Source of the DNA: Holophagae bacterium
Lineage (GTDB): Bacteria > Acidobacteriota > Holophagae > Acanthopleuribacterales > Acanthopleuribacteraceae
DNA length: 64,000 nucleotides
NCBI GenBank assembly: GCA_029263455.1
Contig: JAJCXM010000004.1
Coordinates: 372,001-436,000 of the forward strand
Direction of reading: 5' to 3'
In this document: positions 1 to 64,000 of the stretch, in pieces
Layout: every line of letters starts with the position of its first letter
Numbering within the stretch: the stretch's first letter is position 1
Notes under the pieces: generated by a model
The model's database searches: none
The model's input: the letters and a program-made list of their open reading frames with translations, nothing else
What the model was told of the DNA's origin: nothing
Translations under genes and position numbers: made by a program

Positions 1-2153
1 TCCATATACGGGATTTGCATGGCCATATGCGGGCTGTTACGCCAGGAGGCGCCAATGACGGCAATGGCGCCCTTATCTGGCAAGCGCAGGAATTTCTCGC
101 CTATGGAGTCTGCGCCCGGATGATCGAATGGCGCTGAAAAACAAGTAAAACTCAAGACGATTGGCGTGGCCTTGGTTGGCGCCAATTGGTCAAGGTCGGC
201 AAGGGTGAACAAATCGTGGTTCTTTTTGGGATCTGGTGGACCGGTACGCCAGATGAAACGGCCACCGTGTCCATAAAAATAGACTAGGTATTGACCTTGG
301 TCAAACGCATCCAGTATACGCCTGGTATTGGCTTCGTTACCGGCTTCGGTCGAGTCTGGATAAACTTTGTCCGAAACAAAATCTTTCTCCATCATTTGAG
401 CGACCAGGCGGTCACTTTGTGATTGAAACGATTTCATATCGTTGGTGATCCATAACGCGTTACGTCGCCACGGCCCAACGTTCTTTTGTTCCATGTAACT
501 CAACGTCTTGTCAACAATGGCGCGAACCTCATCCGGTTGCGTGACCGGGAAGCGACCAATCGCAATATCGGGATAAAAATCATTACCATCCACACAGGCA
601 AGACCGCTATCGCTGGCGGAATGCCCACTCGAGTTAAAGAAATCGAGCGTCGGAATTAGGTTACGGGAATTTGAGCGTTCGCCTTCATAAGGCGTACTTG
701 GGATAGAGGCAAGGATTAGGCCCGAATTGCGCGGGTGATCCGCATAATTTTGGTCTATGACCTCAGCGTTTTTCGTGTCCCAACTGGCATCACCCACCAA
801 CAACGCATACCGCGGCGCCGGTTCTTGCCACTGGTGATAGGCATAGCTCATGAATGAACGGATGGCATTTGGATGAATAATGCCATGATTGAAAGCATTG
901 TAGATATCCTGGATATTGACGGCTTTTACAGTCAAGCCGCGTTTTCGATGTGCTTCGATTAATGGTTGGACCGGTTCAAGCAAACGCGGGTGATAGACGA
1001 CGATGTAATCGGCTTGATTCTTCTCATCCCTGAGATCGTTCGCTTCTATTTTCTCGATATGATCGAGTCGGTATAGGTTTTCTTGTGTGCTGGTTGTGAA
1101 CGTTTCTTGGGTAGGTACCTTGAATCTCCAAGCCACGTCTTCCTTATGTTCCCGAGGCGCTTTGACCACGTATTTATGGCCGAGATCCGTGTAAAGTCCT
1201 AGTTCCTTCCCTCGGGTTTCTATCCATTTTTTTTGCCCTATTTTCGCTTCCGAAAGGAAGAATCTATCTTGCCCGATCTGGTTGGCAATCGCGCTCTTCG
1301 GATAGGAAACTTCAAGGCTATTCAGAATGGCCACATCGATCATCCACTTGTCCGCTTTGTCTTTGCGAATAGGAATCTGCAGCGAGATGGTGTTGGCCCC
1401 TTTGTTCAACAACGACACCGGAATGTCACTAACGGCAAAAGAATAAGGCTGCTTACCGTCCCAAAGTTCTTCGCGGATCTTTTTGTCGTTTAAAAACACA
1501 TTCAAGTGATGGTCTTTGACCTCTTGGCCAGGAATACTCGACCAACCTCGCATGTTAAATGTCAGGCTACAAAGGCTGTTACTTGTTTCAAGTAAATCGT
1601 CGAAGTTCAAAGTGACAGAGAACGGCTCTTTGTCATTGCAAGCAAGTTTATGCCAATACCAAATTTCGTGTGCTTCATGGCTAGAACTATTGAACCGCAT
1701 TAATACCGTGTCAACTTCATGATGTTGCTTGGACAAAAACGCTGAATCCAGCAATTCCACATGACCGATCTTGCGTGCCTGTTTGATTTTCGTTTTCGCC
1801 TCTATGCTTGGCGATGTATCGAATTTCAACAGATACACATTGTGAGCTGAGTATTCGTGAAAATGACTGACAGCTCCTTTCAAGGTTTCAGCTCTAAACT
1901 CGAGGCTATCGCCAGGACCGAATTTCGAGCCATCGCTGCTGTTAACCCAGAGCGGCACGCCGTTTCCACCCTGCTCTAATGATATTTTGCGTGCATCCCA
2001 TCGGCCTGCCTCTAAACCCTTTTCCGCCAACGCCTTATAGCTAACTTGATAAATCCCAGGCTTAGACGTTAGTAGCTTAAAAACAGGGGCTTCATCGGCT
2101 CCCATACAGATGGACACACAAAAGAGTCCTAGCAGAATTCGCAAATTAATCAT
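1..2153 (-). CDS. Gingipain-like cysteine peptidase (C25 family), 3' end off window
   Basis: This is one open frame of 717 codons running off the left edge, so the C-terminus is missing. It begins with a signal peptide (MINLRILLGLFCVSICMGA), implying export. Residues from about 25 to 350 are beta-rich and resemble the N-terminal and propeptide-like parts of secreted C25 proteases. The C25 catalytic region follows. The expected His lies in YFYGHGG (His629) and the nucleophile in LSFTCFSAP (Cys671), the dyad order and spacing of the gingipain family. An upstream segment with VVYHPRLLEPVQPLIEAHR and LLVGDASWD also fits C25. In gingipains the dyad cleaves after Arg or Lys; specificity here cannot be read. 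In other bacteria a C-terminal sorting domain often follows, but that part is out of view. The ATG at 2153 was chosen because it opens the signal peptide; its ribosome site is weak, and an in-frame GTG lies further upstream. No frameshift was seen. Confidence 0.88.
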   Translation of the reverse strand, partial: MINLRILLGLFCVSICMGADEAPVFKLLTSKPGIYQVSYKALAEKGLEAGRWDARKISLEQGGNGVPLWVNSSDGSKFGPGDSLEFRAETLKGAVSHFHEYSAHNVYLLKFDTSPSIEAKTKIKQARKIGHVELLDSAFLSKQHHEVDTVLMRFNSSSHEAHEIWYWHKLACNDKEPFSVTLNFDDLLETSNSLCSLTFNMRGWSSIPGQEVKDHHLNVFLNDKKIREELWDGKQPYSFAVSDIPVSLLNKGANTISLQIPIRKDKADKWMIDVAILNSLEVSYPKSAIANQIGQDRFFLSEAKIGQKKWIETRGKELGLYTDLGHKYVVKAPREHKEDVAWRFKVPTQETFTTSTQENLYRLDHIEKIEANDLRDEKNQADYIVVYHPRLLEPVQPLIEAHRKRGLTVKAVNIQDIYNAFNHGIIHPNAIRSFMSYAYHQWQEPAPRYALLVGDASWDTKNAEVIDQNYADHPRNSGLILASIPSTPYEGERSNSRNLIPTLDFFNSSGHSASDSGLACVDGNDFYPDIAIGRFPVTQPDEVRAIVDKTLSYMEQKNVGPWRRNALWITNDMKSFQSQSDRLVAQMMEKDFVSDKVYPDSTEAGNEANTRRILDAFDQGQYLVYFYGHGGRFIWRTGPPDPKKNHDLFTLADLDQLAPTKATPIVLSFTCFSAPFDHPGADSIGEKFLRLPDKGAIAVIGASWRNSPHMAMQIPYM

Positions 2154-2441
2154 CCATTCTGGTAGCGTTCGATCGCTAACGCCTATTGAGACACAGATTG
2201 TAGAAACGATCCCGAGTGAAGTCAAACGGATGAAAATCACTCATTGGGAATACAGACGAGTAAAAAATCCTATTGCATGGCCCCTCGCCACACAACCTTA
2301 AGGGATTCATCTATAATCAATCCACATGCCAATCAACAGATCGATTAAATTTTTTGCAATCTATTGCGGGACAAGCCAAGAGTTGTTCGATAAGGCGTCG
2401 ACAGCTGTGATTTCAACAGTTTCGGTTTGGCTCGAAAAAAC

Positions 2442-3470
2442 ATGACGAATTGGCAGGTAACCTACTCAGAGGCGAGAACACCTTTGGGCGTAGACATTGC
2501 GCAGACCTATCTTTCAGTCAAAGCGGGTTTGCAACGCTTTCAAGACCACCCTAGCCATTTTGAAATCCCAATTGATCACCCTGACGCGCAGGCTGAGCCA
2601 ATGGTTATCTCGCCCATTGCTTGGATGGATCCCGAAGTCGAATTAGCGTCTAAATTTAGGCATCTCTCTCACGACATCATCAAAGACTGGATCAGCCATT
2701 GCGCCCTGACGACGCACAACCTCTCTCAAATAGGCGTTTTTTGCGTGTTACCACCTGCTATGCAGACGGGCATAGATCAGGATTCGCTTTCAAAAGCCTG
2801 GTCACTCTTAGATCTGCCCTCGCCAGCTTGTTTACTAACTATGGAGTCCGATTCGGCGTCCATGTTAAACGCCATCGAACAAGCGATCGCATGGAGCCAA
2901 GGGAAACAGGTACAAGGTTGCCTGATCATGGGCTTTGATAGCTATTTAGGTTCGGATCGCCTTAGTTACCTTGATGAACAACGGCGACTGAAAACGACAC
3001 GCAACCTGGATGGTTTTATTGCTGGCGAAGCCATCTCATTGATTTACATCCAACCTACGGCCCATCCCGCGAAGATTAGTATTACGGCTGTTGCGGCTGG
3101 CGTGGAGTCACAACCCTTCACCAGTGACAAGAACAGCTCAGGTTGCGCTTTAACCGAAGCGATACAAGAGGTTTGGCCAGACGATGCTGAGTTGGATCCA
3201 TGGTCTGATCTCAACGGAGAGTCCTACCGTTTTTATGAATGGGGATTGTCGCAGACTCGCCTAAGTGCCCTAATAAAAGGAACGCTTGGTGAGATTCAAC
3301 ATCCATATGATTGTCTAGGTGATCTGGGAGCAGCGGGTGGCGGCGTGTTATTAGGACTAGCCATTGAACACCTTAAATCGACAACCGAAAACCACGCGTT
3401 GATCTATACCGGTTCAGATAAGGGTGCACGTATAGCCGTTTGTCTAACCAAGAAGTCCGTAAATCGCTAG
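2442..3470 (+). CDS. Ketosynthase-fold protein lacking catalytic residues (pseudo-KAS)
   Basis: A 342-residue protein with the layout of a beta-ketoacyl-ACP synthase but on the short side. Recognisable landmarks are the nucleophile-elbow region at about 135-145 (ESDSASMLNAI, compare DTACASSLHAL), the FIAGEA segment at 192-197 (compare FVPGEGA), a DLNGESYRFYEW segment at 256-267 and CLGDLGAAGG at 291-300 (compare GHxxGAAG). In this alignment Ser138 occupies the nucleophile Cys position, the HGT histidine is replaced within N258-G259-E260, and the second histidine is Asp294. All three condensation residues therefore appear lost, and condensing activity is unlikely. A binding, scaffolding or chaperone role is possible but is inference. 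Similar degenerate KAS-like proteins occur near secretion-associated genes in other bacteria, as I recall. The ATG at 2442 is preferred over an in-frame TTG at 2427. It is divergent from the C25 peptidase. Confidence 0.72.
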   Translation: MTNWQVTYSEARTPLGVDIAQTYLSVKAGLQRFQDHPSHFEIPIDHPDAQAEPMVISPIAWMDPEVELASKFRHLSHDIIKDWISHCALTTHNLSQIGVFCVLPPAMQTGIDQDSLSKAWSLLDLPSPACLLTMESDSASMLNAIEQAIAWSQGKQVQGCLIMGFDSYLGSDRLSYLDEQRRLKTTRNLDGFIAGEAISLIYIQPTAHPAKISITAVAAGVESQPFTSDKNSSGCALTEAIQEVWPDDAELDPWSDLNGESYRFYEWGLSQTRLSALIKGTLGEIQHPYDCLGDLGAAGGGVLLGLAIEHLKSTTENHALIYTGSDKGARIAVCLTKKSVNR

Positions 3471-3496
3471 TCATTCCCTTCATTGAACAAGTAGCC

Positions 3497-3531
3497 AAAA
3501 AAAGAGGAGCTGGCCCTTCGGCACCAGCTCC
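3497..3531 (-). terminator. Rho-independent terminator of the TonB receptor gene
   Basis: A perfect 8-bp stem (GGAGCTGG at 3506-3513, CCAGCTCC at 3524-3531) closes a 10-nt loop. Read on the minus strand it is followed by a run of seven T (A-run 3497-3503). It lies just past the receptor stop codon and may also slow plus-strand transcripts from the ketosynthase-like gene. Confidence 0.85.
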
Positions 3532-3564
3532 CCGCTTTTGATCTCGGTTTGAAATCGTTTTAGA

Positions 3565-6132
3565 TTAGAATTCGTACTTCAAGCGGCCATAGTAGAAACC
3601 ACCATTGAAGCCGAAAGGCGTGAATTGGCTGTAAAGGTTGCCCACACCCGAACGAGCGCCGGCATTTTCGGTTGGGAAAGTGTCAAATAAATTCTGAGCA
3701 CCTAACACAAACGTAACCTTCTTATTCCAGGTATAGCCTAACTCGGTGTCAACGATGTATTCACCGCCATAAGATGCGCCATCTTCAGAATCGAACCAAC
3801 CGTCAAAGAAGCTCAGGCGGCCCATGACACGAAAGCCATCACCTATTTTTTGGTTAGCGCTAAGGTTCCAGCGGTTTTCGGGCAAGGCTTCTTGTAACTC
3901 TCGAATGCGTGTGGCATCAAGGGTATCTGGGTTAAATTGCTTAACATCCGTTTCTGTATGGTTAAAGACCAAACTGAAATTGGTTCGGCCTGCTGCGGCT
4001 ACCGGATTATAGGTCGCCACTAGGTCGATACCAGAAGTTTCGGTTTCGAAATCGTTGGTAAAGAAACGGAAATTGGACAGGTTAGCTGCGCTGGTAACGC
4101 CTTCAGCAAGCAGACTATCCACTTCATCAGGTGTCAACTCAAACAACTGAGTGACGGCCAAGCGATCATCCAGATTGATATTGAAATAATCCATTGTCAC
4201 GGTGAACGGGCCGTTATCATAAACGGCTCCCAGCGTGTAGTTCACTGACTTTTCAGCTTTCAGCGGCTTACCACCGCGAAGCTCTGCCACTCGAGATGAG
4301 GAAGGAATGGTTCCATTATTAACCAGCTCCATCAACACCAAGTCGAACTCGGTCGAGACATTGAATGCGTTCGATTGGCCGGGTGTCGGAGCCCTAAAAC
4401 CAGTGCTCACACTCCCACGCCCCATAAAAAGATCATTGAATCTGAAGCCGGCGGCTATTTTGCCGTTCAGCGTGGTGCCAAAATCTTCAAAGTCTTCGAA
4501 GCGAAGTGCTAGTCCAGTTGTCAGGCGGTCACTGTGATACTCCAGGTCGCCATACACGGCATAGTTACTACGGCTCCAATCGCCAGCAGCTAGGTCGCCA
4601 AATCCAGGGAAGCCGTTAGAAGCGGCACTGAATCCTTGCTCAGCCAAAGGACCAATTTGATAGGAGGCTAGATCGCCAATCCCAATCTCAAATTTTTCAT
4701 CACGATACTCGACACCACCCGCCACGTTAAGGTTAGCGTTGAACGCGTATGAGACGTCAAAGTTAAGGTTTAATTCTTCTTGGGAATACAGGCCCGGGTC
4801 AAAGGCTGTGGGTGAGTCAGGACCCAGCGAAGCATTCACCGTATTGGTAATAAAGAAATCAACTTCGTTGGACCCAGTACTTACGCTAAAGTCCCACGCC
4901 AAACCAGAATCGGCAATGCCCTTAATGCCAGCAACCACAGAGTAGTCCACCACGTCGCCACCAAAATTGGGTGTGAATCCACCAGGAAACACTTCCTGGA
5001 ACGAAAAACAGTCCGGATTGGCCATAACTTCAGCCAATGCGATTGGATCAGGCACGCCATTAACGATCATGACGGTTGGGCAATCACCGGATCCATCTAA
5101 TACGCCATCCCGTGCGTCAACCATGTCACCGATCAATAATGTCTCACCACCGTCACCACTAAATACGGCTGCACGGGTGTTGGGATTACGGAAGTAGAAT
5201 CCACCGGTGACTGTTTTTGTGGCGTAATTCGTTTGGGCATATAGTTTGTTTCCGCCACTTAGCTCGACACCAAAATTACCCCACAGTTTGAGGTCATCTT
5301 CGATTTCGGGTGAGCCCCAAATTTGGGCCGGATCACGAACATTCGTATTACCTGCCGCGATCAAGAATGCCGCATCATCACGCTGCACACTGCGGTCGGT
5401 TGGATCCGTCTGACCATATTCAAAAGTAATATTCGCATAACCATTAGCGGTCAACGGTAAACCAAAATTTCCACTAATTGTATTGGCGCTACCGTCGCCT
5501 TCGAAATAGGAACCTGACTTCAATTCGACACTAGAACCAGAGCGATTCTCTTTCAAAAGGAAGTTCATCACACCAGCAATGGCGTCCGAGCCGTACTGAG
5601 CCGAAGCGCCATCACGAAGAACTTCAACTTGGCGAAGGGCCACTGAAGGGATCGCCGATATGTCCGGGCCCTGTGCGCCATCTGCTACGCCGTTACCCAA
5701 CCAGTAGATAACCGCCGCGCGATGGCGGCGTTTGCCGTTTATGAGGACCAAGCTATGGTCTGGAGCCATGCCACGTAAATTGACAGGACGAACAACGGTC
5801 GCCGCGTCACTAATGGGCTGAGAATTCACATTAAAAGATGGAACCAATGTTCGCAATTGATTACTAAGGTCTGTATCACCCATTTTTACAAAATCTTCGA
5901 CGCCGATGACATCAATGGGAACCATCGACTCCGTGGCCGATCGTGGTTGTGCGCGACTACCGGTCACGACGAATGTTTCATAGATGGCCGTATCTTCTTT
6001 AGCCTTCTCATCGCCTTCAGTAGCCGTTGTCTCGGTTGTTTCCTGCGCCATCAGCACGGTCGTTGACAGCAGGAGTAAAGGGCAGATCAATGCCATGACC
6101 CATAATCGACTTCTTAAACTATTCCAACTCAT
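3565..6132 (-). CDS. TonB-dependent outer-membrane receptor
   Basis: An 855-residue outer-membrane receptor for active uptake of a substrate that cannot be named from sequence. It starts with a signal peptide (to about residue 30, ending near VLMAQE). A plug domain follows at about 50-190 with the landmarks VNLRGMAPDHSLVLINGKR, VEVLRDGASAQYGSDAIAG and VMNFLLKE, then a long beta-barrel ending in aromatic YEF, the usual BAM recognition end. The TonB box is not obvious; IYETFVVTG around residue 50 is the likely site. The ATG at 6132 was chosen because AAGGAG lies 8 nt upstream and it opens the signal peptide; longer in-frame starts have neither. It is monocistronic with its own terminator and is divergent from a metal-cation exporter, which makes a metal or metal-chelate ligand plausible but unproven. 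Confidence 0.93.
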   Translation of the reverse strand: MSWNSLRSRLWVMALICPLLLLSTTVLMAQETTETTATEGDEKAKEDTAIYETFVVTGSRAQPRSATESMVPIDVIGVEDFVKMGDTDLSNQLRTLVPSFNVNSQPISDAATVVRPVNLRGMAPDHSLVLINGKRRHRAAVIYWLGNGVADGAQGPDISAIPSVALRQVEVLRDGASAQYGSDAIAGVMNFLLKENRSGSSVELKSGSYFEGDGSANTISGNFGLPLTANGYANITFEYGQTDPTDRSVQRDDAAFLIAAGNTNVRDPAQIWGSPEIEDDLKLWGNFGVELSGGNKLYAQTNYATKTVTGGFYFRNPNTRAAVFSGDGGETLLIGDMVDARDGVLDGSGDCPTVMIVNGVPDPIALAEVMANPDCFSFQEVFPGGFTPNFGGDVVDYSVVAGIKGIADSGLAWDFSVSTGSNEVDFFITNTVNASLGPDSPTAFDPGLYSQEELNLNFDVSYAFNANLNVAGGVEYRDEKFEIGIGDLASYQIGPLAEQGFSAASNGFPGFGDLAAGDWSRSNYAVYGDLEYHSDRLTTGLALRFEDFEDFGTTLNGKIAAGFRFNDLFMGRGSVSTGFRAPTPGQSNAFNVSTEFDLVLMELVNNGTIPSSSRVAELRGGKPLKAEKSVNYTLGAVYDNGPFTVTMDYFNINLDDRLAVTQLFELTPDEVDSLLAEGVTSAANLSNFRFFTNDFETETSGIDLVATYNPVAAAGRTNFSLVFNHTETDVKQFNPDTLDATRIRELQEALPENRWNLSANQKIGDGFRVMGRLSFFDGWFDSEDGASYGGEYIVDTELGYTWNKKVTFVLGAQNLFDTFPTENAGARSGVGNLYSQFTPFGFNGGFYYGRLKYEF

Positions 6133-6617
6133 GTAGCTCTCCTTTTTTAACCTATTCCTCGCGTTATCAGTTTCCCTGCGTCTCCATAAACTGAGGTCGT
6201 ATGTTTTGAACTGCCATACAGCGCCGTGATCCATGAATGAATATTTCTTGATTTCTTTTCATTAAACAAAAAAACGTTACGGCCACAACTACAATTTGGT
6301 TGTTGCAAAGTTGCCTGCATGCAGATTCGGACCTTTTCTTTTCTAAGATGTTATGAGAATTGTAGAGGATAAATATGTAAATAGACACAAAATGTCGATT
6401 TACATCTGTTTACATCCCCAAATACAGAATCCAAGTGCCCTGGCCGGGGCCATGCGGAATCGGGTTAGAATCCTTTGAATGGAGCGCAACGGACAATTCC
6501 TTTCCATAAATCGCAGAACCGATTAGCGACTTTCGGCTGTTCTCGCTTAACATGTATAGGTACCGCAATATCGCACCTTGTGGTCCGCTACTCAAAGAAA
6601 ATTAAGGATAATTAAAA
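6133..6617. promoter_or_regulatory. 485-bp divergent control region with TTTACAT sites
   Basis: This gap between the TonB receptor and the CDF transporter holds no convincing gene. It contains a perfect inverted repeat ATGTAAAT (6375-6382) and ATTTACAT (6398-6405), with a further direct TTTACAT at 6409-6415, giving three copies of one heptamer within 41 bp. This spacing suggests a regulator binding site serving one or both divergent genes. No clear sigma-70 box pair could be fixed. Confidence 0.4.
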
Positions 6618-7622
6618 ATGGCCACTGGTTCCACAACAGCCGTATACAGCGCGATCATCGGCAACTCGATCGTCATGTGTGCCAAATTCATTGCATTTTT
6701 CGCCACCGGTTCCAGCTCCATGTTGTCTGAGGGTATCCACTCATTTGCCGATGTCTCAAATCAAGCTCTGTTGGCCGTGGGTATCAAACGGTCCGGGAAA
6801 AAAGCGGATAAACGCCATCCTTATGGCTATGTAAGAGAACGGTACATCTGGGCATTGGTATCCGCCGTTGGCATCTTTTTCCTCGGTTGTGGCGTGACTA
6901 TCTATCATGGCATTCACACCTTAATTGAACCTAGAGAACTGGACGACCTAACGCTCGCGTTCTGGGTCTTAGCCTTTGCGTTTGTAGTTGAAGGCGCAAC
7001 CTTGATCCTTGCGATTGTGGCTGTCAATAACGAGGCCGTTAAATCCAAGCAATCATTTATGGAGTATATTCGTCAGGGCTCTGACCCAACGGGTATTGCC
7101 GTCGTACTGGAAGACGGAGTTGCCGTAATTGGGGTATTGGTGGCAGCAGCAGGCCTATATTTGACCCACGTAACCAAAAACAGTACCTGGGACGCAATTG
7201 CAACTCTAATCATTGGGTCACTGCTTGGACTAGTCGCCATTTATCTCACCTATAGAACCAAAGCTCTTCTTGTTGGGCAAGCTATCCCGCTCGTCAGCCG
7301 TCGGCGAATCGTTCAGATTCTGAAAGGCGACCCGATCGTTGATCGTATTTATGACATCAAAACCGCCATCATGGGCGTCGACGATCAACGCTTCAAAGCT
7401 GAGGTTGAATTTGATGGAGCGAAAGTTGCCGAAAAGGCACTTGACCGACAAGAGTTGCATGACTTTTTTGAAAAGGTGACCACACAGGAAGCGTTGCAAA
7501 CGTTCCTAATCGACTACGGAGACTCAGTCATAGAAACGCTGGGTGACGAGATCGACCGCATTGAGGATTTGATCAAAAAGGAACTACCACAACTCAAACA
7601 CATCGATATCGAGGTGAACTAG
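6618..7622 (+). CDS. Cation diffusion facilitator (CDF) metal transporter
   Basis: A 334-residue inner-membrane protein of the CDF family, which exchange protons for Zn2+, Fe2+, Mn2+ or similar cations, usually for export. About six membrane segments span residues 8-215, followed by a cytosolic C-terminal domain. The metal site is visible as the H41/D45 pair in GIHSFADVSNQ (TM2) and as D156 with the E165-D166 pair in TM5. The long TM3-TM4 region and the overall pattern are closest to the SLC30A9-like branch of CDF proteins, an impression rather than a tested assignment. The start has AAGGA about 10 nt upstream. It is followed 60 bp later by a kinase gene on the same strand and lies opposite a TonB receptor. 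Confidence 0.9.
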   Translation: MATGSTTAVYSAIIGNSIVMCAKFIAFFATGSSSMLSEGIHSFADVSNQALLAVGIKRSGKKADKRHPYGYVRERYIWALVSAVGIFFLGCGVTIYHGIHTLIEPRELDDLTLAFWVLAFAFVVEGATLILAIVAVNNEAVKSKQSFMEYIRQGSDPTGIAVVLEDGVAVIGVLVAAAGLYLTHVTKNSTWDAIATLIIGSLLGLVAIYLTYRTKALLVGQAIPLVSRRRIVQILKGDPIVDRIYDIKTAIMGVDDQRFKAEVEFDGAKVAEKALDRQELHDFFEKVTTQEALQTFLIDYGDSVIETLGDEIDRIEDLIKKELPQLKHIDIEVN

Positions 7623-7681
7623 AGCATTGAGCCCCACTGTCATAAGCACCTTTTTCCAATTGACATCGGTCAGCTGAACCG

Positions 7682-10015
7682 ATGGCAAACTCATCTGAAA
7701 AGAAACTACCTGCTGGAACCGTCATTGGCGAGCGTTATCGATTGGAAGGCGAACTAGGGGCTGGCGGAATGGGAACCGTTTATCTCGGGCGAGACTTATC
7801 GCTCGAACGCTCGGTTGCCGTTAAATTGATTGCTCAAGATCAAAAGCTTAACCAGATAGCCAAAGAGCGCTTTAATCGCGAAGCGCAAGTTCTGTCGCGA
7901 CTTAATCACCCAGGTATTTGCCAAATATACGATCTAGTTTCATCTGAAAATGGCGATGCCATCATTTTGGAATTCATTCCTGGCACCACATTGGCCGAAG
8001 CCGTACAAACCGATTATTCAAAAAGAGACAAGCTGAACTATGCGGTAAACCTCGCTCAAGCCTTGTCTGTCGCCCACGATCAAAACCTGATTCATCGCGA
8101 CCTAAAACCAGAAAACATCATGATCACCGAAGAGCGGCAGATCAAAATCCTAGATTTCGGTTTAGCCAAACCCGTTGAAGAACCTCACGAAGTAGGATCA
8201 CTAGAACAGCCACAAATCAGCTCCGAATCTGCACAGAGCGGAACGACTCAGCAAGGTGTCATAGTTGGCACGCCGAGATACATGAGCCCTGAACAGGCAA
8301 AAGGTGAGCCCTTAACCACCGCTAGCGACATTTATTCGCTGGGCCTCATCTTGCAATTCCTATTCTCGGGTAAACACCCTTACAGTCCTCACCTTTCCTC
8401 CGTGGCACTTTATTGGAAGGTGGCCAATGCCGAAACCATTCCGGTTACGAATCTAGACCCCGACCTCACCGAACTCATCAATCGTATGAAAAACCCAAGC
8501 CCGGGTTCCCGACCCGCAGCCCAAGATGTTGTTAGCCGCTTACAGTGGCTGTTGGACGCACCGAAGCGACGCACAAGAAAAACCATTGCCGCCTCCTCAT
8601 TGCTTGTGCTTGCCATCTCTACGCTGGTTTCCAGCCTAGGGTTCATGAGGGCGTCCCAAGCAGAACGGCAAGCCCGGCTCGATGCCAGACGGGCCAACGA
8701 GACACTTGTCGTCTTAGATCAAATGTTCACCTCAGCGGATCCTGGCGACCAAGGTCGCGAAGTTAAAGTAGTTGAACTGCTAGACACCTTTAGCCAAGAC
8801 ATCAGTAAGTTATCTGGCGATTGGCAGGTACAGTCCAAGTTATTGCGCACGTTTGGTCGTACCTATGAGTCATTAGGACAATTCCAAAGAGCGAATGAAC
8901 TGTTTTCCGCGGCATTAGTTCTCAACGAAAGGAATAACGGCGTATCACATCCAACAAGCCTCGAAGCTGCCGTGGATGTCGCTTACAGCCTCAACGCGCT
9001 AGGCCTTCCCGAGCAAGCCGTTCAGCTCCTTAAACCACGACTTAAGAACCACGATTTATCGAGTGACGCAAACGTGATCCATGCATTCGCCGCCTTAGCG
9101 GACGCCTACGATCTATCGAGCCAATATGATGAAGCCAATACCATTCATGAACTGATCTTGGGCTATTCCATTCACAACAAGGGTGAGTCGCACGAAGATA
9201 CTTCCGATCTAAGGTGTTCGTACGCTTCGTTCTTGTACGCGTTTGGACAAGACGAACTTGCCCAACAACATTTGGAGATCGCGCTAGAGAGTTACGAACA
9301 AGCTTTAGGGCCCCATCACCCGTCGACGATTTCGACCTTGTCGTCGTTGGCCAATATTTACGAACAAGGCGATCGCCAAGATGAGGGACTCCGCATGCAC
9401 GAAGAAGCGTTGAAGCGTAGCCAAGCAAGCTATGGTCCCGCACACCTAACGACATTATTGGTGCTAAGTAATTATGTCGACTCGTTATATCAAGCAGACC
9501 GTTTCCATGAAGCAGAGCCGCTCGCCAAGCAACTATACGAACAACGACTGGTTGTGTTGGGCGAGTCCCATCTTGACAGTCACGAAGCAGGTCTCAAGCT
9601 AGCTCAAATCCTGGTAGAGAATGGGCATTTAGAAAAATCAGATACGCTTTTTGAATCGGCAACCCTAGCCTTCAGTAACCAGTTAGGCCCGGACAATATG
9701 CTCACGCTTGCAGCACGGGCAAATTGGGCAGCGGCTCGCGCACAACGCGGCGAGCCACAAGCACTCGAGGAACTGAAATCGATTATTCTGTTAGGTGTAA
9801 AGACGTTGGACGCAAACGAGCCGGTGCTGCTTGATTTGAAATGGACTTTAGGCGACACCTATACTGCCATGGGCCAAGTTGAGCAGGCTAAAAATGTCTA
9901 TACAGAAATGTTGCTCCAAGTGACCGCTGAATTAGGGCCTGACGCTAACCTCACGCGAGAAATTGAACGAAGTCTCACGGCTCTCAATAACGCCCCGTCA
10001 GGAAACGAACAATAG
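7682..10015 (+). CDS. Membrane Ser/Thr protein kinase with TPR sensor domain
   Basis: A 777-residue eukaryote-like kinase. The kinase domain covers about 18-290: glycine loop GAGGMG (26-31), ATP lysine Lys48 in VAVKLI, catalytic HRDLKPEN with Asp140, DFG at 158-160, and the substrate-loop motif GTPRYMSPEQA. One membrane segment follows at about 298-322. After it come roughly 450 residues of tetratricopeptide repeats of the TPR_12 type, with repeats around 380-420, 470-560 and 580-760 (for example LNERNNGVSHPTSLEAAVDVA). This PknB-plus-TPR architecture is common in Acidobacteriota and myxobacteria. The TPR part probably faces the periplasm and recruits a partner; the signal is unknown. All residues needed for phosphotransfer are present, so it should be active. 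Confidence 0.93.
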   Translation: MANSSEKKLPAGTVIGERYRLEGELGAGGMGTVYLGRDLSLERSVAVKLIAQDQKLNQIAKERFNREAQVLSRLNHPGICQIYDLVSSENGDAIILEFIPGTTLAEAVQTDYSKRDKLNYAVNLAQALSVAHDQNLIHRDLKPENIMITEERQIKILDFGLAKPVEEPHEVGSLEQPQISSESAQSGTTQQGVIVGTPRYMSPEQAKGEPLTTASDIYSLGLILQFLFSGKHPYSPHLSSVALYWKVANAETIPVTNLDPDLTELINRMKNPSPGSRPAAQDVVSRLQWLLDAPKRRTRKTIAASSLLVLAISTLVSSLGFMRASQAERQARLDARRANETLVVLDQMFTSADPGDQGREVKVVELLDTFSQDISKLSGDWQVQSKLLRTFGRTYESLGQFQRANELFSAALVLNERNNGVSHPTSLEAAVDVAYSLNALGLPEQAVQLLKPRLKNHDLSSDANVIHAFAALADAYDLSSQYDEANTIHELILGYSIHNKGESHEDTSDLRCSYASFLYAFGQDELAQQHLEIALESYEQALGPHHPSTISTLSSLANIYEQGDRQDEGLRMHEEALKRSQASYGPAHLTTLLVLSNYVDSLYQADRFHEAEPLAKQLYEQRLVVLGESHLDSHEAGLKLAQILVENGHLEKSDTLFESATLAFSNQLGPDNMLTLAARANWAAARAQRGEPQALEELKSIILLGVKTLDANEPVLLDLKWTLGDTYTAMGQVEQAKNVYTEMLLQVTAELGPDANLTREIERSLTALNNAPSGNEQ

Positions 10016-10163
10016 AACGCGATTTATCGTTTCGGCTACGGTTCACAAAGCATTCGGCAAACGCCCTCGCCTTGCGTCATACCAATGGACCGCGCCAGGG
10101 CTCCGCGACCAGCGATAAACGCAACCTACTCCTTCCAATCAATCTGTACCCAATTAATGTGTC

Positions 10164-10706
10164 CTAATGTTCAGCTCGCGTGAATCGTTGATGGTTGCCT
10201 GGTTTCCAGGTTTTGCCATCATCGTCGGTCACATCCATCTTCGATTCGAACCCGTTTTCGGTGACATTGAACCTAGTAAAGCGCAATTGGCTGTCTTTAC
10301 CATCGTGCGTTTTGAACGTCTGCGTATAGCGTACTTCCTCACCTAGAGGGCCAGTCATGATCCACAAATTACCGTCCTGGCCGACCGACACCATCTCCAT
10401 AATCGCTTTACTTTCATTGATATAAAACAAAATGCCCGATTTCATGTTTAGAGCTGGCGTATCAGCGACACCAGACAGCACTCTATCTTCAATCACCCAT
10501 TCAAACGTATATGTGCCGGCCACGCTGCGAGCCACGGTGCCATCGCTATTGAGGAAATCGGTTGTAACAAACCATTTTCCTTGAGCATCACGGAGCTGCT
10601 GAATGGAGGCTTCTAACAGGGTCTTGTTGTCCAACTTCTTTGCTTGGTCTTGTCCATGCACCGACACCGTCAGACTCATCACTAACAGCCATTTCATCGT
10701 GGTCAT
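10164..10706 (-). CDS. Small secreted protein, DUF1579-like
   Basis: A 180-residue exported protein with a signal peptide (MTTMKWLLVMSLTVSVHG, cleavage near residue 18). The mature part has the alternating strand pattern and the G-x-W ... TYTFEWVIEDRVLSG ... DGNLWIMTGP spacing seen in DUF1579-type lipocalin-like proteins, whose function is unknown. The ATG at 10706 is preferred because GAGGTGA sits 6 nt upstream; the GTG further upstream overlaps that ribosome site. A strong hairpin lies 31 nt upstream of the start. No partner gene is evident. Confidence 0.65.
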   Translation of the reverse strand: MTTMKWLLVMSLTVSVHGQDQAKKLDNKTLLEASIQQLRDAQGKWFVTTDFLNSDGTVARSVAGTYTFEWVIEDRVLSGVADTPALNMKSGILFYINESKAIMEMVSVGQDGNLWIMTGPLGEEVRYTQTFKTHDGKDSQLRFTRFNVTENGFESKMDVTDDDGKTWKPGNHQRFTRAEH

Positions 10707-11023
10707 AAGAATCACCTCATTTCTTAGCTATTCTTAACCAACCCAAGGCGGGTTGGTCATTTGGTTGCATAATGGATGTACGCGTTAAGCAGGCATTGGT
10801 TGATTAATTTACCAAAGCCAATTGGATTCAAATGCATCGCAATGACACAGAACGTCATTACATCCATATCTGCGTAGCTGCCAAATATACGGGGTTAGCC
10901 ACTCAACCAAACTGAGTCATCGTGACGGATAACCCACAAAAGAGACCATATTTTGCTTTGAACCACCTAGTTCAGAACGGTATCCTGAAAATCGTTCGAA
11001 TTCAGAAATCGAGGCTACCCTCC
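10707..11023. other. 317-bp gap with a strong hairpin
   Basis: This region lies between a minus-strand secreted-protein gene and a plus-strand VOC gene. It holds one clear structure: an 8-bp perfect stem ACCAACCC (10737-10744) and GGGTTGGT (10750-10757) with a 5-nt loop. On the minus strand it would lie in the leader of the secreted-protein mRNA. It lacks a T-run in either direction, so it is not a standard terminator. No other feature was recognised. Confidence 0.45.
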
Positions 11024-11449
11024 ATGAAAACGCCAGCTATTAAGGATGTCAAAACCTTTATCCCATGTGGGCCCAAAGGCCAAGAGGAGTCGATCGCGTT
11101 CTACAAAGATCTAGGGTTCCATTTGCTATGGGGCGGTAGCGAAGGGGCCGTCTGCGAGTTTGATACAGGCTACGGTCACCGATTCTTACTTCTCGAGAAA
11201 TACAACAATGCACTCAGCGAGAACCTGATGCTGCAGATCTGGGTCGAGAACCTTGATGATTGGCACACTTATCTCACTAGCATTGATCTGCCCAAAAAGT
11301 ACCCTACTGTTAAAGTTTCGCAACCCGAGGTTCAGCCATGGGGTTGGCGAATCATCTACATCTGGGACCCGGCTGGCGTACTCTGGCACATTGCGGAGCC
11401 GCATTCCCAGGAAAACAAGGACTATTTCAATCACGTCAGCTGGCTCTGA
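11024..11449 (+). CDS. VOC (glyoxalase/bleomycin-resistance fold) protein
   Basis: A 141-residue protein of the vicinal oxygen chelate superfamily. The pattern is DVKTFIPCGP at the first strand, SIAFYKDLGFHLLW (the classical helix plus strand), FLLLEKY, LQIWVENLDDWHTYL and the closing WGWRIIYIWDPAGVLWHIAEP. The last part ends with the usual metal-ligand Glu region. Members are lyases, dioxygenases or drug-binding proteins; the substrate cannot be read here. The ATG at 11024 fits the fold start. A GTG at 10922 would add 34 residues with no family match. Confidence 0.75.
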   Translation: MKTPAIKDVKTFIPCGPKGQEESIAFYKDLGFHLLWGGSEGAVCEFDTGYGHRFLLLEKYNNALSENLMLQIWVENLDDWHTYLTSIDLPKKYPTVKVSQPEVQPWGWRIIYIWDPAGVLWHIAEPHSQENKDYFNHVSWL

Positions 11450-11596
11450 ACTGGCTGGAGGTCCAATGCCAAACATGGTGACTTGGCTGCCAAATCGCTG
11501 GCCTTGTTGCCAAAGCCCAATTCACTTAGATCGGCACTATTAGCAAGTACGGTTCATAAACCGGCCCCACCATCGGTTTCAAAGCAACGCTATTCA

Positions 11597-12304
11597 TTAA
11601 CAACGGATGTTTTTGCGTTTTTTGCCAAGGCGACCCATGTCGATGACCTTTTTGATGTAAGCCGGTGCGTCAGGTACTTTGCAGGCTGTCTCGCCCATGT
11701 CTACACGCACCTTGCCGATATGTTTGGCCACAGCCATCGCCTTCTTGGACAACGCTTCGATGTAACATCCTACAGATATAACAAAACCGTTCATCGTGTA
11801 TCGAACTCTATTTGGTGACTCCTGCAAACTTGATTGAGCGCGGTCTAGCAATCCATCAATGGCAGCCAAATCCAACTGGTCATCTTCAAGATGTGCGACC
11901 ACGCCAGCTAAGGTTGACCAACCTGCACAGGCCACATGTTCCTTATCTGAATCGATCCATTTGAGCCCCATCTCAAAACCATGAGGTCCTTCAGCAGCCA
12001 CTCCAGCAACAGCATATTCGGTCACCATATACCATTGTGATTGGTGAGCCCATTGATCGAGTTCTAGCTCAGAGAAGGCTTGCGGGTCAGAAATCAAAGC
12101 TGCCAAATACATGGCATCACCGTTGCCCGTTTCAAATAATTGCAGCGCCAGGGCCTGATCCTTTTTGACCTTCTTGACGATCTTCTTCATATCGCCGACC
12201 TTCACACCAAAAAAATTGGCTGGCGCACCATGTCTCGACAAGATCTTACGTGTCTGCTCACTACCCATGGACTCAAGCTCGCTCATCACTTCGGCCAAAT
12301 TCAC
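11597..12304 (-). CDS. DNA alkylation repair-like HEAT-repeat protein (AlkD type)
   Basis: A 235-residue helical-repeat protein of the DNA alkylation repair enzyme family. The opening VNLAEVMSELESMGSEQTRKIL and the ending AYIKKVIDMGRLGKKRKNIRC are characteristic of one widespread branch, which also carries the KVRVDMGETACKVPDA segment seen at about 195-210. Characterised AlkD enzymes remove bulky or cationic lesions such as 7-methylguanine and 3-methyladenine. This branch differs from Bacillus AlkD, so glycosylase activity is not certain. The GTG at 12304 was chosen because AGGGGTG lies about 9 nt upstream and the family begins here. An ATG at 12340 gives 12 extra hydrophobic residues and no ribosome site. 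Confidence 0.78.
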   Translation of the reverse strand: MNLAEVMSELESMGSEQTRKILSRHGAPANFFGVKVGDMKKIVKKVKKDQALALQLFETGNGDAMYLAALISDPQAFSELELDQWAHQSQWYMVTEYAVAGVAAEGPHGFEMGLKWIDSDKEHVACAGWSTLAGVVAHLEDDQLDLAAIDGLLDRAQSSLQESPNRVRYTMNGFVISVGCYIEALSKKAMAVAKHIGKVRVDMGETACKVPDAPAYIKKVIDMGRLGKKRKNIRC

Positions 12305-12484
12305 GATCAACACCCCTACGATTTGAATTTCAATCATCATAGGTTATGAGATGTAGAGACGAAAGCATTGTTAAGATCAGGAGCTAGTCACGCGTCTCAA
12401 TTACAATCGATCGCATAACACCGCAACCCTGGGTCAGTGAATTCGACCGTCATTCGACAATTCGAACCGAACTAGTGGGTTGCC

Positions 12485-12688
12485 TTAACTGCTTTGTCTC
12501 AGGGATTTGCCCTGTTCAAATGCCTTTTCGAGAATCCGTTGAGCCACTTCATAGACATCGCGCACGTATTCGCCACGGGCATATTCCTGTCGCACCGATT
12601 CCGTATGGTTACGCAATATCGGAAACTCAAAGACGTCAGCATCAAATTCGACACAAACAAATTCACATTTTTTGACTGCATCCGCCAT
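12485..12688 (-). CDS. Conserved-looking 67-residue protein of unknown function
   Basis: A short acidic/basic mixed protein starting MADAVKKCEFVCVEFDADVF, with a C-terminal predicted helix rich in Glu, Arg and Lys (about 35-62). It is favoured over overlapping frames on both strands because it has a good ribosome site (AGAGGT, 8 nt upstream of ATG at 12688) and a soluble-protein composition. I do not recognise a family. A CRP-like palindrome lies 87 bp upstream. It sits between an alkylation-repair-like gene and the DUF1501 gene, both on the same strand. Confidence 0.5.
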   Translation of the reverse strand: MADAVKKCEFVCVEFDADVFEFPILRNHTESVRQEYARGEYVRDVYEVAQRILEKAFEQGKSLRQSS

Positions 12689-12773
12689 CGTTCTTACCTC
12701 TTGCAGGTCTTCGCACCTAAACCTCTTATCGGTACGTCAAAGCGGGGCATTAGTATCAAATCTCTCGAATTAA

Positions 12774-12789
12774 TGTGACTAATGTCACT
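12774..12789 (-). promoter_or_regulatory. CRP/FNR-type operator candidate
   Basis: TGTGA at 12774-12778 and TCACT at 12785-12789, separated by 6 bp, match the CRP consensus TGTGA-N6-TCACA at nine of ten positions. It lies about 85 bp upstream of the 67-residue gene and downstream of the DUF1501 terminator, so the small gene is the probable target. A chance match cannot be excluded. Confidence 0.35.
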
Positions 12790-12848
12790 ACTTATTCGTT
12801 TGGCGCCCGACTTTCAAGCAGAATTTGGGGGTATGTCCCACTCGAGGC

Positions 12849-12875
12849 AAAAAAATGCCCTGCCAGAGCAGGGCA
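12849..12875 (-). terminator. Rho-independent terminator of the DUF1501/DUF1549 unit
   Basis: A perfect 8-bp stem TGCCCTGC (12856-12863) and GCAGGGCA (12868-12875) has a 4-nt loop and, on the minus strand, a following run of seven T (A-run 12849-12855). It is 19 bp past the DUF1501 stop codon. Confidence 0.9.
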
Positions 12876-12893
12876 AATCAAATCGCGGAATGG

Positions 12894-14243
12894 CTATGCG
12901 AACATCTCTCGTATGTCGTCATAGTAGCCAGAAATACCATTCACTTTCGGTGTGTACTCAAAAACACGACCCGAAGGCGTGTCCTGGATCTCTTTGCTCC
13001 AATCCACACCCAGAGACGAATACATCGTCGCAATTAAATCGTTGATCGTGATGTATCGATCGCGATTCCAAAACGGATCGTTGATGTACCAACCCTCTGC
13101 ATCCGTTGCCCCAAACACTTGATTTGGAACGATGCCACCGCCCGCTACCAAGCTGGACCAAGCGTAAGGATAGTGGTCTCGACCATTATTACGTGACGGG
13201 GCACCTGGTGTACGTCCGAACTCACCTGTTACCACAACCATGGTTTCATCAAGCAACGATCCACCACGAACGCCGGGCAGTTCTGCCAAATCTTGCAACA
13301 TAGCCGAGAGCGCCAAGTCTAATTGCGCGCTCGTGTCATAAATATTGCCATTGATGTTTCGATCATAAATATCATAGTGCTGGTCCCAGCCTCCCTGGCT
13401 CACTTGCACGACTTTGGTACCTCGATTCTTGGCCAGAATCTTAACGGCTAACGCACAACCGCTACCGACATCACCCGAACCGTATCGAGTAAGTTCGTTC
13501 TCGGTCAGATTGAAGGCATCTGTAACGTCGTCCTCATACATCATCTTCTCGCCGGAACTGAAGAAGTGATGAAAGTCGGTCAATTGGTTTCCAGATGGGG
13601 AAGACTCAAGCCGATGACTCGCATCCACTTTCATCAAGGAATTCCATCGTTGGCTAAACAATGTTTCGCCGTCCGGATGGACTAGACCCGGCAATCCATC
13701 CTGACCGCCAAACTTTAGTGCTGCAAAGGTGCTTGGTAACATGCCAGGACCTTGTATGGAACTAGCGTTATTGATAGCAACAAAGCCGGGCAAGATATCG
13801 GTCTCAAGCCTTCTGCTCTCTAATTCATAGGCGAGCAGACTGCCCAAGTGAGGTTGCTCTTGGGAGAAAACCGGGTTGAAGGTATGGCATGTTTGCGCCA
13901 GATAACTGGCCCTTTGATGAACGGCTTCCTGACCTTGAATGGCTCGAAGAACCGAGAATTTGTCGCTATGTTGGCCCAGGTTAGGATACAGACCAGCAGG
14001 TAGCAAAATATTCCCAAATTGTGCCGGTTCAAAATCACTAGGAGTCCAATTTCCTACTTTCAGATCAAAACTATCCACATGACTTTGGCCACCAGCTAAG
14101 AATACAAGCACCAAATTTTCGGCAGATCCGCGCGGGCTAACTTTGCCAGCGCGACCTTTCGATTTCGTTTGAGTGCCTGCCTTAAGTTGGGCTAAAGAAA
14201 GGGCACTGACTCCGCTTAACTGTAAAAATCGTCGACGTAACAT
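12894..14243 (-). CDS. DUF1501 protein, Tat-exported, sulfatase-like fold
   Basis: A 449-residue protein starting MLRRRFLQLSG, a twin-arginine signal (RRRFLQLSG) that predicts folded export, probably with bound metal. The mature part shows the alkaline-phosphatase/sulfatase-superfamily landmarks of DUF1501: LVLVFLAGGQSHVDSFDLK near the N-terminus, VVQVSQGGWDQHYD at about 285, and MVVVTGEFGRTPGAPSRNNGRDHYP at about 345. The biochemical activity of DUF1501 proteins is not established. It has a strong ribosome site (GGAGAGGTG) and starts 12 bp after the DUF1549 stop codon, so the two are co-transcribed. This pairing recurs in Planctomycetota, Verrucomicrobiota and Acidobacteriota, which suggests a joint periplasmic role. 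Confidence 0.9.
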   Translation of the reverse strand: MLRRRFLQLSGVSALSLAQLKAGTQTKSKGRAGKVSPRGSAENLVLVFLAGGQSHVDSFDLKVGNWTPSDFEPAQFGNILLPAGLYPNLGQHSDKFSVLRAIQGQEAVHQRASYLAQTCHTFNPVFSQEQPHLGSLLAYELESRRLETDILPGFVAINNASSIQGPGMLPSTFAALKFGGQDGLPGLVHPDGETLFSQRWNSLMKVDASHRLESSPSGNQLTDFHHFFSSGEKMMYEDDVTDAFNLTENELTRYGSGDVGSGCALAVKILAKNRGTKVVQVSQGGWDQHYDIYDRNINGNIYDTSAQLDLALSAMLQDLAELPGVRGGSLLDETMVVVTGEFGRTPGAPSRNNGRDHYPYAWSSLVAGGGIVPNQVFGATDAEGWYINDPFWNRDRYITINDLIATMYSSLGVDWSKEIQDTPSGRVFEYTPKVNGISGYYDDIREMFA

Positions 14244-14255
14244 CTGGCACCTCTC

Positions 14256-16055
14256 CTAGTAAATATGAATAAATTCGAGTTTGTTGAGCAGCAACCACAA
14301 TGCCGTTTCGGCCTGCTCTTGCACGCTTCCATAGGCTTGAAGTTCCGTAAGCATGGATTGTTTCTCATCGTCATTGGGTAGCCGACACAAAGTGTCTAGA
14401 TAGAGCTGATCAAGAATGGTGGCTATCGCCATGCCTTGAGCCAAGTATGAAGCAAGACGTCCTTGATTTTGATGGACTCGCGTCATGGTGATGTCAGAGT
14501 TCATGAGTTGGAGTGCTTGCGCAATACCGCCATCATTCGTGCGCGGTACATCAAAACGATTGCCTCTGCCGAAGGTGTCAAGGAACACCCGAACCGCTGA
14601 CTGCGATTCTCCCCGTGCGCGAGGTTGGTCTAGGTCATCCAATTGATGAGCGTAAGTTAGGGTCAATGGAGGGGTACTGCGATCCGTTTGCACTATTGGG
14701 ATTAGAACGCCGGTTGACGCAATCATGGAGTCAAACACCATTTCTGAAGTCATCCGTCGTGCCATGTAGCGCGTGTGATAAGGCGTGTAGCCCGCTTGCC
14801 ATTCCACGGGAAAGGCGGAGTCCATCTGGAAGGTGGCGGAGTTACAGATATAGGCCAACATCGTCTTTAAGTCATAACCAAAGTCGACAGCGGCATCACT
14901 CATATGTTCAAGCAATTCCATATCAAATGATTGGTAGTCCCAACCATCAGGTAAATCGAGGTTCGCATCGATTCGATAGAGGTCAAAACTGTCTATAGGT
15001 TCAACCATGCCTATCCCAAACGCGTGTGCCCACAGCCTATTTGCATAGTTGCGAGCAAATTGACGATCGTTGATTACGTAAGTCGCAAAACTCTCTAAAC
15101 GACCGATCGTCGCATCCGTACCGCGACCGTCAAACATGTATTTAGGTTCGATGACACCGCCGCTGCGGACCGGTCGATCGCCGCTGTCAGTTTCTGCCAC
15201 ATAGCCGTTTGAACGAGCGTTCTTAAAGATATTAAGGCTCAGTATTTGATTTGAGTCGACCGTGCCAGGGCGTCGATCTATCTCAGCAAAAAAGGCGGCC
15301 ATGCCCCATAGGTCCTGGCGGGTTTGTTCGGCCAAATACAAATTGATATCTTCTAGGTGATAGGCACCGTCATGACAAGAAACACATTCGATGCGAATAC
15401 CAAGGAATTTTTCGCTGGCCATCACGGCCGAGTTATCCCAGAAATCCTGTTGTAAACGGCTCATTTCACCGGCGCGCGCATAAAAGTTAGGTTCCGCGAC
15501 TTCATCGGTAAGACCCATCGTCGTTAACAACTCAAAAGCCATTTGGTCGAAGGGTTTTGATTGGGCAACAGCTTCATCGAAATAGTTGTTATAGAGATTT
15601 CGGCCATTGCGGAGTACGCGCCCGGTGGATTCAAACATTTCCTGGAACCAAAATGCCCAATAGATATCAAAGGCATCGGACTGCAGGAAGGTCTCAATCA
15701 GTTCAGCACGCTTATTAGGGCTGGTTGAATCCAAAAAGGAGCGCGTCAATTCAGCATCCGGTGTACGTCCCGTTAAAACCAAACTCGTGCGGCGCAAAAA
15801 CGTCTCGTCATCACAAAGTTGGTTTATTGGAATCTTATCAAGTGCCATCTTGGCGAAGGTGAGTTCGTCAATGCGATTGAGCGGATCAGCTGGCGTCCAT
15901 TTCTCGGTCGCTAGTTGCCGACTTGTCCCTTTAAATAGGTTGCTTGTGGCGCGATTGAGTTCCGCTATTCTACTTTCGTCTGCACAGCCCATATCGCTCA
16001 GCACAGGGTGTGGCGACTGCCAACAAAACATAAGCCCTAACATAAACTGGCACAT
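14256..16055 (-). CDS. DUF1549/DUF1553 protein, secreted, with CxxCH motif
   Basis: A 599-residue partner of the downstream DUF1501 protein. The N-terminus MCQFMLGLMFCWQ looks like a short signal sequence. The DUF1549 part covers about 50-260 (FLRRTSLVLTGRTPDAELTRSFL) and includes CVSCH, a CxxCH motif typical of the family that could bind c-type haem. The DUF1553 part covers about 300-590 (FARNYANRLWAHAFGIGMVEPIDSFD, ARRMTSEMVFDSMI). In relatives it is often preceded by a cytochrome-like domain, which is absent here. The ribosome site CAGGAGGTCAC before the ATG at 16055 is strong. It is the first gene of the pair and ends 12 bp before the DUF1501 start. Function is unknown; electron transfer or polysaccharide processing have been suggested for the pair, without proof known to me. 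Confidence 0.88.
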   Translation of the reverse strand: MCQFMLGLMFCWQSPHPVLSDMGCADESRIAELNRATSNLFKGTSRQLATEKWTPADPLNRIDELTFAKMALDKIPINQLCDDETFLRRTSLVLTGRTPDAELTRSFLDSTSPNKRAELIETFLQSDAFDIYWAFWFQEMFESTGRVLRNGRNLYNNYFDEAVAQSKPFDQMAFELLTTMGLTDEVAEPNFYARAGEMSRLQQDFWDNSAVMASEKFLGIRIECVSCHDGAYHLEDINLYLAEQTRQDLWGMAAFFAEIDRRPGTVDSNQILSLNIFKNARSNGYVAETDSGDRPVRSGGVIEPKYMFDGRGTDATIGRLESFATYVINDRQFARNYANRLWAHAFGIGMVEPIDSFDLYRIDANLDLPDGWDYQSFDMELLEHMSDAAVDFGYDLKTMLAYICNSATFQMDSAFPVEWQAGYTPYHTRYMARRMTSEMVFDSMIASTGVLIPIVQTDRSTPPLTLTYAHQLDDLDQPRARGESQSAVRVFLDTFGRGNRFDVPRTNDGGIAQALQLMNSDITMTRVHQNQGRLASYLAQGMAIATILDQLYLDTLCRLPNDDEKQSMLTELQAYGSVQEQAETALWLLLNKLEFIHIY

Positions 16056-16156
16056 GTGACCTCCTGATATTTAGGTTCCGATAACCACCAAGACAGTTGA
16101 AGCCAGTGCAAGGTTTAAGGCATTCGCAAAAAAGTTGCGTTATCTCACATCCAACC

Positions 16157-19100
16157 TTATTTTTTGGAACGGCGCAGATGAGTCAGCGTGCGTGCGCCAG
16201 CGGTTTCCAAGATGAAGGCAATATCATCTTTGTTTTTTAGTTTAGATTTTCGTACCGACCGAAGTAGGTCCATCACATGACGTTGCTGTTCCATATAAGA
16301 CAAGACGGTTGATACGATTCGTTCGTTCGGTAGATGTTCGAGCCAACCAACACCTTCGGTATAGACTAATCTTGCCGCAATATCCGCCGAGATTATGGCT
16401 GACCGGTAACTTCGCGGAATGTCGTTAAGCAGACGCTCTGCATACTTTTCCGACAGAATGGCTGGCGCATATGCCAAGATCAATTGATCAAAGAGTGGCT
16501 CTCTGAGTTCGGCATCTGTTTTATTGACCAAATAGGCTGCAACCAAGTCGGTTACACGATTGATGACCGCGCTGATTATTTTGGAGAGTTCGACGAGATT
16601 GGTTTTCATGCCGCGCTCGTGATATTCACGCAGAATGAGGCGCGCTTCGGCGTCGGCCTTATGATGAAGCTTCTTGATAACCTGTTCTACGTAGTCGGTC
16701 TTAATTTCAATAAACTCATCGGGTGACAAAACAAGCGATGAGAGAATCTCGAAAGAAGAGGAGATGACGCCGCACTTGTTAGCTGAACTATCTTTGAACA
16801 TCAACAGTCCGTGTTCTTGGAGGTGGTCACGAGCTTGATCTGTGAAGAAGATGTTGGCCCCTTCAATTACTGCTTTAGCTGAGGGCGTTCCGTCCGGCTG
16901 CAAGAAATGCTGCCAGTTGTCGCTATTCACGGTGTAAGGCCGCCCTCCGGCGGGTATGAAAATGTCGGCAACGACTTTCGCATACAGGTTGTTACGCGTC
17001 TTGATGTGTTCTTGACTATCGGCACTGATGACAAATGCCTTCTTGGAGGATGACAGCGCATTGGCAGAAAAGTTGTTGATAGGGAGACCTTCAGTCACTA
17101 GCCGCAAGAGTTCTTTCCAGTTCAAACCGTTAGGGTCATAAGCGGCACCATAGCCATCACCTATCGCGACTACTTTCGCTCGTTTCCCGTATTCACGGTG
17201 CAGAATCTTAAGTTCATTACCGGCAACGTCACCATCTGGACCGCCAGTCATCTTGATCGTAAATGTCTGTTTACGCGGGTTAATTCCTAACTCACCTAAC
17301 ATGTTCTCTAAATAAACATTGACGCCTTCGGATGTCACACCAAACTCTTTATGGTTAATGCCATTCTTGGGTTTTGAAGACATAAAGGCGTTGGCGTATC
17401 GGTATCCTTGATTAGAGGCGATATCAATGAATTTTTCGATCAATTCATTGGTACAGTTCTCGTCCGGCCCTAAATAGACATACTCTTCCTGGCCGAAATA
17501 ATCGATCATCGTGGGATCCAACTTATTGGTGATGGGATCGACCGTAATCAGGTTCAGAAGTGAATCAACCGCACCTACCGCTGAAGTTTCACGATCGGCG
17601 TCAGGGGTCAACAACAAGACCGCTTTCGCACCGCCTTCAGGAATGTCCTTGTTCTTTTGCTGTTGCGCATAGGAAAGCCCTATGACTTCATCAAACAGTC
17701 CCGCCAACGAACCTTCGTACTGGCTCGTGTCTTTGGGCATGAGGATACGCAATCCGCCACGGGCAGTGTCCCGGAAGCGCACGTGAAAAGCGCGATAATC
17801 ACGACCCACCAAATAGAAAAAACCAAATGGTTTGTTGGGGTAGAAGGTTGTGTTCAGGCAGTCTGGATCGAGCCGAAAAGACAGGCCTGTTTTTCGTGGA
17901 AAGTAATAATTGGTCTTAAGAATGTGAGACATAAAATTCATCGATTCCATCATGATGTCATGTTGGATTCGGTTGTCGATGTCTTCAATATCACTAAGAA
18001 TCTTGAGCCGCATTTCGTTGGCTCTCTGGTCGCGCTCATCGTGTTCTCGCGGATCAAATTTGACACGGAAATATCGAATAACTTGATGGATGACGCGCGG
18101 GTGGCGCATGTAGGTTTTGCGAATTCGTTCTACGGAATAGTAATAGGGATTTATTTTAGAAAGGAAGATTTGAACCCAGTCAGAGGTCGCCCGTATCAGA
18201 TTGATCTCATTTAATGAGTATGGTGACATCCCCTCAGATTGAGGTTTTAAAAACTGGTCATAGTCGTCGGTATCCACCCATTTAAGCGTCTTCACAGCCT
18301 TGTTCAACTTCAGAAAAGGAACAAATCGGTCATGCACAATTTCGCCAGACTCGTGTTGGATGATGAAGGTGAGAATACCAACAGGCGTAGAGGTGTGCTG
18401 ATCGACGGTTGTGACCATGAATCGCGAAGCCAAAAAGCCGTAGCGCTCGAAAAGGGCGAGGACACTTAACAGAGTTTGCGCCCCATTCATTTTTTTATAG
18501 GCCACATCGAATCGAGTCGAGTTCATGTAGTACTTGGGAATCAGATGGGTCATCACATCTTCACGATGACGCACGGCACTATAAAGCCGAAACAGGCGCG
18601 CCAGCCGAGAATGGGTGGCGTGTATGACGGTGTCGTCGTCCAAGTTGAAAAGGAAGCTATCGATTTTCTCCGGGTCATCTTCCTTAAGAATGGCACGAGC
18701 CCGCTCTAGCTTCTCCTTATTCTTGGCGTTGGTTAAATCTACTTTTCGATATTCAGAAGTGAAAAAGCTAGCTATCAGGAGTAACTGATCGTTCGAGGTA
18801 AAGGCATATCCGTTCTTGATTTCCAAATCGTGGATAGAGCCCGCAATATCGGCAAAAATGGCCGGATCTGTGCCAGGCGCCAGAAATGTTGTTTTGGTGC
18901 GGTCGCGATTCCACAGTTGCAGCTTCTGTTTACTCTCAAAAATGTGACCCGTAATCACGGCATGCAAATCACGGACTTTTTCGTCACGGGGCGTCATTTG
19001 GTAGTAGAACTGCGGCATGTTGGAGAAGAACCATGGCGTTAAGATCGAGATTGCCTGATCCATCGAGACACGCACGCTCTCGGCAATATCGGCCACATAA

Positions 19101-19264
19101 TTCTCTAGATCTCGTCCACGCTTACGTTCTGCTGGCTGAAACCAAGTTTCGTCGCCGAACAACGTCTTCCCTTCCCCAACTTTCCAGTCATCGATTTCGG
19201 AATCATGGACCATGCGAAGGTCATTATTGTCGTCGACAGTGTCTTGACGAGTTGGTTCTGACAT
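16157..19264 (-). CDS. gdh2: NAD-specific glutamate dehydrogenase, large (about 115 kDa) type
   Basis: A 1035-residue cytoplasmic enzyme converting glutamate plus NAD to 2-oxoglutarate and ammonia, normally in the catabolic direction. The C-terminal half carries the dehydrogenase core: LSYAQQQKNKDIPEGGAKAVLL at about 530-550 (substrate lysine region), TIKMTGGPDGDVAGNELKIL at about 660-680 (dinucleotide fold) and IPAGGRPYTVNSDNW at about 770. The N-terminal 450 residues are the large regulatory extension of this class. The length matches the 115 kDa group rather than the 180 kDa group typical of many proteobacteria. The ATG at 19264 is preferred because GAGGAG lies about 9 nt upstream; a start at 19309 lacks this. 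It stands alone. The window also holds alanine and leucine dehydrogenases, suggesting amino acids are a carbon and energy source. Confidence 0.92.
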   Translation of the reverse strand: MSEPTRQDTVDDNNDLRMVHDSEIDDWKVGEGKTLFGDETWFQPAERKRGRDLENYVADIAESVRVSMDQAISILTPWFFSNMPQFYYQMTPRDEKVRDLHAVITGHIFESKQKLQLWNRDRTKTTFLAPGTDPAIFADIAGSIHDLEIKNGYAFTSNDQLLLIASFFTSEYRKVDLTNAKNKEKLERARAILKEDDPEKIDSFLFNLDDDTVIHATHSRLARLFRLYSAVRHREDVMTHLIPKYYMNSTRFDVAYKKMNGAQTLLSVLALFERYGFLASRFMVTTVDQHTSTPVGILTFIIQHESGEIVHDRFVPFLKLNKAVKTLKWVDTDDYDQFLKPQSEGMSPYSLNEINLIRATSDWVQIFLSKINPYYYSVERIRKTYMRHPRVIHQVIRYFRVKFDPREHDERDQRANEMRLKILSDIEDIDNRIQHDIMMESMNFMSHILKTNYYFPRKTGLSFRLDPDCLNTTFYPNKPFGFFYLVGRDYRAFHVRFRDTARGGLRILMPKDTSQYEGSLAGLFDEVIGLSYAQQQKNKDIPEGGAKAVLLLTPDADRETSAVGAVDSLLNLITVDPITNKLDPTMIDYFGQEEYVYLGPDENCTNELIEKFIDIASNQGYRYANAFMSSKPKNGINHKEFGVTSEGVNVYLENMLGELGINPRKQTFTIKMTGGPDGDVAGNELKILHREYGKRAKVVAIGDGYGAAYDPNGLNWKELLRLVTEGLPINNFSANALSSSKKAFVISADSQEHIKTRNNLYAKVVADIFIPAGGRPYTVNSDNWQHFLQPDGTPSAKAVIEGANIFFTDQARDHLQEHGLLMFKDSSANKCGVISSSFEILSSLVLSPDEFIEIKTDYVEQVIKKLHHKADAEARLILREYHERGMKTNLVELSKIISAVINRVTDLVAAYLVNKTDAELREPLFDQLILAYAPAILSEKYAERLLNDIPRSYRSAIISADIAARLVYTEGVGWLEHLPNERIVSTVLSYMEQQRHVMDLLRSVRKSKLKNKDDIAFILETAGARTLTHLRRSKK

Positions 19265-19433
19265 GACAGTCACTCCTCTATTGGGTCCAATGGTCGAAAG
19301 CTCTGGCAAAACTAAATATATGTACGGATGACCCGCCCCATCCTAACATTGCCAAAGACCCCTAGCCAAGCTTGCAGATGGCCTTTGAAGTGATCAAAAA
19401 GGGCTGCCTGCTCTATTTACGCGCTTTGCTCTT

Positions 19434-20237
19434 TTATCTACGAAAAGTCCATTCATTGTTGCCATATTTAGATTCAACCAAGAGATTAATCTCCTCAGTA
19501 TCTAGCGCTATCTCCAGGGGTTTCATTTGCACCTCAAAACTCGCCTCGAATGCAGATGCAAACGCCTGCTTCAAGGTAGTAATCGTCGGCATACTCTGTT
19601 CTTGCTGCTGGTACAAATCTTCGAGCGTCGCCATGTATTCACGCATATTGAGACTGGTTCTCGTCAGCTCTTGGAGTTGGGCTGCATGATCAAAAAGCGG
19701 GATGCTGCCATGTTGCAGGAAGGCGCCTCGACCAACTTTCTGAGAACTGCCTATCAATTTTCGCGTTCCTTCTTGGATTTCTTGATCCGAGATCGACGCA
19801 AAACAGGGTAGAGCTCCGCGCACAAGGTCGCGATTTTGCGGTTGAGCCCCAGCCGCGTGAGTATGTGGGGCGATAGATTGGCTAAACCGAGCTAGTGCAT
19901 GACCGATCGTCCGGTAATTATCGGCAATTGACTGGCTGAACGGATGGCTGGTAGGCGCAACCAGCGAGTAGGTTAACTCTCGATCATGGAGAACTGCCCG
20001 ACCTCCGGTTAAACGTCGTACCACGTCTGTCCCCAACCGCTTGGCAGCTTCCAGGTCTACTGCTCGCTGCCAGCGCTGATGGTAGCCGAGACTCAACGTT
20101 GGCCTGCTCCACTGGTAAAGCCGTAGAACAGGCCTATCCAAACCAGCTTGCTCCAGCTGGTTTAGCAGATAGTGATCGACAGCCATATTGAGCGCGCCAT
20201 CAAGCGGCTCCTGGTCAAGTAAGAACCATGAATTCAC
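19434..20237 (-). CDS. lipM: Lipoyl/octanoyl transferase, LipM-like
   Basis: A 267-residue protein of the BPL/LplA/LipB fold. Landmarks are LRLYQWSRPTLSLGYHQ at about 38-54, VVRRLTGGRAVLHDRELTYSL at about 72-92 (acyl/adenylate loop), LPCFASISDQEI around 143-154 and GSSQKVGRGAFLQHGSIPL at about 163-181. The Cys in PCFAS lies where LipM octanoyltransferases hold their acyl-thioester nucleophile, and there is no LplA C-terminal accessory domain. Octanoyl transfer from ACP to a lipoyl domain is therefore the likely reaction. The start is 4 bp downstream of the alanine dehydrogenase stop codon, implying co-transcription with ald and the bactofilin gene. Confidence 0.82.
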   Translation of the reverse strand: MNSWFLLDQEPLDGALNMAVDHYLLNQLEQAGLDRPVLRLYQWSRPTLSLGYHQRWQRAVDLEAAKRLGTDVVRRLTGGRAVLHDRELTYSLVAPTSHPFSQSIADNYRTIGHALARFSQSIAPHTHAAGAQPQNRDLVRGALPCFASISDQEIQEGTRKLIGSSQKVGRGAFLQHGSIPLFDHAAQLQELTRTSLNMREYMATLEDLYQQQEQSMPTITTLKQAFASAFEASFEVQMKPLEIALDTEEINLLVESKYGNNEWTFRR

Positions 20238-20241
20238 TGGA

Positions 20242-21360
20242 TCAGGTCAGAACCTCTTCCAGCGCTTTGTAGGGCAATCCTTGAGCATCAGCAACAGCTT
20301 TATAAGTCACATGACCACGGCAGACATTGACACCGTTCTTCAAATGCCGATCGGATTTGATGGCTTCATTAGCTCCCAGGTTAGCGATCTTAAGGGCATA
20401 AGGCAATGTGACATTAGTTAGCGCGATGGTAGATGTACGAGGCACCGCTCCGGGCATGTTTGCCACGCAATAATGGATAACCTCACCCACCTTAAAGACG
20501 GGGTCATCGTGGGTTGTGGCCTTCGTCGTTTCCAGGCACCCACCTTGATCAACTGCCACATCAACAATCACAGAACCCGGTTTCATGAGATTTAGAATGT
20601 GTTCTTTGGTAACCAGTTTCGGAGCACTGGCACCCGGGATCAGAACGGCACCAATCACCAGATCAGATGAACGTAACTTTGCTTCGATATTGTACGAGTT
20701 GCTGGCAAGACAAGTAACACGCGCGCCAAATATGTCGTCCAAGTATCGCATCCGATGAGCCGAAGTTTCGAGGATAGTCACTCTGGCACCTAGTCCGACA
20801 GCCATTTTTGCTGCATTCAAGCCGACAATACCGCCACCAATGATGAGGACCTCCGCTGGTGCTACGCCGGGCACGCCGCCCAACAAAAGACCCAGTCCGC
20901 CTTGCGTGCGCTGTATGTAATAGGCACCGACTTGGATTGACATGCGTCCAGCTACTTCACTCATCGGTGTCAGCAACGGCAAGCTATTGTGATCGTCAGT
21001 AATCGTCTCATAGGCAATGCAAGTTGCTCGCGACTTAATAAGACCCTGCGTCTGTTTTGCATCAGGGGCCAAGTGCAGGTAGGTGAAGAGGATTTGATGC
21101 TCGCGCAGCATTTCATATTCAACTGCTTGCGGCTCTTTCACTTTAATGATCATTTCCGAACGATCAAAGATTTCGCGTGCTGTCGCGACGATCTCAGCAC
21201 CAGCCTTTCGGTATTCGTCGTCGGTAAACCCGCTACCAGCTCCTGCATTGCTTTCGATTAATACTTGATGCCCTGAGCGAACGAGGGCTTGGACGCCCGC
21301 TGCACTCAGTCCCACGCGATATTCCTGGTTTTTAATCTCTTTTGGTGTCCCAATGATCAT
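20242..21360 (-). CDS. ald: Alanine dehydrogenase
   Basis: A 372-residue NAD-dependent enzyme interconverting L-alanine with pyruvate and ammonia. The N-terminus [18 protein letters not shown] is diagnostic (the substrate-binding Arg lies within it). The catalytic His region (FTYLHLAPD, about 92-100) is intact. The dinucleotide loop [18 protein letters not shown] at about 174-191 is complete and followed by an acidic residue (LETS), consistent with NAD over NADP. The C-terminal [23 protein letters not shown] segment is typical. It is the middle gene of a bactofilin-ald-lipM operon, starting 13 bp after the bactofilin stop codon. Pyruvate produced here would feed lipoylated pyruvate dehydrogenase, which gives the lipM linkage a metabolic logic. 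Confidence 0.96.
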
Positions 21361-21373
21361 TGTGGTGTCGACC

Positions 21374-21895
21374 TCACTTCTTTTTCTGATTCTGATTCTG
21401 ATTCTGATTTTTGGATTCTATATTTGGGCTTTCTTGTTTCGGTTTGTCTTTAACCATATGTGAATAACCTTCAAAAAAGCCTCCTGGCTCATTAACAAAC
21501 GTACGAGAGGTTATATCGCCAATTAAGCGACCACTTGATTCAATCGTCACCATGCCATCGGATTCGATATTACCTTGGACTTCACCCTGAATGCTAATAG
21601 AGCCACAACGGACATTAGCTTTTATGATTCCGCTACGACCGACGGTTACATGGCTGGTACACGTGATCTGTCCTTTTACGGTGCCGTCAACGTGAAGGTC
21701 TTCGTTACCTTTCGTTTCTCCATCGATGGTCATATTGGCACCGATACGTGTTGTAGAACCTTCGACTTTTGCTTGCGAAGGCTTTTGAGTCTGTTGCGGC
21801 GAGACGTATGTAGTCACGGGTTTCGCCTCAGTTTTTTCATTTTTTTGTTTGTTGTCAAAGAATCCCAAATTTCGCCCCCAAATGCACCGGTACAT
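21374..21895 (-). CDS. Bactofilin
   Basis: A protein of up to 173 residues with one DUF583 beta-helix domain at about 48-140 ([27 protein letters not shown] ... [10 protein letters not shown]). Bactofilins polymerise without nucleotide and act as membrane-linked scaffolds for cell-wall enzymes, stalks or motility. The flanks are disordered: a Gln/Lys/Thr-rich N-terminus and a C-terminus ending in an Asn-Gln tandem and KKK. The first ATG (21895) has AGGA only 2-3 nt away, which is too close. An in-frame TTG at 21868 has GGGGG 6 nt upstream and would give LGFFDNKQ, a more typical start. A MltD-like wall hydrolase gene lies nearby on the same strand. Confidence 0.87.
21385..21408. repeat. Hexanucleotide microsatellite in the bactofilin gene
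   Basis: Four exact copies of TCTGAT on the plus strand (ATCAGA on the coding strand) encode an alternating Asn-Gln run near the bactofilin C-terminus. As the unit is two codons, slippage would change tail length without shifting the frame. Confidence 0.9.
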
Positions 21896-21966
21896 CTTCC
21901 TAAAAGAGTCGTGCGTGTTACCTGTTGTCGGTCCCTATTCGTCGTGACTCATTGTCGTTGATTTGA

Positions 21967-22042
21967 TGGAGCGGGCGACGAGATTCGAACTCGCGACACC
22001 AAGCTTGGGAAGCTTGTACTCTACCAACTGAGCTACACCCGC
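21967..22042 (-). tRNA. tRNA-Gly (anticodon CCC)
   Basis: A 76-nt tRNA on the minus strand. The acceptor stem pairs GCGGGTG with CGCCCGC (one G-U), the discriminator is T, and CCA is encoded. The D-arm contains AGCTCAGTTGGTAGAG, the anticodon stem CAAGC/GCTTG encloses the loop TTCCCAA, and the T-arm contains GTTCGAATC. The anticodon reads CCC, specific for GGG codons. It lies upstream of the bactofilin operon on the same strand. Confidence 0.97.
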
Positions 22043-22207
22043 AGCCGATCCCGAACGTAACAGAGAAGCAAGCCTTGGTCAAGTGGCTTAGCCTATGCCA
22101 TCGCATGACCCGGATGCGCCTCATCGATCGCGACTTTAAGACAATCTAGAATCGTGAAGTCCCGACCCAGATAACTCTCTAACCGACAACGCAAAAGACT
22201 TGTTTAT

Positions 22208-23941
22208 CTATGGGATACGCAGTTTTTGGCCAACGGAAATCCAATCGGCCGACCTAAGTCGGTTCGCCCTCACGAGATCTGCCGTTGAGGTTCGAAAGCG
22301 ACGAGCTATGCCAGCTAGGGTGTCACCAGCCACAACAACATACTCTTTGTTTCGCCCACTGCCTTTTCCCTGAGTCACCCTCAATTTCTTCCCAATTTGC
22401 AAGGACTGGGCCTTGACGCCGGGATTTAGAGATAAGATTGAAGCGACCGTTGTTTGATAGTCATAGGCAATCTTGGACAAAGTATCGCCGCGCCGAACTC
22501 TATGACTGATTTCCCGATGAGGCTGACCACGAACGCGGCTATTGCGAAGCCAGTCCGACGACCCGCCAGGACCTAATGGGATCACCAACTCCTGACCAAT
22601 CGACAAGCGATTGGCGTTGCGAATACCGTTGGCGCTTTGTAAAGCAGAGACACCTACGCCATGACTGCCAGCGATTCTTGAAAGCGTGTCACCCCTCCGT
22701 ACGCGATAGTAAGTCACACGGATTCGGTCAGATTCAGGGATGCTGTTTATGGCGGCTTGTGCGTGGCGCAAACTACCAGATGGAATGCGAATTTGATAAG
22801 CGGAACCGTCTAATGGCGTAATGCCTCGTAATAATGCAGGATTCAACTGACGCAGCAAATCGGGCGCAAGACCCATATGCCTAGCCAACACATCAAGTTC
22901 GATTCCGAAACTCACATCCAGTTCATCAAATTCATATAAATCCTGGTTCTCAATATCAAAGCCAAAGGATTTGGGGTCGTTGACGATGGTCAGTGCCGCC
23001 AAAAAGGCGGGCACATAACCAATGGTTTCGCGAGGGAAAAAGCGCTTGCGGGCAAGGGTCCAAAAGTCACGAGACTTTCCCCTTCGAATTGCTGAACGCA
23101 CACGACCAGGTCCGGCATTGTAAGCGGCCAATGCTAAATACCAGTCATCGAACATGTTATGCAACGCACTTAGGTAGGCGGCCGCTGCATGAGTGGACGC
23201 AACGGGATCCAATCGTTCGTCCATCCAACCGTCAATCTTCAAATCAAAATCACGACCCGTGCCTGTCATGAACTGCCACATACCTGTGGCCGCGACACGC
23301 GAGCGGGCATGCGATTGGTAGCCGGACTCGATCAAGGGTAAATAAGCCAATTCTGGAGGCAAGCCATAGTCGGCGAGAATCTCGCGGATCATAGGCAAAT
23401 ACTTGGTCGCACGAGTCAGGGATGCCGTAATGACATCGGCGCGATCGCCCGAAAATACCTCAACAAACCGATCAACGGCGCGATTGGTCACGAGTGGAAA
23501 CGTGGTTGACCCCGCAATCACACGGGATTCTTCGCCCAGATGTTCAATATCTGACTCGGTCAAACCGCCATCCAACAAACGTTCCAGGGTAGCCACATGA
23601 TACGCAACTCGATCCTCACCCGCAGCCGACTGTCCACGACTAATAGCGTGAATGGCGTCAATCAGGAAGTTATATTGATCATCTAACTGACTGTCATAAG
23701 AGCGATGAACCATAACCAGCCAAACGGCTTCATCAAATATGGCGAAGGCGTTACGAACTTCGCCTCGTTCGAGGTGAACCAGACCCGATTCATAAAGGTC
23801 GCAACTCGCATCAACAATCCATTCGGACAAAGGAGGAAGTGGTTCTTGCCCACCTTCATGATCTACCCTAGAGCGGAGATCTTGTTTTGGAACGCAACTA
23901 GCGACCCAAATAAGCAGTAAAAGAAGTAGGCGACATTTCAT
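22208..23941 (-). CDS. mltD: MltD-like lytic transglycosylase lipoprotein with three LysM domains
   Basis: A 577-residue protein that should cleave the MurNAc-GlcNAc bond of peptidoglycan to give an anhydro product. MKCRLLLLLLIWVASC is a lipoprotein signal with lipobox VASC, so it is membrane anchored. The SLT domain lies at about 185-330: LPLIESGYQSHARSRVAATGMWQFM contains the catalytic Glu and the conserved GMWQFM, with LALAAYNAGPGRV later. LysM peptidoglycan-binding repeats follow at about 415-460 (YRVRRGDTLSRIAG), 480-525 (HRVRRGDTLSKIAY) and 530-577 (YVVAGDTLAGIARR). The start at 23941 opens the signal peptide. It is divergent from an ABC exporter operon, with 79 bp between the starts. 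Confidence 0.93.
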   Translation of the reverse strand: MKCRLLLLLLIWVASCVPKQDLRSRVDHEGGQEPLPPLSEWIVDASCDLYESGLVHLERGEVRNAFAIFDEAVWLVMVHRSYDSQLDDQYNFLIDAIHAISRGQSAAGEDRVAYHVATLERLLDGGLTESDIEHLGEESRVIAGSTTFPLVTNRAVDRFVEVFSGDRADVITASLTRATKYLPMIREILADYGLPPELAYLPLIESGYQSHARSRVAATGMWQFMTGTGRDFDLKIDGWMDERLDPVASTHAAAAYLSALHNMFDDWYLALAAYNAGPGRVRSAIRRGKSRDFWTLARKRFFPRETIGYVPAFLAALTIVNDPKSFGFDIENQDLYEFDELDVSFGIELDVLARHMGLAPDLLRQLNPALLRGITPLDGSAYQIRIPSGSLRHAQAAINSIPESDRIRVTYYRVRRGDTLSRIAGSHGVGVSALQSANGIRNANRLSIGQELVIPLGPGGSSDWLRNSRVRGQPHREISHRVRRGDTLSKIAYDYQTTVASILSLNPGVKAQSLQIGKKLRVTQGKGSGRNKEYVVVAGDTLAGIARRFRTSTADLVRANRLRSADWISVGQKLRIP

Positions 23942-24020
23942 GCAGACTTTTTTACCATAGCTAAGGTCTAACACCTAGGCACTCATCCAAGCTTGACCTA
24001 AACCGGAAGGTGATTTCACA

Positions 24021-24770
24021 TTGATCAAAGCCCGTAATTTAGCCAAAAAGTTTCAAACATTTCGCGCCGTCGACGGTGTCGATTTCGACGTTCCTGAAGG
24101 CGTTGTTTACGCATTCTTAGGTCCCAACGGTGCGGGGAAAACCACCACCATCCGTATGCTGACCGGAATACTGGAACCCGATCAAGGCGAACTCGAAATT
24201 GGCGGCTACACCTACAAAAAGAACCGCAACGATATTCTCAACATGATCGGTTACATACCTGATCGTCCTTTCCTTTACGGCAAGATGACAGCCATCGAGT
24301 TATTGAGGTTCCTGGGTTCCTTACGTCGTCTAGATGCCAACTACGTCAAGACACGTAGTTATGATTTATTGGAGAAATTTCGACTAACCGATTTTGCCAA
24401 CGAAATTGTTGAACGTTATTCACACGGCATGCGGCAGAAACTAGTCATGGCCTCAGCGCTTTTACACAAACCCAAATTGCTCATTGTTGATGAACCGATG
24501 GTAGGTCTTGACCCAAGAGCGGCCTTACAGATCAAGCAATTGATTACAGATTTTGCCGAAGCCGGACACTCTGTTTTCATGTCGACCCACACACTTGAGG
24601 TGGCTGCCCAACTCTGTCATCGTGTCGGCATTATCCACAAAGGTAAACTGGTCGCCGACGAAACGTTAAATAGCTTAACCGAACGCATGAAGACAGATGA
24701 CGGCGATTTGGAAGCCGTCTTTATGGCTTTGACCGTCGATGGCCATGAGCCCGAGGCCATTCCCATATGA
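24021..24770 (+). CDS. ABC transporter ATP-binding protein
   Basis: A 249-residue ATPase of the ABC-2/DRA-like exporter class. It has Walker A GPNGAGKTT at about 35-43, the signature YSHGMRQK at about 134-141 (a SHGM variant of LSGGQ common in this class), Walker B LLIVDEP at about 154-160, and switch His in MSTHTLEV. The start is TTG at 24021 with GGAAGGTGA 7-8 nt upstream. It overlaps the permease gene by 4 nt, so the two are translationally coupled. The substrate cannot be inferred. Confidence 0.93.
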   Translation: MIKARNLAKKFQTFRAVDGVDFDVPEGVVYAFLGPNGAGKTTTIRMLTGILEPDQGELEIGGYTYKKNRNDILNMIGYIPDRPFLYGKMTAIELLRFLGSLRRLDANYVKTRSYDLLEKFRLTDFANEIVERYSHGMRQKLVMASALLHKPKLLIVDEPMVGLDPRAALQIKQLITDFAEAGHSVFMSTHTLEVAAQLCHRVGIIHKGKLVADETLNSLTERMKTDDGDLEAVFMALTVDGHEPEAIPI

Positions 24771-26455
24771 TCCATGACTTGATCGTTCTCAATATCATGT
24801 CGCTGATCCAAGTTAAGAATCGACTAAAAGAACAGTTAAAGAAACATCCACTGATTTTTCTAGTGATTGTTGGCCTAGCTGGCATGTTCTATTACGGCTA
24901 CATGCGCCTGAGCGATGTGCTGACGGAATTCATTTTTCAGCAAGACGTCTTTGGGGTCATCCTCATCACTAAGCTCGTGCAAATCATGTTAATCATCTCA
25001 ATCGGCATCGTCACCATGTCAGCATTAACGACCGCCATTGCTAATTTCTACATGAGCCAAGATCTTGAATTTCAATTCTGCCTTCCGGTCAATTTTGATA
25101 GTTGGATCTTGCATCGATATGGACAGGTCTATTTACAATCCTGCTGGATGGTTCTCGCATTTGGCAGCCCATTCATTTGGGATTTCATGAGGTTAAGCGA
25201 GGTCCCTCTTGGCGCTAGTCTTTTAGCGATTTTGAGTTTTGCCGTCGTGTGTTCCGCACCCGTGTTTGCATCGACGGTTCTCTGCATGTTCTTGGTGCGT
25301 CTCTTTCCCGCTCGTCGCATCCATCAAGTCCTACTCGTCTTCACCCTAGTACTTATGTCAGGACTTGTGTTTTTGTTTCGCTACATGGAACCTGAACAAT
25401 TTATTGGTCCTGGCGGGATAGACCGGTTCCGAGGCTATGTTGACCTTGTAAGTCCGGGTCGGAACTCATGGAACCCAGCCATTTGGGCGGCCGATTTCAT
25501 CACCGCCTTGAGCCAAAAAGAGTGGCGTCAGAGTTTGCCCAACGCCTATCGGCTCATTGGGATGACAGTTGCCATACATGGAATACTAATCATGGTGGCA
25601 CGTCGGTTCTACAAACCATCTTGGGATCGGGCATTACAAGCACTCAGTGGCGAGGTCCACGGTAAAACGACGATCCACAATGAGTCATGGATTAGCCGGC
25701 GCCTAGCCAGTCGTCGCTGGCACCAAGTAGGACGCGAGCTGCTTTTGCTGGTCCGTGATCCCTCCCAATGGTCCCAAATATTTGTCTTACTGTCCCTACT
25801 CGCGTTGTACCTATTCTCAATAACAAAGCTACCTCTGGCCCCTTTCGGGGGCACACGCTACCAACTCGCATTGGGTAACACCGCCTTTGTGGGATTTGTT
25901 GCGATGTCAATCGCCTCGCGATTCGTTTTTACCAGTTTCTCAGTTGAGGGCCCAGCAATTTGGCTTATGAAGACAGCGCCCGAGAACTGGACTTCGTGGA
26001 TCTGGGCGAAGGTCATCGTCTTCGGCATGCCCACCATTGCCTTTTCACTGGCACTATCTGTAGGGTCGGGCTACTTATTGGAGCTTCCCCCTCAGGAGCT
26101 TTGGTGGTTAGCACAGGCCTCGCTATGGGATGCATGTGTCATTGTGGCTTTAGCCCTCGCCTTCGGCTTGGTATTCATGAATCCATATATTGAGAATCCG
26201 CTTAAACTCATGGTATCACCGGGCGGATTTTTGTTGATGGCAACCGGTCTCTTTATCTTAGCGCTGCATGTCATGCTGCGTCTAACCCATGAAAGTGAAC
26301 TGCTCAATTTCCTCATGTCGCGCATAGGATGGCCCGACGTTCAAGGCATCAAGGCATACTACTGGGGCGCTAGCTTAATCCTGATTGAGTGCCTAGCCAC
26401 GGCATGGATGCTGCGTACTGGTTTGGCTCAGCAACGACGAGGCGAAATTCTGTAG
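24767..26455 (+). CDS. ABC exporter permease
   Basis: A 562-residue polytopic membrane protein forming the channel partner of the overlapping ATPase. About a dozen hydrophobic segments occur, for example 30-45, 65-90, 115-150, 165-185, 325-345, 365-385, 415-440, 460-485, 495-515 and 535-555. A cytosolic loop near 280-325 precedes a second membrane block. The size and two-block layout resemble the putative ABC exporter permeases found with single-domain ATPases. I do not recognise a substrate-specific family. Confidence 0.85.
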   Translation: MIHDLIVLNIMSLIQVKNRLKEQLKKHPLIFLVIVGLAGMFYYGYMRLSDVLTEFIFQQDVFGVILITKLVQIMLIISIGIVTMSALTTAIANFYMSQDLEFQFCLPVNFDSWILHRYGQVYLQSCWMVLAFGSPFIWDFMRLSEVPLGASLLAILSFAVVCSAPVFASTVLCMFLVRLFPARRIHQVLLVFTLVLMSGLVFLFRYMEPEQFIGPGGIDRFRGYVDLVSPGRNSWNPAIWAADFITALSQKEWRQSLPNAYRLIGMTVAIHGILIMVARRFYKPSWDRALQALSGEVHGKTTIHNESWISRRLASRRWHQVGRELLLLVRDPSQWSQIFVLLSLLALYLFSITKLPLAPFGGTRYQLALGNTAFVGFVAMSIASRFVFTSFSVEGPAIWLMKTAPENWTSWIWAKVIVFGMPTIAFSLALSVGSGYLLELPPQELWWLAQASLWDACVIVALALAFGLVFMNPYIENPLKLMVSPGGFLLMATGLFILALHVMLRLTHESELLNFLMSRIGWPDVQGIKAYYWGASLILIECLATAWMLRTGLAQQRRGEIL

Positions 26456-26459
26456 CACT

Positions 26460-27182
26460 CTAGGTCCATGTCTGAGAGACCAGAGCTGGCAGAACGGCAG
26501 CAGCTTTCTGTCTTAAGCAAACATCGGCTGCAATCGAAAACGGGGTATCGTCGGGGTTGATTTCAATTGTGAATGCCCCATATTGTTTAGCCATAAAAGG
26601 CAGTGACGCGGCGGGTTGGACCATCGTTGATGTGCCTATCGAGATAAACACATCAGCCTGTGAACAGGCTTCGTAGGCTGCCGATAAAACGGTTTCAGAC
26701 AAAGACTCACCAAACCAAACAACATCCGGTCGCAAATAATTTGAACATCGCGGACAGGTGGGCGGGCTTGAATTGGAATCGAATTCAGGTTCAATCAGGT
26801 TACACACCGAACAACGAATCCTGGTAATGCTTCCGTGTAACTCCAATATGGATTGGCTACCGGCTCGAAAATGGAGATCATCCACGTTCTGAGTAATAAG
26901 CCTAAAATGGGGCGCGACTCGCTCCATCGACGCCAACGCCTTATGTGCCAAGTTAGGTTGGGCCCGAGACACCAATTCCCGGCGCCACGTATACCAGTCC
27001 CAAACAAGCTTAGGGTTATCTTGAAAGGCAGCAGGTGTGGCTAGCTCTTCTGGTCTGAATCGTTCCCAAAGACCCGTCTGCGCATCACGAAAGGTTGGAA
27101 CACCACTTTCAGCGGAGACGCCTGCCCCAGTTAGAACCACAATTGATTTGGCCGCCAATAATTTCTGTGTACACAAGTTCAC
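26460..27182 (-). CDS. cobB: Class III sirtuin, NAD-dependent protein deacylase
   Basis: A 240-residue Sir2 enzyme. NAD-binding GAGVSAESGVPTFRD lies at 19-33, TQNVDD at 97-102, and catalytic His116 in LELHGS. The zinc ribbon is complete: Cys124, Cys127, Cys143 and Cys146. Tyr64 and Arg67 in WDWYTWRRE match the YxxR pair of SIRT5/CobB-type class III sirtuins, which prefer succinyl and malonyl lysine, so desuccinylation is likely alongside deacetylation. The start overlaps the end of the 5-oxoprolinase-like gene by 4 nt, so it is co-translated with it. It converges with the ABC permease gene, 4 bp apart. Confidence 0.94.
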   Translation of the reverse strand: MNLCTQKLLAAKSIVVLTGAGVSAESGVPTFRDAQTGLWERFRPEELATPAAFQDNPKLVWDWYTWRRELVSRAQPNLAHKALASMERVAPHFRLITQNVDDLHFRAGSQSILELHGSITRIRCSVCNLIEPEFDSNSSPPTCPRCSNYLRPDVVWFGESLSETVLSAAYEACSQADVFISIGTSTMVQPAASLPFMAKQYGAFTIEINPDDTPFSIAADVCLRQKAAAVLPALVSQTWT

Positions 27183-30100
27183 GCGTTCACCGCTCCAAAA
27201 CCGCCGCCGCCGGGTGTTTCAAGGCGTAATAAGTCACCCGCGTAAACGTCAATCACGACACATCCCGGAAGCTCCAACTCGTCACCGTTGGCGCGAATAA
27301 GCCGGTTAACGCCACGAAGTCCGGCATTACCGCCATTCAGACCGTGGGGATAAGTGCGCCGACGCGTCGACAGCAAACTAACTTGCATCGGACGTAGAAA
27401 AATAATCTCACGTACCACACCGGCACCGCCCTTATAAAAGCCCTGGCCGCCACTGCCTCTGCGGATTCGGAACTGATTAACACGTACCGGAAACCTGCGT
27501 TCAAGTATTTCACTATCCGTCATGCGCGAATTCGTCATGTGCGTATGAATGGCATCTGTACCATCAAAATCGGGACCTGCCCCGGATCCCCCACAAATCG
27601 TCTCATAGTATTGAAGTGAGCCGTCGCCAAAGCACAGATTGTTCATCGACCCCTGACTTGCGGCCTGCTTGCCCAAAGCGGCCAAAATGAGATCAGCCAA
27701 ATGCTGACTTGTCTCCACGTTGCCAGCGGCCACGGCAGCTGGTTCACGTGGATTCAAGATTGACGTCGCAGGGACTCGGATCTCTACCGGCCACAAACAC
27801 CCTGCATTAAGAGGTATTGATTCTGATACACAAGCCCGCAAAACGTACAACACCACTGCTCTAGTAATTGCGAGCGGTGCATTCATATTGTCAGCCGACT
27901 GCGGACTTGACCCACTGAAATCAAACAGCCAACCGGAACCCTGCGGCTCTGCTCTAAGTCGAAGGGATGACCCATTGTCCATCTCTAGCTCAAACTCACC
28001 AGGTTGCAGGCCTGCCAACGCCCGTTTCACACAGGTCGCCGCGTAATCTTGAATGTGGCGCATATATGCGGCCGTTTCGGCGAGATTCATTTGCTCGATC
28101 CAGCGTTTGAGCTCACTGGCACCACGGTTGTTTGCCGCAATTTGTGCCTTCAGATCAGCGATGTTTGTGACTACATTTCGTGCTGGCCATTTTCCACTCG
28201 AAAGCAGCTGTTGCACTCTAGCGGTCAAGAACCCGTGGGGTGCAGAAATTTTTTCGCCTCTAAACAACACCCCTTCTTCATCAATGTTGCGGCTATTGGC
28301 AGGCATAGAACCCGGCACACACCCACCTACGTCTGCATGGTGCCCTCGCGAAGCAACAAAAAACACCAACTCTCCACCCACAAAAACAGGGCTCACAACG
28401 GTGATATCGGGTAAGTGGGTGCCCCCACTATACGGATCATTCAAGGCATAACTTTCACCTTCCGCAAAATGATCCGTGCGCTCAATGAGTGACCGCACGC
28501 TCATGTCCATGGATCCAATATGAACCGGCATGTGCGGCGCGTTTGATACTAGATTCCCACTCGCATCAAAAACCGCGCATGAGAAATCGAGCCTCTCCTT
28601 AATATTCACGCTTAATGCGGCTCTCTGCAAAACCGTTCCCATCATTTCAGCCACACATTGAAACCTGTTTCGATAGACTTCTAATAGAACCGGATCGACT
28701 TGGGCATGAGCTTCGCGTTCTGATTTCTTGGTGTCATGTCTCTTCAACAACAAATCACCACTTGCAAGGCGGCTGACAAGCCATCCTGGCTTGACCAGCA
28801 ATGTAGTATGTAGTTCGACTACCAGACAGGGTCCGGGCTTCATTGTCGCTTCCGGCAACGCTTTGCGTTGCAGAACCTCAAACATTACCCAGGATCCATC
28901 ACAGAATAGGCGCCGGAACGATGAAGCTTCAGCGTCTACCGCTTCTGGCTCTTGCTGGAATGGCAATTCACAGCCGACATGACTCGATAACTCCAAAGAC
29001 AGGTAATCAATTTCTAATTCAACGTGACCGAGTTCGAATCCAAAACGAGACTGATAAGCCCTCTGAAAATCAGCGACCATAGTTCTTAGATCGGCCATTT
29101 CTACATCGATCGAGAAATCCGCACCCTGTGGTCTTATGAAGACACGCGTGAAACTATCAGCCGTTGCAGCATCGCCGCCCTGGCTTGTTATTTGATTCGA
29201 CAATACTATCTGTTGCTGAGCGACCCATTGACTTAGTTGACCATGACCGCGGTCATCTAATGGCAAGTCAAATGTTCTTTGCACCATTTGCTTTAAGGGG
29301 GCGTGTCCAATGCCAACTGCCGAAAGGAGACTGGCGTGCTGGGGCACAATAATGCGCGTTATTTCAAGTTGCTCGGCCACGGAACAAGCATATTGGCCCG
29401 CCGCACCGCCAAAAGACATGAGACTCAAATCACGTACATCCAAACCCCGAGCTAATGTTACCTGTTGAATGGCACTAGCCATCTGATTTACAGCAATGGC
29501 CACAAATCCCTCTGCTACCTCAACACAATCGGCTGCTTGTTCAGAATCCCGAATTTGTTTCGCAAGATCTTTCATCGATTGAAAAGAAGCGCCTTCATCC
29601 AGCTGCTCCGTATTGCTGTGCCCAAAAACGTTCGGAAACTGGTCAGCGGTGATAACACCTAAGACGACTTGGCTGTCTGTCAGTGACAAGGGCCCACCGC
29701 GCCCATAACAAGCTGGTCCAGGCTCCGCGCCTGCTGATTTCGGTCCAACCAGCATACGATGCCCATCAAAATGCAGCTTAGAACCACCACCAGCAGCAAT
29801 AGTGTGTATGCGAACCATTGGCGCATGTACGTGCACATCTGCTAACACGCCATCTGTTTCCCATTCAATTTCATCGATAAAGGCAGCCACATCGGTGGAA
29901 GTTCCGCCCATATCAAAGGTCACAATTCCGTCTAATTGATTGCGGCGCGCCACTTCGATCGCTCCAGCTAATCCACCAGCTGGACCGGACAGCAAACTAT
30001 CATGGGGCTTAAAGCTTTCAGCCATCGTTAAACCCGCAGCAGATGTCATTGTCCAACACGGTGCATCGCGCACAGCCGATTTGATGTCATTGACAAAGGT

Positions 30101-30736
30101 TTGCAGCGTACGACCCAAATAGGCGTCAAGCAGTGCCGTTTCACAGCGAGGCAACCACTTGGCTAGTCGATTGACATCGGTTGAGCAGACCACGTGCTCA
30201 AACCCAATCTTTGATGCAAGATCAAATGTCTGGCGTTCATGGGCTGGATTCAAATAAGCGTTTAGATAAGCGACCGCAAGGATACGGTGGCCGCGTGCAA
30301 AAAGTTCATTTAATTCATTCTCTAAGGACACGCGATTCAGAGGCTCAACAACCTCACCTTGTGCGTCAATGCGTTCATCAATCTCGATCACGTCGTCGTA
30401 TAGATGTTTTGAGCGTTTGATATGCAGCTCAAACAGATGTGACCTATTTTGACGACCTATAACCACGGCATCGCCGTGCCCTCGTGTGGTAACCAATGCA
30501 CAGCGGCTGCCGGCACGTTCAAGCAGCGCATTTGTCGCTACTGTGGTACCTACCTTGATGCCAGCAATCGATCCGTCCCCTGCGATTTGCTGAACGGCAT
30601 GTGTGATTGGGTTCTGGTAATTCGATGTGCGTGACAAGATCTTGCTGACGATTATCTTGCCGGCCGGGTCACGAGCTATCACATCGGTGAAGGTACCGCC
30701 TTCGTCAATCCAGAACCACCATCCCTTTGTGCGCAT
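27179..30736 (-). CDS. Fused hydantoinase A/B, 5-oxoprolinase-like
   Basis: A 1185-residue ATP-dependent amidohydrolase with both subunits in one chain. The HyuA part is at about 1-520: FWIDEGGTFTDVIARD (ATPase fold start), GTTVATNALLERAG, TFDMGGTSTDVAAF and MSFGGAAGQYACSVAE. After a linker of about 130 residues, the HyuB part is at about 665-1185: VAEMMGTVLQRAALSVNIKERLDFSCAVFD, NDPYSGGTHLPDITVVSPVF, HHADVGG, and a glycine-rich C-terminus ending in ETPGGGGFG. The length and order match eukaryotic 5-oxoprolinase, which opens 5-oxoproline to glutamate; N-methylhydantoinase activity is the alternative. The start at 30736 fits the family; the ribosome site is weak. It is translationally coupled to a downstream sirtuin. 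Confidence 0.9.
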   Translation of the reverse strand: MRTKGWWFWIDEGGTFTDVIARDPAGKIIVSKILSRTSNYQNPITHAVQQIAGDGSIAGIKVGTTVATNALLERAGSRCALVTTRGHGDAVVIGRQNRSHLFELHIKRSKHLYDDVIEIDERIDAQGEVVEPLNRVSLENELNELFARGHRILAVAYLNAYLNPAHERQTFDLASKIGFEHVVCSTDVNRLAKWLPRCETALLDAYLGRTLQTFVNDIKSAVRDAPCWTMTSAAGLTMAESFKPHDSLLSGPAGGLAGAIEVARRNQLDGIVTFDMGGTSTDVAAFIDEIEWETDGVLADVHVHAPMVRIHTIAAGGGSKLHFDGHRMLVGPKSAGAEPGPACYGRGGPLSLTDSQVVLGVITADQFPNVFGHSNTEQLDEGASFQSMKDLAKQIRDSEQAADCVEVAEGFVAIAVNQMASAIQQVTLARGLDVRDLSLMSFGGAAGQYACSVAEQLEITRIIVPQHASLLSAVGIGHAPLKQMVQRTFDLPLDDRGHGQLSQWVAQQQIVLSNQITSQGGDAATADSFTRVFIRPQGADFSIDVEMADLRTMVADFQRAYQSRFGFELGHVELEIDYLSLELSSHVGCELPFQQEPEAVDAEASSFRRLFCDGSWVMFEVLQRKALPEATMKPGPCLVVELHTTLLVKPGWLVSRLASGDLLLKRHDTKKSEREAHAQVDPVLLEVYRNRFQCVAEMMGTVLQRAALSVNIKERLDFSCAVFDASGNLVSNAPHMPVHIGSMDMSVRSLIERTDHFAEGESYALNDPYSGGTHLPDITVVSPVFVGGELVFFVASRGHHADVGGCVPGSMPANSRNIDEEGVLFRGEKISAPHGFLTARVQQLLSSGKWPARNVVTNIADLKAQIAANNRGASELKRWIEQMNLAETAAYMRHIQDYAATCVKRALAGLQPGEFELEMDNGSSLRLRAEPQGSGWLFDFSGSSPQSADNMNAPLAITRAVVLYVLRACVSESIPLNAGCLWPVEIRVPATSILNPREPAAVAAGNVETSQHLADLILAALGKQAASQGSMNNLCFGDGSLQYYETICGGSGAGPDFDGTDAIHTHMTNSRMTDSEILERRFPVRVNQFRIRRGSGGQGFYKGGAGVVREIIFLRPMQVSLLSTRRRTYPHGLNGGNAGLRGVNRLIRANGDELELPGCVVIDVYAGDLLRLETPGGGGFGAVNA

Positions 30737-30829
30737 GTTCGTGATTCTAACCGAGTACACCCCATCGATGCTTCATGTGATTCACGCCCATCTACGGTAG
30801 AATGAAATTAATGAGATCAAGGAGCAAAA

Positions 30830-31591
30830 ATGGAGCCGACGCTTCCCACCGAACCGCCCCCTCGTTATGACGCCCAGCAAACATGGTCTGAAACCAGTGC
30901 ATTGCCGGTTGGACCTGAGCCGCCGATCGAGGATCCTCAATATCAAGGCAACGCCATCGCAGCAGTTGTCACCACGGCGAAGCGCATCCTTTTCGATCCC
31001 AAAAACTTCTTTTCATCCTTACATGAGGAACGATCTGCCACATCCGCCGTCATCTGGGCGCTCACCATCATGTGCCTTAGCCAATTGCTGGCATTGCTCG
31101 TGGGGTTGGTGATATTTCAGCTGTTCCCACAACCGGACTACAGCGAAATGTTCAGAGAACTGTTCGAGCAATTCAATATTGACGCCGATATTGACTCGCT
31201 GATGCCCTTAATTGATCCCAGCAGTCCAGGCTTCTTTTTGGCACGTGTCATCACAATCCCAGTAACGACGATCATGAGCTTCTTTGTTTCAGTATTGATT
31301 TACTACCTGGCTGCCTATATCTGGAAATCATTTAAGCCTCGTTTCAGCACCTTCATCCGTGTCTACGCTTTTGCACAAACGCCAATTATTTTTGGCTGGG
31401 TGCCTTACCTGAACATTATCTTTGTCGTTTGGTCTATGGTCTTATTTGGGATGGGTCTGGTTTACTGCGGAAAATCGACGCCAGGCCGTGCGGTAGGCAC
31501 CGTTTTGACGCCCCTCGTTTTCTGTTGTGCCTGTGCATGTGCTGCGATGGTCGTCGCAATAGCCATCGGCGGCATAGCAGCGTCAGGCTGA
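30830..31591 (+). CDS. YIP1-family membrane protein
   Basis: A 253-residue inner-membrane protein. The first 60 residues are Pro-rich and cytosolic (PTEPPPRYDAQQTW), then a segment TAKRILFDPKNFFSSL typical of the bacterial YIP1 domain start, followed by about five membrane helices (roughly 75-98, 130-160, 178-198, 200-220, 228-250). The function of bacterial YIP1 proteins is unknown. The ribosome site AAGGAG lies 5-6 nt before the ATG. The stop overlaps the next start in TGATG, so it is coupled to the DUF2752 gene. Confidence 0.78.
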   Translation: MEPTLPTEPPPRYDAQQTWSETSALPVGPEPPIEDPQYQGNAIAAVVTTAKRILFDPKNFFSSLHEERSATSAVIWALTIMCLSQLLALLVGLVIFQLFPQPDYSEMFRELFEQFNIDADIDSLMPLIDPSSPGFFLARVITIPVTTIMSFFVSVLIYYLAAYIWKSFKPRFSTFIRVYAFAQTPIIFGWVPYLNIIFVVWSMVLFGMGLVYCGKSTPGRAVGTVLTPLVFCCACACAAMVVAIAIGGIAASG

Positions 31592-32004
31592 TGATCGCCG
31601 CGATATTGGAATTCAGACCCCGGCCACGCTGGGATTTCCCAAGTGGTCATGTGTATTTGACTCTGCTCGTAGCGGGACTACTGGCCATCCGATTGTTACA
31701 AGGAAACACAGGATTGGTTTGCCCATTAAAAAGCATCGCAGGCATTCCATGTTTGACTTGCGGTTCCACGCGAGCCCTTTTTCATATCAGCCATTTTGAG
31801 TTCCTAAGCGCACTTCAATTAAATCCAGGCATGGTCTTGTTTGGTCTGCTGTTAACTGTCTATTTCGGCCTCGATTTGGTGGCCTTTCACAAGAAATTGA
31901 AACCCGTCGTCAAAACCGAATGGGCCAGTCGGCCATTGTTGGTGTCTTTGGTACTACTTGGATTGATATTGAATTGGGCGTACCTAATCACAACCGGAGT
32001 TTAG
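31591..32004 (+). CDS. DUF2752 membrane protein
   Basis: A 137-residue membrane protein with three hydrophobic segments (about 22-38, 72-92, 112-132). The DUF2752 signature is CPLKSIAGIPCLTCGSTRALFHI at about 43-66, with three conserved Cys (43, 53, 56) and the G-x-T-R. The Cys cluster may bind a metal or form disulfides; no member has a firmly known role to me. Translation restarts on the TGATG overlap with the YIP1 gene, and the next gene begins 10 bp after its stop codon, so this is one operon. Confidence 0.85.
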   Translation: MIAAILEFRPRPRWDFPSGHVYLTLLVAGLLAIRLLQGNTGLVCPLKSIAGIPCLTCGSTRALFHISHFEFLSALQLNPGMVLFGLLLTVYFGLDLVAFHKKLKPVVKTEWASRPLLVSLVLLGLILNWAYLITTGV

Positions 32005-32014
32005 CAAGACAAAT

Positions 32015-33709
32015 ATGACATTCTTGTGTCTAATCCTCACTTTTTTCACATCCGCGCAAGTGGATTACACGGAAAACTATAGTCGTGATCGTTTTCAAGG
32101 TACAGATGAGCCTACCCAGATACGCGCGGACTTCGAGATCCAGAAATCGGGCTTTGTCGCCCTGTCAATTGATCCGTGGTGTACGCCACAGTTAGTGGGT
32201 TATCGCGTTCACGGTCCTGTCAAGAACTGGCGCATTAAAGACGAACATACACCGGCAGTTGGGGACCTCAACGGCCTCATTACCTCAATTACAGAATACG
32301 CTACCAGTGATCGAGAAAAAGCTGAGCTTATATATTATTTTGTGGTTGAGGAAATGAGAGACTGGTATTTTCCAGCCCAAGGAATAGACCTTACCGTCGA
32401 GGACCTCAACGTCTTGATTTGGGGTTTTGGATATGGGTTTTGCTACGACCTGAGCCGATTGATGGTGGGCTTATGGGATCGTGCTGGTTTGCGGGGACGA
32501 ATCGTTGCCTGGCCAAGACACACGCTTGCCGAAGTTTATTACGACGGCGATTGGCACATGTACGACGCGCAACACCGCATGTTTTACTTGAATGAACAGA
32601 ATCAGGTAGCCAGTTTCGCGCTGTTGAAAACCAACCCTTCAATCTTGGCTCAACAATTGGATGCAGTTGGCCATGACCCCATTGGCTACCCGCCCGAATA
32701 TTTGGCAACAGTATTTCAACAAGCAGATCCCAGTTATGCTGATTCCGTCAACGGGCCAAGTTGGAAGGACACCCACTCCTATTCGCTTAACCTGCGCGAA
32801 AACGAATGGTTCGATATTGTTTACACCGAACCAGCCATTATTTATCACCCTGATTCTTGGGCCCAATTCTACGGCGAGATGACCCTGCGAAAAGAACCTC
32901 CTTGGCCTGTTTTGGGTCGACAACAATTCCGACCGGAGGATAAGCGGGCATGGCAGTCAACCACGTCTCCCGAAGGCGCCGATGCCTTGGCACTCAACAT
33001 GGAGTCGCCATTCATTTTCACTGAGGGTTGGATCACGATTCCCAACCTGACCGCAAAAGCTAGGTTCTGGATTGAAGTTTGGGGACAAACGACCCTCGTC
33101 GGTCAATTTGAGGCTGGCAAGGCCCTTTTCTCCAAACAAATTGCCGGTTGCAACACATTTAAGGTAATTGTTGAGAACAACCCACAGTCCCCTATTGATG
33201 TGTCACAAACTCAAATTGAGACGCGGCTGCAAATAAGCCACATAGGCGTTCCCAAGCTTCGACCTGGACTAAACCAAGTACAGGCTCAGTTCGAATCCGG
33301 AAATCCTAGTTTAAGCTTGTGGTACCTCGCCGATGCGCCAGATCTTAGAATAGACGGATTTCGCTGTGTACCCGAGCGACCAAAGAACAAACAAGTTTGC
33401 CAACTAATCTATCGCATACGTAATCGTGGATCCGGTCAGAGTCCCGCTACCACACTAAATGTCTTTAACAACACAACAGCGTTACGCGCCGAAACCATCG
33501 AAAAAGTTGGCACTGCCCACATACCACCATTAGAGCCAGGAGGCCAAGCCGAAGTGACTGTTTATTGGGAAGCCAATCAACGGATGACTTGGTACAAACA
33601 AGATCCTCATGCTCAGATTATCGATGCCTGGATTGACATCGAGAAGAATAGCCCCGACTGCAATCGTGATAATAACCGCCGCCAAGATCACGTGCTACTT
33701 CTTCCATAA
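32015..33709 (+). CDS. Secreted transglutaminase-fold protein with CARDB-like domain, paralogue 1
   Basis: A 564-residue exported protein: signal peptide MTFLCLILTFFTSAQ (cleavage near 15). A papain/transglutaminase-like core is at about 75-195, with FVVEEMRDW, GFGYGFCYDLSRLMVGLWDRAGLRGRI (nucleophile Cys143), RHTLAEVYYDGDWHMYDAQHR (His169 and Asp184). This Cys-His-Asp order and spacing is that of the transglutaminase-core superfamily, which includes cross-linkers, peptidases and amidases. Residues 200-430 are beta-rich with no recognised family. Residues 440-560 resemble a CARDB/Ig-like domain (YRIRNRGSGQSPATTLNVFNNT ... PPLEPGGQAEVTVYWE). A close paralogue follows 197 bp downstream. The substrate is unknown; envelope protein or peptide processing is inference. 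Confidence 0.78.
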   Translation: MTFLCLILTFFTSAQVDYTENYSRDRFQGTDEPTQIRADFEIQKSGFVALSIDPWCTPQLVGYRVHGPVKNWRIKDEHTPAVGDLNGLITSITEYATSDREKAELIYYFVVEEMRDWYFPAQGIDLTVEDLNVLIWGFGYGFCYDLSRLMVGLWDRAGLRGRIVAWPRHTLAEVYYDGDWHMYDAQHRMFYLNEQNQVASFALLKTNPSILAQQLDAVGHDPIGYPPEYLATVFQQADPSYADSVNGPSWKDTHSYSLNLRENEWFDIVYTEPAIIYHPDSWAQFYGEMTLRKEPPWPVLGRQQFRPEDKRAWQSTTSPEGADALALNMESPFIFTEGWITIPNLTAKARFWIEVWGQTTLVGQFEAGKALFSKQIAGCNTFKVIVENNPQSPIDVSQTQIETRLQISHIGVPKLRPGLNQVQAQFESGNPSLSLWYLADAPDLRIDGFRCVPERPKNKQVCQLIYRIRNRGSGQSPATTLNVFNNTTALRAETIEKVGTAHIPPLEPGGQAEVTVYWEANQRMTWYKQDPHAQIIDAWIDIEKNSPDCNRDNNRRQDHVLLLP

Positions 33710-33758
33710 AGAGTGTGTCTTGGTTTGGCGAAACAGAATGTGTCGCTGTGTACAGCTA

Positions 33759-33783
33759 CACTGACATGGTTATGGAGTCAGTG
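33759..33783. other. Perfect hairpin between the two paralogues
   Basis: CACTGAC (33759-33765) and GTCAGTG (33777-33783) form a 7-bp perfect stem with an 11-nt loop, 50 bp after the first paralogue and 124 bp before the second. On the plus strand it is followed by AAAAA, not T, so it is a weak terminator at best; it may tune relative expression or serve as an operator. Confidence 0.4.
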
Positions 33784-33906
33784 AAAAACTGGCAATTGAC
33801 GGCCCACAAATTACGGATAAATGATTTAAACCAAGCACGTTAACTGAATAGGCACGAGATTTGGACTAGCCCTCGCCATACGAATTTGTTTCAGGGGAGT
33901 CCATTC

Positions 33907-35625
33907 ATGTCAGCTACATTGATCATTCTATGCCTATTGGTTCCAAACCAAGATCAAGCTTCCATACGCCAACACGATTATCCAAATGCGAACGAACGAG
34001 GCTGCAACAGAGCCGACATACGCCTCTCAAGTCCCGGTCACATTCAGCTTGACCTTGATCCGTCATGCACGCCTCAATTTGTGTGCTACCGAGTGATGGG
34101 ACCAGTTGTTGGCTGGACCATTCAATCAGAAGGGGAACCTGCCGTTGGTGACTTAAATGCCTTGGTGCAACATTTAACAGCCGGCAGCCGCAGTGAGCGC
34201 GAACGTGCCGAACGCCTATTTGAATTTGTCGTAAACGACATGCGCGACTGGTTCTACCCGGCTCAGGGAATTGATCTAACGGTCGAAGACCTTGGCGCGC
34301 TTATTTGGAACTTTGGCTACGGATTTTGCTACGACCTAGGCCGCCTGCAAGCTGGACTTTGGCATTTGGCCGGTCTCCGTTCGCGCATTGTCGGTTGGCC
34401 TCAGCACACACTAGCAGAGGTGTACTACGAAGGGTCGTGGCACCTATACGATTTGCAACATCGTAACTATTATTTGAATTCGAGCGGTGATGTAGCTGGT
34501 TTCGATGAAATCAAACTGAACCCTGGATTGCTTAATCAAAAGCTGGATACATTTGGTCTAGATCCAATAGGCTATCCGCCGGAACACTTAGTTCATTGGT
34601 ACAAAATTGCGCAGCCGAAATTCGAAGACAGCGAGCAAGGCCCACACTGGAAAACAGACAAATCATTCACGATGGATTTGCGTTTTGGCGAGTTTTTTGA
34701 AGTTGTCTATTCGGAGCCCGTTGTTGCCTATCACCCCGACTCCTGGACGCAATACTATGGCGAAAAGACCTTGCGCAAAGATCCGCCCTGGCTCGTCCAA
34801 GGCCGTTTAACCTATGCCCCTAATTATTTGAAATCGCCGGCCAAGTGGATCGCCACAGAAACACCGGCTGGTACACCTGGTTATCGGATTAGGATGAAAT
34901 CCCCGTTCATTTTTACCGAGGGGTGGATAAAGATTCCGGACCATACATCGTTTGATCGAATATGGGTTGACGTATGGGAGCAGAGTCACTTTGTTGGTCG
35001 GTTGGTCGGCGGCAATGCCATCTTCTCTAAATTAATAGAAGGATCCAATCAATTTGACGTTATTGTCGAGGCCGATGACATCGATCAAATATCACGTTGC
35101 GCCATCGAAACTCGTCTTCAAATGAGTCATATTGGACTGCCTAAAATAGCGCCCGGTTCAAATCAGATACCGGTTTCATTCCGCATTGGTAGGCCGCACG
35201 TGACTCTTTGGTATTTGGAAGACGCGCCTGACCTGCAAATCGTTCAATTTTCTTGCGCTCCAGCCAAGCCTTCGGCAGGTGAACTTGTGCAAATCTCGTA
35301 TCAAGTTGAGAATAAGGGGTCTGGAAAGAGTCCGGCCAGCACATTGACTGTTTTCAACAACACGACCTCGTTCTTATCGGAAACCACAGAACGCGTCGGC
35401 ATCGCCAGTATCCCACCGTTGAACCCGGGCCAAAAAGTGACCGTTGAGCTTGTTTGGGAGGCCAACACGCGCATGACTTGGTACGGCCAAGACCCTCATG
35501 TTCAGCTCTTTGACGCTTGGATAGATTTTGAACACGACTTGGCAGATGCCGATCGGGAAAACAATCGGCGACAGAATTATCTGCGCTTAAACAACGCCGA
35601 TCTCAAGCTCCCTGCACCTCGATAA
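33907..35625 (+). CDS. Secreted transglutaminase-fold protein with CARDB-like domain, paralogue 2
   Basis: A 572-residue paralogue of the preceding gene, collinear over its entire length. The core repeats the same landmarks: FVVNDMRDWFYPAQGIDLTVEDL, GYGFCYDLGRLQAGLW (Cys141), PQHTLAEVYY (His167) and LYDLQHR (Asp182). The middle region shares YHPDSWxQxYGExTLRKxPPW and ESPFIFTEGWI-like blocks, and the CARDB-like end shares NRRQ. Identity looks above 50 percent by eye. The signal peptide (to about residue 18) is much less conserved. The ATG at 33907 is preferred because AGGGGAG lies 8 nt upstream; the TTG at 33886 has none. The pair looks like an old tandem duplication kept under selection, with both triads intact. 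Confidence 0.78.
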   Translation: MSATLIILCLLVPNQDQASIRQHDYPNANERGCNRADIRLSSPGHIQLDLDPSCTPQFVCYRVMGPVVGWTIQSEGEPAVGDLNALVQHLTAGSRSERERAERLFEFVVNDMRDWFYPAQGIDLTVEDLGALIWNFGYGFCYDLGRLQAGLWHLAGLRSRIVGWPQHTLAEVYYEGSWHLYDLQHRNYYLNSSGDVAGFDEIKLNPGLLNQKLDTFGLDPIGYPPEHLVHWYKIAQPKFEDSEQGPHWKTDKSFTMDLRFGEFFEVVYSEPVVAYHPDSWTQYYGEKTLRKDPPWLVQGRLTYAPNYLKSPAKWIATETPAGTPGYRIRMKSPFIFTEGWIKIPDHTSFDRIWVDVWEQSHFVGRLVGGNAIFSKLIEGSNQFDVIVEADDIDQISRCAIETRLQMSHIGLPKIAPGSNQIPVSFRIGRPHVTLWYLEDAPDLQIVQFSCAPAKPSAGELVQISYQVENKGSGKSPASTLTVFNNTTSFLSETTERVGIASIPPLNPGQKVTVELVWEANTRMTWYGQDPHVQLFDAWIDFEHDLADADRENNRRQNYLRLNNADLKLPAPR

Positions 35626-35696
35626 AGCCAAGATCGGCAGCGCGTGGCGTCGCTTTTGTGATATAAGAATCCCGAACCAATCCAGGGAGTTCCGTC

Positions 35697-36452
35697 ATGC
35701 GCTTGTCGATTTGCATCTGTCTATTCACCTGTTCATTAATATTTGCGCAACCGCAAAGACGACAGGCATCTCCAATTGGCGTCACCTTAGCGCTAGACTA
35801 TCTCGACACCTATATGTTTCGCGGCAGAGTGCTAGATCCTGAAGCCTCGTACCAAATTGACCTGACACTGGGTCTAGGATCGTGGAGCTACAATATTTTT
35901 CACCACTCTGGTTCCGATCAACTAAATGCGTTGATCGAGTTCGAAAAATTTGAGGAGTTCACTCACGCTATCGAATACACGGCGATCCGCGGCAACGCCA
36001 TAACAACCACGGGTTATCGGCTATACAACTACACAGGCGGTGATGTTCCCGACACGCAAGAGATCTCTTTCCGTATTGCCCATCAATCATCATGGCACCC
36101 GGCCTATGGCGTCGCTTACGATTTTGATGCTTATCGAGGAACCTACTTTGACTTTTCTTTGTCAAAAGGATTCCCGCTGTCTCGCAGGTCACGCCTCAAC
36201 TTTGACTTTGGCTTGGGACTATCGACAGGCATGGAGGAAAAATCCAACAGACAGGGCCAAATCCTAGAATATGGTCCCTATTCAGAAGAGCTCAATCACG
36301 GATCTGTCGCCGCGTCATACCATTGGTCTGTTACCAACCGACTTTCTATCCATGCTGACTATGATTATCACCATGCATTCGACGACAAGCTAAAAATGAA
36401 CAGTGAGCACAACGATTTTTGGACGCTAGGCTTTACGCTGCTACTACCTTAA
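35697..36452 (+). CDS. Probable outer-membrane beta-barrel protein
   Basis: A 251-residue exported protein with signal peptide MRLSICICLFTCSLIFAQ. The remainder alternates polar and hydrophobic residues in strand-like runs (GVTLALDYLDTYMFRG, YQIDLTLGLGSWSYNIF, RLNFDFGLGLSTG, RLSIHADYDYHHAF) and ends WTLGFTLLLP, consistent with about ten transmembrane strands. The LDYLDTYMFRG start resembles small porin-like proteins such as the TIGR02001 group. The ligand is unknown. The 3' end overlaps the convergent isoprenoid-kinase-like gene by 20 bp. It closes a plus-strand run of envelope genes. Confidence 0.65.
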   Translation: MRLSICICLFTCSLIFAQPQRRQASPIGVTLALDYLDTYMFRGRVLDPEASYQIDLTLGLGSWSYNIFHHSGSDQLNALIEFEKFEEFTHAIEYTAIRGNAITTTGYRLYNYTGGDVPDTQEISFRIAHQSSWHPAYGVAYDFDAYRGTYFDFSLSKGFPLSRRSRLNFDFGLGLSTGMEEKSNRQGQILEYGPYSEELNHGSVAASYHWSVTNRLSIHADYDYHHAFDDKLKMNSEHNDFWTLGFTLLLP

Positions 36453-37755
36453 GCACAAAAACTACAAACAACCCGGCACTGAGCGTATTGGCAAAATTGA
36501 CGCTATCGTTCGTCATAAGGCCCTTTCGCTGCAGGCTAGCACCCAGGACAGAATCGATGGCGTTGCCAACTAATCCTGCAGCGAAGATCAGTGCGCTTTG
36601 CCAAAGTTGAGCCGTTGCCACAAACCATACGCAAGCGACGAGTGAAGCCCCAAGGGCACCCAACAACGTGCCTTCCAAGCTAACCACACCATCGCGTCCG
36701 CGTTCATCGACACGCCATGTAAGTATGTTCAGAAACCGCTTACCGTAAACATTACCCAGTTCTGACGATAAAGTGTCCGCCGTTGCCGATGCCAATCCGG
36801 CGGCCAACATGAGGCGCCACATCGTTGGATCTGCAATGTGTAGCCAAACGCATAGCCCACAAAAAGCAGAGAATCCCCCGTTCGCGATCGCGTGTCGGAT
36901 ACTACGCCGCCCTTTGTTTTCCTGTTCGAGACCTTTCTTTCGGTCTCGTCGCCAAGATGAGGCAATACTGCCCAAGACGAAAAACGTAAATAACAAGGCA
37001 ACGCCTGGGAAACCAGCGCCTAAGTAAATAAGCAGGGCAATCAAGCCACCAACCAGTGCTCCGCTCAAATTCATCTTTCGCGAGACAAAGCTTGCAATAA
37101 CCAGCGCTGTGACGACTAAGGTGCCCCAAATCCAATCGGTTGGGACAGATATAGGGGCATCTAAAGATTGGTATCCAATCCAGGCGCCCAAGGCCGCGAC
37201 TAACGGTACCGCAAGGTTATCGTCAACCAAACCGGGAAGCGATTCGACCCAAGCCGCAAAGATCATGGCCAAACTGATCAACATGAACCACTCAGCCCCA
37301 CCTATACCAATTCGGGATGGCTCTGGCAACAGCAAGACCCAAACCCAGGTCATGAGCGAGCCAATCCCTACAAAAGCAAATAATCCGGGCCAACTCTTAG
37401 CCGGGTTCCAGGCCAAGGTAGGGCCTTTACTGGCGCGACCTATGATGCCCGCAAAGCCGTCGCCCCAAGCCATCGCACCCCAAGCGACGACTAGAAAGAT
37501 CTGTTGCTGGTAAAAAATCACACTCAAAAGCAGAAGGACACAAGGATAAATGACAATGCCTAAAGCTACCCCTCGTTGCTTGTCCTCAGGACGCTCCAGT
37601 GCCCGAGATGAAAGACGCGGGAGAACAAATAAATTGAAGCATGCGGCCACAGCGCAACACATGCAGATGGACCATGGCGGGATGCGACCAATTAAGAGGG
37701 CCGGAGTTACCATGGCAATATGGACGAACTTACGTTTGCCTTCTTGTCCGATCAC
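36433..37755 (-). CDS. Polyprenol/phytol-kinase-like domain fused to DUF92 (VTE6-like) domain
   Basis: A 440-residue polytopic membrane protein. Residues about 1-190 resemble the CTP-dependent phytol/dolichol kinase and CDP-diglyceride synthase group, with RKFVHIAM at the N-terminus and the block AWGDGFAGIIGRASKG followed by K-SWPGLFAFVGIG. Residues about 210-440 are DUF92/TMEM19, with SATADTLSSELGNVYGKR and the conserved RVDERGRDGVVSLEGTLLGALGA and VGNAIDSVLGASLQRKG. In plants and cyanobacteria separate proteins VTE5 and VTE6 perform successive phosphorylation of phytol to phytyl diphosphate; here both types are in one chain. Salvage of a polyprenol to its diphosphate is therefore predicted. 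The start overlaps the LptD stop by 4 nt, so it is translationally coupled to LPS transport. Confidence 0.82.
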   Translation of the reverse strand: MIGQEGKRKFVHIAMVTPALLIGRIPPWSICMCCAVAACFNLFVLPRLSSRALERPEDKQRGVALGIVIYPCVLLLLSVIFYQQQIFLVVAWGAMAWGDGFAGIIGRASKGPTLAWNPAKSWPGLFAFVGIGSLMTWVWVLLLPEPSRIGIGGAEWFMLISLAMIFAAWVESLPGLVDDNLAVPLVAALGAWIGYQSLDAPISVPTDWIWGTLVVTALVIASFVSRKMNLSGALVGGLIALLIYLGAGFPGVALLFTFFVLGSIASSWRRDRKKGLEQENKGRRSIRHAIANGGFSAFCGLCVWLHIADPTMWRLMLAAGLASATADTLSSELGNVYGKRFLNILTWRVDERGRDGVVSLEGTLLGALGASLVACVWFVATAQLWQSALIFAAGLVGNAIDSVLGASLQRKGLMTNDSVNFANTLSAGLFVVFVLKVVAA

Positions 37756-39827
37756 AGGCGCAATCCCAACTCACCGAGATTTCGCAACGTGATCCCAAGC
37801 TGAAACCACTGGCTGTCAGCACTCACGTCCGAGGAGAACGGAGCTTCGATATAACGCATAACGCCGCCAACACAAGCGCCCTGGTATGACAGCGTGAGTT
37901 CTTGGCTCTTAAAATCCGAAATATTGAAGTCATAATCGAAGGAAACGCGAACACGAGCTTTTTGGTTCAAGAACGACAAATGAGAGGCCGCCAATAAGCT
38001 GTCCTGGGGTTCCGTATTTAAGTCCCGTTTGACATAGCCCATAAACCCTTGAAAGCGACCACGTTTGACGTTGCCGTATAGGGTCACGGTATCAAAAACA
38101 CCCGCTTCGGGTTCGTATTCAACCAGGCCATTAAGCGTGTAACCTTTACGGTCGCCTAATCGGACCGTCATCTTTATGGGCTGTTGAGAACTGTGACTCA
38201 TCCAGCCTTGCCGTAAATCGATCTCAAGATACGGCAGTACCACGCCCCCTGAGCCGACAAACACACGTGACTGCACGAACCATCCACCTTGAACGTCGGC
38301 GGATAATTGTCGATCCAACCTAATGTCCAATTCGTCAAAAAATATATCGTCAAAAATCGGCTCTCGGTCATCCGTGCCATATCTGGCCGTCAGGCCATAA
38401 TCAATAAGATGCGCGAATTCCCGATCCTTTCCGTAATACTTACGTAGCAGTCGAGGGCCTAGCACATCGGCAAAAACATAAGCTCCCTGTCGCTCCCCAT
38501 CTTGCGTTGAATCCGTTTGATAACTCACACCTCGGAAACCCGTTCCGTACCTCGTATGTATGTAGGCACCAACGTTGGTGGCGCGGCTAAACTCAGACTC
38601 TAAACCGAATCGCCAAGTATCGTCAGAAATCGATTGCGGCCCCAAGTCGCGAAACCTGAGCTGGTCCAAATAGGCCCTGTTCGTCATAAAAATACCAGCC
38701 CCGATATGGGTTTGTGGTTGCACAAGCCGCAGCGAAGGCAAGAATCTTACTTCACTGATGTTATTGACATCTGACAGGATGCGGCGAGTCTGGTCCATCT
38801 GCAATCGCACCGCAAAAAGTTCAAATGTGCGCGTAAATTCAGCTTGTTGAACATAATCGCGAATCCTAGATCGCTCTGTATCAACCAAAAAGTCACGTTC
38901 AACCTGAAAGTCAGAGCCTTCATCGACATGGATATTGAGTTGTCCACCAGCCATGCGCTGCGCATGTTGTAGGTGCAATCGATAACGCGATGGATCGATA
39001 GGTTCGCCTGATTCTAATGGTGGCTGGTCCGCTCGCTCTATAACTTGATCGCGGATGTAATTTCCTTGAAATGTTCCGTGAATTTCGTCGCTGGGCGCAT
39101 AGCGGATTTCAACATCAGACCTCAATCCCGCGTCATCAAAAAAATAGGGTGTCAGCGTGAGGTCAAAATCCTCCCTAGGCGCCCAATAAAATGGGATGCC
39201 AAGATACAGTCCATTGCGATCTGAACTGCCGGTTTCGGGGACCAACATTCCGGAACGGCGATCTTGGAACGCGGGTAACCACATGGCAGGCAGGTAAATA
39301 ACAGGTACGTTTAATACCCTTAATGTGGCTCCGCGGATACTGGCGTAACCCTCTCGTTTGATTTGGGCTGTCTTTATGCGAACACTCCAATGATTAACCG
39401 GTTGATTGCATGACGTCATCGTGCCCTTAATGATAAGAACGCGATCACGATCTAAGACTTCCAATCGTTCGCCGCGAAAGAACAAATCGTCACCAAACTG
39501 AACCGAAACGTCTTCAAATAGTCCAGCTTGTGTCGACAAATCGAAAACGGCGTGTTGGGCGGCAACCTCCACTAGACCCATACTCGCATGATAGTCAATC
39601 TTAACGTTCCCGTCGGCGATGACCAGATTCGAATCAGGTAAATACTCCGCACGATCAGCCGTCAACAGGAAAAAATCAGGGCTTTCCATTTTGAAATAGT
39701 TTTCGTAAATAATGCGTCCATCAGCCAACCTTCTATTTTCTTTGGTGGTGATAGTAACTTGCACGTCTTGAGCAGAAACAAATACTGCCAAAAACAAAGT
39801 CAAGCATATAAGACATGCATTCTTCAC
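37752..39827 (-). CDS. lptD: LPS-assembly protein LptD
   Basis: A 691-residue outer-membrane protein that inserts LPS into the outer leaflet. The signal peptide is MKNACLICLTLFLAVFVSA. An OstA/LptA-like beta-jellyroll region covers about 30-150 (YLPDSNLVIADGNVKIDYH, TMTSCNQPVNHWSVR), then the LptD barrel at about 170-691 (YLPAMWLPAFQDRRSGMLVPETGSS, GIPFYWAPREDFDLTLTPYF). Few Cys are present, so the disulfide pattern of E. coli LptD is not conserved. It is shorter than the enterobacterial protein. It overlaps its upstream neighbour and its downstream neighbour by 4 nt each, making one coupled operon. Confidence 0.9.
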   Translation of the reverse strand: MKNACLICLTLFLAVFVSAQDVQVTITTKENRRLADGRIIYENYFKMESPDFFLLTADRAEYLPDSNLVIADGNVKIDYHASMGLVEVAAQHAVFDLSTQAGLFEDVSVQFGDDLFFRGERLEVLDRDRVLIIKGTMTSCNQPVNHWSVRIKTAQIKREGYASIRGATLRVLNVPVIYLPAMWLPAFQDRRSGMLVPETGSSDRNGLYLGIPFYWAPREDFDLTLTPYFFDDAGLRSDVEIRYAPSDEIHGTFQGNYIRDQVIERADQPPLESGEPIDPSRYRLHLQHAQRMAGGQLNIHVDEGSDFQVERDFLVDTERSRIRDYVQQAEFTRTFELFAVRLQMDQTRRILSDVNNISEVRFLPSLRLVQPQTHIGAGIFMTNRAYLDQLRFRDLGPQSISDDTWRFGLESEFSRATNVGAYIHTRYGTGFRGVSYQTDSTQDGERQGAYVFADVLGPRLLRKYYGKDREFAHLIDYGLTARYGTDDREPIFDDIFFDELDIRLDRQLSADVQGGWFVQSRVFVGSGGVVLPYLEIDLRQGWMSHSSQQPIKMTVRLGDRKGYTLNGLVEYEPEAGVFDTVTLYGNVKRGRFQGFMGYVKRDLNTEPQDSLLAASHLSFLNQKARVRVSFDYDFNISDFKSQELTLSYQGACVGGVMRYIEAPFSSDVSADSQWFQLGITLRNLGELGLRL

Positions 39828-40426
39828 GGGTTAGGACGTCTACCTAACATAAATGAGCCCTCAATTGAATGCGAGTCAATGCCGCAATAGATTTGATCCA
39901 GACGAAAGGTTAATTGACGCGGGGGAATCTCATCATTTCCCAACAAAGGTAAGAAGACGATGACTTGCCTAAAAGTATCACGGGGACCAATCGATTGCGA
40001 AGACCTTGCGATCGCAGCAGCTAACGCTTCATCGCCCGCATTTACAGTGGGATCCGAAGGTGGAATGATGTCCATCATTTGTGCGAGGCGAGCGACAGGT
40101 CGCCTACCCTGCGTCAAAACCGCACGATCAGGCGTAACCAGGAGCGGCTGCTCACCTTGGTTAGTCAAGCGCAATTCAAAGACAGCCATATTTGAAAGTC
40201 GTTTTTGTAGCGCAGGCGTCTCAAGGTAACTAGCAGCGACACCTCTAGATATTAAGAACGCTCTGAATTCGCGAACATCAAGCGGCATTATTTTAGCGGT
40301 GAAGTCTTTATTTGTGTAAGTTACAGACCGACCCTCAAGCTGGTATCCCTCCTGCTTGGAGGCGACGGGCGACGTGATGTCAACTTGGGGCCACATACTA
40401 AAAATCGAACAAATTATAAGGCCCAT
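39824..40426 (-). CDS. Secreted protein of unknown function, first gene of the lptD operon
   Basis: A 200-residue protein with a short hydrophobic N-terminus (MGLIICSIFSMWPQ) that may be a signal peptide. The rest is mixed alpha/beta, with FELRLTNQGEQPLLVTPDRAVLTQGRRPVARL resembling an immunoglobulin-like strand pair and a later TFRQVIVFLPLL strand. I do not recognise a family. The ribosome site AAGGAGGAATCAG before ATG 40426 is the strongest in this operon. The 4-nt overlap with lptD suggests it works with, or just before, LptD in the periplasm. Confidence 0.7.
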   Translation of the reverse strand: MGLIICSIFSMWPQVDITSPVASKQEGYQLEGRSVTYTNKDFTAKIMPLDVREFRAFLISRGVAASYLETPALQKRLSNMAVFELRLTNQGEQPLLVTPDRAVLTQGRRPVARLAQMMDIIPPSDPTVNAGDEALAAAIARSSQSIGPRDTFRQVIVFLPLLGNDEIPPRQLTFRLDQIYCGIDSHSIEGSFMLGRRPNP

Positions 40427-40685
40427 TCTGATTCCTCCTTATGCATAACAAATTCATCAATGACGAACGCCTATATTACGCCAACCGAAAACGATGCTAC
40501 AATGTTCCGGGAAATACAAAGATGTGTCCTATCTGGTGGAAATCGCGCTAATACGATGCGTCAGATCGTGTTAGGCTGTATGAAGTATCGACTTTTTACA
40601 TCTCCACAAAACTGTGATAAGAATGGGTGCCAGTTTCAGCATGAGCGTGAATATGTATCTTTCGCACTATCAATAGGTTGACTCG

Positions 40686-43193
40686 ATGAGACGCGCGAAG
40701 ATTCTCGTGGCCGATTATGATGACAAAAGTCTGGCTAACATTGATGAAGCCCTACGCCAAGCGGGTTATACGACAGTGCTTGTGCGAAATGGCGGCGAAG
40801 CCATCGAACAGATTCAACATGAGAAACCCGACTTGTGCATTATTGACCCTATGTTACCTGGAATCAATGGTTTCACCGTTAGCCAAAAGGCAAGGAACTG
40901 GGATGCAAAACTGCCAATCATTATCTCGACGGCCGTTTACAAAGGCGATAAATATCAACGCGACGCCAAAACAAAATATGGGGTTTCTGCCTATTTGGAG
41001 AAACCCTACACCAACGAGCAGATGGTTAAGACTGTGGATGAATTAATTGCAAAGCGACCAAGCAACGCCAAACCTAATACGTTAGATGAATCGATGGAAC
41101 GCAAGCTGGGTTCCACACTGACTGAATTGGCTTCCCCAAAAAAGAAAAAGTCACGTCTGACGGTCGAAGCCAACGTCAATAGGTTACTCGAACACACGCT
41201 CAGTGGGATTGAGATTGGTGGTAAATCGCGCAAGGTCAGCGCGCCAAAAACAGTAGCACCCAAAGCGCCGCCAAGTAAAAAACCTCCTTTAGCCAGTAAA
41301 GTACCGAGTCAAAGTGACGACAGTGCGACCATGCGCGTGAGTGCTGAAGACCTCAAACGCGAAATGGAAAAGATCAAGCAAGATGCGCCTTTGAGTCAGG
41401 ACAGCCACAGACCTCAACAAGGCTTGTCTTCGATGACCCAACCCAATAAGACGTTAGAAGAGAAATTAACTAGCAGCGATATTTTCGGCGCACTGATCGA
41501 CGACATCGAAAGCTCAGAGCCACCCGCTGCACCCTCCAAGTCTGCGCCCACACCGGCGCGTCCTGTCGCAAATATCCCGGCAAAACCGGCGAGTGCGGTA
41601 CCGTCAACACCGAAAGTTCATGTCTCTCCACCTGTGATGGCACCCCCGCCACCGGCTGCGCCTGCCCCACGAACGCAAAAAAAACCGGCGCCCGTCGCCG
41701 CTCAAAAGCCAGCACCGCCGACCCCAGCCAAGAGTACCCCCCCCATTGACGGGCCCGCAACCAAGCGTCCGCGTCCAGAATTAAGTAAAACAAACGAATA
41801 TCAGTTGTTGTCGAAAATTGCTGCAGGCGGGATGGCGGAAGTATGGAAGGCGCGCTTAATTGGCGAAAAAGGCTTCGAAAAAATTGTCGCCATCAAAAAA
41901 ATTCTGCCTCATTTAAGTGATAACGATGAATTCATTACCATGTTCATTGACGAGGCAAAAGTAGCGGCAAACCTGACACATCCCAATATTGCGCAAATTT
42001 ATGAGCTCGGGAAAATGGGCCATTCGTTTTTCATTGCCATGGAATATGTGTCTGGCAACAACCTCAGAACCATCGTAAACCTGTGCAATGAACTTGGCGT
42101 CACCATGCCCCAAGAAATCGCCAGTTTCATAGGCATGAAACTGTGCTCAGCATTAAACTACGCACACACAAAGAAGGATTTTGGCAATCGCGATCTCAAT
42201 ATCGTGCATCGTGACATTTCGCCACAGAACATCCTGATCTCAAGCGAAGGTGAAATTAAACTGGTGGATTTTGGTATCGCCAAGGCATCCATCAAAGCTT
42301 CCCAGACGGTTGCCGGTTCACTCAAAGGCAAACTGCTGTATATGTCACCTGAACAGGCGGATGGCAACAAGATAGATTCCCGTTCAGATATTTTTAGCCT
42401 AGGTAACGTGATGTATGAGTGTCTAACGGGCAAAAAACTAATCGATGGCGACAGCGAGCTTTCGATCCTCAAGAATGTGCGTGATGCCAATTTCCCTAAA
42501 CCATCCAGTATCAACCACAAGATTTCGGCTGGCTTAGAAAGCATCATGCTGAAAGCTTTGGCCAAGGATGTAGACGAACGATTTTTCACGGCAAAAGACA
42601 TGGAGATTGAACTCAAAGACTTCATGAAGCAGGGCAAATATCACATTAATGAGTCCGATGTCGCCGACTTCATGAAGAGCTTGTTCGCAAGGGACATGAG
42701 TAAGCTCACGCAAACGGACAGTCGACGGCCCAAGACAGCCAGTTCTTCTAAACCGGCAGTGATTATGCCGGACACAGGCCAAGTACGCGCGCACCAACAA
42801 ATGAGCCCGGTTATGGCCAAAACTTCCAGTTCCGGGAACTCGAAGACGCTTCTCATCACGGTTGTGAGCCTTTCTTTGATCGCCATTGTCGCTGCGGCCT
42901 ATTTTTTCTGGCCTAAATTGAGTGCGAACCAATCTGCTCCTATTCAGGAACCCGACATAACGCAAGGTGTGCAGGAACAGCCTGATGCAATGACGGACCT
43001 ACCGGCAATCGATGAAGCGACTATCGAAAGCATCACACAAGAGGTAGCTGCGGAACAAGGCGATGACCCAAATGAGGAATTAAAGAGCGAATTGGAAGTG
43101 AAACGCGAACAACTCAGAAAACTGTATAAACAGCTGGGATACACCGAAGAACAAATCGAACAAGAACTCTCCAAGCTCAATGATTCTCAATAA
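40686..43193 (+). CDS. Response-regulator receiver fused to a Ser/Thr protein kinase
   Basis: An 835-residue hybrid. The receiver domain is at 4-125: acidic pair D12-D13, phospho-acceptor Asp54 in CIIDPMLPG and Lys106 in LEKPYT, all intact. A disordered Pro/Ala/Lys-rich linker fills about 130-370. The kinase domain covers about 371-640: IAAGGMAEVWKA, ATP lysine in VAIKKI, HRDISPQNIL and VDFGIAKA, then GKLLYMSPEQAD. The usual HRDLKPEN is HRDISPQN, a form seen in myxobacterial-type kinases and expected to be active. A membrane segment lies at about 720-742, leaving a short acidic, coiled-coil tail (LYKQLGYTEEQIEQEL) outside the cytoplasm. Aspartyl phosphorylation by an unlinked histidine kinase could therefore control Ser/Thr phosphorylation. 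Confidence 0.9.
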   Translation: MRRAKILVADYDDKSLANIDEALRQAGYTTVLVRNGGEAIEQIQHEKPDLCIIDPMLPGINGFTVSQKARNWDAKLPIIISTAVYKGDKYQRDAKTKYGVSAYLEKPYTNEQMVKTVDELIAKRPSNAKPNTLDESMERKLGSTLTELASPKKKKSRLTVEANVNRLLEHTLSGIEIGGKSRKVSAPKTVAPKAPPSKKPPLASKVPSQSDDSATMRVSAEDLKREMEKIKQDAPLSQDSHRPQQGLSSMTQPNKTLEEKLTSSDIFGALIDDIESSEPPAAPSKSAPTPARPVANIPAKPASAVPSTPKVHVSPPVMAPPPPAAPAPRTQKKPAPVAAQKPAPPTPAKSTPPIDGPATKRPRPELSKTNEYQLLSKIAAGGMAEVWKARLIGEKGFEKIVAIKKILPHLSDNDEFITMFIDEAKVAANLTHPNIAQIYELGKMGHSFFIAMEYVSGNNLRTIVNLCNELGVTMPQEIASFIGMKLCSALNYAHTKKDFGNRDLNIVHRDISPQNILISSEGEIKLVDFGIAKASIKASQTVAGSLKGKLLYMSPEQADGNKIDSRSDIFSLGNVMYECLTGKKLIDGDSELSILKNVRDANFPKPSSINHKISAGLESIMLKALAKDVDERFFTAKDMEIELKDFMKQGKYHINESDVADFMKSLFARDMSKLTQTDSRRPKTASSSKPAVIMPDTGQVRAHQQMSPVMAKTSSSGNSKTLLITVVSLSLIAIVAAAYFFWPKLSANQSAPIQEPDITQGVQEQPDAMTDLPAIDEATIESITQEVAAEQGDDPNEELKSELEVKREQLRKLYKQLGYTEEQIEQELSKLNDSQ

Positions 43194-43209
43194 GGGTCAA
43201 ATTTCGTCT

Positions 43210-43237
43210 TTGGGCCTGTGTCTCTTTGCTTTAGAAT
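43210..43237 (+). promoter_or_regulatory. Possible sigma-70 promoter of the coiled-coil gene
   Basis: A -35-like TTGGGC (43210-43215) and -10-like TAGAAT (43232-43237) are 16 bp apart, 65 bp upstream of the 72-residue gene. The -10 box is good, the -35 weak. Confidence 0.35.
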
Positions 43238-43301
43238 GGTGATCTGACCATATGTAAAACTTCCTGACCGCAGGATAATTGATCGATGAGGAGTTCACCG
43301 C

Positions 43302-43520
43302 ATGCAGCCAGAACGCAAATCGAAGTACGAAGGCCTGTTGCGCGACACCAAAGATGAAATTGGTCGCATTGAGCAGCAAATCGAAAAAGAGCTCGCCGCC
43401 ATCAAAGAGCGATTGCATACATTACAAGAAGAGAAAAAAGCGCAACTAACCATTTATGGGGGCTATTGCACCTTATTGGGCATCCCCAACGAACTTGATA
43501 CCGACGATGACGAGGATTAA
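43302..43520 (+). CDS. 72-residue coiled-coil protein
   Basis: A small soluble protein of which residues 8-50 form a predicted coiled coil (KDEIGRIEQQIEKELAAIKE ...), followed by a short segment IYGGYCTLLGIPNEL and an acidic tail DTDDDED. The ribosome site GAGGAG lies about 9 nt before the ATG. It sits between the receiver-kinase and a membrane M23 peptidase. I do not recognise a family; it could be an adaptor, but nothing shows this. Confidence 0.62.
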   Translation: MQPERKSKYEGLLRDTKDEIGRIEQQIEKELAAIKERLHTLQEEKKAQLTIYGGYCTLLGIPNELDTDDDED

Positions 43521-43552
43521 ATCCAACTTTGGCATCGGTAATCATCTGTCCT

Positions 43553-43614
43553 AGACTCACTCAAACTCTTTTTTTCAAAAAAACCTTGGGGTGAGTCTGG
43601 GATTTCGATACAAT
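43553..43614 (+). promoter_or_regulatory. Promoter of the M23 peptidase gene overlapped by an inverted repeat
   Basis: A -35-like TTGGGG (43586-43591) and -10 TACAAT (43609-43614) are separated by 17 bp. An inverted repeat AGACTCAC (43553-43560) and GTGAGTCT (43591-43598) has its right arm directly over the -35/spacer region. The loop is A/T-rich, so it could alternatively be a terminator for the upstream coiled-coil gene. Confidence 0.5.
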
Positions 43615-43712
43615 GGCGACTGGCTCTGTAAACCTGGTTTGCCTAAACGCGACCGTTGGATACATAGATTTCACTGAACTTCGATTCAGAAAACGGAGCT
43701 ATTTTGGGAACG

Positions 43713-43747
43713 AACTGATTCGAGGTCCAGTTTGGACAGGATCAGTT
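43713..43747 (+). ncRNA. Structured mRNA leader hairpin before the M23 gene
   Basis: AACTGAT (43713-43719) pairs with ATCAGTT (43741-43747), and inside it GTCC (43725-43728) pairs with GGAC (43734-43737) around a 5-nt loop. It ends a few bases before the G-rich ribosome site at 43751-43761, so it could influence translation. No known riboswitch family is recognised. Confidence 0.4.
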
Positions 43748-43768
43748 TCCGGGGGATAGGGTTACCGA

Positions 43769-44656
43769 ATGATTCAGAATAAACGCCTAACCGTTATGGT
43801 GTTCAGCGACGAGCTGGCCGAACATCGACAATTTTCGATTGCGCCAAGAACGATAAAGCTCGCCGTCAGTTGTTTCTTTCTGTTTGCGATCACCACATTT
43901 TCGTTCGGCTACCTTTGGGTCAGACAGTTTTCTGACGGCTCTGAGCTAGCTCGAGCCCAAGAAAAGATTGCAGATCTGACAGTGGCCAACGAACGATATT
44001 TGGCAGCGACGATGGAAATCGAGAAAAAACTGCAAGTTTTTGACGAGAAAACGAGCAAACTAGCGACATTGGTTGGCGTGGACGCCAACTCAACCGTAAC
44101 TGGCGGTTTAGGTGGCAATAGTTTCTTTGATAATGAATTGAGTCAATACTTGAGATATGACTTATCCCTTATCGAGCAGCAATCAAGTGTGGTCGAACAA
44201 AGGTTGGAAGACTTAGACGAAGCCTTTAAGACACAATCTGAATTGTTGCAGTCGACGCCTTCCCTATTACCGGCTCGTGGCTGGCTTGTTAGCGGATTTA
44301 ATTACAGGACTGATCCATTCACGAAAAAACGTTCATGGCATAACGGGCTTGATATTTCGTGCGCCCACGGCACGCCTGTCTACGCACCTGCTGATGGCAT
44401 CGTTGTGGAAAAGGGATACCATGGTGGTTTTGGTAACCACTTAGAAATAAACCACGGCAACGAGATCGTCACCAAATACGGTCATTTATCTAAATTTAAT
44501 GTTTCCAAGGGTCAAAGAATAAAGCGCGGCGACTTGATTGGCTACGTTGGCAGTACCGGACGCTCAACAGGCCCTCACCTGCATTTTGAAATCCACCTGA
44601 AAGACAAGTCAGTGAATCCCCTGAATTACATCATCGAGGACATCAAACCTTACTGA
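43769..44656 (+). CDS. Membrane-anchored M23 peptidase (LytM/NlpD-like)
   Basis: A 295-residue protein with a cytosolic N-terminus (about 1-30), one membrane helix at about 31-52, a periplasmic coiled coil at about 58-160, and a LytM domain at about 168-290. The zinc ligands are visible: His191 and Asp195 in HNGLDIS, and His272 in GPHLHFEI, with a supporting His239 in YGHL. Because all ligands are present, peptidoglycan endopeptidase activity is likely; degenerate NlpD/EnvC activators lose them. The architecture fits the MepM/DipM-like group. It has its own promoter region and a folded leader. Confidence 0.9.
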   Translation: MIQNKRLTVMVFSDELAEHRQFSIAPRTIKLAVSCFFLFAITTFSFGYLWVRQFSDGSELARAQEKIADLTVANERYLAATMEIEKKLQVFDEKTSKLATLVGVDANSTVTGGLGGNSFFDNELSQYLRYDLSLIEQQSSVVEQRLEDLDEAFKTQSELLQSTPSLLPARGWLVSGFNYRTDPFTKKRSWHNGLDISCAHGTPVYAPADGIVVEKGYHGGFGNHLEINHGNEIVTKYGHLSKFNVSKGQRIKRGDLIGYVGSTGRSTGPHLHFEIHLKDKSVNPLNYIIEDIKPY

Positions 44657-44696
44657 TAACCGCACGTTTTTATTTAAACTAGCCCTTGCGAGAATG

Positions 44697-44728
44697 CGGC
44701 CCGTTCACCTAAATTGGAGAATGGGCCG
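44697..44728 (+). other. Hairpin in the secA leader
   Basis: CGGCCCGTTC (44697-44706) pairs with GAATGGGCCG (44719-44728) over 10 bp including one G-U, with a 12-nt loop. It lies between the M23 gene stop codon (44656) and the secA start (44769). The T-run is poor, so it is probably an attenuating or processing structure rather than a complete terminator. Confidence 0.45.
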
Positions 44729-44768
44729 TCTGTTCATTAACAAGTAGACACCACGGAGATAGCCACGC

Positions 44769-48882
<4,114 letters not shown>

Positions 48883-48894
48883 CGACAAAAACCT

Positions 48895-48923
48895 TTGACG
48901 GCCCAGATCAAACCGTGTAAACT
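48895..48923 (+). promoter_or_regulatory. Sigma-70-type promoter of the rplM operon
   Basis: TTGACG (48895-48900) and TAAACT (48918-48923) are exactly 17 bp apart, each differing from consensus at one or two positions. About 110 nt of leader precede rplM. The leader contains AGGCC-TTTAA-GGCCT (48965-48979), a small hairpin that might bind a ribosomal protein. Confidence 0.7.
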
Positions 48924-49036
48924 CGTACCTTCGTGCGGCCACTGCTCGTGCCTGTCACATCCCTAGGCCTTTAAGGCCTTCGAGTACAGTCACAGACACA
49001 CGTTCGCATTTTGAATGATTAGTTAGGAGCCCAACC

Positions 49037-49471
49037 ATGTCCACATTCTTTCCACGAAAAGAAGACATCGAACGCAAATGGTTCGTCGTCGATGCCGCCG
49101 ACCTTCCTATAGGTCGTGTATCGAGTTTTGTGGCGTCGATACTGATGGGCAAGCGTAACCCGCTCTACACCCCTCATTTAGACATGGGCGATCACGTCAT
49201 TGTGGTCAACGCCGACAAAGTGGTGTACACGGGCCGTAAGTCCAGTAAGAAACTTTACCGTCGCCATTCCATGCGTCCTGGTGGTCTCGTAGAGATTACA
49301 GCTGAGAAGATGATGGAGAAACACCCAACTCGACCTGTCGAATTGGCGGTTAAAGGGATGTTACCCAAAACCAAACTGGGACGCCAGATGTACACGAAAC
49401 TGCATGTTTACGCCGGGCCTGAGCATCAAAACCAAGCTCAGAAGCCTGAACAAATCGTCGTTCAAGCCTGA
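49037..49471 (+). CDS. rplM: Ribosomal protein uL13
   Basis: A 144-residue large-subunit protein of standard length. MSTFFPRKEDIERKWFVVDAADLPIGRVSS and the central GDHVIVVNADKVVYTGRK are diagnostic, as is GMLPKTKLGRQMYTKLHVY. It is the first gene of a conserved rplM-rpsI-rpsB-tsf run and has the only promoter seen in it. Confidence 0.98.
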   Translation: MSTFFPRKEDIERKWFVVDAADLPIGRVSSFVASILMGKRNPLYTPHLDMGDHVIVVNADKVVYTGRKSSKKLYRRHSMRPGGLVEITAEKMMEKHPTRPVELAVKGMLPKTKLGRQMYTKLHVYAGPEHQNQAQKPEQIVVQA

Positions 49472-49488
49472 AACTCTAGGAGGAATAG

Positions 49489-49881
49489 GTGGCTGAGATT
49501 CAATATTACGGAACTGGTCGACGTAAGACCAGTATAGCGCGTGTGTTCATTCGACCTGGATCAGGTCAGATCACTATTAATAAGCGCAACGTCGAGAACT
49601 ATTTCGGTTCAGACCTGCTGAAGATGATTATTCGTCAGCCACTGACCCTGACCGAAACACAGGATAAGTTCGATATTATGATTAATGTCAATGGGGGTGG
49701 TGAATCCGGACAAGCCGGTGCCATTCGTCATGGCATTTCCAGGGCGCTCGTCGACTTCAATGCCGAATTACGCCCTAAACTGAAAGCAGCTGGCTTCCTG
49801 ACCCGTGATTCACGTGAAAAGGAACGTCAAAAGCCTGGTTTGGCTGGCGCTCGTCGTCGCTTCCAGTTCTCAAAACGCTAA
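49489..49881 (+). CDS. rpsI: Ribosomal protein uS9
   Basis: A 130-residue small-subunit protein. [21 protein letters not shown] at the N-terminus and the basic tail RRRFQFSKR, which reaches the P-site tRNA, are intact. The start is GTG at 49489 with a strong AGGAGG about 5 nt upstream. It is 17 bp after rplM. Confidence 0.98.
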
Positions 49882-49946
49882 TCAATTTAGCGTCTTAACA
49901 TGTCTTAATTGGCATGAATAAACTGACCATCGAGGAAGGATAACGA

Positions 49947-50729
49947 ATGTCCACAATTACGATGAAGGAACTTCTTGAGGCTGGCGTCCATTTCGGTCAT
50001 CAGACCCGTCGCTGGAATCCAAAGATGAAAAAATACATCTTCGGAAGCCGTAACGGTATCTACATTATTGACCTGCAAAAGACGTTAAAGAAGTTCAAAG
50101 AAGCCTCACATTTCCTTACGGAAATCGCTCAAAAAGGTGGCAAGGTTCTGTTCGTTGGAACCAAAAGACAAGCACAAGAAGCCATCGAAGAAGAATCCAG
50201 ACGTTGCGGCATGTATTATGTCAGCTCGCGTTGGTTGGGCGGCACGCTAACGAATTTCCGTACGGTTCGTAAATCAGTTGAAACGCTACGCAAATACGAA
50301 GCGATGGAAACTGATGGTACCTATGAAACATTGACCAAAAAAGAGATTATCGAAATTGAAAAGAAGCGCGCCAAGTTAGCCAAGGTCCTTGATGGTATCA
50401 AGGATATGACCAAACTTCCGCAGGCACTTTTTATTGTGGACACGCGCCGTGAACGCATTGCGGTTGCTGAGGCAAAAAAATTGGGTATTCCAGTTGTGGC
50501 CATCGTTGACTCAAACTGCGATCCCGAAGACATTGATTTCGTGATCCCGGGCAATGATGATGCCATTCGTGCTGTCAAACTCTTTACGTCACGTGTAGCC
50601 GACTCGCTTCTTGAAGGCGTGAGCTTACGCGAAGCCGCGGGAGTTGAAGACGACGAAGAGGAAAGCATCGCACTCGAGGCGCCTGGACCAGCCGCCTACC
50701 ATAGTGACGGTGGCGCGAACTACTCATAA
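49947..50729 (+). CDS. rpsB: Ribosomal protein uS2
   Basis: A 260-residue small-subunit protein. [42 protein letters not shown] and [26 protein letters not shown] are diagnostic. The C-terminal tail after about 232 ([19 protein letters not shown]) is acidic and probably disordered. It sits before tsf as in most bacteria. Confidence 0.98.
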
Positions 50730-50768
50730 CTTCATTACACAACTAAAGCCTATTAGGGGAGCATGATC

Positions 50769-51419
50769 ATGACTATTACTGCTCAAGCCGTGAAAGAACT
50801 GCGTGAACGCACCGGCCTCGGCATGATGGATTGCAAAAAAGCACTTCAAGAAACGCAAGGGAACATGGAAGACGCCGTGACCTGGTTACGTAAGAAGGGT
50901 TTGGCCAAAAGTTCAAAGTTAGCTAGTCGAATTGCCAGTGAAGGTACCGTTACATCTTACATTCATGCGGGTGGCAAGATCGGTGTCTTAGTTGAAGTCA
51001 ACTGCGAAACCGACTTCACTGCTCGTAACGACGCATTCCAAGACTTGGCCAAAGACGTAGCGATGCATATCGCTGCGGCTAACCCGACCTATCTTTCACG
51101 CGACGAAGTTCCGGCCGATCTCATCGAACGGGAACGCGACATTGCACGTGATCAAATGAAAGCCAGTGGCAAGCCTGAAAACATCATCGAAAAGATTGCT
51201 GACGGCAAAATCGAAAAGTTTTATCAGGACCATTGCCTGCTAGAACAAGGATTCGTCAAAGAAGCCAGTAAATCTATTCAAACCATGATCAACGAGAAAG
51301 TAGCCACCATCGGCGAGAAAATCACCATTCGTCGATATGCACGCTACGCGCTTGGAGAGGGTTTGGAAAAGAAAGCAAATAATTTTGCGGATGAAGTAGC
51401 AAAACAAGTAGGCGTTTAA
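50769..51419 (+). CDS. tsf: Elongation factor Ts
   Basis: A 216-residue guanine-nucleotide exchange factor for EF-Tu. The N-terminus VKELRERTGLGMMDCKKAL and the core VEVNCETDFTARND are characteristic. It is shorter than the E. coli protein and has one dimerisation lobe, as in many phyla. The second ATG (50769) is preferred over 50763, because AGGGGAG lies 7 nt before it but only 1 nt before the first. The operon ends at the terminator 20 bp later. Confidence 0.96.
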   Translation: MTITAQAVKELRERTGLGMMDCKKALQETQGNMEDAVTWLRKKGLAKSSKLASRIASEGTVTSYIHAGGKIGVLVEVNCETDFTARNDAFQDLAKDVAMHIAAANPTYLSRDEVPADLIERERDIARDQMKASGKPENIIEKIADGKIEKFYQDHCLLEQGFVKEASKSIQTMINEKVATIGEKITIRRYARYALGEGLEKKANNFADEVAKQVGV

Positions 51420-51440
51420 CTTCTCAACTGAACCATTAAA

Positions 51441-51470
51441 AAAGGCGGGCCCTGTGGCCCGCCTTTTTTT
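51441..51470 (+). terminator. Rho-independent terminator of the rplM-tsf operon
   Basis: A perfect GC-rich stem GGCGGGCC (51444-51451) and GGCCCGCC (51456-51463), 4-nt loop, is extended by AAA/TTT and followed by a seven-T run (51464-51470). It is the strongest terminator in the window. Confidence 0.97.
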
Positions 51471-51495
51471 GTTCATAACGTGAAATCCTACTTTG

Positions 51496-52137
51496 TCACT
51501 TTGGGCTAGGAGCCACGTGTCTGGCTAAACGCTCACTATCTTCGCGAGTCACTTTCGTGTCCCAGTCGGTTTGTCCCGAGCGAATCTCATGTGCCAGTCT
51601 GGGAGAAATCTCTAATATCGCCACATGGCGACTGGGTTGGGTATGGGGGCCAAAGCTTGCGTAGACCCAAGCTGGCTCACGTTCTTCCACAATGAGGATT
51701 AAGGGCATTTTCGTAGAAATATCGCCCAGCTGATCTAGAACCCGTGGTATCGATGAACGGAGTCGCTCGACCACACGCTCGAAGTTCGCCTTCTCCAATT
51801 CACGCTTTTTTGACAGGCTTTGTCGCCACTGTCGTTTTGCACGGTTGAGTTCTTCACGGGTAAGAGCACGATCTCGGCCCTTCGTATTTGACCCAGGAAA
51901 TTCCAAGTCAACGACCGCGACATCAGGAGTCTTGTAACGAATTGGTACCACAAAAAATATGCCTTTGCCTTCAACTGCATAACCCCTAACCGGATCGCTG
52001 GTAAACACCATGACTTCGTTCCGGATACCATCAACCGTGCGATTCAAGGTTTCTTCAGCTCGCGCAATCCCGGTCCATATCTCACTTTCAGTCTCTAGAT
52101 ACTGCTGACCCAAAAGGGCGCAAAAAAGGAAAATCAT
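51496..52137 (-). CDS. Secreted protein of unknown function, third gene of an ECF sigma unit
   Basis: A 213-residue protein with a short hydrophobic start MIFLFCALLGQQ that may act as a signal peptide. Residues about 85-130 are a Lys/Arg/Glu-rich helix (LNRAKRQWRQSLSKKRELEKANFERVVERL), and the end has LILIVEEREPAWVYASFGP. I do not recognise a family. It overlaps the anti-sigma gene by 4 nt and is last in the unit. It may assist the sensing step of the anti-sigma factor, but this is inference from position only. Confidence 0.65.
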   Translation of the reverse strand: MIFLFCALLGQQYLETESEIWTGIARAEETLNRTVDGIRNEVMVFTSDPVRGYAVEGKGIFFVVPIRYKTPDVAVVDLEFPGSNTKGRDRALTREELNRAKRQWRQSLSKKRELEKANFERVVERLRSSIPRVLDQLGDISTKMPLILIVEEREPAWVYASFGPHTQPSRHVAILEISPRLAHEIRSGQTDWDTKVTREDSERLARHVAPSPK

Positions 52138-52733
52138 GGCGTTCTACCTCGTACTTTCTCTGACTGAATATAGCTATACACATCATCGCGCATAGAAGCG
52201 ATCATGTCGCCGTTTTGATAGTCCACCGATTTGATGTCGTCTTCGACCTGGCGACTAAGCTCACGCATTTGTTGCGTATGCTCCGCGTAAAGCGCATTTA
52301 GGCGGTCGTCAACCTGCATCTGCATCATCTCAGCGTGCAGCTGAAAGGCGGAAAGCATATCCGCCTCTACCCCTTTAAGGCGATTCTCAAACTCGTCATC
52401 ATTTAATTGCTGCGTGCCAAACATGGCGAATTCAACACTCATCTGGCCTTGATTGAGTTCAAAGCGGGTTCCGGCTAGCGAAAGTAACAGGAATGAGGCA
52501 GCAGCCGCCCAACCTACCCAACGCCATCGGCGGCTTCTCAGAAAGCGTACCGTAAGTGGCTTTCTTAATGGGATCGGTTCCAAATCAAGAGATCGAACTG
52601 CATGCAAACCCAGAGCTATGCGGTCGAGTCTTTCGCGGCATTCTCCACATGATTGACTATGGCGATGACTTTGAGAGTCTTTTGTTTCCTCAAAAACCAA
52701 ATCAATGAGTTGTTCTTCACTTAGGTGCTTCAT
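52134..52733 (-). CDS. Membrane anti-sigma factor with zinc-finger-like N-terminus
   Basis: A 199-residue membrane protein. The N-terminal 35 residues start HLSEEQLIDLVFEE and include HRHSQSCGECRERLD, the H-x3-C-x2-C pattern of ZAS-type anti-sigma factors. A membrane helix lies at about 75-92 (VGWAAAASFLLLSLAG), followed by an extracytoplasmic, Met- and Gln-rich coiled coil at about 120-190. It would hold the cognate ECF sigma at the membrane. It overlaps the sigma gene and the downstream gene by 4 nt each, so all three are translationally coupled. Confidence 0.85.
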   Translation of the reverse strand: MKHLSEEQLIDLVFEETKDSQSHRHSQSCGECRERLDRIALGLHAVRSLDLEPIPLRKPLTVRFLRSRRWRWVGWAAAASFLLLSLAGTRFELNQGQMSVEFAMFGTQQLNDDEFENRLKGVEADMLSAFQLHAEMMQMQVDDRLNALYAEHTQQMRELSRQVEDDIKSVDYQNGDMIASMRDDVYSYIQSEKVRGRTP

Positions 52734-53314
52734 GGAGCCGTCCTTTCAATAAACTGGAGCCGTCTTAGATCCTTGCCCAAATTGTCGAGGGCCTTATAGA
52801 GCCTTGATTTGATGGTGCTTAATGGGGCGCCCATTACCCGCGCAATATCTTCAAATGTCATTTCTTCGTAAACCTTCATGACCAGTATCATTTTCTGATC
52901 AGGATCGAGTTGGTCCACCAAGCTACGTATTCGCTTATTCTCTATTCGGGTCAAGAGCCCCATTTCGATTTGGGCATCCTGGCGATCGTCTCTGGGATCA
53001 AAGCCCTTTTCGGTAATCGCATCCAAAGATGTTTCGCGACGTACCTTGAGCCGTCGTTTGTAGTCAATGCAATCGTTGACAGCGATCCGGAAAAGCCAGG
53101 TCGAGAAACTGGCATCGCCCTTGAAACGCTTGATATTGGTATAAATTTTCAGAAAGATGTCTTGGACAAGATCGGATGCGCAATCTCGATCCTCGACGTA
53201 GCGGTACACGAGACTAGACACTCGCTTTTGGTAACGAATGATGAGCTCGTCAAATGCGGGCGAGTCTCCGCGCTGCGCTCTCTGTACCAATTCTGTATCG
53301 AGAATAGATTCCAT
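52730..53314 (-). CDS. ECF-type RNA polymerase sigma factor
   Basis: A 194-residue group 4 sigma factor. Region 2 covers about 20-90: LIIRYQKRVSSLVYRYVEDRDCASDLVQDIFLKIYTNIKRFKGDASFSTWLFRIAVNDCIDYKRR. Region 4 covers about 130-185: LDPDQKMILVMKVYEEMTFEDIARVMGAPLSTIKSRLYKALDNL. No region 3 is present, as expected. The ATG at 53314 has AGGGAG 5-6 nt upstream; the TTG immediately before it is disfavoured. Its regulon cannot be read from here. Confidence 0.95.
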   Translation of the reverse strand: MESILDTELVQRAQRGDSPAFDELIIRYQKRVSSLVYRYVEDRDCASDLVQDIFLKIYTNIKRFKGDASFSTWLFRIAVNDCIDYKRRLKVRRETSLDAITEKGFDPRDDRQDAQIEMGLLTRIENKRIRSLVDQLDPDQKMILVMKVYEEMTFEDIARVMGAPLSTIKSRLYKALDNLGKDLRRLQFIERTAP

Positions 53315-53367
53315 CAAATCTCCCTAGCTACTTTGACGAATCCAGTGCCTAGCTAGCCGAAAAAAGG

Positions 53368-54129
53368 TTAATTTAATCGCCGATCCGACATTCTTTGACA
53401 CAATTGAAGATAGGTTTCGCGCCAAGCCGGGTCAATGCTTGCTAATAGGTCGGCATGGCGGTTGATCATCTGTGTGTCGCCACGAATAGCTACACCAGAA
53501 TAGGGCGCATCCAGCTGAGCGTCCAAACCGAAAGCAACCGACTGTTCAACCAAGGGCCTTAACCAACTCAATGCATTCGTTTGCGAATTGTCCAGCGATT
53601 GCAACAGCTCCGATCCTCGTCGTATAAGTAGCGGTAGGAAATTAGCAGAAAGCGTGGCGGCCAAATGGTAGAGCAACCATTGATCATCGCCCAGACGATG
53701 GGCCACGCCCCGCCAGTTTGTCACCCAGCTTTCCAACAACTCACACAACTCGGTATCGCCCCCCAACGCGAAATGGGTATTGGATTCGAAAACACGTTGC
53801 TCCCGTTTGGCGAAACTTTGCAGGGGATGTAACTTGGCAATACCCGCAGCCGCACCCCACGCCAAATACATCTCTGCCATTTCAAGGCCTCCAGAGGTGC
53901 AAACAAGACGTGCAGCAGGACGTTTGACTGCTAATTCACGGATCACCGCTAAGGCGGCATCGTCGGGCACGCAGACGATCCACACGTCGAGGTCAGGAAA
54001 ACATGCCTCGTGTCGCTGGACGTCGGCCCAATGCTCACGATTGAAAACATGCACATCGAGGTCAATTGCATTCAAGGACGCTTTTAATGCCGAACCCAGG
54101 CGGCCATTCCCAACGATGCCAAGTTTCAT
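53368..54129 (-). CDS. Rossmann/DUF2520 oxidoreductase-like protein (ProC-related)
   Basis: A 253-residue NAD(P)-binding protein. The Rossmann fold starts [19 protein letters not shown] (GxGxxG), and WIVCVPDDAAL and LVCTSGG follow. The second half has AKLHPLQSF and the helical GDDQWLLYHLAATLSANFL of the DUF2520 domain. This family resembles pyrroline-5-carboxylate reductase but lacks a proven substrate. The start shares a base with the purB stop codon (TAATG), so it is translated with purB. Confidence 0.8.
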   Translation of the reverse strand: MKLGIVGNGRLGSALKASLNAIDLDVHVFNREHWADVQRHEACFPDLDVWIVCVPDDAALAVIRELAVKRPAARLVCTSGGLEMAEMYLAWGAAAGIAKLHPLQSFAKREQRVFESNTHFALGGDTELCELLESWVTNWRGVAHRLGDDQWLLYHLAATLSANFLPLLIRRGSELLQSLDNSQTNALSWLRPLVEQSVAFGLDAQLDAPYSGVAIRGDTQMINRHADLLASIDPAWRETYLQLCQRMSDRRLN

Positions 54130-55559
54130 TAGACGCGCAATTCTGGAACCTTTTGATCGGTCGTGGCCCCGCTGACCATGGCTGCAATTTGAAGCAAATA
54201 GTCGTCCACTTGCTGCGTTGACCGACCCACATAAAGGTTCGGTTCCATTAATTCTTTTAATGCACCCAGGTCCAGGTTGAACTGAGGATCGTCTGAAATC
54301 CGTTGCAAAAGATCGTTTTCCAATCCATCTTGCTTTACCCTCTGCCCCGCCGCCATGGAGTGTAGTCGAATCGCTTCATGTAAATCCTGTCGATCGCCGC
54401 CACGTTTGACTGCCTCCATCATAATATTTTCGGTCATCATGAACGGCAATTCAGCATCAATTCTCTTACGAATCATCTTTGGGAAAACCACCAAACCCGA
54501 AACAACATTATGGAAGATAAGTAAGGTTGCATCCAAAGCCAAGAAGGATTCAGGCACCGAAAGTCGTTTGTTGGCCGAATCATCTAACGTGCGTTCAAAC
54601 CATTGCGTTGCTGCCGTAAATGCCGGCGATTGAGCCGTTGTAATTACAAATCGAGCGAGGGCGCACATTCGTTCAGCACGCATTGGGTTTCGTTTGTAGG
54701 CCATGGCTGAAGAGCCAATCTGTTGGCTCTCAAAAGGCTCTTCAATCTCCTTTAGATGCGCAAGCAAACGCAAGTCATGCGCAAACTTACTCGCCGATTG
54801 CGCGATCCCCGACAATACGGCACACACGGCAGCATCCACTTTACGGGGATAGGTTTGCCCGGTCACATACGTTTCACTCGAAAAGCCCATTGACTCAGAT
54901 ACAAGACGATCCAATTGCTGTACCTTCTCATGGTCGCCATCGAAGAGTTCCAGAAAACTTGCTTGCGTTCCTGTTGTTCCTTTCACGCCCCTAAACTTGA
55001 GTTGACGCAAACGATGGCGTAGATCCTCTAAATCGAGTACCAGATCTTGCAACCATAAACAGGCACGTTTACCAACGGTGGTTATCTGTGCCGGCTGGAA
55101 ATGAGTAAACCCTAAAGTGGGCAACGCTTTATGCTGCTCAGCGAATGCGCTAAGCACCGCAATCACATCGAGCAATCGTTTTTCAATTAATCTGAGCCCA
55201 TCACGTATTTGAATTAGATCGGTATTGTCGCCTACAAAAGCACTCGTTGCCCCAAGATGAATGATCCCTTTGGCAGTTGGTGCTTGTAAGCCAAAAGCAT
55301 AAACATGACTCATAACATCGTGGCGAGTCTCTTTTTCCCTTTCTCGAGCTACCTCAAAATTGATCTCATCGCGGTAGCGTTCCATCTCTGTGATTTGTTC
55401 ATCAGAAATTGCCAGTCCCAAGGACTGCTCGGCCTTCGCCAGTGCTATCCACAGCGATCGCCAAGCTCGAAACTTGTAACTTGGTGAGAAAATATGACTC
55501 ATTTCTTTCGAGCAGTATCGCTCGACGAGAGGATTTTGATATTGGTCCAAAGCGCTCAT
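54129..55559 (-). CDS. purB: Adenylosuccinate lyase
   Basis: A 476-residue enzyme acting twice in purine synthesis, releasing fumarate from SAICAR and adenylosuccinate. [11 protein letters not shown] and [16 protein letters not shown] match the first and second conserved blocks, and [20 protein letters not shown] is the signature loop with the catalytic Ser. The ATG at 55559 has GGAG 8 nt upstream; longer in-frame starts fall in the neighbouring gene. It is in a run with rpsA, mutT and a PH-like gene. Confidence 0.96.
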
Positions 55560-55560
55560 G

Positions 55561-56109
55561 CTAAATCTCCAACTTTGCCCGAGGCGAATATTCGATAACT
55601 GTTGCGACCAAAAGATCAAGACGGTCAACTGGAGAAAAGAAAACACGTTCTGTCTCGGTTGTGACCGTTGTTGTGTAGCGACCGCCAGAAATGGTGGTGA
55701 CGGACTCTAAATCCAAGCTGCCCACACCCGTCACGCGCTTATACACATCCCCAAGTATCGTGTTCTTGACAACTAATTGCCGGCGGCTGACCCAAACTTG
55801 CAAACCCCAAAAATCGAAGGTCGCGTACGCTAGATAGATTAAAACCGCAATCGCAAATAGCCAACCGACGCTCAAAGCGCCATACGCAGCCCACCGAGCT
55901 ATGCCGTTTTGGGCGGCCACAAAAAGATCTGGTGTGTTTTCCATTTCTTGAATCTTGAGCGACAAGAAGTTCGTGAATAGTCCAAATACGATGAAGTAAG
56001 AAGCAAAAAGAGTCACCACAGCCAATCGAGAACGCACCGAATGCGTAAAAATTAGAAATTCTCCAACAGGCTCATCAAGGCCGGCATTCACCAGCTCAAG
56101 TGGTTCCAA
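55561..56109 (-). CDS. Membrane protein with PH-like C-terminal domain
   Basis: A 182-residue inner-membrane protein with two helices at about 30-50 and 75-97, then a cytosolic beta-rich part ([43 protein letters not shown]) similar to bacterial pleckstrin-homology DUF304-type domains. Function is unknown. Its stop codon is 1 nt from the purB start, so the two are co-translated. Confidence 0.72.
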
Positions 56110-56161
56110 AAGACGTGCTCCCCAAACTGTCTAGTCGGCCTTATTCTACTTGATTCCAGCT

Positions 56162-56566
56162 CTAAGGGGAGAGTCTGGATCTGATTTTCTCGAGTACGCG
56201 CGCATTCGCAGCTGGAAAGAGAGCTGGAAGCAATTCATTAACATGACACCAATACCAGGGTTCTTGCGGATCCAAGCTTCGTTGTTGCTCGATCGGTTTC
56301 GCTTCGTAAAAGCGAATACAAATCGTTTTTGTCGCGTAGTCAAATCGGCATTCATCGAGCAAATCACCTAGCCTAACGCTAAGACCCGTTTCTTCGAAGA
56401 GCTCACGACTTAAGGCTTGCTCGTCAGTTTCACCGGGCTCTATCTTGCCTCCAGGAAATTCCAACATGCCGCCCAAATGTACCTGCTTCGGCCTTTTACC
56501 AACAAGAACGTGTTGTCCGTTAAAGACAATTGCCGCAACCACTTGCACAACTAATTGGCTATTCAT
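56162..56566 (-). CDS. mutT: MutT-type Nudix hydrolase (8-oxo-dGTP diphosphatase)
   Basis: A 134-residue protein whose Nudix box (G40-x5-E46-x7-R54-E55-L-x-E58-E59-x-G61-L) is complete, and VVAAIVFNGQHVLVGKRP precedes it as in MutT. The likely role is removal of oxidised dGTP. Its 5' neighbour is rpsA, separated by a hairpin, and its 3' neighbour is the PH-like gene. Confidence 0.88.
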   Translation of the reverse strand: MNSQLVVQVVAAIVFNGQHVLVGKRPKQVHLGGMLEFPGGKIEPGETDEQALSRELFEETGLSVRLGDLLDECRFDYATKTICIRFYEAKPIEQQRSLDPQEPWYWCHVNELLPALFPAANARVLEKIRSRLSP

Positions 56567-56577
56567 GGAGAAATGGA

Positions 56578-56600
56578 ATGGGCCGCGATGCGCGGCCCAT
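56578..56600 (-). terminator. Hairpin between rpsA and mutT, possible weak terminator
   Basis: ATGGGCCGCG (56578-56587) pairs perfectly with CGCGGCCCAT (56591-56600) around a 3-nt loop. The minus-strand tail TCCATTTCT is not a T-run, so partial termination or an RNA 3'-end stabiliser is as likely as full termination. It would give more rpsA than mutT-purB transcript. Confidence 0.55.
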
Positions 56601-56606
56601 AATTGC

Positions 56607-58853
56607 TTACTTCACCAAATGTTTCATGATGTCGCCAAAGGTGGCACCACCCGAAGACTGGTTCTTGGTGTATTCCTGAACGATCTTTCGTTCCTGTTGT
56701 TGGTGCATACGACGAATACTGAGATCAACACGTCGGTCACGATTTGAGACGCGCGTTATCAAAGCCTCAACTTCTTGACCTTCTTTGAAGTTGTCGGTCA
56801 ATTTCTTGCCGCGCTCCACACCCGTATCACTCGCGCGGATATAACCTTCAACGTGTTCAGAAAGCCTAACGTTGAGGCCCGAATCTGCCACTCGAGATAT
56901 GGTAGCCATAATGACTTGACCCTCTCGGTGCTGATTTGAATACTCAAGCCAGGGATCTGTCGAGAGCTGCTTGATGCCTAACGAGACCTTGTGGTTTTCG
57001 GTATCCACGGCCAGAACAATCACCTCAACCTCTTGGCCCTTAGTGACGAACTCTTCGGGTTTGGCATTGCGCTCGCCCCATTGGAAGTCGCTGATGTGAA
57101 CCAAGCCATCAATGCCTTCTTCAATCTCGACAAAGGCACCAAATTCAGTAATGTTCCTGACCTTACCTCGCACCTTGCTGCCGACTGGAAAACGTGCGGA
57201 AAGCGAGTCCCAAGGATTCTCTTCTGTTTGCCGTACGCTCAATGAAACCTTACGGTTGGTTACATCGATGTCCAATACTTTGACATTAACGACATCACCT
57301 TTTTTCAGGGATTGACCGGGGTTGCGTACCTTTTTGGTCCAGCTCAACTCAGATACATGGACCAGCCCTTCAACGCCAGGTTCGAGTTCAACAAACGCAC
57401 CAAAACCAGTAAGGTTCAATACTTTGCCTTCAACAACTTTACCAGCCGCAAAAGTTTCGGGGGCCGACAACCAAGGATCCGGCAAGATTTGTTTGAGACC
57501 CAAACTCACTTTGTCGTTCTCTTTGTCAAGGCGGAGGACCTTAACTTCAAGCTCTTGGTTAACTTCCAACAATTCATTGGGATGGTTGACTCTGCCCCAA
57601 GACATATCTGTTATATGCAGAAGACCATCGAGGCCACCCATATCAATAAACGCGCCGTAGTCTGTGATGTTCTTGACACGCCCTTGAAGGATTGCTCCTT
57701 CTTCTAAGTTTTCTAGTAACTTCGCGCGGCCAGCATCATACTCCTTGCGCAACAGCTCTTTACGAGAAAGGATAATATTGCCTCGGCGGCGCTGTAACTT
57801 GGTGATCTCAAAAGACGCCTTTAAGCCAATCAGATCCTGATAGTCTTTTTGAGGGCGAAGGGTCGACAACGACGTTGGCAAAAACGCTCTAACGCCAATG
57901 TCGACAATAAATCCGCCTTTAACTTTTTCTACAATTAAACCGTCGATGCTTTCACCCTTCGTACTAATCGCGTCGATATCATCCCAAATATGAGATACAC
58001 GGGCTCGTTCGTAAGAAAGCGGCACATACTGCGCATCTTTACCGTACCGACAGACCATCACGCGAAGTTTGTCGCCATATTTGGCTATACATTCGCCTTT
58101 TTCGTCCTGTAGTTCTGTGATTGGGATGGCACCTTCAATTCGAGCGCCAATATCCAAGAGCACTTCACTATCAGTGAGACTGACGACGGTTCCTTCAACA
58201 ATATCGCCAGCGTGGTAGCGGCGATATTGATCATATTCATCTAATAACTCTTCAAAACTCTTTTCGGACGAACCCTCTTCTTTTTCTGAAGACGTTTTGG
58301 CGGCAGCGACAGGCACTGTTTCAGCAGTTGCGTTGTCAACTTCTTCCGATACGTCTTGTGTGCTGATATCCACAGTTTTGGAATCTGACGACTCGTCTGC
58401 TGTCGCCTCAGTCACGTTTGGCTCAACGGCAGTTGACTCAACGGCGGTTGGCTCGACTTTAGTTTGTTCAACCTCGGTCTGCTCATCGGCGGTTGGCTCA
58501 ACGGTAGTTGGCTCGACGGGTTGTTCAACCTCGGTCTGCTCAGCAGCAGCTGGCTCAACGGCGGTTGGCTCGACTTTAGTTTGTTCAATCTCGGTCTGCT
58601 CAACGGCGGTTGGCTCGGCCTCGGTCTGCCCGGCTTCAGTCTGCTCGACTTCTGCACTTGCCTCGTCCACGACTTGCTCTGTTGATTCTGGCGGCTGTGC
58701 CTCTTGCGCGACCACAGCTGGCGTAGATTCTACGCCAGATTCTGTAATAGCTTCCGCCGGTTGGGCGTCCACCGTTTCGGTCGTCTCAACCTGGGGTTCG
58801 GCTTGAGACTCGGTGTTTTCGGATGTTGTCTTATCGACGTTTTCTTGCATCAT
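56607..58853 (-). CDS. rpsA: Ribosomal protein bS1 with a long acidic repetitive N-terminal extension
   Basis: A 748-residue protein with six S1 RNA-binding domains from about residue 212 on: starts GDIVEGTVVSL, GESIDGLIVEKV, GAILQGRVKNITDYGAFIDMGG, GKVVEGKVLNLTGFGAFVEL, GSKVRGKVRNITEFGAFVEI and GQVIMATISRV. The third to fifth are the best conserved. Typical bS1 has about 550 residues; the extra 200 at the N-terminus are Glu, Thr, Val, Ala and Pro only in large part, including tandem VEQTEVEPTAVEPT-like units. This part is probably disordered. The ATG at 58853 has GGAGG upstream by 9 nt. It is the first gene of the run towards mutT, purB and the DUF2520 gene. Confidence 0.95.
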   Translation of the reverse strand: MMQENVDKTTSENTESQAEPQVETTETVDAQPAEAITESGVESTPAVVAQEAQPPESTEQVVDEASAEVEQTEAGQTEAEPTAVEQTEIEQTKVEPTAVEPAAAEQTEVEQPVEPTTVEPTADEQTEVEQTKVEPTAVESTAVEPNVTEATADESSDSKTVDISTQDVSEEVDNATAETVPVAAAKTSSEKEEGSSEKSFEELLDEYDQYRRYHAGDIVEGTVVSLTDSEVLLDIGARIEGAIPITELQDEKGECIAKYGDKLRVMVCRYGKDAQYVPLSYERARVSHIWDDIDAISTKGESIDGLIVEKVKGGFIVDIGVRAFLPTSLSTLRPQKDYQDLIGLKASFEITKLQRRRGNIILSRKELLRKEYDAGRAKLLENLEEGAILQGRVKNITDYGAFIDMGGLDGLLHITDMSWGRVNHPNELLEVNQELEVKVLRLDKENDKVSLGLKQILPDPWLSAPETFAAGKVVEGKVLNLTGFGAFVELEPGVEGLVHVSELSWTKKVRNPGQSLKKGDVVNVKVLDIDVTNRKVSLSVRQTEENPWDSLSARFPVGSKVRGKVRNITEFGAFVEIEEGIDGLVHISDFQWGERNAKPEEFVTKGQEVEVIVLAVDTENHKVSLGIKQLSTDPWLEYSNQHREGQVIMATISRVADSGLNVRLSEHVEGYIRASDTGVERGKKLTDNFKEGQEVEALITRVSNRDRRVDLSIRRMHQQQERKIVQEYTKNQSSGGATFGDIMKHLVK
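58400..58650 (-). repeat. Degenerate tandem repeats in the 5' part of rpsA
   Basis: A 45-bp unit at 58441-58485 recurs at 58558-58602 with one mismatch, and shorter 15-bp GGTTGGCTC-type units fill the gap and flanks. The copies are 117 bp (39 codons) apart. They encode the acidic Glu-Thr-Val-Pro stretch, and length variation between strains is likely. Confidence 0.9.
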
Positions 58854-59027
58854 GGGTGGATTCCTCCGTTTGGTTGGTGTGTATGTCTTCGCTTACGGAT
58901 TGCCGGGGTGATTGGTTGATAAATTGGCCCTAGGCGCACATTGACAAAGCAACCAAGTATTGTAGACAAAATTGAAGCTAAACGAAAGCCAAATCCCCAG
59001 CGAAGCTACACTGAATGCTATTTACAT

Positions 59028-59993
59028 TCATACTAGGTACGCTGCAGCAAAGCCAATTTGTGCCCAAAACATCATCAAATACATGTGTTTCCAAGACGGA
59101 TGGTTCTCAACTCGGCTCAAGGCATCTGGATCGCGCAAAATCAAATACACGGTATAACTTCCCCAGACAAACAGGGAAAAGCCCAGACCAAGTAAAAACA
59201 AAGGATCGCCTGATAAGATCGGTTGGCCATCGACCTTCAACCAAACACCCATCGGGATCAGGAGCCAAGGTAGGACAAAACAAGGTGCAATCATCCATGC
59301 AGCTCTTTTGACGCCATAACGATTGGGAAGCGTATTGCATTGTCCGCGTAAATCGCCTTCCATGTCACTAAAATCTTTGGTTGAGGCTGCACCAATCAGA
59401 AAGAGAAAGAATATGAATCCTATATACCAGGGTTCAATGTGCCAGACCGAGGCCAATACCGACCAACCAGCGACCTTCAGGAGCCATCCACGTGGGATCG
59501 ATATGGTTAAATTGGCCCCGAAGGTCATGCGCTTGGTTCGACCCAGTGCGGGCACCGAATAAATCAACGTCATGATAGCGGCGATCAAATAGAACCATAT
59601 ACATTCGTGATACGACCAAGCCAACCAAGATCTTTCGCCCCAACTAGCCACTGGAAACGGAACGACCCACCATGTCATAACTACGCTAACTACATAAAGT
59701 GAGTAAGTAAAAACAAGGGCTGCGCCGCGACTGATGGCGCCCGTCACCAACGGCCTGTTTGGCTTGTTGATGCGGTCGATCTCAAGATCGTAAATCTGAT
59801 TCACGCCATTGCTGGCTGCATTCAAGAGAGCTGCCGCCAACGCCGCAATCATCACAAGAGCCAATTCGTCCCATGTGAAAACGCCAGCGCGCGAACTATG
59901 CCTTGAACCCCACGCCGTCAGTGCACCAGAAACAACCCCTAACATGGGCGCAATCAGCGTAAATGGCCTGGCAAATTCGATGTATGTTTTCAT
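59028..59993 (-). CDS. UbiA-family prenyltransferase
   Basis: A 321-residue membrane prenyltransferase with about nine hydrophobic segments. The first Asp-rich motif is NQIYDLEID (Asn65, Asp69, Asp73), matching NxxxDxxxD, and the second is DFSDMEGD at about 210, the DxxD-type motif. Both bind prenyl diphosphate via Mg2+. The substrate could be a quinone ring, chlorophyll-like porphyrin or glycerol phosphate; the second motif (DxxDxxGD) is close to the chlorophyll-synthase/digeranylgeranylglyceryl branches, which I cannot distinguish here. The ATG at 59993 is preferred over the GTG 4 codons upstream. It is divergent from a polyprenyl diphosphate synthase, which is a plausible source of its substrate. 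Confidence 0.87.
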   Translation of the reverse strand: MKTYIEFARPFTLIAPMLGVVSGALTAWGSRHSSRAGVFTWDELALVMIAALAAALLNAASNGVNQIYDLEIDRINKPNRPLVTGAISRGAALVFTYSLYVVSVVMTWWVVPFPVASWGERSWLAWSYHECIWFYLIAAIMTLIYSVPALGRTKRMTFGANLTISIPRGWLLKVAGWSVLASVWHIEPWYIGFIFFLFLIGAASTKDFSDMEGDLRGQCNTLPNRYGVKRAAWMIAPCFVLPWLLIPMGVWLKVDGQPILSGDPLFLLGLGFSLFVWGSYTVYLILRDPDALSRVENHPSWKHMYLMMFWAQIGFAAAYLV

Positions 59994-60140
59994 GGACCTG
60001 GTCACTAGTCTGTTTCCGATCGCTTTCGAGCTGGCATTCTGCCCGATTCATCGCGAGAAGGCAAGGCAAGCAACTTCTATTAACCAGCTTCGTTTGCTAA
60101 GTTAAACGCTGACCGAACCCGACCGAACAAGGATTTGCTT

Positions 60141-61061
60141 GTGCCACTAGACAAAATGAAACGGGTCGTGTTCCCCAAGGAATGGTCCCTCCAGGTTTAC
60201 CTCGAACAGAGCAAGCGCGAAGTGGAAGCGCGTCTTTCGCAACTCCCCTTATTGAGTTCGCGCCATACGCCAGCTGGCGAAGCCATGCGCTACGCATTAG
60301 CGACGCCTGGCAAGCGCTTTCGTGCATTGATGGTGATTGCCACGGCCGATATTTTTGAAAAGGGGTCCGACGCTGTTGTGATGGGAGCGGCACTGGCCGT
60401 TGAGTCAATCCATCTAGCGAGCTTGATCCTGGACGACCTGCCCTGCATGGACGACGCTTCGTTGCGTCGCGGACAGCCAACCCTCCATACGCGAGTCGGT
60501 GAAGCCGATGCAATCTTGGCAGCCATGGCGTTAGTCGCCGAGGCACACCATCAATTAAGAGGTGATCTAGCCCAGCGGCGTTCCGAAATGAAGAAACTCA
60601 ACCGCATGTCTCAAGTGTTGACCCACGCATATTCGCTCGACGGTTTGAGTGGCGGACAAAGCGACGACTTACAAGATCGACCGGATTTGGATTTGGCGGC
60701 TCTCGAATTGATTCATGCCAAAAAGACAGGCACATTATTTACGGCTTCAGTAGAATTAGCCTGCATTTGGTGTGGTGCCAGAGCCAGGGAACAAGAGCAA
60801 CTAGTGTCCTATGCGAAGAATCTAGGCTTGGCTTTCCAGATTAAAGACGACCTACTTGACCGTGAAGACTCCAAGCAAACGGGCAAGGATAGCGCTAAAG
60901 ATACCCACAAAACGACGTTCGTATCACTATTGGGGGCAAAAGCCTGCCACGAACTATACAGCGAATTGATGGAAGCGGCACTTGCGCAACTGAAACCACT
61001 TGGCGATGGCGCACGCCACATCAGAGAGCTGACACATGCGATATGGCATCGTCTTAATTAG
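60141..61061 (+). CDS. Polyprenyl diphosphate synthase (FPP/GGPP type)
   Basis: A 306-residue trans-prenyltransferase. PGKRFRALM is the Gly-Lys-Arg IPP site at about 57-65, the first Asp-rich motif is DDLPCMDD at 98-105, and the second is DDLLD at 236-240, with GGQSDDL between them. The first motif (DDxxxxD with two extra residues) is that of bacterial short-chain synthases. Product length is not clear; Ala92-Ser94 just upstream are small, which allows C20 rather than only C15. The GTG at 60141 is chosen because AAGGA lies 7 nt upstream; the TTG at 60135 is too close to it. It is divergent from a UbiA-like prenyltransferase. Confidence 0.9.
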   Translation: MPLDKMKRVVFPKEWSLQVYLEQSKREVEARLSQLPLLSSRHTPAGEAMRYALATPGKRFRALMVIATADIFEKGSDAVVMGAALAVESIHLASLILDDLPCMDDASLRRGQPTLHTRVGEADAILAAMALVAEAHHQLRGDLAQRRSEMKKLNRMSQVLTHAYSLDGLSGGQSDDLQDRPDLDLAALELIHAKKTGTLFTASVELACIWCGARAREQEQLVSYAKNLGLAFQIKDDLLDREDSKQTGKDSAKDTHKTTFVSLLGAKACHELYSELMEAALAQLKPLGDGARHIRELTHAIWHRLN

Positions 61062-61146
61062 CACAAACTTGCACGCAGGGCTGCGAGGCGTGCCGCTCTC
61101 ACACTTGATTTTGCGTTAAGGTTATGGCAGTCTAAGGTGCAGTTTG

Positions 61147-61176
61147 CTGCGAGCATTTCAAGTTACCCGCTCGCAG
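61147..61176 (+). other. Hairpin between the prenyl synthase and leucine dehydrogenase genes
   Basis: CTGCGAGC (61147-61154) pairs with GCTCGCAG (61169-61176) perfectly over 8 bp, with a 14-nt loop and a short TTTCGTC tail. It may end the prenyl-synthase transcript or bind a regulator of the downstream gene. Confidence 0.45.
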
Positions 61177-61316
61177 TTTCGTCTATACAAACCTCATGTT
61201 TCCCCGCCCTACCTTAAGGTGTTGCAGGATTCAGGTCCCAACCTAATGTAGGTATCAAATACATCGTCGAGAATAGGTTATGACCGAACTCGTCAACTTC
61301 TACATAAGGAGTAGTC

Positions 61317-62450
61317 ATGATTGACTCGAATAAAGTGTCCCGCCTGAATGTGCCCCGATGGGAGGCTGTTTATCGCTGCGAAATCGTACCTGGCGTCATT
61401 TCCATTATTGCTATTCATGACGTGACTAGAGGTCGTGCCTTGGGCGGATGCCGCATGACCATGTACGAGAACGAGTCACAGGCTTTGACCGACGCATTGC
61501 GACTTTCGCGAGGCATGACTTTTAAAAACGCGATTGCCGATTTGCCACTTGGCGGCGGAAAGTCAGTTATTGTCTGTGACCCCAAAGTTGCGGGCAAAGA
61601 ACGCGAATCAATCCTTGAGGCCTTTGGCCATTTCGTAGCATGGGTTAATAGAAAACACGACGTCTATTACACAGCCGAGGATATGAACACGACCGTTGCA
61701 GACATGCACGTTGCCAAACGCCATACCAAACACATTTTTGGGACTGATGTCGATCCATCACCCTATACAGCCTGGGGCGTATTTTCGTCCATCAAATATG
61801 CGGTGGACTATTTTGCTATCGATCTCTTTGATGGCCACCGCGACATCGACGGCAAATCAATCCTAATACAAGGCCTCGGCAAGGTCGGAAGAAAGTTATG
61901 CCAATACCTATACGAGGCTGGCGCAAAAGTTATCGTTTCAGATATTCACGAAGACTCGGCCAATGCGGCAGCCCAACAGTTTCCCGGTGTCGAAATCGTT
62001 AAGCCTGACGAAGTCTTTAAGATAGAGGCAGACGTATTTGCACCCTGCGCCCGCGGCGAGGTGATCAATCACAATAATATTGATGATTTACGTTTCAAAA
62101 TAATATGCGGTGCGGCCAATAACCAGTTGGAAAATTCGAAAATTGGGCTTTTGGTCCAATCCAAAGGCATCGTTTATTGTCCTGACTATATCGCCAACAT
62201 GGGCGGCGTCTGCTCTATTCAATACCTAGAGATAGATCAGCTTTCCGACGAAGTTACTAAAGAAAACATTGAACGAACCGTTAGAAAGATGTTGGGTCTT
62301 ACCTTTCGCGCTGGTTTCCGCAAAAACCTGCCCTTCAACGAAGCCGTTGATCATGTTGTCAAACAGATTGTCTGGGGAAAGCCAAAGGAGAATCACGGCT
62401 TTTCCAACCAGATTATTTTCCCATTTACCTCGACCGCCGAACCCGCCTAA
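61317..62450 (+). CDS. ldh: Leucine dehydrogenase (Glu/Leu/Phe/Val family)
   Basis: A 377-residue NAD-dependent dehydrogenase that deaminates branched-chain amino acids to 2-oxo acids. The N-terminal half has IIAIHDVTRGRALGGCRM and FKNAIADLPLGGGKSVIV (the catalytic Lys region), then YYTAEDMNTTVADM. The NAD fold has GLGKVGRKLCQYLYEAGAKVIVSD (GxGxxG and terminal Asp). IICGAANNQLE and PDYIANMGGVC are typical of this branch. Phe or Val specificity cannot be excluded. It is close to the family's usual 350 residues. The ribosome site AAGGAG precedes the ATG at 61317. Its stop overlaps the convergent heptose gene by 4 bp. Confidence 0.92.
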   Translation: MIDSNKVSRLNVPRWEAVYRCEIVPGVISIIAIHDVTRGRALGGCRMTMYENESQALTDALRLSRGMTFKNAIADLPLGGGKSVIVCDPKVAGKERESILEAFGHFVAWVNRKHDVYYTAEDMNTTVADMHVAKRHTKHIFGTDVDPSPYTAWGVFSSIKYAVDYFAIDLFDGHRDIDGKSILIQGLGKVGRKLCQYLYEAGAKVIVSDIHEDSANAAAQQFPGVEIVKPDEVFKIEADVFAPCARGEVINHNNIDDLRFKIICGAANNQLENSKIGLLVQSKGIVYCPDYIANMGGVCSIQYLEIDQLSDEVTKENIERTVRKMLGLTFRAGFRKNLPFNEAVDHVVKQIVWGKPKENHGFSNQIIFPFTSTAEPA

Positions 62451-62941
62451 GTTAGGCGCGCGCGCTCGAGAATCGTTTCAATAATGCCGCTAGATGAACG
62501 GCCAGCATGAAAGGGAAGCGATCGCACTGTTCCACCGTTAGCTAGAACAAAATCGGCACCCACAATTTGCTCAGGTGCCCAATCTCCACCTTTGACCAGC
62601 ACATCCGGAAGCAGTGACTTGATCAATTCAGCTGGCGTGTCCTGTTCAAAACCAATAACCATATCCACACAGCGTAATCCAGCCAAAACAAAGGCGCGAT
62701 CCTCAAAGCCCACGATAGGACGTGTCTTTCCTTTTAGTCGTTTTATAGAGGCATCCGAATTCAATCCGATAATCAGACTTTCACCCAGGGACTTTGCCTC
62801 TTGCAGATAGGCGACATGTCCTCGATGCAACACATCGAAGCAACCATTCGTAAATACACACTGCCCCATCGAGGGGCGACGCTCAGACCAAAAAGGTTCA
62901 AGTTGCTGCCAGTTCAAGAATATTTGTGCTGAAGACGACAA
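62447..62941 (-). CDS. rfaE2: D-glycero-beta-D-manno-heptose 1-phosphate adenylyltransferase
   Basis: A 164-residue nucleotidyltransferase for ADP-heptose, the inner-core LPS precursor. TNGCFDVLHRGHVAYLQEAKSLG carries the HxGH ATP motif, and GLNSDASIKRLKGKTRPI, PELIKSLLPDVLVKGGDW and GTVRSLPFHAGRSSSGIIETIL match RfaE2/HldE-C. It is separate from the kinase domain with which it is fused in E. coli. It supports LPS with a heptose core and fits the LptD homologue in this window. It is divergent from thioredoxin. Confidence 0.92.
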   Translation of the reverse strand: MSSSAQIFLNWQQLEPFWSERRPSMGQCVFTNGCFDVLHRGHVAYLQEAKSLGESLIIGLNSDASIKRLKGKTRPIVGFEDRAFVLAGLRCVDMVIGFEQDTPAELIKSLLPDVLVKGGDWAPEQIVGADFVLANGGTVRSLPFHAGRSSSGIIETILERARLT

Positions 62942-63010
62942 GCGTAGCTTTACCCCACTAGGGTTATTGTTTATGCTGAACCCATTCCATTATCAAGCGA
63001 GGAGATAGCC

Positions 63011-63334
<324 letters not shown>

Positions 63335-63784
63335 GCTCAAATTATATTAACCTTGCGATAACCGCAGAATTGTTGTCGAAAATAGAAACTCTAAAGCAGG
63401 GTAAGCCTATTGAATACAACAACTTCTGCGGTTTGTCATTTTTTTGACACATGTAGGCATAGTCATTCGCCGTCAGCGACAAATAGCCACATAATGGGAT
63501 TTCTCCCATCAATGACCCCGTTTCAAACACTCGCAAGTCACTAATTCAAAATAACTTACCAAGAATACGCCTTCGCTAGATAGCGTTCGAGCATTTCTTT
63601 ACTGAATTTGTCAAAAAATTGACACCAACGGGCGTCGTGTCAAAACATTGACGCTTTCTCGTATTGTGGTTTTGTGCGTAAACATCTGTATTCAAAGTAC
63701 TTGACCTTTCAGCAGAGAGTGGCCTAACTCTTGCTCAATTCAGTTGCTATTGAGGAATGCATCTGAATTGGAGGAGACAAGGTA
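63335..63784. promoter_or_regulatory. 450-bp control region with three TGTCA-N6-TGAC(A/G) palindromes
   Basis: No gene was recognised here. Three copies of one palindrome occur: TGTCA-N6-TGACA at 63434-63449, TGTCA-N6-TGACA at 63609-63624 and TGTCA-N6-TGACG at 63638-63653. The second and third are 29 bp apart, near three helical turns. The 6-bp spacer is that of Crp/Fnr-family operators, with C in place of G in the half-site. The probable target is the downstream sigma factor. Confidence 0.6.
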
Positions 63785-64000
63785 ATGGGGATACTTAAGC
63801 CGGCTATCGATTTGGAATCTGAATCTTGGACACGTGAAGAACTGATCGAGAATTACTTACCTTTAGTACGTTATTTGGCCCACCACATCAGCATGAAACT
63901 ACCATCTCATGTGGAGTTGGACGACCTTATTCATGCAGGTGTAATTGGCTTGATAGATGCCGTCGACAAATACGATCGATCTCGCGGCATAAAGTTTAGG
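63785..64000 (+). CDS. fliA: FliA/WhiG-type sigma factor, 3' end off window
   Basis: The first 72 residues of a sigma-70 group 3 protein, running off the right edge. LIENYLPLVRYLAHHISMKLPSHVELDDLIHAGVIGLIDAVDKYDRSRGIKF is region 2.1-2.3 of the flagellar/sporulation sigma (FliA, WhiG) subfamily, which directs late flagellar and chemotaxis genes in motile bacteria. Preceding residues (MGILKPAIDLESESWTREE) are a short N-terminus with no region 1.1, as expected. The ribosome site GGAGG lies about 11 nt before the ATG. It is preceded by an unusually long, palindrome-rich control region. Confidence 0.9.
   Translation, partial: MGILKPAIDLESESWTREELIENYLPLVRYLAHHISMKLPSHVELDDLIHAGVIGLIDAVDKYDRSRGIKFR

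Follow-up and report, generated by a model that had tools for sequence, protein, structure and literature searches.

Two putative exported transglutaminase-superfamily paralogues, probably an independent pair, between conserved envelope-type genes of a Holophagae bacterium

Five consecutive genes on one strand of a Holophagae bacterium genome raise the question of whether they form a single envelope system, in which membrane and barrel proteins serve two secreted enzymes, or whether the enzymes are an independent pair that lies among unrelated genes. The window, which is the whole stretch of 64,000 nucleotides analysed, corresponded to positions 372001–436000 of contig C4 in the source genome (G000; 6.2 Mb, 40 contigs). 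It was compared within a set of seven family genomes, composed of the source genome, one genome of the same genus (G001), and five others of the same family. All five plus-strand open reading frames described in an earlier, sequence-only reading were confirmed, and the two enzyme genes are called TG1 and TG2, after the transglutaminase (TG) superfamily. The features were as follows.

30830..31591, plus strand: YIP1-domain membrane protein, 253 aa (Pfam Yip1, E = 7.1e-11)
31591..32004, plus strand: DUF2752 small membrane protein, 137 aa (Pfam DUF2752, E = 2.7e-13)
32005..35696, plus strand: segment without a counterpart in the congener G001
32015..33709, plus strand: TG1, 564 aa, with a putative signal peptide, TG core, beta-sandwich region, and C-terminal CARDB
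32441..32443, plus strand: TGC codon for Cys143, the predicted nucleophile in TG1; the Cys is invariant in a six-sequence alignment
33907..35625, plus strand: TG2, paralogue of TG1 with CARDB, 572 aa from ATG 33907 (579 aa from TTG 33886)
35697..36452, plus strand: putative outer-membrane beta-barrel protein, 251 aa, found in 7/7 family genomes

The YIP1 and DUF2752 genes overlapped as TGATG, and this overlap and both membrane-protein assignments stood as previously described. The end of the DUF2752 gene was 10 bp from the start of TG1, and with this spacing co-transcription of the two genes in the source strain is possible. The end of TG2 was 71 bp from the barrel gene, and the spacing between TG1 and TG2 was 176–197 bp, set by which start of TG2 applies. 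ATG 33907 appeared to be a better start than TTG 33886 because it was preceded by a good ribosome-binding site, CAGGGGAG. Promoter- and terminator-like sites in the locus were no more frequent than in shuffled sequence, and the operon question was not decided by them.

TG1 and TG2 shared 52% identity over the whole length; by domain, the values were 60% (core), 50% (middle region), and 55% (CARDB). The triad was composed of Cys143, His169, and Asp184 in TG1, and of Cys141, His167, and Asp182 in TG2 (numbered from ATG 33907), in agreement with the nucleophile positions named earlier. CARDB (PF07705) formed the end of both proteins, with 33.2 bits (E = 6e-8) in TG1 and 41.8 bits (E = 1e-10) in TG2 against a Pfam cut-off of 22.7. 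Both proteins are probably exported, as judged by visual inspection of hydrophobic segments at their N-termini. With complete triads, CARDB matches above the cut-off, and probable export, the description of two secreted Cys-His-Asp paralogues with a CARDB-like end was upheld.

The scores of TG1 and TG2 against Pfam Transglut_core (PF01841) were 18.5 and 13.6 bits, respectively, both below the curated cut-off of 23, and further evidence was therefore needed for the TG assignment. Membership of the superfamily rests on a chain through a wider protein family, and membership of the curated PF01841 family is not claimed. In an alignment of six family sequences, made up of TG1, TG2, their orthologue from G001, and distant relatives from G000, G004, and G002 (three in all), Cys, His, and Asp were invariant in this order. 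All six also had DxQH at the Asp and, beyond it, a GxDxxGY motif. Distant single-copy TG-core proteins of 470–510 aa without CARDB (L008:7245-8657, L009:10962-12446, and L010:8801-10333) likewise had the DxQH and G-x-D-x-x-GY motifs in common, each in a different neighbourhood.

The wider family was reached when 396 Acidobacteriota genomes were searched with a profile; 28 of them gave matches, with very varied protein lengths. When the profile of TG1, TG2, and the G001 protein was aligned by hhalign with six wider proteins, a probability of 99.7% was obtained over 341 columns, spanning the start of the core to an ‘LPxLxPGxN’ motif ahead of CARDB, and a slightly different set gave the same result. 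A wider profile built without TG1 and TG2 recovered them at E = 1e-26 and E = 2e-22, respectively, and the triad was invariant in the six wider relatives. One wider relative, L034, scored 29.4 bits against Transglut_core, above the cut-off, and the chain is therefore connected to the Pfam family. By these alignments, TG1 and TG2 belong to a set of large Acidobacteriota TG-core proteins composed of a core, a beta-sandwich region (‘TMDxxLRPGE / SPY / LPxLxPGxN’), and a variable Ig-like C-terminal part; among the TG-core relatives, only those of this genus were found to end in CARDB. Nine further places in the source genome exceeded the Transglut_core cut-off, so TG-core proteins are not rare there.

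No meaningful match was obtained from PDB sequence searches with TG1, the family profile, or the wider profile, and no relatives of TG2 were found in plasmid, phage, and viral collections. A genome-collection scan with TG2 alone, using short search patterns by which relatives can be missed, gave no match. A profile scan, with a few short patterns of the same limitation, returned only three relatives already found. The matching public records were the metagenome-assembled Acidobacteria bacterium HKST-UBA04 for G001 and the MAGs MO_135.B14 and DOLJORAL78_46_51 for two further relatives.

The core-only AlphaFold2 model (pLDDT 73, pTM 0.73) was composed of helices followed by three strands, with the Cys in a helix and the His and Asp on the following strands, as in the TG fold. 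Its top six Foldseek matches all belonged to the TG superfamily (TGase 4xz7, cysteine protease 3isr, 3kd4, TgpA 6g49, TglA, and PNGase), at weak and individually non-significant E-values of 0.04–0.5. The full-length model was poor (pLDDT 56). Its best matches included transglutaminase 2 and factor XIII at E = 5e-7, with a TM-score of ~0.15 and ~9% identity, and GH2 beta-sandwich proteins scored nearly equal to these animal transglutaminases. Because the model was poor, the high rank of the animal enzymes is only suggestive.

The sequence-only reading had proposed the five genes as a candidate system and had named the absence of a conserved neighbourhood as grounds against it. In the neighbourhood search, the TG, DUF2752, YIP1, and barrel genes were not kept together in relatives. 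In G001, the YIP1, DUF2752, and barrel genes lay in a row (C58:303493-305451), with only ~31 bp between the DUF2752 and barrel genes. The window and G001 shared, in the same order and orientation, genes for Sir2, oxoprolinase, YIP1, DUF2752, the barrel, DUF92, an LptD-like protein, a 200-aa protein, a receiver-kinase, and an M23 peptidase, and within this collinear block of ~18 kb TG1 and TG2 were the only open reading frames without a counterpart. The single TG gene of G001, located by a search with TG2, was on contig C2, flanked by a gene for a TonB-type receptor and by a patatin-like gene. In the source genome, these two neighbours had their best matches on contig C8, 17 kb apart, with no TG gene between them. 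Distant TG relatives were present at three further places in the family, with different neighbours each time.

That the five genes form one envelope system, in which two cross-linking enzymes rely on the YIP1, DUF2752, and barrel proteins for presentation or export, has the gene layout in its favour: all five are on one strand at the short spacings given above, on either side of the TG pair, and all five products look envelope-type. Against it, the same three genes are contiguous in G001 without a TG gene, while the TG gene of G001 is alone elsewhere. G003, G005, and G006 have an adjacent YIP1–DUF2752 pair and a barrel gene 13–17 kb from it, and the search threshold returned no TG relative in them; G004 has a distant TG gene and a barrel gene with no YIP1 or DUF2752 match. 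The barrel gene, although present throughout the family, mostly occurred without a TG gene. The DUF2752 family was found in 168 of the 297 Acidobacteriota genomes sampled, so its place beside a TG gene says little. Because the sister species has the same gene run without the TG pair, a five-gene system is very improbable, and a presenting or exporting role of the membrane and barrel proteins finds no support. TG1 and TG2 are instead probably an independent exported TG-family pair. The clean comparison thus removes the candidate system, the sister species having an identical gene order with the enzymes absent. What is left is a branch of exported TG-superfamily enzymes that is small, unannotated, and under the Pfam threshold, and for it protease, deamidase, or cross-linker chemistry may be considered.

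The difference between the window and G001, the one congener compared, may reflect an insertion here or a loss in G001. A mobile element carrying the pair was considered and was not supported, as no transposase was present beside the genes and no flanking repeats were seen; insertion-marking repeats were not found in the three junction stretches, each checked within itself. The YIP1–DUF2752 pair was adjacent in five of the seven family genomes (the source genome, G001, G003, G005, and G006). The pair is not tied to TG genes, and of 30 loci examined outside the family with a profile of low sensitivity, only one had a Yip1 neighbour. No paper on DUF2752, alone or with transglutaminase, was found in the literature searched.

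The barrel protein of the window had no Pfam or PDB match, and its beta-barrel-like label is plausible from sequence character and conservation. Its G001 orthologue, directly after the DUF2752 gene, was 62–63% identical. Members of this family in the seven genomes shared invariant Y-x-D-x-Y and RG positions and a DxQE motif, belonged to no Pfam family, and in one case matched YaiO weakly (E = 0.011). In G003, G004, and G005, the barrel gene overlapped by 4 bases a SelB-like gene (selenocysteine elongation factor, named by eye), at L063:4959-5747 and 5744-7618, L064:18574-19416 and 19413-19901, and L066:9361-10167 and 10164-12035; in the window and G001, a convergent DUF92 gene followed in its place. 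Further along the window (40686-43193), one protein contained a receiver domain followed by a Ser/Thr protein kinase domain and was kept in G001, with 77% identity in the kinase part.

TG2 and the G001 TG were 56–59% identical, and TG1 and the G001 TG ~51%, while the orthologues of the collinear block were mostly 52–63% identical. The full-length tree grouped TG2 with the G001 TG and placed TG1 outside, with support of 98/98, which suggests that the duplication is older than the split of the two species; in the core-only tree the branching of the three was unresolved and the outgroups were long. Because both genes are intact at this divergence, both are probably under selection. The earlier impression that two related activities are maintained is likely to be right, as both triads are complete and TG2 and the G001 TG are as diverged as the orthologues of neighbouring genes, which are 55–63% identical.

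In the TG superfamily, an acyl-enzyme arises when a carboxamide reacts with a Cys thiolate that His and a third, polar residue have activated. Catalysis by TG1 and TG2, like their export, is something we infer. As an independent pair, TG1 and TG2 would be anciently duplicated exported thiol enzymes that, in no lineage but this one, lie between a conserved YIP1–DUF2752 pair and a conserved barrel gene, both unrelated to them. After Sec export, the Cys thiolate would attack a protein at the surface or in the environment, at the carboxamide of a peptide bond or of a Gln side chain. The resulting thioester would most likely be passed to water, and otherwise to an amine, and the enzymes may be held to the substrate or surface by their beta-sandwich and CARDB domains.

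The superfamily includes proteases, amidases, deamidases, and cross-linkers (PMC10318531), and because of this variety the acceptor is not readable from the triad. Hydrolysis of protein amides is tentatively favoured over cross-linking as the main activity, because protease or amidase names recur among the closest core matches. True transglutaminases, forming Gln-Lys isopeptides that stiffen a surface layer or an adhesive matrix in which CARDB would be the sticking part, would accord with the canonical triad, the CARDB end, and the animal enzymes among the best full-length matches, but that model is of low confidence, the matches of the core-only model differ in kind (putative proteases, TgpA, and PNGase), and the varied superfamily chemistry also counts against it, so this reading is unlikely. 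A PNGase-like amidase acting on glycoproteins or polysaccharide-linked amides, with a carbohydrate-binding beta-sandwich, is a decidedly doubtful alternative: the model's middle region is similar to GH2 beta-sandwich domains and PNGase is among the weak core matches, but the beta-sandwich matches are unspecific and no carbohydrate-degradation genes were recognised beside any copy. It is improbable that the pair represents an undescribed bacterial class of adhesive cross-linkers, in which the core, beta-sandwich, and CARDB together glue surface proteins and the paralogues differ in substrate.

Compared with known members of the Transglut_core superfamily, including TgpA (6g49) and the streptococcal TGases (4xz7 and TglA), TG1 and TG2 had the same order of triad residues and of predicted secondary structure, whereas they scored below the Pfam cut-off and carried added beta-sandwich and CARDB domains. 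TgpA is membrane-embedded, unlike TG1 and TG2. The animal transglutaminases, transglutaminase 2 and factor XIII, similarly have a TG core followed by beta domains; the match had a low TM-score and identity, and no sign of common regulation or Ca2+ sites was seen. The uncharacterised large Acidobacteriota TG-core proteins (e.g. L031, L032, L034–L036, and L040–L044) shared the core, the downstream region, and the invariant triad with TG1 and TG2. However, those scanned had fn3/Ig-like or unassigned C-terminal parts where TG1 and TG2 have CARDB, and they lacked the DxQH and GLDPIGY motifs of the pair.
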